NCBI GenBank assembly: GCA_009937065.1 | Contig: JAACDF010000238.1 | Coordinates: forward strand, 1-36,122 | Direction of reading: 5' to 3' | DNA from: Gammaproteobacteria bacterium | GTDB lineage: Bacteria > Pseudomonadota > Gammaproteobacteria > Pseudomonadales > Halieaceae | Length of the DNA stretch: 36,122 nt | Shown here: positions 1-36,122 of the stretch, in pieces | How the letters are laid out: each line of letters opens with the position of its first letter | Numbering within the stretch: the first letter of the stretch is position 1 | Notes under the pieces: generated by a model | Seen by the model: the letters and a program-made list of their open reading frames with translations, nothing else | What the model was told of the DNA's origin: nothing | The model's database searches: none | Made by a program: the position numbers and the translations under genes

Positions 1-1
1 C

Positions 2-664
2 ACAGCCAATGTAACGACCTACTTTAGTCAGGACATACCCGTACATATTCACGCCATTGGCGGTGCTGCAGTACGCATGTCCCTCGATGCTATTGAGAGC
101 GCCAGAACGACCACGGGGAACGAGTCGGTTCGCGCCACCATTGCTCACATGGACTTTGTACACCCTGATGATATTGCACGATTCAAAGCCCTGAACGTGA
201 CGGCTCAAACATCGATTCAGTGGGCGGCGCGAGACCCCTCATATTTTAATATCGGCTCATTTGTCGGTATGGATAAAGTCGAGAACGCCTATCCGGTGCG
301 CTCAATCATGGACACTGGTGCCAATCAAAGCTTTGGAGCGGATTGGCCTGCGTCTGCCTACCTGTCAACCTACAAGCCACTGGAGCTGATTGAGGCGGCT
401 GTAACACGGCGCTTACCCGGCGAGCCTGACATGCCTCCCCGAAATCCCGATCAGTCAGTGTCTTTGGCTGAAGCCATTATTGCCATGACGCGCAATAGCG
501 CCATCCAAGTGGGTGAGCTGGAGTCCTTGGGGTCCATTACCAAGGGAAAGCTGGCGGATTTAGTGCTATTAGAGAAAAATCTGTTCGAGATCCCATCCGA
601 AACGATCAACGCCACCCCGGTCGCAATGACAGTGGTTAACGGCAGAGTCGTTCACGAGCAATAG
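2..664 (+). CDS. Amidohydrolase family 3 (YtcJ-like), C-terminal part
   Basis: The reading frame is open from base 2, so the 5' end lies outside the window; about 220 residues of a family that usually has 500-600 are seen. Visible landmarks of metal-dependent amidohydrolases of the YtcJ group are the strand-5 histidine in VHIHAIGG, the strand-6 IAHMDFVHPDD, the strand-8 aspartate in FGADWPAS, and the closing GSITKGKLADLVLLEKNL / VVNGRVV beta-sandwich strands. The usual HAIGD is HAIGG here, a change next to, not at, the metal ligand. The family hydrolyses C-N bonds of formamides, hydantoin-like or related compounds; the substrate cannot be told. It converges on the aminotransferase downstream, with 67 bases between stops. 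Confidence 0.8.
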   Translation, partial: TANVTTYFSQDIPVHIHAIGGAAVRMSLDAIESARTTTGNESVRATIAHMDFVHPDDIARFKALNVTAQTSIQWAARDPSYFNIGSFVGMDKVENAYPVRSIMDTGANQSFGADWPASAYLSTYKPLELIEAAVTRRLPGEPDMPPRNPDQSVSLAEAIIAMTRNSAIQVGELESLGSITKGKLADLVLLEKNLFEIPSETINATPVAMTVVNGRVVHEQ

Positions 665-731
665 TCGCCGATACGATTGCCCAAGAGCAGGCATGGTGAC
701 GCAGAGACGGACCTTATAAAATGACGTGTGT

Positions 732-1832
732 TCAGGTGCGAGCCATGACACGTTTGAACACACGATCAAACGTTCTAAGGTCCTCGAGCTTACCCATACT
801 AATTCGAAGATATTGTGGGTAACCATCGTATCCCGCATTAATCAAAACACCCTCGTCAGCCATAGCTCGACGGACAGTCATCGCCTCCCGGCCAGAGTCC
901 ACAAATACGAAATTGGTTTGCGAGGGCACGGGTGTCAAACCGACATCGGCCAATGTTTTTTGCACCATTGCCCGACCCTCTTGGACCTTGTCACGCGAGA
1001 ACTTGATGAAGTCGTGATCGATGTAACTGTGATACGCCGCTGTGAGTCCCACACCGTTGGGCCAAGCCATAATATGTTTGAAGGTGTTCTCGATGATGTC
1101 GGACCTAGCCATACCGTAGCCAACCCGCATGCCCGCCATACCAAAAATTTTCGAAAACGTCCGAGTCACCAGACGGTTTTCTCCTTCACGAACAAGATCG
1201 ACCATGGACTCTCGGTTGGGGTTATCTGTTAGTTCATTGTAGGCCTCATCAACAATCACTAAGGCCTTGGGGCCAACAGAGCGACAAAAGGCGCGAAGTC
1301 GGTCAGCGTCAATTGGCAGACCGGTCGGATTATTCGGATTGGCGAGATAGACCACGGCGACCGACTCATCAACCATTGCCTCCATCGCATCCAAGTCGAC
1401 CTGCAAATCGGATCGCAGCGGGACTCTCGATACGGATACGCCAAGCGCTTCCGCGTAACCTAGGTGCGCGTCGTAGGTGAGTGCGGGCGTGAGTACCGAT
1501 CCCATTCGTCCATAGGCCATCAGTGCGGCCTGAAGCCCCTCGTTGGAACCGGACGATATAAAAAGATTCTCATGCTTCAGCTGGTTATCAGCCGCTATAG
1601 CATCGAATAAATCATCGCGAATGGGGTAGTCATAAGGCGAGTCGGGGTAATAAGCGCTCAAAGGTAGAATTTTCTGTACCTCAGCAATGGCCTTTGGACT
1701 GGGTCCATAGGGATTTTCATTAAAGACCAGTCGAACCTGCCCCTCAGGTATCAGGTATTGACTTAGTGCGGGCATGGCGGAGCCCGCCAGCGCTACAGTT
1801 CCAAATGCTGATATAAAGTTTCGTCGCTTCAT
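732..1832 (-). CDS. Tat-exported PLP-dependent aminotransferase, HisC-like (fold type I)
   Basis: 366 residues from the ATG at 1832, preceded directly by TTAGGA; a longer frame to 1871 would put 13 residues before the signal peptide and is less likely. The N-terminus MKRRNFISAFGT followed by a hydrophobic stretch and AxPALS is a twin-arginine signal. The body is a complete histidinol-phosphate aminotransferase-like enzyme: ANPNNPTG around Asn168, VDEAY with Asp195/Tyr198, and the PLP lysine Lys228 in TFSKIFGMAGMRVGYG. HisC itself is cytoplasmic, so this is probably a secreted paralogue folded with PLP before export. It sits between an amidohydrolase and mobA with no obvious operon partner (99 bases from mobA). 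Substrate unknown. Confidence 0.85.
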   Translation of the reverse strand: MKRRNFISAFGTVALAGSAMPALSQYLIPEGQVRLVFNENPYGPSPKAIAEVQKILPLSAYYPDSPYDYPIRDDLFDAIAADNQLKHENLFISSGSNEGLQAALMAYGRMGSVLTPALTYDAHLGYAEALGVSVSRVPLRSDLQVDLDAMEAMVDESVAVVYLANPNNPTGLPIDADRLRAFCRSVGPKALVIVDEAYNELTDNPNRESMVDLVREGENRLVTRTFSKIFGMAGMRVGYGMARSDIIENTFKHIMAWPNGVGLTAAYHSYIDHDFIKFSRDKVQEGRAMVQKTLADVGLTPVPSQTNFVFVDSGREAMTVRRAMADEGVLINAGYDGYPQYLRISMGKLEDLRTFDRVFKRVMART

Positions 1833-1930
1833 CATTCCTAACCCACCATTTACATTATTGAGCGGTCCCAACCACTATAAGCGCGCGCCCTGATATTTGC
1901 TCGCCTAACAGGCTCTCCAATAAACATGCA

Positions 1931-2572
1931 CTAAACAGATGTCATTTTTGCGAACGCCGAAACTGCTCGGTCGTATTCTTCTGGCGTATTGAAATTCAGA
2001 CAGGGCTCCCACTCAGGGGGCGCAGTCACAGTTTCCCAAAGCTCGTTATCCAGAAACCCCATAACCGATCTACCGCCTGACTCGACGTAGTTCCGCATGC
2101 CTGACGCCAGTGTCGCCGAGAACAGGCCATGCAATGGATGTAAGCGTTCCGCTTGCAAGAGAACAACTTTGCTGCCAAATGATATCGAGTCGGTCAGCAA
2201 ACGGTACACGCTCGACGGGGGCACAAGTGAGTCTGTTGGTACCACGAGCACATAACCATCCCCAAGACCCGCATCGGCGACAGACTCGAGCACCTGTAAT
2301 ATTCCGGCCAATGGGCCTGCAGATTTGACCGCATCAGATACGTGTCGAACATTGTGGACGTTGAGCTCAACGTAACGCCGAGACCCTGCGCAAATGAAAA
2401 TGGGCATTGAATCAGATAGGTTGCGCAAATCACTCACTTGGCGCTCTATCAAAGCTGGACTGTTGTCGCTAAGAGAGGCTTTGTCCTGGCCCATACGGAA
2501 GCTGTCACCGCCCGCCAAAATCGCCACAGCAATTACAGCGTTCGACACATCGTTCACTGCAATTCGGTCCAT
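1931..2572 (-). CDS. mobA: Molybdenum cofactor guanylyltransferase MobA
   Basis: 213 residues. Transfers GMP from GTP to molybdopterin to make the guanine dinucleotide cofactor. The nucleotide-binding motif LAGGDSFRMGQDKAS is at about residues 19-33, VVPTDSLVPP corresponds to the usual CDxP metal-binding segment, LHGLFSATL and the C-terminal NFNTPEEY complete the family pattern. The ATG at 2572 lies 19 bases inside the end of moeA, so the two are translationally linked; the SD is weak, as expected for a coupled gene. The canonical CDxP cysteine is replaced (PTDS), which is tolerated in some members. Confidence 0.85.
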   Translation of the reverse strand: MDRIAVNDVSNAVIAVAILAGGDSFRMGQDKASLSDNSPALIERQVSDLRNLSDSMPIFICAGSRRYVELNVHNVRHVSDAVKSAGPLAGILQVLESVADAGLGDGYVLVVPTDSLVPPSSVYRLLTDSISFGSKVVLLQAERLHPLHGLFSATLASGMRNYVESGGRSVMGFLDNELWETVTAPPEWEPCLNFNTPEEYDRAVSAFAKMTSV

Positions 2573-3822
2573 GGAAAAACAGAAACCATGACCTTCGAGC
2601 CGGCACTGATATGTTCAACATCAGCTGCTATCTTGATGGTGCAGTTCGCTCGCGCTAGTCCGAGCACGCGGTGCGAATCTTGGCTCCCTAGGGCAGAGAC
2701 TCGTAACAAAGAGTCACCGGCACCATCAACATTCCGGGTCAAAACACCTCTTTGAAACTCCAGGCGGCCACCGCGTCGATTGAGATCAGCATCAAGCTCC
2801 GCTTCAAGCTGCGTAGTAGGGATAACCCGCTCTCGATTCAGTAGAAACTTGATAACGGGAAGGTATAGCTCGGTTAGGACCACAAACGAAGACACTGCAT
2901 TTCCGGGCAACCCAAAAAACAGCGCCCTACCACTCTCCCCACCATCAATGTACCCAAAGCAGACTGGTTTACCGGGCTTCATGGCTACTTTGTAGTCAGA
3001 CACTGCGCCCATTGAGTCAACGCACTGGCGAACATAGTCATAGTCTCCGACGGAAACCCCACCGCTACTAATCACAATATCTGCGTCAACGCTGGCTTTG
3101 TGCAAGCATGCCGTGATCGCCCCGGGCGTATCTTCGACCACACCTAAGTTGATCAGCTCCACTGGATAATGTCGAAGCACAGCCGCAATAGAGGCTAAGT
3201 TGCTCTCGTAAATGTCACCCTCCCCCAGCACGTCGCCCGCCGCTTTTAACTCATCCCCAGTGGCGAAAAACGCGACGCGCAGTTTCGGTCGAACATTCAG
3301 GTGGGCTATGCCTTGGCTGGCAAGCAATGGAATCATGTTGGGCGTAATGAGTTGTCCGGTCGTTGCAATGATGGCGTCACTGCCAATCTCCTCTCCCCGA
3401 AGCCGAATATTTGCTCCAAGAGATGTGTCCTGCAACATTTGCACAGCCTCATTCTCGCGTTCGACATTTTCCTGAATTACCACGGTATCGGACGATGCTG
3501 GAACCACAGCCCCCGTGAAAATTCGGATGCACTCTCCAGGCGCTAATGGATCACCCGTGTACGGCTCTCCAGCGCGAGACTCCCCTTTAAGGGAGAAGAC
3601 TTGAGAAGTGACGGGACCATTCCGGTCATGGGAGTAAACGGCATAACCGTCCATCGCAGAAATATCTGATCTGGGTAATTCAAGCGCTGCAGTCAGATCT
3701 TGAGACAAATAGCGACCCAGGGACTCACCCAGTGCAATCCGCTCACTCTCATCTGATTGCGTGGCGAGCCATGTCTGGCAAAGCTGATGCAAATTGTCCT
3801 GCGCTTGCGCAAAGCTAATCAT
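2554..3822 (-). CDS. moeA: Molybdopterin molybdenumtransferase MoeA
   Basis: 422 residues, close to the usual 400-410. Inserts molybdenum into adenylylated molybdopterin. Seen: the DISAMDGYAV motif near residue 55, FTGAVVPASSDTVVIQE, SSGGVSVGDYDYV, the MKPGKPVCFG segment, FFGLPGNAVSSFV (usual form GLPGNPVS) and a C-terminal beta-barrel domain. Together with the overlapping mobA it forms a two-gene cofactor unit; no moaABCDE or molybdoenzyme is in the window. The gap of 86 bases to the upstream HD oxygenase gene leaves open whether it is co-transcribed with the tmp-like pair. Confidence 0.92.
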   Translation of the reverse strand: MISFAQAQDNLHQLCQTWLATQSDESERIALGESLGRYLSQDLTAALELPRSDISAMDGYAVYSHDRNGPVTSQVFSLKGESRAGEPYTGDPLAPGECIRIFTGAVVPASSDTVVIQENVERENEAVQMLQDTSLGANIRLRGEEIGSDAIIATTGQLITPNMIPLLASQGIAHLNVRPKLRVAFFATGDELKAAGDVLGEGDIYESNLASIAAVLRHYPVELINLGVVEDTPGAITACLHKASVDADIVISSGGVSVGDYDYVRQCVDSMGAVSDYKVAMKPGKPVCFGYIDGGESGRALFFGLPGNAVSSFVVLTELYLPVIKFLLNRERVIPTTQLEAELDADLNRRGGRLEFQRGVLTRNVDGAGDSLLRVSALGSQDSHRVLGLARANCTIKIAADVEHISAGSKVMVSVFPWTELQ

Positions 3823-3908
3823 CTTGGAAACGTCCCTTCAGTCAGATGCTATTGTGCTGTCGCACCGCTTGAGGGGCAACCGAGCTAGGCATTTGAATGA
3901 AGATCTCG

Positions 3909-4457
3909 TCAGTGCGCTCTTCTTGAGAAAACTTCCCTGACCATGGGCTCGAAATAATTCAGGGGTCGCGTGGGGTAATTCGGGTCGAAGGATGCTTGAT
4001 CCCAAGCCTCACAAAAATGTACGCATCGGTCGTAGAAGGGATGCCCTGTGAACTTGTCTCTGGCATGACGATCACCGCCGACGTGATGGGCATAGTAATA
4101 GGCCTGAAACAATCCGTGTTTCTCTATCACCCAGACGATCTCGTCACTAACAAAAGGTTTGAGCAGTGCCGCGGCAAATTCGGCGTGACTCAGCGGCGCC
4201 AGTTCGTCGCCTATGTCGTGTACCAAGGCGGCGACTATCCAATCAATACTCGCACCCTCATCCTCTGCACGCGACGCGGTCTGCAAGGAGTGTTGAAGCC
4301 GGTCGATTTTGTACCCGGCTAGCCCATCCGATAAGCCAGCTAAGGCTTTCATGATGCGATCTGGCAGCCCTCTAATATGGTCGTCTTCCAATCGCTCCAA
4401 AAACTCGTAGTCGGCTTGGGTGCCATCTTTCATTTGGGTAAATGAAACTTCAGTCAT
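3909..4457 (-). CDS. tmpB: HD-domain mixed-valent diiron oxygenase, TmpB-like (PhnZ family)
   Basis: 182 residues, small HD-fold protein. Candidate diiron ligands seen are His56 (DRLQHSLQTASRA), His80-Asp81 (ALVHDIGD), His91, His114 (EKHGLF) and Asp153 (AWDQASFD); the spacing of His91 to His114 mirrors that of His80 to His104 in PhnZ. A Tyr (Tyr49) in GYKIDR precedes the first ligand, as in the TmpB/PhnZ group. TmpB cleaves the C-P bond of 1-hydroxy-2-(trimethylamino)ethylphosphonate to glycine betaine and phosphate. The start has GAGG 4 bases upstream and overlaps the end of the dioxygenase gene by 8 bases, so the two are coupled. Assignment rests on the pairing as much as on the sequence; a generic HD phosphohydrolase is the alternative. 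Confidence 0.7.
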   Translation of the reverse strand: MTEVSFTQMKDGTQADYEFLERLEDDHIRGLPDRIMKALAGLSDGLAGYKIDRLQHSLQTASRAEDEGASIDWIVAALVHDIGDELAPLSHAEFAAALLKPFVSDEIVWVIEKHGLFQAYYYAHHVGGDRHARDKFTGHPFYDRCVHFCEAWDQASFDPNYPTRPLNYFEPMVREVFSRRAH

Positions 4458-5526
4458 GCGACCTCGCTAATACCGTAAGCATGTTGCGCACATTATCGTG
4501 CTCGAAATAAGCATCTTGTAAATGCCGATATCCAGCATCGTCGATTGCCTCGCGCCCATGCAGTATTCGGTGGCTGGCGACGATCAAGATCTGACCACCC
4601 TCTAATCGGAAACGCCTCACCTTGTCAGTGCTGAATAAGCGGCGACTTAGTTTGTAATAGGCATCGTAAAATGCACCCGTATCAGGATCAGCGGGATTCA
4701 TTACCTGCATCAACTGATTCGAATAGCGGAAAATAACAAGTTCGCCCTTACAGTTCAGACGAATGATTGGTTCGCAGGCATAGGTCTCGTTGCTCTCATC
4801 GAATTCTCGAAAGGGCACTTCCACTCGGCACAAGATATCGAATGCCTCTGGCTCAGCCCTTCGAAACTCTTCCAAAAGTCCCCAACCATCAAAAATCGTC
4901 GACCGTCCACCGCTAGCCTCATTAGCTAACATATGAAGCGCCTGCACACTCGGTGGCCAAGAATAGCTCGCGAAATCGTTGTGCGGCGGCAGACCCAAAT
5001 TGGTGTGGGCAACGTTGTAGCCTTTAGGGTCTACTTTCACATTGTGAATTCGCTCGAACAGCACTTCCCGAATAGGACCAAGCCGCTTGGCCAATAATTC
5101 TAGGGTCGACTCTTCGGTTGGTGCGTTTGAAAGTATTAGCACCCCAGACCTCAGAAATTCCTCAATAGCGGTCTCGGCACACAGGTCATCAGCTTGAAAC
5201 GACGCGAAATCAACATAAACGGGGAAATAGTCATCAGTCCAAGGCTCCCATAGCGGAGCTGCTCGCGCGTGATCTCCGGAGAGAAAGGCTCTCGGATACT
5301 GACTCGAATGACCACCGGCCCATGTAATGAAGAGCTCATCTTCACAGACAGTCAGCATTTCAACAGAAACGCTTTCTAGGGAAGCGAGGTGGAAGCGCTT
5401 TTCCTGCGTCTGAGAAATTCGACACTCTTCACAGGGACAGACATCACGCAGCCACAAAGTGGGCAAGTTTATAGATTCACCGTCAGGCCATGTGACCTGG
5501 ACGTTACCGAGCGCCTCGGCATTCAT
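4450..5526 (-). CDS. tmpA: Fe(II)/2-oxoglutarate dioxygenase, TmpA-like / gamma-butyrobetaine hydroxylase family
   Basis: 358 residues from the ATG at 5526; a GTG at 5568 would add 14 residues that have no family counterpart and no SD. The N-terminal domain carries the zinc-binding cysteines Cys30, Cys32 and Cys35 (RDVCPCEECR), then a TauD-type double-stranded beta helix with the iron triad His182-x-Asp184 (PPHNDF) and His323 (ILHGREAI). The fold is that of gamma-butyrobetaine hydroxylase, but the overlapping partner is a TmpB-like oxygenase, which points to TmpA: 1-hydroxylation of 2-(trimethylammonio)ethylphosphonate. No carnitine genes are nearby. A true carnitine-pathway BBOX remains the alternative. 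A 6-codon reading frame with a good SD ends on the start codon (see findings). Confidence 0.72.
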   Translation of the reverse strand: MNAEALGNVQVTWPDGESINLPTLWLRDVCPCEECRISQTQEKRFHLASLESVSVEMLTVCEDELFITWAGGHSSQYPRAFLSGDHARAAPLWEPWTDDYFPVYVDFASFQADDLCAETAIEEFLRSGVLILSNAPTEESTLELLAKRLGPIREVLFERIHNVKVDPKGYNVAHTNLGLPPHNDFASYSWPPSVQALHMLANEASGGRSTIFDGWGLLEEFRRAEPEAFDILCRVEVPFREFDESNETYACEPIIRLNCKGELVIFRYSNQLMQVMNPADPDTGAFYDAYYKLSRRLFSTDKVRRFRLEGGQILIVASHRILHGREAIDDAGYRHLQDAYFEHDNVRNMLTVLARSHD

Positions 5527-5648
5527 TGATTGGCATCCCGCATGGTTTTCCTCAGCGACTACGAGCACCTATTTCGCGCTATAGGAAACCAAAATCTCGA
5601 CAAAATCAAGACGAAAAGAGCCAGTTTTTCCAGTGCTATGAATGCGAA

Positions 5649-5669
5649 TAAAAAGCGCTCGTCAGAGCG
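5649..5669 (-). terminator. Rho-independent terminator after the carotenoid oxygenase gene
   Basis: On the minus strand CGCTC-TGAC-GAGCG is a 5-bp stem with a 4-nt loop followed by CTTTTTA. It lies 107 bases past the stop of the carotenoid oxygenase gene and before the tmpA-like gene, so it would separate the two transcripts. The short stem keeps confidence moderate. Confidence 0.5.
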
Positions 5670-5725
5670 ATGACTTCACGCGAATAAATGCACCTCCTCC
5701 GCGCATGGCAGGCTGATACCACCGA

Positions 5726-5752
5726 GGAGTGAAATCAAAGATTTCACACTCC
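5726..5752. repeat. Inverted repeat (hairpin) in the carotenoid oxygenase 3' region
   Basis: GGAGTGAAATC and GATTTCACACTCC are separated by AAA and can pair as a 7-bp stem TGAAATC/GATTTCA continued by GGAG/CTCC across a 2-nt bulge. It sits 24 bases past the stop codon at 5776. No U-run follows on either strand, so it is more likely a 3'-end stabilising structure than a terminator. The rest of the 249-base gap (5527-5775) holds the terminator above and nothing else I recognise. Confidence 0.4.
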
Positions 5753-5775
5753 CCTGCGAAGGGCTGGGACGCTAT

Positions 5776-7182
5776 TTAACTTCTGTTATTCCGCCAGCTA
5801 CCGTGGAAGCCGTAGGGAATTCGGTGATCCAACTTAGCTACTGCCACGGGGCCATCACTCACTGCCTGGGCGTCGAGAACCACCATGGAAGATGTACTTG
5901 CCTTACTGTCATAAACTGTCGCCAGCACCCACCCGTCTCCCTCTTTTGAGCTCGCGCTTTTCTCGACAAAAACGGGTTCGGAAACGCCATTTCCAAAACC
6001 TGCGTCCCAAGAGCTGACATTTCCCGTATCGCAGTCGATGTGGGTAATCTCATGGAATAAGCCACCGTCACCCTTTGCGCGCTTTGAAGCCGCTGCGATA
6101 TAACCATGACGGTGACGAGAAGCAGCAAATCGATCATCGATGCGCGGAAATTCTGAGGCAACATCCAGCATCTGCTGTCGGTCTATCGCACCCGTGTCGA
6201 CATCCACAGTCCAGCGGGTCAACTTACCCTGCGCATCAGCATGGGCCGGAATACTGCCATCCGCATTGGGGAAGTTTGGGGCAACCGGAAAATCGACGGA
6301 GTCAAAGGTGACTTTGGACCCCTCATTCCATGCATTTAGGAAGTGGAACACGTAACAGACAGGCGCCTCCAACCAGCGAATGCTGGACACGGGGGCTCCA
6401 CGTTTCAAAACTCCAATGAAGGCGCCCACGCTTCGATCAAATGCAAATGGGAAACCAAATTGGGCCACGCGATCGATATCACATGTCAAGGGAAACAAAG
6501 GGAAAAGCACATAATCACGAGTAATCATAAAATCGTGCATCATCGCAGCGTAAGGTGCCTTGAAGACGTCCGATCGGAGCGTGCGACCGTTTCGATCGAT
6601 CACATGATAGGTCATGGTATTGCTACCAAAATGGTCGCTCATGTAACCAAAACCATGAAGCTCACCCGTTTCAGGATCGATTTTAGGGTGCGCGGTCATC
6701 GCGCCCTTTATGCCATCAGCATAATTACCGTAACCCACCGACCCCAATGATTGAGGGTCCATGCTGAACGGGTGGCTCCCCTCTTCGAGGGCCACCAAAT
6801 GTTCGCCATGGGCCAAAATATGCGTGTTAGCAACCCCGTTCCGGCGATTACTTTCGATCTGGCCGGTTTCGCTGTTGATATTAATCTCGAGATTAAGACC
6901 TCTCCCCAGTTCGACCTCCTTTTCAAACTTTGGCGTCCTCACCCAGCGGTTTAGGTAACCCACCTTGCCCTGGTCGACATGGAACGCGTGAACCATGCCG
7001 GCACCAAAAAACCAGTGGTAGGCACCTTCAACAAATTTAGGGTTTGGCCCAATCCGATAAAGCGAGCCGGACAACTCGGTCGGTACTGTGCCCTCGATCA
7101 CAATATCGTCATAGGAAGCCTCAAAGTTTATGGGCCCGTAATTGCCGCGCAGTTGAGGGTGATTAGGCAGAGGATTAGCCAT
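5776..7182 (-). CDS. Carotenoid cleavage oxygenase (RPE65/CCD family)
   Basis: 468 residues, the normal length of bacterial carotenoid/lignostilbene oxygenases. The four iron-binding histidines of the seven-bladed propeller are recognisable: His165 (MTAHPKID), His216 (MMHDFMIT), His280 (YVFHFLNAWNEG) and His460 (YGFHGSWR). Other family marks are SGSLYRIGPNPKF near residue 40 and HWFFGAGMVHAF. Members cleave carotenoids, apocarotenoids or stilbenes with O2; which substrate is used here cannot be read from sequence, and no rhodopsin or carotenoid synthesis gene is in the window. It is transcribed alone, divergently from the amidase; 176 bases between the two starts hold both promoters. Confidence 0.9.
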   Translation of the reverse strand: MANPLPNHPQLRGNYGPINFEASYDDIVIEGTVPTELSGSLYRIGPNPKFVEGAYHWFFGAGMVHAFHVDQGKVGYLNRWVRTPKFEKEVELGRGLNLEININSETGQIESNRRNGVANTHILAHGEHLVALEEGSHPFSMDPQSLGSVGYGNYADGIKGAMTAHPKIDPETGELHGFGYMSDHFGSNTMTYHVIDRNGRTLRSDVFKAPYAAMMHDFMITRDYVLFPLFPLTCDIDRVAQFGFPFAFDRSVGAFIGVLKRGAPVSSIRWLEAPVCYVFHFLNAWNEGSKVTFDSVDFPVAPNFPNADGSIPAHADAQGKLTRWTVDVDTGAIDRQQMLDVASEFPRIDDRFAASRHRHGYIAAASKRAKGDGGLFHEITHIDCDTGNVSSWDAGFGNGVSEPVFVEKSASSKEGDGWVLATVYDSKASTSSMVVLDAQAVSDGPVAVAKLDHRIPYGFHGSWRNNRS

Positions 7183-7358
7183 CTAAATAAATCTCGCTAC
7201 TGAAGTCGATATCGACCATACGCAAGTTAAAGGCATTCGGATAGGCGATCGATTGAAGGTGGCGAGACAAAAGAGCAGCACGTTGCGCTTGCTAGCTAAA
7301 TTCTCGAATAGTGTTAGCCTCAACCCACCCTACAAGAATAAAAGCATAGAGGTGAGGC

Positions 7359-8843
7359 ATGGCATCACATCCTTTCGATTGGTCGACTTGGGGTCGTCTC
7401 GATGCCACAGAATTGGCGGCAAGACTACGAGCCAAAGACGTCACAGTATCTGAAGTTATGCATCAGTTTGCCGATGCGATTTCACTCCAGAACCCTCATC
7501 TCAATGCAGTAATCGAGGTCTTTAACGATGTCTTAGATGACCCGGATTCAAGTGGCGCAAATCCGGACGGAGCATTTTACGGTGTGCCCATCATGATTAA
7601 GGACATGGGTTCACGGATAAAAGGAAGAGATCAGCAAATTGGCCTGGGCTTCAAAGCACCTGAGCTAGCGACTGAGGACGATCCACTCATTGAAAACTTT
7701 AGAGCAGCCGGCTTTATTGTCTGTGGCCGCACAGCAGTACCTGAGGATGGCATGACCCTTATCACACACAGCATCCCTCAAGGAGATACTCGGAGCCCAT
7801 TTAACCTATTGCATACGCCGGGCGGCTCATCGGGCGGGTCATCAGCCAGCGTCGCTGGGGGCATAACACCCATTTGCTCTGCGTCCGATGGCGCTGGCTC
7901 CATTCGATTCCCCGCCGCATGGACCGGCCTCGTAGGTCTCAAAGCCACCCGTGGTATGAATCCGCTTCCACAGGGGCTGAACGAATCCATTCTGGCGGGT
8001 GCCGTTGAAGGCGCTCTTGTGCGCAGCGTTAGAGACTGTGCCGCAGTTGCTGAAGCACTGGCCGTACACCGGCAGTTGGGACGCAGTTTCATGCCGCCTC
8101 ATCCACCGCCACAACTCCTCAAAGAATTATCAAAGCCACCTCGGCAGTTACGCATTGGGGTCAGTGCTGAGGCATGGGGAAGTTCTATTTCGGTCGATGC
8201 AGACGTGCTGAAGTCCACCGAGGAGACTGCTCGACGTTTGGGGGCGCTTGGTCACACCATAGTACCGTTACAACCAGAGGAGATTTGCGACTTTAACGCC
8301 CTACGCACGTCATTTTCCGTTGCGGAGTGGCTGCTGCCCATCAGTCGCGAGCTGATGTATCTGGTTGAAAAGGCCAACGTGTCACTGAGCGATGAAAATG
8401 CGTCCATCCAACTGCGACACCATTTGGAGCTTGCGGACCGCTACAGCATTGACGATTTATTTGAGGCACAAATGGTGACCGAGGCCCTGATGCGGACTTG
8501 GGGAGACTTTTGGCAAAGCGGAGTATGCGATGTATTGCTCTCGCCAGTAACACCTATCGCCTGTCCGGAAATTGACTCCGGTTATCGAATGGACTCGCCT
8601 CAAGGCTTCGATGATTGGTCGGAAACCCTCTTTGACGCCGCATGCTTCACCATACCTGCCAACCACATGGGATTGCCGGCCTTGTCACTGCCATCGGGTA
8701 TTGATCGTAACGGTTGCCCTATCGGCATTCAGCTTATGGCACCATGGCGTCACGAGCACGACCTGATTCACCTAGCATCGCATTACGAAACAGCCCACCC
8801 GGCGCTGTTCAATCTGCCGCGCGGTCATGGCATAGACGGCTGA
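7359..8843 (+). CDS. Amidase signature family hydrolase
   Basis: 494 residues with the complete Ser-cisSer-Lys triad of the amidase signature family: Lys81 (PIMIKDMGS), Ser157 in TPGGSSGGSSAS and Ser181 in DGAGSIRFPA; the 24-residue spacing of the two serines is the canonical one. Start ATG has GAGGTGAGG just upstream. It is of the 6-aminohexanoate cyclic-dimer hydrolase / aryl-acylamidase type rather than GatA, because no gatB or gatC is nearby. The stop overlaps the start of the transporter (TGATG at 8841-8845), suggesting that the transporter handles the amide or its product. Confidence 0.88.
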   Translation: MASHPFDWSTWGRLDATELAARLRAKDVTVSEVMHQFADAISLQNPHLNAVIEVFNDVLDDPDSSGANPDGAFYGVPIMIKDMGSRIKGRDQQIGLGFKAPELATEDDPLIENFRAAGFIVCGRTAVPEDGMTLITHSIPQGDTRSPFNLLHTPGGSSGGSSASVAGGITPICSASDGAGSIRFPAAWTGLVGLKATRGMNPLPQGLNESILAGAVEGALVRSVRDCAAVAEALAVHRQLGRSFMPPHPPPQLLKELSKPPRQLRIGVSAEAWGSSISVDADVLKSTEETARRLGALGHTIVPLQPEEICDFNALRTSFSVAEWLLPISRELMYLVEKANVSLSDENASIQLRHHLELADRYSIDDLFEAQMVTEALMRTWGDFWQSGVCDVLLSPVTPIACPEIDSGYRMDSPQGFDDWSETLFDAACFTIPANHMGLPALSLPSGIDRNGCPIGIQLMAPWRHEHDLIHLASHYETAHPALFNLPRGHGIDG

Positions 8844-10000
8844 TGGCCGTATCAGACCTCAATACGGAGTTGCCGCCTAGCGACACTAAACACCTGATAG
8901 GTTGCTGGGTCATGGCAGTGCTGGGCGCCATGCCCTTTGCCATACAACCCTTTTTCCTAGGCGTGATGACCGAGTCGTTAGGCCTGACCTCCCAGCAAGT
9001 GGGCCTGCTGGCTTCAGCCGACATCTTAGGAGTGGTGGTTGCCAGTTTCTCGGGTTTTTGGTGGTCTAAACGATTTCGTCACCAAGCCCTAATTAGGGTC
9101 GCTTCAGTAGCCATGATGATCGGGTACCTTGGCCTGTTGTTCACCGACACCTTCGACAGCGTGCTCTTGCTAAGGTTTATTGCTGGTGTCCTGGGCCATG
9201 GCATCGCCTTTTCGCTCGGAACTGCATTACTGTGCCGCGCGTCGCATCCGGACCGTGCGATTGCCGTCAGCGTCGTAACACAAATAGGCTTCAGTTCCCT
9301 TATGCTGTTGGTGTTACCCAAAGTCCTGATGGGTACCGGTATTGAGGCTGTTTACTTCTCGTTGGTCGCCATCATTCTCGTTCTGCTACCACTCCTGAAG
9401 CTGACAAATGATTCATTTTCCACTGATACCGAGTCGGCCACGCGAGCGTCTATCAACCCGCTCATTATCTGGTTGCTGATCGCTCTTGTTTGCTACCAAC
9501 TTGGGCTCTCTGCCATATGGGCCTTTATAGAATCTATCGGTCGTGACCGACATATTTCGTTAGAGCAAATGGGGTTGATGTTGGCGATTATCCTGCCGGT
9601 CAGCATGATTGGCTCGATCTTCGCCAGCCTGCTTAATCTCCGTATCGGCAGAGTCACTCCTGTAGTAATAGCAACCACAGCGGGCGCCGCAGGTTTAATC
9701 ATACTCGCCAACACAGCCACAGTCGCAATTCTCGCAGCGGGCTTCCTGCTGCATCAAATTGCATGGAACTTCGGTATTGCCTTCGTCTATGGCGCTATAG
9801 CTGAGGTCAGCGGCGAAAGTGGCTCAGAAATACTCGCGCCGGGCAGCCAATCGCTTGGCACTGCAATGGGGCCCATTTTGGCAGGCATACTGGCCAGCAC
9901 CATAAATCTCGAGGCGGTTATCTGGGTCTCAATCTTCGGAATGATTGCAGGATCATTGATTCTATTCTTTACGCGAGAGGCTCACTCTCCGCGAAGTTGA
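8843..10000 (+). CDS. MFS transporter
   Basis: 385 residues from the ATG at 8843, which shares one base with the amidase stop (TGATG); the same frame is open further upstream but that part lies inside the amidase gene. About twelve hydrophobic segments are seen in two halves separated by a charged loop near residues 185-195 (KLTNDSFSTDTESAT). The loop between helices 2 and 3 has WWSKRFRHQ, the basic motif typical of MFS proteins. Closest in feel to CynX/YbfB-like drug or metabolite carriers, but the substrate is not predictable. Translational coupling to the amidase argues for a shared substrate. Its last 19 bases overlap the convergent VOC gene. Confidence 0.85.
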   Translation: MAVSDLNTELPPSDTKHLIGCWVMAVLGAMPFAIQPFFLGVMTESLGLTSQQVGLLASADILGVVVASFSGFWWSKRFRHQALIRVASVAMMIGYLGLLFTDTFDSVLLLRFIAGVLGHGIAFSLGTALLCRASHPDRAIAVSVVTQIGFSSLMLLVLPKVLMGTGIEAVYFSLVAIILVLLPLLKLTNDSFSTDTESATRASINPLIIWLLIALVCYQLGLSAIWAFIESIGRDRHISLEQMGLMLAIILPVSMIGSIFASLLNLRIGRVTPVVIATTAGAAGLIILANTATVAILAAGFLLHQIAWNFGIAFVYGAIAEVSGESGSEILAPGSQSLGTAMGPILAGILASTINLEAVIWVSIFGMIAGSLILFFTREAHSPRS

Positions 10001-10467
10001 GCAAATGCGTAGGTGCGCTCATCAGGCACCTGCTGAATTTCAATAACGTTGCCAAAAGGGTCTCGCCCGTAGGTCATGAGGTACCCGTCACCTGCATCAA
10101 TAGGGTCTGAGTGCCACTTAACCCCGTGCGCTTTTAGCGCCTGGTAAGACGCATGAACATCCTCAACTTCAAAGGAAAAATGGGTAACCCCGTAATCACA
10201 CATCCGCCGTGTATTTTCGACTGGCTGCGGACTATGGAATTCGAATAGCTCGATAAAGATATTGCCGGCATGCAACATCGCCAACGTCGTGTCAGTGTTA
10301 GCCATCTGCGTCACGCGATCACCCTCCTCACTCTGACCGAGGTGCTCATGGTCAACCAGTTCAAAACCGAATGCGTCTCTATAGAACGTAATAGCGGAGT
10401 CAAGACTGGGTACTGACATTGCGAAATGGTGAACGCCTTTGATCTTTATAGGTGCAGGCTTGGTCAT
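9982..10467 (-). CDS. VOC (glyoxalase/bleomycin-resistance/epimerase) family protein
   Basis: 161 residues with two beta-alpha-beta-beta-beta modules. The first begins IKGVHHFAMSVPSLDSAITFYRDAFGFEL with His13 as metal ligand, then FIELFEF; the second begins YGVTHFSFEVEDVHASYQAL and ends GYLMTYGRDPFGNVIEIQQ. These are the four metal-ligand positions of the VOC superfamily (methylmalonyl-CoA epimerase, glyoxalase I, dioxygenases). The reaction is not predictable. It follows the decarboxylase gene by 28 bases on the same strand, so the two probably form an operon, and its 3' end overlaps the transporter tail to tail by 19 bases. Confidence 0.82.
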   Translation of the reverse strand: MTKPAPIKIKGVHHFAMSVPSLDSAITFYRDAFGFELVDHEHLGQSEEGDRVTQMANTDTTLAMLHAGNIFIELFEFHSPQPVENTRRMCDYGVTHFSFEVEDVHASYQALKAHGVKWHSDPIDAGDGYLMTYGRDPFGNVIEIQQVPDERTYAFAQLRGE

Positions 10468-10495
10468 CTGCTCATCGCTCCTGCAGTGCTAACTG

Positions 10496-11812
10496 TCATT
10501 CGATTATGTCACGCGCGAATACGTCATCCACTGTTTCATGACGCTTAATCAATCTTACAGCACCTTGATCTAACAACACCGAACCCGGTCTCGGTAGGGC
10601 ATTAAAATTTGCTGCCATCGGCTCCAAATAAGCACCGGTGGGGTAAATCGCTAATACGTCACCAACGGCCAACTCAGGTAATTCGGCATCGAGGGATAGC
10701 ATTTCAGCGTTACAGGTGAGACCCACAACGTCATACCTATAGTGACGGGAGGAACTTGCAGAACTGACAGAAGTAAACTGCAACGGGCACTCGTCTGGAA
10801 CGCCATGAAGGTCCAGAAATACCTCAGAGGTATCGACTTCAGCCCATCGTCGGTGCTCACCCACGGTCTCGCACTTCAGGTTTTTAACCGTTGTTAGATG
10901 AATACCCGCATCACTGTGCAAGCCACGACCGGGTTCTATTTCGAGCGTCCAGTCCGACCAATGGATCACTGAACTGGAGAGTTTGTCCCGCAATGCGGCG
11001 CAGATGACAGACGCGAACTCGGGCAGTGAAGGTGTATTTCCACTGCGATCAACCACATCGAGATCGGCGTCTAGATCGCTTGCAAACCCACCCCCAATGT
11101 TGATGACGGGGTGATCGACATCCGCGAGCAAAGACTCTATTTCGACCACCTGTGACGCCACAGCAGCGGCCCATGCGCTCCAGACCTCTAGCCGCTTACT
11201 GTGCCTACCCATATGAGAGTGGAAACCCACCAGCTTGAGCTGAGAGTAGGATGACCAGGCATCGACGATCTCCGTCAGTTCACTGTTTGGAATACCGTAC
11301 TTAATACGCTGACTTAGTTCAGAAATTAACAGATCGGGCGCAAAATCAGAGGTTGCTGACAACTCGCCGAGATCAGGTTTCAACCGCAGCATGACAAAAG
11401 CGGTAGAGGACAGGCTGGTCGCTATTTCATTGATGAGGGACGCTTCTCTGGGACTGTCTATGACGATACGAACACCCAGCAAGATGGCTTTCCTAAGAAT
11501 TTGCTCATCTTTAATGGACCCATTAAGCGAAATACGTGATGGAGGCACATTACACCGTAAAGCGCCCTCGAACTCACCGGGACCGAATACGTCACAGCCA
11601 CATTGAAGCTCTGACAAAAGCACTCTCACGCCAAGAATTGGACAGGCTTTAAGCGAGGGCATGAGCTCAAAGCGCGGCCACTCCATTCCAAAAGCACCCC
11701 GAAATTCAGCCACACGCTCGCGGATGGCATCCCCAGCAAAAGCAAATAATGGTGTCCCGAACTCGTGGGCCACTCTCTCTAAGTTGTAAACGTCGGTTTT
11801 CAGCGGATCCAT
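10496..11812 (-). CDS. Divergent fold-type III PLP decarboxylase (diaminopimelate/ornithine decarboxylase family)
   Basis: 438 residues from the ATG at 11812, which has GGCGAG 7 bases upstream; a TTG at 11827 is less likely. N-terminal alanine-racemase-like barrel with the probable PLP lysine Lys55 (MPSLKACP, where LysA has YAxKAN), HSHMG at 198-202 and the phosphate-binding VINIGGGF at about 237-244; EPGRGLHSDAG follows. In the C-terminal barrel the usual substrate-binding CESGD is replaced by TCNAEMLSLD, keeping the cysteine, while YPTGAYLEPMAANFN matches the AGAYxxxMxSxFN motif. The changes at both active-site ends suggest a substrate other than meso-diaminopimelate. Probably co-transcribed with the VOC gene. 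Confidence 0.78.
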   Translation of the reverse strand: MDPLKTDVYNLERVAHEFGTPLFAFAGDAIRERVAEFRGAFGMEWPRFELMPSLKACPILGVRVLLSELQCGCDVFGPGEFEGALRCNVPPSRISLNGSIKDEQILRKAILLGVRIVIDSPREASLINEIATSLSSTAFVMLRLKPDLGELSATSDFAPDLLISELSQRIKYGIPNSELTEIVDAWSSYSQLKLVGFHSHMGRHSKRLEVWSAWAAAVASQVVEIESLLADVDHPVINIGGGFASDLDADLDVVDRSGNTPSLPEFASVICAALRDKLSSSVIHWSDWTLEIEPGRGLHSDAGIHLTTVKNLKCETVGEHRRWAEVDTSEVFLDLHGVPDECPLQFTSVSSASSSRHYRYDVVGLTCNAEMLSLDAELPELAVGDVLAIYPTGAYLEPMAANFNALPRPGSVLLDQGAVRLIKRHETVDDVFARDIIE

Positions 11813-11929
11813 AAGTAAACTCGCCAAGTTGGTTGATAATAGTCACTGCTCATCACAACTTCTTTGCACACCATTTTGCAGAGGGATCTAGAATCAAAGC
11901 GTTGGGTCCTCACACCACAAAACATGGAC

Positions 11930-12571
11930 TCACTCCTCTGAACAGACCAGTTTTGCGTTGACCTCACCCACAACAGCAAGGTTCATTTTTGCTCGACCCT
12001 GCATGTCACCCTGAACCTCACACGCCTGAAGCGTATCCTGCACAATACCTTTCACCACATCGGCGAACTGTTTGGTATTTAGATCGGTAAGCTTCTCTAC
12101 CGGCACAGATTCCGAAGACTCGAAAGAGGGATCTTTGTATTGCGTCGACCAGGACGATATCCACCATCTGTCATCTTGAAAATAGAGGGAAATGCTATTG
12201 AAGCCACGGTCAAAGGGCTCTGCTTCAGCTGAAATCCTCATCTCAAACTCACTCCATACATGCGCGATATTTCCATACCGCTCAACCCGTCTATTAACCT
12301 CAAATTCAAAAAACGGTTGCTCATAAGGCACTGAAATCATTGACTGCTCAGTGCTCAAGTCATGTCGTTGAAACGTTCCATCGGGGAAAAATTTAGTTAT
12401 CAATGCGCCATCGGCATGCATTTTGGTGTCTCTATCTGCGTCGTAGACGAAGCCTTCAGGTCCCGACACCACGTCGTAGTAAGCGTTTACGATATCATCG
12501 ATGGACTCAGTGTCCCCTGCGTAGCTCGGCATAGCTATCAAAATACTCAACAACAGCAGCACGTATCGCAT
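11930..12571 (-). CDS. Secreted protein of unknown function, SnoaL/NTF2-like fold suspected
   Basis: 213 residues from the ATG at 12571, with GAGGG 7 bases upstream. The first ~18 residues (MRYVLLLLSILIAMPSYAG) are a Sec signal peptide, so the mature protein is periplasmic. The rest has IDDIVNAYYDVVSGPEG, a central WSEFEMRISAE and WWISSWSTQY, a layout typical of cone-shaped NTF2-like domains in which a helix pair is followed by a curved sheet, but no family motif is certain. Two cysteines occur near the C-terminus (QACEV, LVCSEE) and could form a disulfide. No operon partner; the neighbour at 12841 is divergent. Confidence 0.65.
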   Translation of the reverse strand: MRYVLLLLSILIAMPSYAGDTESIDDIVNAYYDVVSGPEGFVYDADRDTKMHADGALITKFFPDGTFQRHDLSTEQSMISVPYEQPFFEFEVNRRVERYGNIAHVWSEFEMRISAEAEPFDRGFNSISLYFQDDRWWISSWSTQYKDPSFESSESVPVEKLTDLNTKQFADVVKGIVQDTLQACEVQGDMQGRAKMNLAVVGEVNAKLVCSEE

Positions 12572-12698
12572 CGGCAAACCCTCTTAGCCTTTTTGTATTC
12601 TCGTTTCCCTAAGCTACCAAAAATTAGCCTTGAGCACGCTTAACGATTCAATACATCGGTGTTTTAGCTCAATAATCGTATTTTGGAGCAACCCCCGC

Positions 12699-12713
12699 CC
12701 ATTAAATTAATGG
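12699..12713. promoter_or_regulatory. Perfect palindrome in the promoter region of the aldehyde dehydrogenase gene
   Basis: CCATTAA-A-TTAATGG is a perfect 7+1+7 inverted repeat in the 269-base divergent gap between the secreted protein and the dehydrogenase. This size and placement suit an operator for a dimeric regulator. No regulator gene lies beside it. The remainder of the gap shows nothing I can name. Confidence 0.35.
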
Positions 12714-12840
12714 TTCGAACGCGCTGCGCATTTGTTTGTCCGTGCAGACTCAACGGTATGTCCATGTTCATATCGATGAGCATCGCGCGTCGTCGGTTTA
12801 GGACGTATGATTCGCAACATAAGAATGTGAGGGGAACATC

Positions 12841-14259
12841 ATGGGCACACCAGAAACCGTCGTACTGCCTGAGGAAACGGCTGAAGTCGCAGCGCTTATA
12901 GAACGAGCGCGCGTTGCTCAAGCCGCCATAGCCGACTTCACACAAGAACAAGTCGACGAACTCATTAGAGCAATGGTCTGGTCTTGCGCTCAGCCCGGTG
13001 TAGCCGAGGAACTTGCGCAACAAACGCTCGATGAGACCCAGCTGGGTGACTACAACGGTAAATTCGCAAAAATATCGGTAAAAACTCGAGCGGCGCTCAT
13101 GGATATCTTGCCCGACAAATCGGTCGGTGTAATCGAGGAGGACGTCGAGCGTAATATCATCAAAATCTGCAAGCCGGTCGGCGTGATTGGGGCTCTATCG
13201 CCCTCGACCAACCCCGAGGCAACACCCGTTATTAAAAGCATTAATGCTGTTAAGGGCAGAAACGCTATTGTCATTGCTCCACATCCGCGCGCTAAGTTCA
13301 TCAACATGACCATCGTTAAGAAGATGCGCGGCGCACTTGAAAAAATGGGTGCTCCTGCTGACCTGGTACAAACCATGGCACAGCCATCACTAGGAAAAAC
13401 CGAAGAACTGATGAAGCAATGTGACTTCATCCTCGCTACGGGTGGGCCCGGCATGGTGAAAGCCGCTTACTCAAGCGGTACGCCTGCCTTGGGCGTAGGG
13501 GCCGGTAATGCAGTCATCACCGTGGATGACACGGCTGACCTTGTCGATACGGCAGAAAAAATACGCATTTCTAAGACGCTCGACCTCGCTGCTTCCTGCT
13601 CCGCCGACAACTCGGTCATTGTCCTCGAGAGCGTCTATGACGAACTTCTCAGCAACCTGATCGCCGAAGGGGGTTATGTTGCATCTCAAGAAGAGGCCGA
13701 CAAGATTGCGGCGGTTCTTTGGCACGACGGTGCGCTGAATACAGCAGCGGTGGTGAAGCAACCGCAGGTGCTCGCCGAGATGTCGGGCTTCACCATCCCT
13801 GAAGATCGGAAATTTATTATCGTGCCGTATCAAGGCGTCGGTCCAGACCACCCCTTTTCTGGTGAAAAACTCTCGGCCGTGATGGCCTACTACAAGGTCG
13901 CGGATATTCACGAAGCCATTGCGCTCACGAACGCCATTCAGGAATACCAAGGTATGGGACATTCCTGCGGTATCTACTCGAACAGCGATGAGAACATCAT
14001 CACGCTTGCCAGTGGGACAAAGACATCTCGAGTCATGGTCAATCAGCCCCAGGCGGCATCCAACAGCGGTAATCTTTGGAACGGAATGCGCCAAACGTTC
14101 TCGCTTGGCTGTGGTAGCTGGGGGGGCAACTCTACGAATGAAAATATTAACTGGCGGCACCTCGTTAATGTCACCTGGGTATCGAAACCGCTCAAACAGG
14201 CCAAGGCCCTACCGAGCGATCATGAGCTCTTTGGTCAGGTCATCGCGAAGTTGGGATAA
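12841..14259 (+). CDS. CoA-acylating aldehyde dehydrogenase, sulfoacetaldehyde dehydrogenase (SauS)/AdhE-N type
   Basis: 472 residues, preceded by GAGGGG. NAD(P)-dependent oxidation of an aldehyde to an acyl-CoA. The catalytic cysteine is Cys253 in LAASCSADNSVIV, where AdhE has ICASEQSVIV; GALSPSTNPEATPVIKS at about 117-133 and GVGAGNAVITVDD at 218-230 are the nucleotide-binding and loop motifs of the acylating group. The N-terminal 60 residues and SCS motif resemble SauS, which turns sulfoacetaldehyde into sulfoacetyl-CoA, more than EutE/PduP, but no sulfonate transporter, SauT-like ligase or taurine gene is nearby, so the substrate stays open. Followed after 121 bases by a globin gene on the same strand. 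Confidence 0.8.
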   Translation: MGTPETVVLPEETAEVAALIERARVAQAAIADFTQEQVDELIRAMVWSCAQPGVAEELAQQTLDETQLGDYNGKFAKISVKTRAALMDILPDKSVGVIEEDVERNIIKICKPVGVIGALSPSTNPEATPVIKSINAVKGRNAIVIAPHPRAKFINMTIVKKMRGALEKMGAPADLVQTMAQPSLGKTEELMKQCDFILATGGPGMVKAAYSSGTPALGVGAGNAVITVDDTADLVDTAEKIRISKTLDLAASCSADNSVIVLESVYDELLSNLIAEGGYVASQEEADKIAAVLWHDGALNTAAVVKQPQVLAEMSGFTIPEDRKFIIVPYQGVGPDHPFSGEKLSAVMAYYKVADIHEAIALTNAIQEYQGMGHSCGIYSNSDENIITLASGTKTSRVMVNQPQAASNSGNLWNGMRQTFSLGCGSWGGNSTNENINWRHLVNVTWVSKPLKQAKALPSDHELFGQVIAKLG

Positions 14260-14380
14260 TCTCAGCTGATCTGAGGGGCATCGAAGCTGCTTCACTTTCC
14301 AGTGCTTAGGAATCCTTGTTGCTCGCAGGTGCTCGTCTCCAAGGGTCACTGTCTCCATTTTACAAGGGGTCAAGATTAGC

Positions 14381-14809
14381 GTGAACAGCGACGAAGAAAT
14401 CGAGCAGATTTCACTGTCCTTGACCCTGTACGCCGAACGCATTGGGGACATGGTGCCTTTTGTTTATGAACGTTTTTTCGAGCTCGACAAAAACGCAAAA
14501 ACGTTAATGGAGTACTCCGACGAGCATATGCGCGGACGCATGTTCGCATCGGTTCTGGAGCTCTTGATGTCCGATGAGCACCTCGATGCCGGCGGCTACT
14601 TGGATTGGGAACTCGACAACCACCTGCGCGCATACGGGGCAACGCCTGCGATGTACGAGACGTTCTTTGAGAGTGTCGTGACCACATTGGCCGAGGGTCT
14701 GGGCGATGAGTGGACAGAGATCTGGAGTCAGGTCTGGCAAGACCGCCTGGCCCGAATCATGACGCACGTAAAGGTTCATGAATCGCGCTTTTTGGAGTTA
14801 AATGCTTAG
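14381..14809 (+). CDS. Single-domain globin
   Basis: 142 residues from a GTG start; AAGGGG lies about 11 bases upstream and there is no ATG at the homologous N-terminus. All-helical globin pattern: ISLSLTLYAERIGDMVPFVYERFFE (A/B helices), then EYSDEHMRGRM (E helix), the proximal histidine His81 in LDNHLRAYGA (F8, followed by the usual YG), YETFFESVVTTLAEGLG (G) and WQDRLARIMTH (H). It lacks the FAD and NAD domains of Hmp, so it is a stand-alone heme protein, likely for oxygen or NO binding or sensing. It may share a transcript with the dehydrogenase. Confidence 0.8.
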   Translation: MNSDEEIEQISLSLTLYAERIGDMVPFVYERFFELDKNAKTLMEYSDEHMRGRMFASVLELLMSDEHLDAGGYLDWELDNHLRAYGATPAMYETFFESVVTTLAEGLGDEWTEIWSQVWQDRLARIMTHVKVHESRFLELNA

Positions 14810-14870
14810 TTAGAGGACCCCGGCGGGCCTAATACGTAAGGGTGTTTCTAAGACGTTACGGCATCAGCCG

Positions 14871-15329
14871 CTAAGGCCTTTTCTCGAGCCTATCCAGCAG
14901 TAGTTGAAGCGCGGCGATGCTTTTTTCGTCATGTGCTGTTTCAAGTGCGTCCTGAAGCACCTCTTGAATGTCCTTCGTATCAACGAGCTCCATATCCCAA
15001 GTTGGGAAAATTCGCTCACGAATCTCCTCATCGGAGCTCAGAATCGCCATCTTTTCATGTCGAGAATCAGCTTCTATACGACTCACAAGTTCTAAAACCT
15101 TAGACTTGGGACCCTCGATCCATTGGAAAAACACACCCGCTCCGAACACCAAAATTCCGGTAATTCCAAGTATTGGATTAGAGCGCCGCGCAGTCGCGAT
15201 AATGGCATCAACATCGGCTTGTTCAATACCGGGGCTTACTTGACTACAGTAGACAAGGTTGAAGAGTAGGTACTCTTCAAAAGCATCCTCGGGCTCATCT
15301 AGCAGCGCAGATTTTGATAGTTCATTCAT
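14871..15329 (-). CDS. BLUF-domain blue-light photoreceptor
   Basis: 152 residues from the ATG at 15329; a longer frame to 15392 adds a stretch that overlaps an unrelated gene fragment. The flavin site matches AppA exactly in spacing: Tyr27 (LVYCSQ), Asn51 (RRSNPILGITGIL) and Gln69 (VFFQWIEGP), with Trp111/Met113 in FPTWDM. A 20-residue acidic N-terminal tail precedes the domain and a ~35-residue helical tail (VLQDALETAHDEKSIAALQLL) follows; there is no attached EAL or other output domain, so it must act through a partner protein. Its promoter side abuts the repeat-rich island, with the nearest fragment starting 45 bases upstream. Confidence 0.88.
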   Translation of the reverse strand: MNELSKSALLDEPEDAFEEYLLFNLVYCSQVSPGIEQADVDAIIATARRSNPILGITGILVFGAGVFFQWIEGPKSKVLELVSRIEADSRHEKMAILSSDEEIRERIFPTWDMELVDTKDIQEVLQDALETAHDEKSIAALQLLLDRLEKRP

Positions 15330-15373
15330 GACACCACAGTACCCTGCGGTACAACCCAAGCAAAGGATTAATC

Positions 15374-15577
15374 GAGGAAACAGTCGAAACACTCGTTGAT
15401 GCCGCCCGAAACGGTCGTACAGATGCCGCTAGAGTCTCAGCCGCTAACGCCCTTCTCGACCGAGCTTATGGCAAGCTCGCGGCGAAAGAAGAAACGGAGA
15501 TAGCGGACTTGCCACCAGTAGCTATTCAGCTGACAGGGCCGCATAACGACTGCAAAGCAAACAGAGAATTGTTATGA
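15374..15577 (+). pseudogene. 3'-terminal fragment 1 of the small phage-like gene
   Basis: The frame reads EETVETLVDAARNGRTDAA, continues RVSAANALLDRAYGK, and ends with LPPVAIQLTGP and a 12-residue tail. It is clearly homologous to the complete gene at 15779, but the first ~38 residues and a start codon are missing; the upstream frame hits a stop at 15329 with no start between. The end of this fragment touches the 107-bp direct repeat that holds the decayed tRNA-Pro. The 449 bases between the BLUF gene and the complete copy hold only this fragment, the decayed tRNA and two short repeats. Confidence 0.75.
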
Positions 15578-15683
15578 ATGGCTTAGGTAAGCTAAAAAAG
15601 ATGGTCGGGACGGCAGGATTTGAACCTGCGACCACCACACCCCCAGTGTGGTACGTTACCAGACTGCGCTGCGCTCCGAAGGC
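15577..15683. repeat. Direct repeat, left copy (tRNA-Pro and 25 bp of its 3' flank)
   Basis: Matches 18788-18894 at 103 of 107 positions by my alignment; the first 76 bases (to 15652) are identical and cover the 3' flank, acceptor 3' strand, T arm and anticodon arm of the tRNA. The four differences are all transitions in the tRNA 5' half. The identical part ending in the tRNA anticodon arm is what an integrase attachment core in a tRNA gene looks like. Confidence 0.75.
15602..15678 (-). pseudogene. Degenerate tRNA-Pro(GGG) copy
   Basis: Same 77-nt frame as the intact tRNA at 18813, CCA and GGG anticodon kept, but with changes at linear positions 4 (G to A, breaks an acceptor pair), 8 (conserved U8 to C), 23 (G to A, breaks a D-stem pair) and 26 (C to U, G-U in the D stem). 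The promoter found upstream of the intact copy is absent here because homology ends 5 bases beyond the tRNA 5' end. It is therefore read as a non-functional copy. Confidence 0.7.
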
Positions 15684-15686
15684 TAC

Positions 15687-15706
15687 TGGGTAACAATTGG
15701 GTAACA
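15687..15706. repeat. Two TGGGTAACA direct repeats, 11 bp apart
   Basis: TGGGTAACA occurs at 15687-15695 and 15698-15706, one helical turn apart, immediately inside the island from the decayed tRNA copy. Helically phased short repeats beside a tRNA attachment core resemble arm-type binding sites of tyrosine integrases. That function is inference; no integrase gene is present in the window. Confidence 0.4.
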
Positions 15707-15778
15707 TTTTTCGGGAATTACGCGCCTATATCGAGCTATAATTGGCTTTGATTTTGGTTTGATTTCTGAGGCTTGTAA

Positions 15779-16054
15779 ATGGCTCGTGGTGGCTTTCGAG
15801 AAGGAGCAGGACGTCCATCAGGCTCCACCAACAAATCCTCTCCTGAGCAGTCTCAGCGCCTCTCAGAGCTTGCTAAGACTTATACCGAAGAGGCACTCCA
15901 AACACTCGTTGATGTCGCCAGAAACGGTCGTACAGATGCCGCCAGAGTCTCTGCCGCTAACGCCCTACTCGACCGAGCCTATGGCAAGCCAGCCGTTAAG
16001 GAAGAAAAAGAGATAGTGGACTTACCACCAGTGGTTATTCAGCTCACTCAATAA
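15779..16054 (+). CDS. Small basic phage-like protein (GGxREGAGRPxGSxNK type), complete copy
   Basis: 91 residues. The N-terminus GGFREGAGRPSGSTNK (residues 4-19) is a glycine/arginine-rich motif common in small phage proteins, some next to terminase genes; then a helical part (SQRLSELAKTYTEEALQTLV) and RVSAANALLDRAYGKP, ending EIVDLPPVVIQLTQ. I would not name it terminase small subunit without a search. GAGG lies 7 bases before the ATG and a TATAAT box is at 15737-15742, though no good -35 is seen. Its last codons differ from the three fragments: homology stops at ATTCAGCT, and the others continue GACGGGGCC, so the present 3' end was probably replaced. Confidence 0.65.
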   Translation: MARGGFREGAGRPSGSTNKSSPEQSQRLSELAKTYTEEALQTLVDVARNGRTDAARVSAANALLDRAYGKPAVKEEKEIVDLPPVVIQLTQ

Positions 16055-16186
16055 ATACCTCGTCGACCACACCGAAATCTTAATAAATCTGCAACTTACA
16101 CAAAGCTTCGGCGTGCTAGTTTCCCTATGGGTATGTAGTTTTCCCACGCAAGAATCAAAACAATTTATTAGCACTAGGGGATTAAT

Positions 16187-16909
16187 ATGAAACACCTATC
16201 TACCGCGATTTTGCTCGCAATTGCATCAGTCAGTCTTTCCGTTCATGGAGCTGAACCCAATTGGTCAAAGTTTCAGGCCAACTTCTATTTTTCCTGTTCG
16301 GTTGAAGCAGATTGCGTTCGAGAATACAGCAACCTCATGTCTGCACCTGAGATAGCCGACAAAAAGTTCGAGGCGGCACTCTACTCAATGGCTCACAACG
16401 GGATGGACGACGCCACGCATGTGATGCGTTTTTATTTTAAAGACGCCGCAGAGTACATGAAGGCAGGACAAACATTTTCCACCTCTCCAGCTATGGCTGA
16501 ATTTTTAGCATTTGGCAGACAGGCAGGAAATGAACCTGAGTACCAGACATTAACAACACACACGATTGCGGAAGGTGACCCACGAGGCACCAAAGCGGCA
16601 CTGCGATGGAGTATCAACGTAACTGACCCTGCGACTTTTGTGCCTGCGTGGACAAAAATGGCGGCCGCACTTGCTGAGAAGCCATGGGGCGGGAAAGCCT
16701 ATGGACTCCAAACTTACTACCTCGGAAGTCTTGGGGCAGTTACTCACGAGGTCTGGGTGGGCTTCGACTCACCAGTCGAGGCACTCACATTCCTAGATGA
16801 ATTTCCAAAAACCGCCGAATGGCAGTCTTACAGTGCTGACGTTGAAGGTGCAGTAAGCATGGTCCGCGCTTATATGGAGTTGACTGCCATCAGCCTCAAC
16901 GAAGACTAA
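16187..16909 (+). CDS. Secreted protein of unknown function, tandem ABM-like (dimeric alpha/beta-barrel) halves
   Basis: 240 residues with a clear Sec signal peptide (MKHLSTAILLAIASVSLSVHG, cleavage near AxG-A at residue 22) and AGGGG 7 bases before the ATG. The mature protein seems to have two similar halves; the second (ALRWSINVTDPATFVPAWTK ... HEVWVGFDSPVEALTFLDEF) has the strand-helix-strand-strand-helix rhythm of antibiotic-biosynthesis-monooxygenase-like domains and resembles the second half of the next gene. Two cysteines (FSCSVEADC) could form a disulfide. First of three cargo genes in the island. No enzymatic motif is visible. Confidence 0.65.
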   Translation: MKHLSTAILLAIASVSLSVHGAEPNWSKFQANFYFSCSVEADCVREYSNLMSAPEIADKKFEAALYSMAHNGMDDATHVMRFYFKDAAEYMKAGQTFSTSPAMAEFLAFGRQAGNEPEYQTLTTHTIAEGDPRGTKAALRWSINVTDPATFVPAWTKMAAALAEKPWGGKAYGLQTYYLGSLGAVTHEVWVGFDSPVEALTFLDEFPKTAEWQSYSADVEGAVSMVRAYMELTAISLNED

Positions 16910-16968
16910 ATTCGCACTTTAATGGGCGCCTCCCTCTTTGAGTGCGCCTCACTATCGAGGAGATAGCA

Positions 16969-17661
16969 ATGAAACTTATATCCACATACTTGGGTGTCTT
17001 GTTTGGTGCCTTTGCCATCAGCCATGCCGCCGCCAATCCTGTAGTGAATGTCATTAATGTACAAACTGATGACCCTGCTGGATACACTGAATATCTTGCA
17101 AAAAACCCGCAGATATTTGAGTCGTTCGGAGCAGTTACTGGCGGCACATGCGTCACACTCACGGGTCACAGGTATCCAAATCAAGCGTTTGCTTGGACTA
17201 TCTACAACACGCCAGCCGATGCTTACAAATCTGCTACCGCCTTTGCTATGGCGCCAAAGAATCCAACGATGGAAAGCATGCGCAAAGTTGTGTCTGCTGA
17301 GATGTATGCGGTTTTGAAGCCGTTTACCTTACCGTCAGGATTTGAGCGTCGATTTCAGCTAGTCGTTAACGATGTGCCGAAGTACATCGAGGCCGCTATC
17401 GAGCTAGAGAAAGGCTGGCAGGCTAATGGGCATAATGTAGAGATTGGCGTGTTCATGCCCCTAGGAAAGGGCGAAACTTCGGCCAATCAACTTGATGTAC
17501 GTATCTTTGGTGTAACACCAGAGGCGGCAGGTAAGTTGAGCTTAGAGTTGATGGGACAACCCTCGTGGAACCAAGCGGCCGCGGCAAAACTGGCAAGCAC
17601 AGTGGAATCTGTCGAGCTTGATACCTTCGAGATGTGTAAGCAGGTGTACCCAGCCAGCTAA
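16969..17661 (+). CDS. Secreted paralogue of the preceding protein, ABM-like fold
   Basis: 230 residues from the ATG at 16969, which has GAGGAGAT 4-5 bases upstream; the frame opens further up at 16942 but that would hide the signal peptide. Signal peptide MKLISTYLGVLFGAFAISHA. Both halves look like ABM-type units: VVNVINVQTDDPAGYTEYL opens the first, RRFQLVVNDVPKYIEAAIEL the second, with RIFGVTPEAAGKLSLELM near the end. Lies 59 bases after the preceding gene on the same strand and ends at a terminator. Function unknown; scavenging or binding of a small hydrophobic compound would fit the fold, but that is a guess. Confidence 0.65.
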   Translation: MKLISTYLGVLFGAFAISHAAANPVVNVINVQTDDPAGYTEYLAKNPQIFESFGAVTGGTCVTLTGHRYPNQAFAWTIYNTPADAYKSATAFAMAPKNPTMESMRKVVSAEMYAVLKPFTLPSGFERRFQLVVNDVPKYIEAAIELEKGWQANGHNVEIGVFMPLGKGETSANQLDVRIFGVTPEAAGKLSLELMGQPSWNQAAAAKLASTVESVELDTFEMCKQVYPAS

Positions 17662-17674
17662 ACTCAGCAAAACA

Positions 17675-17694
17675 GGGCGCGTGAGCGCCCTTTT
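17675..17694 (+). terminator. Rho-independent terminator
   Basis: GGGCGC-GTGA-GCGCCC followed by TTTTAAT, 14 bases after the stop of the second ABM-like gene. A perfect 6-bp G+C stem with a tetraloop. It would separate or attenuate transcription into the third gene at 17715. Confidence 0.75.
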
Positions 17695-17714
17695 AATCAA
17701 TAAGGAGACGCCAA

Positions 17715-18020
17715 ATGGCCGAATTAGTCGTCCTAAATTTCAAGGCCGCCGAGGGCAACTTTGATGCTTTAGCTGACATGTTCAGAGCTGTATTAGGTGA
17801 CACTCGGGCTTACGACGGATGCATAAAAGTAGACGTCTACGAGGATAGAGATAGCTCTACTATCACTTTGGTTGAAGAGTGGGAAACGCTCGCACACCAG
17901 CAAAAATATCTCGGGTGGCGAATTGAAACAGGTATCCAAGAAGCTAATAAAGATATCTTAGAAGGTGGTTTCGATAATGGAGTCACAGTCCATACATGGG
18001 GCAGTAAAAAAGACTACTGA
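17715..18020 (+). CDS. ABM-domain protein (putative quinol monooxygenase-like)
   Basis: 101 residues, AAGGAG 7 bases before the ATG. Single cytoplasmic ABM domain: AELVVLNFKAAEGNFDALADMF (strand 1, helix 1), TRAYDGCIKVDVYEDRDSSTITLVEEWE (strands 2-3; the EEW is typical) and a second helix with HQQKYLGWR. Such proteins are small dimeric barrels; some (YgiN, ActVA-Orf6) oxidise quinols without a cofactor, others are only structural relatives. Third member of the ABM-like trio in the island, but unlike the other two it has no signal peptide. It ends 49 bases before fragment 3 of the repeated gene. Confidence 0.72.
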   Translation: MAELVVLNFKAAEGNFDALADMFRAVLGDTRAYDGCIKVDVYEDRDSSTITLVEEWETLAHQQKYLGWRIETGIQEANKDILEGGFDNGVTVHTWGSKKDY

Positions 18021-18069
18021 AGCCACATCTGAGGTTGGCATAGCATGATGACCTCATGACCCACTATAC

Positions 18070-18156
18070 CGAGGTTACGGAAAGCCAGCGGTTAAACAAG
18101 AACAAGAGATAGTGGATTTACCGCCAGTGGTTATTCAGCTGACGGGGCCGAGCTAG
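18070..18156 (+). pseudogene. 3'-terminal fragment 3 of the small phage-like gene
   Basis: Homology to the complete gene begins at codons for RGYGKPAVKQEQEI and runs through VDLPPVVIQLTGPS to TAG. Only the last ~28 codons remain. It follows the ABM cargo and precedes the small secreted-protein gene, whose 3' end runs through it on the opposite strand. Confidence 0.7.
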
Positions 18157-18451
18157 CCAATAAGTAACGGCATTTAGGCACCTGTTTATCCAATTTTGTT
18201 CTATCGACTACGAGCGCTGTAAGTTCAGCAACTGTCAAATACTCTACTGCGAGGGTCGCCATACAAACGCAAAAATCCCTCAACGCTTGACTGTCTTCTC
18301 GTTCCGCAGAGCAGGATTCGATAAAACTTTTTTTGAAATTAGTTGTAAAAGCTTCGTTGAATCCCCCTTTGAAGTCGGAGCTATGAGCCGTCAGCGACAA
18401 CCCAAAAAATAGCGTGCAGAGAAACCCTGACATGGCCTTAGTTGCCTTCAT
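18131..18451 (-). CDS. Small secreted cysteine-containing protein, unknown function
   Basis: 106 residues from the ATG at 18451, with GGAG 6-7 bases upstream. N-terminal signal peptide (MKATKAMSGFLCTLFFGLSL, cleavage near HS-S). The mature part has four cysteines (ESCSAE, DFCVCM, PKCRY), with the FCxC motif and a following EYLTVAEL segment seen in many short proteobacterial periplasmic proteins of unknown role. The last eight codons and stop (LLASSAPSAE region) are the antisense of fragment 3, so its natural C-terminus was likely replaced when it arrived. Second cargo unit of the island. Confidence 0.6.
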   Translation of the reverse strand: MKATKAMSGFLCTLFFGLSLTAHSSDFKGGFNEAFTTNFKKSFIESCSAEREDSQALRDFCVCMATLAVEYLTVAELTALVVDRTKLDKQVPKCRYLLASSAPSAE

Positions 18452-18577
18452 CAATCACTCCTCAAAAAATATTAATTCCACTTCTAATAGCTGTGGCGCA
18501 AATCACTCACAGATAAAAAGGTAGTACGGAAATTGAGCTTTGCAAAATTAAGACGGATGAAATCGTCAAATAGATAG

Positions 18578-18697
18578 GCCCTTCTAGACCGAGCATATGG
18601 CAAGCCAGCGGTTAAAGAAGAAAGGGACATTGTGGACTTGCCACCAGTGGTTATTCAGCTGACGGGGCCAAGCATGGATAAGTTTGGTGAGGCTTAA
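18578..18697 (+). pseudogene. 3'-terminal fragment 4 of the small phage-like gene
   Basis: Reads ALLDRAYGKPAVKEERDIVD, then LPPVVIQLTGPSMDKFGEA and TAA. The longer tail makes it the best candidate for the original 3' end of the gene, displaced here by the cargo inserted after the complete copy. The 360-base stretch between the small secreted-protein gene and the tRNA holds this fragment, the 25-bp tRNA flank of the direct repeat, and about 90 bases (18698-18787) with nothing recognisable apart from a weak CCC/GGG hairpin followed by ATTTTTT near 18720-18737. Confidence 0.7.
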
Positions 18698-18787
18698 TCT
18701 TCTGCTGAACCCGTTCCTGACCCCTTCGGGATTTTTTCTCGCACCCATTGCGATACCGAACCGATACCGCGCTTCAACCCTTCTGCA

Positions 18788-18894
18788 AATGGCTTAGGTA
18801 AGCTAAAAAAGATGGTCGGGACGGCAGGATTTGAACCTGCGACCACCACACCCCCAGTGTGGTGCGCTACCAGACTGCGCTACGCCCCGAAGGC
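18788..18894. repeat. Direct repeat, right copy (with the intact tRNA-Pro)
   Basis: Partner of 15577-15683. Contains the functional tRNA-Pro and 25 bp of its 3' flank, including the small palindrome GCTTAGGTAAGC. Homology stops 5 bases beyond the tRNA 5' end, just before the tRNA promoter. Confidence 0.75.
18813..18889 (-). tRNA. tRNA-Pro (anticodon GGG)
   Basis: 77 nt with encoded CCA. Acceptor CGGGGCG pairs with CGTCCCG, D stem GCGC/GCGC, anticodon stem CCACA/TGTGG with loop CTGGGGG (anticodon GGG), variable loop TGGTC, T stem GCAGG/CCTGC with TTCAAAT. All stems pair. It lies 41 bases after the merR stop on the same strand and serves as the right boundary of the island. Confidence 0.95.
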
Positions 18895-18899
18895 CGCGG

Positions 18900-18928
18900 A
18901 GTATACGGGTATTCACCGCGATAGGGAA
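18900..18928 (-). promoter_or_regulatory. Promoter of tRNA-Pro
   Basis: On the minus strand TTCCCT (-35), 17 bases, TATACT (-10), followed by a G+C-rich CCGCGG discriminator typical of stringently controlled stable-RNA genes. It lies between the merR stop and the tRNA. The -35 is a poor match, hence moderate confidence. Confidence 0.5.
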
Positions 18929-18930
18929 TC

Positions 18931-19290
18931 TTAGTCGTCGAGTTGAAGTAGTGACTTTGCGGCTTCCAAATCTTTGAGGCTATCGCTCACCGCGGACATT
19001 ACCTCGGCCGGGTTGGGACCGTCCTCACTCGTTAGACGCTGGCGCGCTCCACCGATGGTGTAGCCTTCCTCATATAACAAACCACGAATCGCACGAACCA
19101 ATTCAACATCGCCGCGTTGGTAATAACGCCGGTTACCGCGGCGCTTAACGGGCTTTAGCTGGGGAAACTCAGCTTCCCAATAGCGAAGCACGTGCGGCTT
19201 TACAGCACATAAGGTACTGACCTCACCAATGGTGAAGTAGCGTTTTCCCGGAATTGGAGGTAGTTCGTTATTGTGGGTAGGCTCAAGCAT
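18931..19290 (-). CDS. MerR-family transcriptional regulator
   Basis: 119 residues. N-terminal winged helix: [24 protein letters not shown], then [45 protein letters not shown]; a short coiled tail ([15 protein letters not shown]) follows with no ligand-binding cysteines. This is the regulator regularly found directly after ihfA in gammaproteobacteria; its target is unknown. Its start overlaps the end of ihfA by 8 bases, so it is translated from the same message. Confidence 0.92.
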
Positions 19291-19582
19291 CGCTTTGCAT
19301 CTTCTCTACCCGGGCTTTGAGCTTTTGTCCGGGCTTGAAGGTAACAACGCGTCTAGCCGAAATAGGGATCTCTTCACCCGTTTTCGGATTACGACCGGGG
19401 CGCGAACCTTTATCACGAAGATCGAAGTTGCCAAAACCCGAGAGTTTCACCTGCTCATTATTTTCTAAACAGATACGAATCTCTTCAAAGAACTGCTCCA
19501 CCAATTCCTTCGCTTCGCGCTTGTTAAGCCCCAGCTCTTCAAAAAGCTTATCGGCCATCTCTGATTTCGTTAATGCGGACAT
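19283..19582 (-). CDS. ihfA: Integration host factor subunit alpha
   Basis: 99 residues, the standard length. DNA-bending nucleoid protein that works as a heterodimer with IhfB. Seen: [44 protein letters not shown], and the DNA-inserting arm with [20 protein letters not shown] containing the intercalating proline region. It follows pheT by 7 bases, with no separate SD of note, in the conserved pheST-ihfA arrangement. Confidence 0.97.
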
Positions 19583-19589
19583 GTTGTTA

Positions 19590-21959
19590 TCAGCTTCGCA
19601 ATTCGATACCCAGTTTTTCTCTCAAGGAATCAAGCACTTGGTCAATAGCACTTGATACTTCAGTCTCGTCGAGAGTGCGACTTTGATCTTGGAATGTCAA
19701 ACCGATGGCAAGACTTTTCTTACCTTCTGCCAAACCAGTACCCTCGTAGACATCAAAAAGGTCCAACTTGGTGAGCAAGCTCCCAGCCGCCTCGCGGATT
19801 GTCGAAAGTACTTCACTTGAAGCGATAGCCTTATCAGCGACCACCGCGAGGTCTCTACGGGTCTCCGGGTACTTGGAGATATCGTCGTAAGCGGGCATGG
19901 CAACGTCAGTCACAACCGATTGAAAAACCTCAGCAACCACGGTGTTTGCTGGAATACCCATGGCCTTACGGACGCTTGGGTGCACTGCCCCAATACGCCC
20001 GACAGACTCGCCGTCGACTAAGATCGCAGCACTCTGACCGTCATGGAGTCCTGGAAACACGGACGCCTCGAATGTCAGGCGGTCACCAAGATTCGCAAGC
20101 AGACCCTCTACAGTGCCTTTGAGGTCAAAAAAGTCTGCGGCGGCCTTATCCGTAGACCAGCCCTCTGTGTCTCGCAAGCCTGACACCGCGATGGCCAGCA
20201 TAGGAATCTGCTCAGCGTCCCCTTTTGCCGGGATAAATTTCAAGCCTGTCTCAAACAACCGCACGCGGCTCTGCTGTCGACTCGCGTTGTGCGCAATGGC
20301 TTTCAGTAGCCCGGGAATTAGGCTAGTGCGCATGACTGCCAGATCCGTTGATATCGGGTTCTTAAGTGAGATGGGGGAGAGCTCTGGATCGAAGTGATCC
20401 TGCAACTCAGGTGCAACGAAGCTGAATGTCACTGCCTCGAAGTAACCCCGTGCGACCAGATCGTTCTTAACGAGACGAAGCGCACGGTGTGTCTCGGGAA
20501 CCTCAGTTGGGATGAGACTCGCGATAATCGGCTGTGATGGGATGGCATCGAATCCAATGATCCGTGCGAGCTCCTCGATGAGGTCCACCTCGAGCCCCGT
20601 ATCGAACCGCCAGCTTGGTGCGGTACACAGCCATCCTTGCTCATGCCCCACAACCCAGAAACCAAGGCCTTCAAGGATGCGTTCTACCTCAACCCGATCA
20701 ATGCGAATGCCCAGCAACTTTTCAATCTGAGTTTCTCTCAGTAGTACGGCTTCATTCACGGGAAGATCAGCATCAGAGACTACTTCTGTCACTGGCCCCG
20801 CTTCACCGCCCACGGCGTCAATAAATAACTGGGTTGCACGCTCCATCGCCTCGCGCTGGAGCTGGAAGTCAACGCCACGCTCGTAACGGTGAGATGCATC
20901 GGTATGCAATCCATATGACCGAGCTCTTCCTGCCATCAGCTCTGGAGTAAAGAAAGCACTCTCCAAGAATAAGTTCGTCGTAGACTCACTCACACCACTG
21001 TCCGCACCACCCATAATGCCGGCGAGTGCGAGCGGTTTAGCATGATCAGCAATGACCAGGGTTCCAGGCTGTAATGTCTGCTCCGTGCCATCAAGGAGCG
21101 TCAAAACCTCCTCTGGCTCACACTCGCGCACAACGATCCCACCACTTAGCCGGTCAAGATCGAAGGCGTGAAGGGGTTGGCCCAATTCCAATAAAACATA
21201 GTTCGTCACGTCGACAGCGGCGTCAATTGACCGCAATCCAGCCCGCTCCAAACGCTCACGCATATAGTCAGGCGTGGAACGCGATAGATCCACGTTTTTA
21301 ATCACACGACCAAGATACCTAGGACACTTCGCTGTAGCTTCAATAGTGATTGGAAATGTATCGGAAACCGTGCTCTCCACCGGTGGTGTAGCGCGCTCGT
21401 TTAAAGCCTCATCAAAGGCAACCGCAACGTCGCGAGCAACACCACGAATACTGAGGCAATCGGCTCGATTGGGTGTGAGACCCAACTCAAGCACTTGGTC
21501 TTCAAGCGACAAATAGTCTCGAATATCAGCACCGATGGGGGCATCTGCAGGCAGCTCCATCAGTCCGTCGTTATCTTCGGAGATCGTCAGCTCAGCTCCC
21601 GCACACAGCATCCCCTGCGACTCAACGCCGCGTAGCTTGGCTTTCTTGATCTTGAAGTTACCGGGAAGGACCGCTCCCACCTTGGCGAGCGGCGCTATAA
21701 GCCCGACACGGGCATTCGGCGCACCACAGACAATCTGAACAGTCTCATCACCGATATTCACGGTGCATACTCGCAACTTATCCGCATCGGGATGCTGCTC
21801 AGCCGCTATAATTTGAGCAACCACAACGCCCGAGAAGGGCTCAGCTGCGCCCGTAACACTGTCGACTTCCAAACCGATCATGGTCAGCTTATGACTCAGG
21901 GCTTCTGTAGTCACTTGAGGACTAACCCAGGTACGAAGCCACTGTTCCGAAATAATCAT
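19590..21959 (-). CDS. pheT: Phenylalanine-tRNA ligase beta subunit
   Basis: 789 residues (E. coli 795). Domains in order: tRNA-binding OB fold ([25 protein letters not shown], residues ~41-65), B3/B4 editing domain for Tyr-tRNA (around 210-400), B5 domain, the catalytic-like core, and the C-terminal ferredoxin-fold anticodon-binding domain ([20 protein letters not shown]). Starts 9 bases after the pheS stop. Forms the alpha2-beta2 enzyme with PheS. Confidence 0.97.
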
Positions 21960-21968
21960 CGTGCTAAC

Positions 21969-22987
<1,019 letters not shown>

Positions 22988-23011
22988 TTGTTACTCACGC
23001 TCCACTTATTC

Positions 23012-23035
23012 AAAAAAGGAGGCCGTAGCCTCCTT
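23012..23035 (-). terminator. Terminator or attenuator between rplT and pheS
   Basis: On the minus strand AAGGAGGC-TACG-GCCTCCTTTTTT: a stem of at least 6 G+C-rich pairs with a tetraloop and a T run. It ends infC-rpmI-rplT transcripts and would control read-through into pheST. Enteric bacteria have a phenylalanine attenuator at this point; no upstream Phe-rich leader peptide is seen here. Confidence 0.8.
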
Positions 23036-23082
23036 CTGATTATCGCTCTGCATTATCGCAGTCGGTAGGCCGAAAACTGCAA

Positions 23083-23442
23083 TTAAGCTGCTAATGCAGC
23101 TTTAGCACGCTCCACCACTGCCGCAAATGCTGGCTTATCGTAGACAGCGAGGTCAGCAAGGACGCGTCGATCGAGAGTGATCTCGGCTCTCTTCAGGCCA
23201 TTGATGAACTTGCTGTAGGTCAAACCGTTTGCACGCGACTGCGCGTTGATACGCGTAATCCAGAGCGCACGGAACTGACGCTTGCGCTGACGGCGGTCAC
23301 GATAAGCGTACTGTCCCGCTTTAGTGACGGCCTGCTTGGCCACTCGGAATACACGTGAACGCGCGCCGTAGTAACCCTTTGCTTGCTTGAGAATTTTCTT
23401 GTGTCGACGGTGAGCCGTGACACCACGTTTTACACGAGGCAT
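23083..23442 (-). CDS. rplT: Large ribosomal subunit protein bL20
   Basis: 119 residues (E. coli 118). Basic N-terminal helix [20 protein letters not shown], then [41 protein letters not shown]. Needed for early assembly of the 50S subunit and, in enteric bacteria, a translational repressor of rpmI. Follows rpmI by 26 bases. Confidence 0.98.
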
Positions 23443-23468
23443 GTTTTATCTCCTAAAGAACTTAACGA

Positions 23469-23663
23469 TTACTTGGCGCGCAACATACGATCCACAAGTA
23501 CCACGTCGGACTTATGAATCATTGATGTGCCTCGAAGCTGACGCTTACGCTTGGTCGTCATTTTCGTCAGGATGTGGCTCTTGTAAGCACTCTTGCGCTT
23601 ATAACCACTGGCCGTCTTCTTAAACCGCTTAGCGGCACCACTGTGAATTTTGGCTTTTGGCAT
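23469..23663 (-). CDS. rpmI: Large ribosomal subunit protein bL35
   Basis: 64 residues, standard length, strongly basic: [38 protein letters not shown], ending VDRMLRAK. Sits between infC and rplT as in most bacteria; gap to infC 81 bases. Confidence 0.98.
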
Positions 23664-23744
23664 CTTAGATACTCCTGCTTTGTGCTCGTTCCAGTTTCCT
23701 GTCAGAGCGTTTCATCAACCGAGCAATAGGGCATTCACGGGCCA

Positions 23745-24272
23745 CTATCCTCGTTTCTTGGGCGCTATCACCATCGTCAACTGACGACCTTCCATTTTTG
23801 GAAATTGTTCAACAGCACCCAACTCGCTGAGGTCACTCTCAACTCGCTTGAGAATTTCCATACCGAGCTCTTGGTGAGCCATTTCACGACCGCGGTATCG
23901 CAACGTGACCTTGGCCTTATCACCGTTTTCTAAAAATCGGACCAAGTTTCGCAGCTTGACCTGATAGTCACCTTCATCCGTTCCCGGACGAAACTTCATT
24001 TCCTTAATCTGTGTACGTTTAGCCTTTTTCTTCTGAGCCGCTTTTTGCTTTTTAGCTTCAAAAATATGTTTGCCGTAATCCATGATCTTGCAAACAGGTG
24101 TTTCCCCGTCTGCCATCATCACCAGATCCATGCCCGCCGCATCGGCTTTTCCCATTGCCTCTGCATTTGAAACAATGCCGACCTGGCTGCCATCAGCATC
24201 GATCAGGCGCACCATTGCCGCCTCGATCTGCTCGTTTGTCAGAGCTCGTTTGCCCTTGCTATCGTTCTTAAT
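23745..24272 (-). CDS. infC: Translation initiation factor IF-3 (probable ATT start)
   Basis: 175 residues if it starts at the ATT at 24272, which has GGAGAG 9-11 bases upstream and is followed by AAG as in pseudomonad infC. A GTG at 24287 gives a 5-residue longer form but would place the GGAGAG inside the gene. Domains: N-terminal IF3-N ([37 protein letters not shown]), basic linker ([15 protein letters not shown]), C-terminal IF3-C ([46 protein letters not shown]). IF3 binds the 30S subunit and proofreads start codons, and an ATT start gives it autoregulation. Confidence 0.93.
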
Positions 24273-24382
24273 ACTGACTCTCTCCACAAACGGGTATCAG
24301 CTTCGCGACTTCCAAAATCAGTTAAAGACGCACACACCACCCAAAATAGGGCGGCGATTTTATAGTGAACAGCGCGGGATAA

Positions 24383-24410
24383 CAAGGCACTAGAGGCTGG
24401 TAATGCCTTG
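24383..24410. repeat. Inverted repeat in the thrS-infC gap
   Basis: CAAGGCA and TGCCTTG, perfect 7-bp arms around a 14-nt loop, 12 bases past the thrS stop. No T run follows on the minus strand (TTATCC), so it is probably a processing or stabilising hairpin rather than a terminator. The rest of the 150-base gap shows nothing I recognise. Confidence 0.4.
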
Positions 24411-24422
24411 TATTTATGCCAA

Positions 24423-26354
24423 TCAAGCGGACTTGTTCACCACTGATTTATTAGCCACCTCAGCCTGCAAGTGTGTGCCAAAGTCGCTTATGGACATGAC
24501 ACCGAGGTCAGAACCATGGCGACCGCGGACAGCGACCATTCCAGCCTCGCGCTCTTTTTCGCCCACGACTAACACGTAAGGCATCTTAGACAGCTCTGCC
24601 TCACGAATTTTAAACCCCACTTTTTCATTCCTCAGGTCGCTTACGACCCGGAAGCCCTGTGCCTTCAAGGTATTGACCACATCTTCGGCATAATCCCGCT
24701 GCTTATCAGTAATGTTGACGACAACCGCTTGTTGTGGCGCCAACCAAACGGGGAAATTGCCCTCGAAATGTTCAATAAGAATTCCGATAAAGCGCTCCAA
24801 TGAGCCAAATAGTGCACGGTGCAACATGACCGGACGCTTATCTCTATTTCCATCCTCATCAACGTAGGTAATGTCGAAGCGCTCGGGCAAGTTCATGTCC
24901 ACCTGCAAGGTGCCGCATTGCCAGTCTCGCCCAATGGCGTCGCGGAGAACAAACTCTAATTTAGGGCCATAGAATGCGCCCTCTCCAGGGAACAGCACGT
25001 AGTCCAGACCCATCACATCAAGCGCATTGCTTAACGCTCCCTCGAGCTTGTCCCATACTGCATCGGAGCCAATACGATTTTCAGGCCGTGTCGATAACTT
25101 GATAACAACGTCATCAAAACCAAAGTCCTTGTAGATATCCAACACAAGTGCGACAACGTCGATGCACTCCTGTTCCATCTGCTGCTCAGTGCAGTAAATA
25201 TGGGCATCATCCTGAGTGAAATGGCGGACACGCATGAGTCCGTGCAGTGCACCCGACGGCTCATACCGGTGGACTTTCCCAAATTCCGCCATGCGTAGCG
25301 GCAGATCGCGATAACTCTTCAAACCCTGCGCAAACATCGACACTGAGCCTGGGCAGTTCATGGGCTTGAGCGCAAAAATGCGCTCATCCTCGGTTTGAGT
25401 TGAGAACATATTTTCTCGGTAGTTAAACCAGTGCCCTGATGTCTCCCACAGGCTGCGATCCATGACATCAGGCGTATTCACCTCAACATAACCCGCGGCA
25501 TCCTGTCGGCAACGCATGTACTCCAGCAGCTCGCGAAAAAGCGTCCAGCCCTTCGGATGCCAAAATACAGAGCCCGGTGCATCATCAGCGAAATGGAATA
25601 AGCCAAGCTTTCTACCGATCTTTCGGTGATCGCGCTTCTCCGCTTCGGCGATCCGATTTAAATAGGCTTTCAACTCTTTCGGCGAAGACCAAGCAGTGCC
25701 ATAAATGCGCTGCAACTGCTGATTATTAGCATCACCGCGCCAATAGGCGCCCGCCACTTTCGTCAGCCTAAACGCACCTAATTTGCCCGTACTCGGCACA
25801 TGGGGACCGCGACATAAATCCATCCAGTCGCCCTGCTTGTAAACCGAAATTTCCTCACCCTCGGGCAATTCCTCGATGATTTGAACCTTATAGTGCTCAC
25901 CCATTTCTCGAAACAACTCGACTGCCTGCTCCCGAGAATAAACAAGGCGAGACACCTCAAGGTCCTCGGTGACCAACTCCTGCATCTTCGCCTCGATTTT
26001 CTCTAAATCTTCGAGCGAAAAATTGTGCTCTGACGCGAAGTCATAATAGAACCCGTCTTCAACGGTAGGCCCAATAGTGACCTGAGTACCGGGAAACAAC
26101 TGCTGTACTGCTTGCGCCAGTACATGTGCAGTCGAGTGGCGCAAAATTTCGAGTGCCTGATCATCACGACTGGTAATGATTCGCAACTCGGCATCGGCCT
26201 GAATTGAGTGGCTGGCATCGACCTCACGTCCATCCACGACGCCCGCAAGCGTTGCTTTCGCGAGGCCCGCACCTATGTCGGCAGCGACATCGTAAACCGT
26301 GATTGCATTATCGAATTGACGAGAGGATCCATCAGGGAGGGTAATAACCGGCAT
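24423..26354 (-). CDS. thrS: Threonine-tRNA ligase
   Basis: 643 residues (E. coli 642). Domains: TGS ([20 protein letters not shown]), editing domain with [11 protein letters not shown] and the later zinc-type CRGPHV, class II catalytic core with [27 protein letters not shown] (motif 2), the C-terminal motif 3 [19 protein letters not shown], and the anticodon domain ([18 protein letters not shown]). ATG with AGGA 7 bases upstream. It heads the operon; the leader carries two stem-loops that suggest feedback control by the enzyme itself. Confidence 0.98.
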
Positions 26355-26373
26355 ATAAATTTCCTAGTCAGTG

Positions 26374-26394
26374 GCAGTGCCTACGGTGCACTGC
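26374..26394 (-). promoter_or_regulatory. Candidate ThrRS operator hairpin with CGU anticodon-like loop
   Basis: On the minus strand GCAGTGC-ACCGTAG-GCACTGC: a perfect 7-bp stem and a 7-nt loop in which positions 34-36 (anticodon numbering) are CGU, a threonine anticodon. Its 3' edge is 8 bases upstream of the AGGA ribosome site of thrS. E. coli ThrRS represses its own translation by binding such a tRNA-Thr-like hairpin in the same place. A C replaces the usual U33. Confidence 0.6.
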
Positions 26395-26407
26395 GTGGTT
26401 TTTTTAG

Positions 26408-26434
26408 GAGAGCCTCGACAACCCCGAGGACCTC
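26408..26434 (-). promoter_or_regulatory. Second stem-loop of the thrS leader
   Basis: On the minus strand GAG-GT-CCTCG-GGGTTGT-CGAGG-CT-CTC: a 5-bp stem with a 7-nt loop, extended by GAG/CTC across an internal loop. It is joined to the proximal hairpin by an A-rich unpaired linker of 13 bases. The loop contains GGU shifted by one position from the anticodon register. The two-hairpin-plus-linker layout is that of the E. coli thrS operator, but this second hairpin is weaker evidence. Confidence 0.4.
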
Positions 26435-26495
26435 AAAAATAACGTCTGTGTGATACCTGAATTTGCTTCTATGTTAACCCAATGAGTCTGTTTTT

Positions 26496-27146
26496 TTAAG
26501 CTTGGACACTCGTGGTGTTCGGATCGCCCGTGGCTTCGCTTGAATTAGCAGGAACTTTTACCTCCTCCCTCGTCCGACCACCCGCCATTCGTAGATTGAC
26601 ATCCGCATGATGCTGCTCGTCAGCTCTTACGCATCGGATCATGTCGCTCAACTTGGCCTCGGGCGCGAGATTGTAGTAGTCGATCGCAAGCTGAGGAGCG
26701 GGGACATCGTCAATCTGTCCACCCTCGATCAACTGCAAATAGTTGGTGTAACTACTGACCGCTTCCTCCTCAAAGTAATGCACCATCTTGTGGGCCGTCT
26801 TGGGAAAGAAGACATAAAATACGAAATAGTAGTTCCAGAAAATTGCCTGCGCGATAAGAATTAATGTCCTTTCTAACCAATTTGGCTTTGCAATCTCGAT
26901 AAAAAACATAAGGTGCATTCGCTCGTTTTCAGCTTCAGCTAAAAGCTCACGAATAATCGGTCCGTAACCAGTTTTCATCTGTCGAAGACTTTTCAGATGG
27001 ATCCACATACCTGCGACCATGCCCGGAACGCCCGCCACCGTTTCCAAAACGACAGCTCGATGACCATATCGACTCGCAAAAAAAGCGTCTGCAAAAAACC
27101 TGAAGAACATGGTTTGTCCGCGTGCAAACTTGTCAGAGAAGTCCAT
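26496..27146 (-). CDS. aox: Alternative oxidase (cyanide-insensitive ubiquinol oxidase)
   Basis: 216 residues, the short bacterial form. Diiron ligands: Glu35 (VLETVAGVPG), Glu75 and His78 (EAENERMHLMFF), a glutamate of FEEEAVSSYT (126-128), and Glu177/His180 (RADEQHHADVN). It oxidises ubiquinol with O2 to water at the inner membrane face without pumping protons. A TATAAT (27218-27223 on the plus strand, reverse complement) is a candidate -10, with no good -35. It stands alone; a nitric-oxide regulator gene, often adjacent, is not seen. The 222-base upstream gap holds nothing else recognisable. Confidence 0.93.
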   Translation of the reverse strand: MDFSDKFARGQTMFFRFFADAFFASRYGHRAVVLETVAGVPGMVAGMWIHLKSLRQMKTGYGPIIRELLAEAENERMHLMFFIEIAKPNWLERTLILIAQAIFWNYYFVFYVFFPKTAHKMVHYFEEEAVSSYTNYLQLIEGGQIDDVPAPQLAIDYYNLAPEAKLSDMIRCVRADEQHHADVNLRMAGGRTREEVKVPANSSEATGDPNTTSVQA

Positions 27147-27368
27147 TATCGAATCCTCACTTGAGTATGTGTTTTCAGAAATAGTGGGCGCAGCAACCGG
27201 CGCAGCTTTAGAGGACCATTATAACAAAAATCTATAGCCGATGGTGAAGCCAATATTTTCTTGAATAGTTCCAAGCTTCGAGTTTATCAAAACAACCCAT
27301 AAGCATGTAACAAGAGCGCGAAAGCAGGTTAATCTCCAATAAAACCATGCATTAGCTCTGGAGAATTT

Positions 27369-27716
27369 ATGAAGACGCTCACACTTAAAAGACTATTGGT
27401 ATTGGGCAGTTTCTTCACCATAGGTGCAGCCGCATTCGTCACGCCCATGCCTGAGGCCGATTCAAACTGGGGAAATACTGTAGTGGCCGCAGCCTCGATA
27501 GGCTATCTCATGAGTCTGATATTGATTGCACTCGATGTCTCTGCGGCGCGCTTTCTTTTTCTGCCAAGTGTACTGATTTCTCTGATTGGAATGCCCTTTG
27601 CAAGCTACCCCTCGGGAGAACTTAACGCGCTGTACGATCTCACCATGTATGTCTCAGGATTTCTTAATGGCGGTCTTGCGATGTTGGTCTATGTGCCCTG
27701 TTTCAGCAACGACTAG
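27369..27716 (+). CDS. Small inner-membrane protein, unknown function
   Basis: 115 residues, GGAG 5 bases before the ATG. Three to four hydrophobic segments (about 9-25, 37-55, 62-77, 90-110) suggest an integral membrane protein. MPEADSNWGN and FASYPSGELNALYD are the polar loops. No family recognised. It is divergent from the alternative oxidase and ends 3 bases before the convergent membrane-protein gene. Confidence 0.6.
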   Translation: MKTLTLKRLLVLGSFFTIGAAAFVTPMPEADSNWGNTVVAAASIGYLMSLILIALDVSAARFLFLPSVLISLIGMPFASYPSGELNALYDLTMYVSGFLNGGLAMLVYVPCFSND

Positions 27717-27719
27717 AGC

Positions 27720-27953
27720 CTAAGAGTCATACCACAGTACCAGCATCACCCCAAGGACAATTAACCCGCCCACCGGCGCGAGAAACAGCGGCCACTCATA
27801 AAACCAAAGCATGCCCGCTGAAACCATTGTAGCGACGATAAACGTCGCCATGACTACCAAAAAACTTTCAGCAACTGACTTAAAAATATCTGAAAAAAAG
27901 CGGATAGCATGGGCAAGCAGTCCGCCTGCAGAGCTGTCTTTCTTTTGATCCAC
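27720..27953 (-). CDS. Small membrane protein, two helices
   Basis: 77 residues from a GTG; no ATG in frame upstream of the first helix and only a weak GAG as SD, so the start is uncertain. Hydrophobic helices at about 29-50 (SFLVVMATFIVATMVSAGML) and 54-74, with an N-terminal polar part. Lies 18 bases after the OmpA-family gene on the same strand, so it is probably co-transcribed with it. Unknown function. Confidence 0.5.
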   Translation of the reverse strand: MDQKKDSSAGGLLAHAIRFFSDIFKSVAESFLVVMATFIVATMVSAGMLWFYEWPLFLAPVGGLIVLGVMLVLWYDS

Positions 27954-27971
27954 TGATGACTGACTCGTTCG

Positions 27972-28643
27972 TTACAGTTTTACCACTTCCACGCGGCGGT
28001 TCGACCGTCTGCCTTCCTCGGTCAAATTGGTATCGATGGGCTGACTTTCGCCTTCTGCCGCAACGATTAACCGATCACGATCAATGCCCTGACTCATTAG
28101 GTAGTCTGCGACGGCCTTCGCGCGCCGTTGCGAGAGGTCAAGATTGTGCTCGTTAGTTCCCAGCCAACAGGTATGGCCTGTAATGCGAATACTGACCTCG
28201 GGGTAATCATTCAAAAACTCGACCACGGGCAACAAATTTGTCTCAGCACCGCTCTTTAGATCGGACTTATCGAGATCAAACTCGAGCGTTCGGCTGTCAA
28301 AGACGAGGCCAGCCCCTCGAGCAAGTAGTGTCGGCGCGGCGGTCGGAGCCGCGGTCATCACGAGGGATCGACGTTCCTCTAGAGGCTGTGACAGGTCACC
28401 TGGCACGTTTGCCACAAGCGTGTCGGGGGAGTCCGTAATCTCCGGTTCTTTGCAAAGTACAAGTGCCGCCGCGGCACCAACGGTGCCGGCGCCAATGACT
28501 TTAGCAGCAACACCTGGCGGGACTCTTACGCCCGATCCCGTGTCATTGAAGCCTTGTAAACAGCGAATATAGCCCTCATCGGTTGTAAACGTACAAGCGC
28601 TCAGGCACAGCGATAGAGCGACATAAACCCACCAGTTTTTCAT
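27972..28643 (-). CDS. OmpA-family peptidoglycan-binding lipoprotein
   Basis: 223 residues. Signal peptide with lipobox LSAC, lipidated Cys17, so anchored to the outer membrane probably. A glycine/alanine-rich segment (VAAKVIGAGTVGAAAALVL) at about 47-65 resembles a glycine-zipper, then the C-terminal OmpA domain: LEFDLDKSDLKSGAETNLLP, GHTCWLGTNEHNLDLSQRRA, SQGIDRDRLIVAAEGES and EEGRRSNRRVEVVKL, which carry the Asp and Arg that grip diaminopimelate. Similar to Pal/YiaD-type envelope proteins. Confidence 0.85.
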   Translation of the reverse strand: MKNWWVYVALSLCLSACTFTTDEGYIRCLQGFNDTGSGVRVPPGVAAKVIGAGTVGAAAALVLCKEPEITDSPDTLVANVPGDLSQPLEERRSLVMTAAPTAAPTLLARGAGLVFDSRTLEFDLDKSDLKSGAETNLLPVVEFLNDYPEVSIRITGHTCWLGTNEHNLDLSQRRAKAVADYLMSQGIDRDRLIVAAEGESQPIDTNLTEEGRRSNRRVEVVKL

Positions 28644-28685
28644 ACCACATTCACCCTCATCTCGGCTGCAGACACTTACTAGGCT

Positions 28686-30710
28686 TTACACGCCAACAAA
28701 CGCGATTTGTTTTAACTCTGCAATTTGATCACGCACAGCGGCAGCCTCTTCAAACTCCAAATTCTTCGCATGTTCAGCCATGGTGTTTTCTAGTTCCGCC
28801 AACTTACGCGACAAAGCTGCCGGAGTCATGTTCATCACATCCTGCGCGAACAAGATTCGGTCATTTGTGACTTTCGTATCACGCGCGCCTCGCGCCTTTG
28901 TTGGCATTCGTCGCGCACCCTCAAGAATATCGCGAACTGATTTTTCGATGCCTTTGGGAACCACACCGTTCGCTTCGTTAAACGCAAGCTGCTTATCGCG
29001 GCGCCGTTGAGTTTCACCAATAGCACGCTCCATGGACCCAGTCATGGCGTCGGCGTACAAGATGGCCCGTCCGTTGAGGTGTCGTGCTGCACGACCAATG
29101 GTCTGAATTAAGGAGCGGTCACTGCGCAAAAATCCTTCTTTATCAGCGTCCAGAATCGCAACCAGTGACACCTCTGGCATATCCAAACCCTCTCGCAACA
29201 GGTTGATGCCAACAAGTACATCAAAGTGTCCCAGCCGCAGGTCTCGAATAATTTCAACACGCTCGACCGTATCGATATCAGAGTGCAAGTACCTTACCCG
29301 CACATCGTGCTCACTGAGATATTCCGTTAAGTCCTCGGACATCCGCTTGGTCAAGGTTGTCACCAAGACTCTGTCCCCCTTTGCGGTCGTCTCACGAATC
29401 TCAGCCAATAAGTCATCGACTTGCGTGCGTGCGGGCCTTATCTCCACCACTGGATCAACCAAACCGGTGGGTCGAACAACCTGCTCAACCGTCGCGCCCG
29501 CATGTTCATTTTCATAACGGCCCGGGGTCGCTGAAACAAAAATTGCCTGTGGGGACATCAACTCCCACTCTTCAAATTTCATTGGCCGATTGTCGAGTGC
29601 CGATGGCAGTCGAAAGCCATACTCAACTAGTGTCTCTTTACGTGAGCGATCACCCTTGAACATCGCCCCAATTTGCGGGACCGTGACGTGTGACTCGTCA
29701 ACAATCAGTAGCGCGTTATCGGGTAGATACTCAAATAAAGTGGGTGGTGGCTCTCCGGGTGCTCTACCCGACAAGTAGCGGGAGTAGTTCTCGATACCTT
29801 GGCAGTACCCTAGCTCCCTTATCATTTCGATATCGTATCGAGTCCGCTGCGCCAGCCTCTGCGCCTCCAAAAGCTTGTCAGATTCCTTGAGCTGTTTCAC
29901 CCTCATTTCAAGTTCTTCTTCGATGAGGTCAACAGCACCCAACATCGTATCGCGAGACGCCACATAGTGTGTTTTGGGGAAAATAGTGATGCGCGGGAGT
30001 TTTTCGGCCACGGCACCCGTCAGTGGATCAAAGCTGCAAATGTTTTCGATTTCCTCGTCAAACAACTCAACGCGAAGGGCCAACTCATCGGAGTCCGCGG
30101 GAAAGATGTCAATCACATCGCCCCGAACCCGATAGGTGCCACGCTTAAAATCGAGATCATTTCGGGTGTACTGAAGCTCAGCCAGCTGACGCAGAATGCC
30201 TCGCTGATTAATGATTTCACCCCGCGAGAGGTGCATCACCATCTTGAAGTAAGATTTTGGGTCACCCAGGCCGTAGATCGACGAGACAGTCGACACTACG
30301 AGACAGTCGGGCCTCTCGAGTAACGCCTTAGTCGCAGACAGCCGCATTTGCTCGATGTGATCATTTACCTGGGCGTCCTTCTCGATATAGGTATCTGACG
30401 ACGGCACATAGGCCTCTGGCTGGTAGTAATCGTAGTAGGAAACGAAGTACTCAACCGCGTTGTTAGGAAAGAACTCTTTAAACTCACCATAGAGCTGCGC
30501 CGCTAATGTCTTGTTGTGCGCCATCACAATCGTGGGACGCTGGAGCTTTTCAATGACGTTCGCCATGGTAAAGGTCTTACCGCTGCCCGTTACCCCCAGC
30601 AAAACCTGGGAGGCCAGACCTGCGCCAATACCATGAATCAGCTGATCAATCGCCCTTGGCTGGTCACCGGCGGGTTGATAACTGGATTGAAGTTCGAATT
30701 GCTTTGCCAC
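28686..30710 (-). CDS. uvrB: Excinuclease ABC subunit B
   Basis: 674 residues from the GTG at 30710 (E. coli 673); the frame is open to 30794 but the family start is just before [16 protein letters not shown]. Helicase-like damage-verification protein of nucleotide excision repair. Walker A GVTGSGKT, beta-hairpin around [25 protein letters not shown] motif, helicase motifs V/VI ([24 protein letters not shown]) and a C-terminal UVR motif for UvrC binding. SD is weak. Its promoter region overlaps that of the divergent tRNA-Asn. Confidence 0.96.
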
Positions 30711-30785
30711 TGCGTTGTTACGTCCAAAATTCTTAGCCTGATAGCTTAACGGAATTATCTTGAGGACTCGTATCTTCTGTTCTTC

Positions 30786-30815
30786 TTGACGCAAGAAAAT
30801 CCGGACGTGTATAGT
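30786..30815 (+). promoter_or_regulatory. Promoter of tRNA-Asn
   Basis: TTGACG, 18 bases, TATAGT, followed by the G+C-rich CCGCG discriminator characteristic of stringently controlled stable-RNA promoters. Transcription would start near 30822, 16 bases before the tRNA. Confidence 0.7.
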
Positions 30816-30837
30816 CCGCGTCCTCTTCGGAGACTAT

Positions 30838-30913
30838 TCCGGCTTAGCTCAGTTGGTAGAGCAAATGACTGTTAATCATTGGGTCGCTGGTTCGAGCCCA
30901 GCAGCCGGAGCCA
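30838..30913 (+). tRNA. tRNA-Asn (anticodon GTT)
   Basis: 76 nt with encoded CCA. Acceptor TCCGGCT/AGCCGGA, D stem GCTC/GAGC, anticodon stem AATGA/TCATT with loop CTGTTAA (GTT), T stem GCTGG/CCAGC with loop TTCGAGC. Followed at once by a strong terminator. Confidence 0.97.
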
Positions 30914-30921
30914 AATACAAG

Positions 30922-30950
30922 AAGGCAGCGCTGAGCTGCCTTTTTTTTTT
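30922..30950 (+). terminator. Terminator of tRNA-Asn
   Basis: AAGGCAGC-GCTGA-GCTGCCTT, 8-bp stem with a 5-nt loop, running into ten T residues. Begins 9 bases after the tRNA. Confidence 0.92.
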
Positions 30951-31025
30951 GCTGTGAATCGACGACTATCAGTAAAACTAGGTCACCCATGATGAACTTG
31001 GCAGTGGTTTTACACCGCACAATGC

Positions 31026-32423
31026 CTAACGCTGAGGTTTAAGACGACGCGCCCTAATCGCTCGACCCTTAACTTTTCCATTTGCGAGGTAGTTCATTGC
31101 CTGCCGTAGCACCGTCCGCTGAACCGCCACGTAGCTGCTGTTGTCCAGTATTGTAATTTTGCCAATGTCATCACCAGATAACGCCGCGTCTCCTGTCAGC
31201 GCGCCCAAAATATCGCCCGGCCGGACCTTTTGTTTTCGCCCTGCGTCGAGTTGCACTGTAACCATAGCACCTCTCAACTCGTAATTAGGGTCTCGATTCA
31301 GCGATGCCAGTACGTCGCAGATGCAGGGCATCTCTAGATGCGTCTCGATAGCATGCATTCGCGGTGCCTCGGCAAGGGTTACCAGACTGAACGCCTTGCC
31401 TTTCTGACCGGCTCGACCCGTACGTCCAATTCGGTGTACGTATGTGGCGGCATCCCGGGGTAACTCAAAATTAACGACCATTTCAAGTGCTGGAATATCC
31501 AAGCCCCTGGCCGCGACATCGCTGGCAACTAACACGGGACACGAGCCATTTGCGAACTGCAAAAGCACCTGATCTCGTTCCCGCTGATCCAAATCTCCAT
31601 GAATTGCGGCAGCCTCGATATCGTGCTCCGATAGAAATGCAGCGACGTCGGAGCACTGTTTTTTTGTATTGCAAAACACCATCGCGTTCCGGGGGCGATG
31701 ATGCTCAAACAGAGCCAACAGCGTAAGCTCCCGCTCGTGTTTACTAATTTCAAAAAATAGCTGCTCTAGAATACGATCGTCGTGAGCAAGACTCACGTCG
31801 ATCGCGATCTGGATGGGCTGATTCTGTATCGATCGACTGATACGCTTGATGTCATCGGGGAATGTCGCAGACATTAAAATGGTTTGTCTGGTTTTGGGTA
31901 AGTGTTGAGTAATACTGTCCATGACCTCGGCAAATCCCATGTCAAGCATGCGATCGGCCTCGTCCAGCACAAAGGTATCGACTCCTTTCAGCTCTAAATT
32001 GCCCCGCTGCAAATGATCTTGAATACGACCTGGCGTTCCCACGACTATATGCGCCCCATGCCGCAATGAGTCTCTTTGCGGACCGAAAGGCTTCCCTCCA
32101 CACAGCAGAACTGTTTTGACATTCGCCATTCGACTCGCCAATTGCCGAATCGACTGAGCTACTTGCTCCGCTAATTCACGAGTTGGACACATGACCAGCG
32201 CCTGGACACCAAAAAACCGCGGATTCAGGTGATGCAGTAAGCCAATGCCAAAGGCCGCTGTTTTACCGCTACCGGTCTTAGCCTGAATGATGACATCCCG
32301 TCGTTTGAGAATAAGTGGCAAGCTTTCAGCTTGCACAGGCGTCATAGTGGAAAAACCAAGACCTTTCAGCGCCTCGAGTTGTTCCGGGCTGATGGGCAGT
32401 GACGCGAAATTAGAAGTGCTCAT
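31026..32423 (-). CDS. dbpA: ATP-dependent RNA helicase DbpA
   Basis: 465 residues (E. coli 457). DEAD-box order: Q motif (GFSTMTPVQAESLP), AKTGSGKT, PTRELAEQV, TPGR, DEAD, SAT, then CNTKKQC, ARGLDIPALEMV and HRIGRTGR. The C-terminal ~75 residues (VTVQLDAGRKQKVRPGDILG, then KITILDNSSYVAVQ) form the RNA-recognition domain specific to DbpA, which binds hairpin 92 of 23S rRNA during 50S assembly. Transcribed alone. Confidence 0.95.
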   Translation of the reverse strand: MSTSNFASLPISPEQLEALKGLGFSTMTPVQAESLPLILKRRDVIIQAKTGSGKTAAFGIGLLHHLNPRFFGVQALVMCPTRELAEQVAQSIRQLASRMANVKTVLLCGGKPFGPQRDSLRHGAHIVVGTPGRIQDHLQRGNLELKGVDTFVLDEADRMLDMGFAEVMDSITQHLPKTRQTILMSATFPDDIKRISRSIQNQPIQIAIDVSLAHDDRILEQLFFEISKHERELTLLALFEHHRPRNAMVFCNTKKQCSDVAAFLSEHDIEAAAIHGDLDQRERDQVLLQFANGSCPVLVASDVAARGLDIPALEMVVNFELPRDAATYVHRIGRTGRAGQKGKAFSLVTLAEAPRMHAIETHLEMPCICDVLASLNRDPNYELRGAMVTVQLDAGRKQKVRPGDILGALTGDAALSGDDIGKITILDNSSYVAVQRTVLRQAMNYLANGKVKGRAIRARRLKPQR

Positions 32424-32571
32424 GAATCGCCGCTAGAGGTTTGAGTCGCGAGACCATAACAAACTGTCAAGCCTTGCGGGAGCGACCCTCTATGGGATAG
32501 GACGCATTACCACTATTTGAGACCACTAAGAGACGGGAAGTCCGACATCATTACGCCCGGCGCGATGCAAT

Positions 32572-32617
32572 ATGTAACCTTTACTTCTCCTCTCAGTATG
32601 ATACGTTTACGTTACAT
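32572..32617. promoter_or_regulatory. Inverted repeat flanking a possible -10 box
   Basis: ATGTAAC (32572-32578) and GTTACAT (32611-32617) are perfect 7-bp inverted arms around a TATGAT box at 32597-32602, upstream of the small membrane-protein gene. The arms could bind a regulator; the spacing of 32 bases is long. Remainder of the 216-base divergent gap shows nothing else. Confidence 0.3.
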
Positions 32618-32639
32618 TTTTAGGAGCCACGGATTAAAA

Positions 32640-33029
32640 ATGAGTGAAATGATCCCTATTTTCGGAATGCTGACCGGCATCATCATCCCCTTAGCCGCCT
32701 TTTTTTGGCAGTACATTGAAGGCAAAGAGCGGCGAGCAACCATTTTGGAAATCTCGAAAACTATCGATGACCCCGACAGGCTCGATGAACTCCTGTCGAT
32801 GCTTGATGAAAAGAAAAGCGAACCGACAGATTATCGGCGCGGTGGGGTTATCACCCTTTTTGTTGGCATCGGCATATACGCGATGGGAGCATTTGCTATG
32901 GGACGTTTGTTCGAGGGAGCCGGAATGCTCGTTGGTCTCATTGGACTCGGGATCGTGATTGCCGGCTACTTGTATCCGCCGACAAGTGATGAGCTCAATC
33001 AAGCGGTCGAAGAGTTTGAGAAGCGGTAA
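32640..33029 (+). CDS. Membrane protein with DUF6249-like layout
   Basis: 129 residues from the ATG at 32640; the frame is open to 32517 but the extension is unlike any membrane N-terminus, and AGGAG lies 13 bases before this start. One helix at about 4-24 (MIPIFGMLTGIIIPLAAFFW), a charged cytoplasmic stretch with KERRATILEISKTIDDPDRL, then a second hydrophobic pair at about 68-112 and a polar tail. This N-helix / basic-acidic loop / C-helices pattern matches proteins often paired with ECF sigma factors, but no sigma gene is here; instead a small Xre regulator follows 100 bases later. Confidence 0.65.
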   Translation: MSEMIPIFGMLTGIIIPLAAFFWQYIEGKERRATILEISKTIDDPDRLDELLSMLDEKKSEPTDYRRGGVITLFVGIGIYAMGAFAMGRLFEGAGMLVGLIGLGIVIAGYLYPPTSDELNQAVEEFEKR

Positions 33030-33129
33030 TCCCAGTCTCGCCACCTCAGATACGGTTATTCAGTGATAGTTCGAAATTTCACACGTCAGCCTGCGAGCGA
33101 CAACAGGTAAGCACGGCGATATCTTCACA

Positions 33130-33348
33130 ATGGGAAAACACCATCCAAAACTGCTTAATAATCTCGAGGTGATGCGACGGCAAGCGGGTTTGACGCAGGC
33201 AGAGCTGAGTAAATTTGCTGGCGTCTCGCGTAAAAGCATCAATGCCATTGAAAACGGCATGTATGTTCCGTCAACCGTGCTCGCCTTGAAGATTGCAGAC
33301 ACCCTCGGATGCTCTGTGGAAGATCTGTTTCGCCTACCCTCAAACTAG
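33130..33348 (+). CDS. Small Xre-family helix-turn-helix regulator
   Basis: 72 residues, a single HTH of the YgzD/SinR-short type: LLNNLEVMRRQAGLTQAEL, SKFAGVSRKSINAIENGMYV, PSTVLALKIADTLGCSVEDLF. These compact regulators often control a membrane protein encoded next to them. No clear SD precedes the ATG (an ATG at 33172 has GAGG too close). Same strand as the preceding membrane protein, 100 bases apart. Confidence 0.82.
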   Translation: MGKHHPKLLNNLEVMRRQAGLTQAELSKFAGVSRKSINAIENGMYVPSTVLALKIADTLGCSVEDLFRLPSN

Positions 33349-33459
33349 GACTCATCTAGCCCGTTTAATCTAGAAGCACAGTGTTTAGCGGATCACTAGC
33401 ACCCCTCCCCAAGTACCCTTACAGTAGTCTCACTAAAACAACAAAAATCGAGGCTTTGC

Positions 33460-34266
33460 ATGAGCGCATCTGTTCTTACCCATCTTGCCAGCAATGGCGT
33501 ACTCACGCTCACACTGAACCGGCCTGAGGTTCTCAACTCACTGGATGAATTGCTGACCCTCGGTCTGGTCAATGCAATGCACGACGCTAAAACCGATAGC
33601 GCGGTGAGGGCGGTTGTGATCACCGGTGCCGGCCGTGCCTTTTGCGCAGGTGCCGATCTTAATGCGCGAAGCTGGCCGGCCGTAAAGGGCGTCTCCGCGG
33701 GCGAGGCCACCGCAGCAAATATGGAACGAGGTTTTAATCCCTTAGTCAAAGCCGTTGCTCAATCCACAAAACCTGTTGTGACCGCCATTAATGGCGTTGC
33801 CGCAGGTGGCGGTGTCGGCCTTGCGCTCGCCGGGGACATTGCAGTCGCCGCAGAGACAGCTAAGTTCAAACTCGTCTTCGGGCCCAATCTGGGGATCATT
33901 CCCGACATGGGCGCTTCCTGGTTCCTGCCCAATCTCATTGGTCGTGCACGTGCCAACGGCCTAGCGTTGTTAGGCGATAATTTATCAGCCTCAGATGCGA
34001 AAGCCTGGGGACTCATCTGGGACTGTGTCGCCGATGAAGATTTACTGCCGACAGCCTTGACCCTAGCGGGCAGATTAGCCGATGGACCCACCGCAGGCCT
34101 CAAAGCAGTGGTGAAGGCACATGATCGTGCCCTCTCCAACACCTTAAGCGAGCAACTTGAGTACGAAAAAGAAACCCAGCGGATGCTGTTCGACTTTCCA
34201 CACGTCAGCGAGGGTATTCGCGCCTTTATTGAAAAGCGTAAACCCAATTTTCGGGATGTGAGCTAG
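33460..34266 (+). CDS. Enoyl-CoA hydratase/isomerase, PaaG-like crotonase
   Basis: 268 residues, GAGG 6 bases before the ATG. Oxyanion-hole strands AFCAGADLN and NGVAAGGGVGLALAGD are present. The segment GPNLGIIPDMGASWFLPNLIG has the single catalytic Asp of PaaG-type ring-oxepin or double-bond isomerases and lacks the two glutamates of a true crotonase hydratase, so an isomerase role is more likely. No paa genes adjoin it. It converges on the beta-lactamase-fold gene with 14 bases between stops. Confidence 0.85.
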   Translation: MSASVLTHLASNGVLTLTLNRPEVLNSLDELLTLGLVNAMHDAKTDSAVRAVVITGAGRAFCAGADLNARSWPAVKGVSAGEATAANMERGFNPLVKAVAQSTKPVVTAINGVAAGGGVGLALAGDIAVAAETAKFKLVFGPNLGIIPDMGASWFLPNLIGRARANGLALLGDNLSASDAKAWGLIWDCVADEDLLPTALTLAGRLADGPTAGLKAVVKAHDRALSNTLSEQLEYEKETQRMLFDFPHVSEGIRAFIEKRKPNFRDVS

Positions 34267-34280
34267 CGACTGAAGTTAGG

Positions 34281-35492
34281 CTAACTGACAATATCCAAGA
34301 CGGTTCGAGTCAATCGATTAGAGGTCTGATAGAGATCTTTCGGTCTGTGCATACGATTGCATAAAAAACCATAACCGAGGCCGGTTTCTGGGTCGCCGAA
34401 GGCAACCGTTCCGCCTACACCACAGTGCCCAAAAATACGACTGGGGTGAGGCGCGCCTCGGATCGTGGTAATTCCAAGCCCTAGATCATAACCGACACCA
34501 AAGCGTATTGGGGCGCCTAAAATCACGGTGTCAGGCCCTTCAGACAGCGGCTTGAGCCCTAATTTTAATGTCTCGGGACTAATAATTCGCTTTCCATCGC
34601 GCTCTCCGCCCGTACTTAAAATGCCAAAGAGTTTGGCGAGAGCCTCAGCTGTACCATGCCCGTTTGCTGACGGTATCTCCGCCTCGCGCCACTCTCGAGT
34701 ATTCATCTCCCAGGGCTTCTGGCCTCTCGAAGCGAAGGCCACTTTCAGGTCACCCATCCTTAAAAAAGACTTGAGCGACCGCAACGATTTGGGAAGTACA
34801 AAGTCGGGGGCAACGGCAATGGCCATAAGTGCCCAGGGCGTCCGTTGAGGATCGACGAGAATATCCCCGCAACGCTCAATATCCTCGTCCTCGATGCCTA
34901 TTTTGAAGTCTAGGCCAAATGGCTCAGCAATCTCCTCACGAAAATACTGACCAACACTGCGCCCATCGATTCGTCGAATTAGTTCTCCCACGAGCCAGCC
35001 GTACGTCAGTGCGTGATAACCCTGTGTGGTTCCGGGTTCGCGGAAAGGTCTTTGTTGCGCGAGGGCGTCAGTCCACTTATTCCACTCGCGATAATCGAAT
35101 TGCGGCACGCCACCTTGAAACCCATGCATCCCCGCCCGGTGGCACAAAAAGTCACTCACCCGAGTTTTTTCTTTGCCATTGCAGGCGTACTCGGGCCAGT
35201 AGTCGCCAACCAATGCATCGAGATCGACCTGACCTCGCTCGATTAGCTGAAGGAAGCAAGTTGCAGTGATGGCTTTTGTTGTTGAAAACACGTTAATGAG
35301 CGTGTCGTCGCTCCAGGGGTCTGTTTTTTCTCTGTCTTTGTAGCCACCCCATAGATTGACCACCATTTCGCCTTGATGCTCAACCGCTATTGAGGCGCCG
35401 GTATCGAATCCACTCTTTAGTGCCTCGGTAAATTGATCACGAACTGGGGCAAAGCGGGGATCACAATAGCCCGCGACGAGATGATCACTCAC
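34281..35492 (-). CDS. Serine hydrolase, class C beta-lactamase fold (esterase-like)
   Basis: 403 residues from a GTG with AGGAG 6 bases upstream. The SxxK nucleophile is in NVFSTTKAITAT (around residue 90); the Tyr motif is in GYHALTYGWLVGEL, and HCGVGGTVAFGDP replaces the KTG strand, as in EstB-type esterases and related family-VIII hydrolases. No signal peptide, so cytoplasmic. Lies 29 bases after the broken crotonase on the same strand, so probably one operon of CoA/ester metabolism. Confidence 0.88.
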   Translation of the reverse strand: MSDHLVAGYCDPRFAPVRDQFTEALKSGFDTGASIAVEHQGEMVVNLWGGYKDREKTDPWSDDTLINVFSTTKAITATCFLQLIERGQVDLDALVGDYWPEYACNGKEKTRVSDFLCHRAGMHGFQGGVPQFDYREWNKWTDALAQQRPFREPGTTQGYHALTYGWLVGELIRRIDGRSVGQYFREEIAEPFGLDFKIGIEDEDIERCGDILVDPQRTPWALMAIAVAPDFVLPKSLRSLKSFLRMGDLKVAFASRGQKPWEMNTREWREAEIPSANGHGTAEALAKLFGILSTGGERDGKRIISPETLKLGLKPLSEGPDTVILGAPIRFGVGYDLGLGITTIRGAPHPSRIFGHCGVGGTVAFGDPETGLGYGFLCNRMHRPKDLYQTSNRLTRTVLDIVS

Positions 35493-35521
35493 TTTCTACT
35501 CCTAGTACTTTTTGAAGGCGA

Positions 35522-36121
35522 TTAATGGCCTGTGGTTTTTGCTGACCGTTTTTCGACAAACGCGGAAATACATTCTTTGAAGTCCTCGCTGCGCGCGGCC
35601 AGAATCCACTGGTCCTGATCCATGTGCATAATGGATTCGCTCAGTGCCAATGCGTATTGATTCACACTGCGCTTAATCATCTGAACGGCCACAGGCGGTA
35701 GATCGGCGTAGTGCCTTGCTCACCCCAGCGCTACCGCCTGCAGGTCCTCACCGGCACACAGATCATCAATCAACCCCCAGCTCTCCAAACGGTCTGCCGC
35801 ATAAAGATCCCCGGACATTATCAGCTGTTTAGCGCGCGATAAGCCGACCAATTCAACAAACAAAGGCACAGCATTCCACATCAGATTCATGCCTACTTTG
35901 ACCTCACCCAAACCCAAACGTGCATCTGTTGTGGCAATCCGGAAATCACAGGCAGCGGCAATACAGGCTCCACCCCCAGTCGCAATTCCTTGCACAGCAC
36001 AGATCGTTGGCTGGTGAATCTCCCGGATAGCAGTTAATAATTTTTGCCCAAGCTCAGCATCACGCCGTGCTCGCAAGAGCGAGCCTCCAGGCTCAAACAC
36101 GGAGACCTTTTTCAGATCTGC
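35522..36121 (-). pseudogene. Enoyl-CoA hydratase/isomerase family, 5'-truncated by the window and broken by an in-frame TGA
   Basis: Reads from the window edge: DLKKVSVFEPGGS, then TICAVQGIATGGGACIAAAC (oxyanion hole), RLGLGEVKVGMNLMWNAVPL (with the catalytic-type Glu), and SGDLYAADRLESWGL. A TGA at 35720-35722 interrupts the frame after DLQAVALG, but the same frame continues ARHYADLPPVAVQMIKRSVN and ends DFKECISAFVEKRSAKTTGH at 35522. The C-terminal part is exactly the expected crotonase tail, so one base (for example TGG, giving Trp) would restore it. Either a recent nonsense mutation or a base-calling error. Confidence 0.8.
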
Positions 36122-36122
36122 A

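Follow-up and report, generated by a model that had tools for sequence, protein, structure and literature searches.

Cargo blocks joined at 3' ends of a terminase small subunit-like gene in a probable decayed satellite island at tRNA-Pro

The window considered here, the whole analysed stretch of 36,122 nt (contig C211), raises the question why a small gene should occur in one complete copy, at 15779-16054, together with three of its 3' ends, and with cargo genes between them. This arrangement, proposed by the first-pass annotation, is confirmed by a repeat search, which finds the 3' 92 nt four times (at 15449, 15962, 18058 and 18578) and a 162-nt pair at 15373/15886, and by a DNA profile of nine complete relatives, which recovers the four copies with E from 3e-20 to 8e-97 (a shuffled-sequence control gave no matches at E<1e-3 in 20 rounds). 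The complete copy and the fragments also diverge at one point, as had been noticed: the former terminates with ATTCAGCTCACTCAATAA, and the fragments at the same point have ATTCAGCTGACRGGGCC. Overlooked at that stage were two copies of tRNA-Pro(GGG) that frame the array, identified by ARAGORN at 15602-15678 and 18813-18889; they sit in a 116-nt direct repeat, 93% identical, with the repeat copies 3.2 kb apart. The features of the locus are as follows (terS, terminase small subunit gene).

14871-15392, minus strand: BLUF-domain gene beside the older remnant, also found in G031
15362-15577, plus strand: terS 3' end no. 1, covering gene nt 96-269, with the BLUF gene joined to it (profile 15362-15534)
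15577-15601, no strand: attachment flank of the older island, sequence shared with 18788-18812
15602-15678, minus strand: second tRNA-Pro copy (ARAGORN), its 5' part altered, serving as the right attachment end of the younger island
15688-15705, plus strand: paired GGGTAAC repeats 11 bp apart (sequence repeat), putative integrase arm sites
15779-16054, plus strand: complete terS-like gene, 91 aa (phrog_2538 E 5e-6, phrog_15261 E 2e-17; profile range 15780-16047)
16187-16909, plus strand: cargo gene, 240 aa, no family in Pfam or PHROGs, missing from the otherwise collinear block of G036
16969-17661, plus strand: cargo gene, DUF1330 similarity below the Pfam cut-off (Pfam scan)
17715-18020, plus strand: cargo gene, ABM monooxygenase family (Pfam ABM E 1e-9)
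18053-18156, plus strand: terS 3' end no. 2, covering gene nt 179-269, the joint that follows the ABM gene (profile 18053-18143)
18131-18454, minus strand: cargo gene, 107 aa, no family found in family scans
18577-18697, plus strand: terS 3' end no. 3, gene nt 183-269, tail PSMDKFGEA (profile 18577-18663)
18694-18787, minus strand: C-terminal remnant of a T5orf172-domain gene, 91.5% over 130 bp to an intact relative
18788-18812, no strand: tRNA-Pro 3' flank, same as 15577-15601, also at tRNA-Pro loci of G002, G015, G027 and G036
18813-18889, minus strand: tRNA-Pro(GGG) (ARAGORN), the copy adjoining merR, where it forms the left attachment end of the island; the tRNA at the empty G009 site has the same sequence

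Taken as a whole, the best explanation is probably that 15602-18889 is a decayed island of the phage-satellite type at tRNA-Pro, without an integrase, lying beside the remnant of an older island. The tRNA-Pro 3' flank leads into a full integrase gene in G027 and G036, one that the window lacks; in G002 and G036 the GGGTAAC pair also occurs at either end of the tRNA-Pro island. The reported lack of an integrase in the window agrees with a Phage_integrase search of the whole assembly, which pointed to contigs C206, C150, C242 and C89 and to none in C211; moreover, no integrase of the tRNA-Pro type was found in this assembly (92% complete) at E 1e-20. With the integrase absent here and seen at tRNA-Pro in G036 and G027, we class the island as a decayed relative of satellites and do not count it among their complete members. 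Neither a replication module nor an AlpA-like regulator was recognised in the window, nor were structural or lytic genes among its four cargo proteins (Pfam, PHROGs), and the ORFs surrounding the island are, by eye, housekeeping genes with no prophage.

The complete small gene is, by its sequence, a relative of phage terminase small subunits. In particular, phrog_2538, a terminase small subunit family, is matched by eight of the ten complete copies; the window gene also matches phrog_15261 (E 2e-17), a family without an assigned function. A terS homologue lies directly upstream of the terminase large subunit gene in phage phiAX1, and a virus contig has a gene with the C-terminus DLPPVVIQLT, which overlaps the beginning of another gene that is terL-like by eye. 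Close terS relatives in IMG/VR were found neither by protein nor by exact DNA, and the terS profile reached four distant loci there (ORFs were read for L132 and L134). A comparison with solved structures gave 11 weak matches, the best being designed repeat proteins, which we judged spurious. The AlphaFold model has two helices and a low confidence (pLDDT 61.5), and our conclusions do not use it. terS-like loci are also listed in Mesorhizobium, Bosea, Rhizobium and Streptomyces.

In genomes of the same genus, islands with a tyrosine integrase and terS sit at tRNA-Val and tRNA-Ser, and empty sites are found as well, at tRNA-Val in G002 and G014 and at tRNA-Pro in G009. G016 and G004 carry attachment copies of tRNA-Val nt 31-77, and the terminator behind these copies resembles the one at the empty sites. 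The tRNA-Pro loci of relatives show a broken integrase in G002 and two island ends on two contigs in G036, and the best tRNA-Pro integrase scores under the Pfam cut-off (21.5 vs 27.1 bits). One island, that of G036 at tRNA-Ser, also encodes a CHC2-zinc-finger protein and an AAA protein, and the tRNA-Pro island of the same genome an HTH_17 protein. Different integrases in the relatives accompany one near-identical terS, and the sizes range from 3.2 kb for the decayed island of the window up to 9.1 kb for the one delimited in G004. Over 3141 bp, a tRNA-Val satellite of the window's genome is identical to its counterpart in another genome, the chromosome next to it being 79% identical. It is near-certain from this comparison that this related satellite moved recently, and such transfer between species fits induction and packaging by a putative helper phage. 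In IMG/VR one satellite AAA protein has no match, and the tRNA-Val integrase has no close relative, with 20 distant loci whose best segments are 20-46% identical; the terL-like gene tried as a helper candidate matched one of 57 genomes, other than the window's.

These observations bear on the initial proposal of serial insertion into the 3' end of the gene. The part that finds support is that blocks are joined there, each right block with its own 3' end; a role of the gene as the primary target is not supported, as the islands sit at tRNA genes and the tRNA-Pro site is empty in G009. Nor is PSMDKFGEA the natural end of the gene: none of the ten complete copies has this tail, and none of those read continues into the sequence after 18655. 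Fragments are thus present and never an intact gene with this tail, which the first-pass annotation had itself named as evidence against its proposal and which here concerns the claim about the tail. The T5orf172 block of G004 shares the tail sequence, a similar stretch preceding the T5orf172 gene there. The displacement of old ends, on the other hand, has a counterpart in G008, where on one MAG contig a complete gene of the tRNA-Val type with tail A is followed 16 kb downstream by a fragment with tail B, which is the tail of the tRNA-Val-type gene in G016 and C242; an old end that has been displaced would lie in just this way.

The cargo blocks themselves recur in related genomes. The region 16969-17661 is collinear with the tRNA-Ser satellite of G036 (88.8% over 1181 bp, joint no. 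2 included), the ABM gene has relatives 84-95% identical in six other genomes, and the intact T5orf172 relative lies in G004 (L033, 12951-13733; Pfam T5orf172 E 4e-11). Among ten proteins scanned for defence families, matches were obtained only for this T5orf172 protein and for a RecQ-like helicase of G031.

Of the truncated terS copies, 16 keep the 3' end, three are internal and one keeps the 5' end (n=20, 19 from the listing of the terS DNA profile and one from a separate search). The weak matches L224 (E 0.3) and L039 (E 0.5) are left out of this count, the second copy of L041 (nt 8-263) is taken as near-complete, and the 16 include the L045 fragment at a contig edge, where the 5' limit is not visible. 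The flanks were compared for 26 joints, ten complete genes and 16 fragments, 25 of them with enough left flank; this set excludes the three internal pieces as well as the islands of G034, G035, G062 and G038 (contig C17), which are divergent. Twenty pairs share the left flank and 12 the right one (13 were found, one of them set aside with its left flank missing), and a single pair shares both, being the same satellite in two genomes. The pairs are not independent, and 13 of the 20 left-sharing ones join complete genes; fragments alone, counted by hand, give seven left-sharing and four right-sharing pairs and none sharing both. As only one of all flank-sharing pairs shares both sides, left and right blocks reassort at terS 3' ends, and the related genomes suggest that these ends are joints where islands swap cargo.

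The ABM block illustrates this, its left junction being found in four loci with four different right neighbours, while other blocks keep the right side and differ on the left. In G027 the ABM gene has a terS 3' end on either side, of which the outer is truncated where the contig stops, so that cargo is indeed flanked elsewhere by the same fragment, as had been anticipated. Breakpoints are also found outside terS: the ABM block is without a right terS end in G008, in G007 and in the second G036 copy, and the copy of G015 has no terS end within 1.5 kb. The fragments sharing the ABM left side differ at 18-27 of 85 nt, as much as unrelated fragments, and hence the crossover cannot be placed.

How such an array could arise may be outlined as follows. 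The complete gene would be the satellite's own terS, with cargo placed behind its 3' end; terS of known satellites can steer satellite DNA into helper-phage heads. About 90 bp at the terS 3' end are common to one satellite and another, or to a satellite and a cargo block, so that recombination there would exchange the downstream sequence. The incoming block would supply a new 3' end, completing terS, and the old one would remain on the far side with its own cargo, repeated rounds yielding a complete terS, a block, a 3' end, a block and a 3' end. We infer that the exchange proceeds by general recombination (homologous, perhaps phage-encoded); the blocks may pass through circles, and the elements would be packaged by a helper phage. 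A bolder form of this model makes the terS 3' end a joint dedicated to exchange within a pool of satellite genes, with cassettes carrying spare 3' ends inserted by completing the resident terS, integron-like without an integron and powered by helper recombination; we regard it as tentative and rather doubtful. If cargo is exchanged at terS 3' ends as outlined, very small satellites could gain and trade genes with the packaging gene retained, since each swap restores terS. The 3' ends left between cargo genes would then record, in legible form, the exchanges that a marine lineage has gone through, and would serve as a hallmark for finding further islands of this kind.

Three other explanations have to be weighed against recombination at the terS 3' end. 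Serial integration at tRNA-Pro, followed by random deletions of integrases and of old terS 5' parts, would leave nothing special about the 3' end. That tRNA-Pro has been used for integration at least twice is indicated by the two tRNA copies, which have the same flank; no integrase is left in the window, and G007 has the junction of 3' end no. 1 with the BLUF gene at its own tRNA-Pro locus, which means that some of the array was inherited vertically. Such a history surely contributes alongside; as the full account it is unlikely, predicting neither that the 3' end is kept by 16 of the 17 end-keeping fragments (binomial p 1e-4; 11 of 12 after related joints are collapsed by hand, p 0.003) nor that the same blocks have different terS-end partners at other tRNA genes.

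A site-specific recombinase acting in trans, with the terS 3' end as an integrase- or attC-like attachment site, would produce the geometry of replacement and displaced 3' ends. Under this explanation, which we hold to be quite improbable, some bunching of the left limits would be in favour (gene nt 172-189 in five of 11 joints), but the limits span gene nt 48 to 222 in the 11 joints obtained by hand-collapsing (the 5' fragment would make 12), the bunching does not reach significance over the full 11 (p 0.09-0.18), and no recombinase gene was recognised among the cargo proteins scanned. A fixed 5' limit, considered on the basis of four of seven limits within 11 nt (p 0.04), was rejected on the same full set. 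Limits that are not fixed fit general recombination better than a site-specific enzyme, and they also speak against the third explanation, that the terminase cleaves inside terS (a pac site) and joined packaged ends made the fragments. Across eight complete copies, codons 4-40 show a lower level of synonymous differences than codons 41-90 (0.20 vs 0.36, permutation p 0.001), which a DNA signal in the 5' half of terS would lead one to expect, but the variable synonymous columns do not differ significantly (19/29 vs 27/33, p 0.12), and an origin by packaging cuts seems very improbable.

Integron cassette arrays likewise consist of blocks that end in a short shared repeat and are shuffled between carriers. 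The likeness lies in blocks with a shared repeat, here of about 90 bp, moved between carriers; unlike integrons, there is no integrase beside the array, and the repeat is a coding 3' end whose start is not fixed. With PICIs and other terS satellites of the SaPI type, including gram-negative PICIs, whose family features are given in the part of PMC6092414 considered here, the islands have in common an integrase in the relatives, specific attachment sites, terS, accessory cargo and no structural genes recognised in the scanned proteins. The window island has attachment copies at a fixed site for which empty sites are known and a terS assigned by sequence relatedness, and it has no integrase; the islands also differ in being small, in that different integrases share a near-identical terS, and in that terS 3' ends separate the cargo blocks. 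HE-PICIs, according to excerpts of PMC10111431, are satellites tied to phage late genes, with a dedicated integrase clade targeting these genes and with composites of one PICI inside another. Here, in contrast, the blocks are without a recognised integrase, the gene would be the satellite's own and not a prophage late gene, and an integrase-bearing element splitting such a gene is not seen, the window having no integrase. Among marine satellites, PICMIs are described as small and tycheposons as carrying cargo and a tyrosine recombinase at tRNA genes, in the passages of PMC10803314 and PMC10872708 that we cite; PICMIs, VEIMEs and tycheposons resemble the present islands in being marine and integrated beside a host gene, and for PICMI115 its authors found no terS homologue, as far as the cited part of PMC10803314 goes. 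A parallel to a repeated gene end is provided by additive flexible genomic islands, in which, according to a figure legend in PMC10872708, the last 20 bp of tRNA-Lys recur within the island: the end repeated in those islands belongs to a tRNA gene, the one repeated here to a putative phage packaging gene inside a tRNA island.

The four copies of the small gene that the first-pass annotation had claimed for the window, one complete and three reduced to 3' ends, are real and far beyond chance. The complete terS encodes a product of 91 aa, and the fragments correspond to gene nucleotides 96-269, 179-269 and 183-269. Sequences similar to terS occur in 12 of 57 same-genus genomes and in 13 of 140 genomes of the family (the window's own counted in both cases). 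Named genomes contribute 12 loci: eight close relatives, all in Halieaceae MAGs, and four distant ones.

Most truncated terS copies (16 of 20) keep the 3' end, three are internal, and one keeps the 5' end only. The latter is a fragment of a divergent terS in genome G038 (locus L042, 7232-7450), about 50 bp from the 3' end of tRNA-Gly. The assemblies of G002 and G004 consist of one contig each, and thus such fragments are not solely an artefact of broken assemblies.

The blocks meeting at these 3' ends are found in different combinations. In the window and in three comparison genomes (G036, G014, G027), the ABM gene runs up to a terS 3' end, beyond which four different right sides occur: the 107-aa gene, two further small ORFs, tail B (one of the alternative terS endings), and a block with a 159-aa gene. 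Three left neighbours occur for the 159-aa block (ABM, another region, a globin-like gene) and three for tail B (a complete tRNA-Val-type terS, a 122-aa gene, ABM), and two for a tail-A block with a 131-aa gene. With flanks counted as shared within 60 nt of the joint at E 1e-4, 20 joint pairs, not independent of each other and with partly short matches (35-39 nt left, 45-65 nt right), share the left flank, 12 share the right one, and only the pair of C242, another contig of the window's assembly, and G016 shares both. For fragments only, a hand count from the pair list gives 7, 4 and 0 pairs, respectively. In several of the genomes that carry the satellite ABM gene (17715-18020), among them that of the window, a further group of related genes occurs at about 46-54% identity, and therefore this cargo may derive from a host gene family.

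Left blocks tend to retain their own fragment start and right blocks their own tail, as would result from a crossover within the shared 3' end. The left limits of the fragments are spread over gene nucleotides 48-222 without significant bunching, and this speaks against a single, fixed site of recombination. In one MAG contig, of G008, a complete terS of the tRNA-Val type ends in tail A. Tail B, with which this type ends in G016 and C242, is carried there by a fragment some 16 kb farther downstream, the layout that a displaced original end would give. Moreover, the 5' half of terS shows lower synonymous divergence, a possible sign of a packaging signal or of gene conversion, for which the evidence is mixed.

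The islands are located at tRNA-Pro, tRNA-Val and tRNA-Ser. In the window, two copies of tRNA-Pro, both inside a 116-nt direct repeat, frame the array:

15602-15678, tRNA-Pro(GGG) copy
18813-18889, tRNA-Pro(GGG) copy

In G009 the same tRNA is separated by only about 80 bp from a globin-like gene, the window's counterpart of which lies beyond the array. An integrase-like gene next to tRNA-Pro is open in G036 (its protein scoring 21.5 bits, under Pfam's cut-off of 27.1) and G027, and broken in G002. Upstream of the distal tRNA copy, the window, G002 and G036 have a stretch in common that contains two GTTACCC repeats at a spacing of 11 bp; in G002 and G036 the integrase side has the same pair (the two ends of the G036 island being on separate contigs). 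The integrase side is missing from the window, where the tRNA flank passes into a T5orf172 remnant, and no tRNA-Pro-type integrase was found in the window's assembly (92% complete) at E 1e-20. Behind the second tRNA copy the same flank is repeated, followed by terS fragment 1, which suggests an older island behind a younger one. At the tRNA-Pro site of G031 (locus L116, 1701-3527), a RecQ-like helicase gene lies between the integrase-side flank and the BLUF gene.

For the tRNA-Val type, empty sites are present in G002 and G014. G016 and G004 contain a copy of tRNA-Val nucleotides 31-77, followed by a terminator resembling that of the empty sites, at 7.9 kb and 9.1 kb from the tRNA, respectively. 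The outer part of the G016 island may be an older island, since G035 has that flank directly after the tRNA. Two alkaline phosphatase-like genes (assigned by eye) lie between the G016 satellite terS and the outer attachment copy (locus L032, 5735-9264). On contig C242, the window's genome has a tRNA-Val satellite whose integrase gene is open and which matches the G016 satellite at 3141 of 3141 bp (L227 1-3141, L032 9499-12639). The adjacent chromosome beyond the tRNA is 79% identical over the 2.4 kb aligned. This contrast points to a very recent transfer, with the caveat that the identical 77-nt tRNA could make a metagenome assembler join two species.

No description of terS 3' ends as cargo joints was recognised in titles and the beginnings of abstracts of mostly non-subscription literature on satellites, terS, cargo, cassettes and marine islands. 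The name terS, putative for the window gene, is based on similarity to phage proteins. The PHROG terminase small subunit family is matched by 8 of 10 complete copies, the window's among them, with a modest score for the latter (E 5e-6), and every one of the ten matches a phage family to which no function is assigned. Only two records of the phage collection match the window terS. In Acetobacter phage phiAX1, the match (44% identity, query aa 6-71) is to a gene directly upstream of one with a Terminase_6N match. In virus contig L134 (9749-11282), possibly a relative of a helper phage, a gene with the satellite terS C-terminus DLPPVVIQLT, its N-terminal part having no alignment to satellite terS, overlaps the start of a gene judged by eye to be terL.
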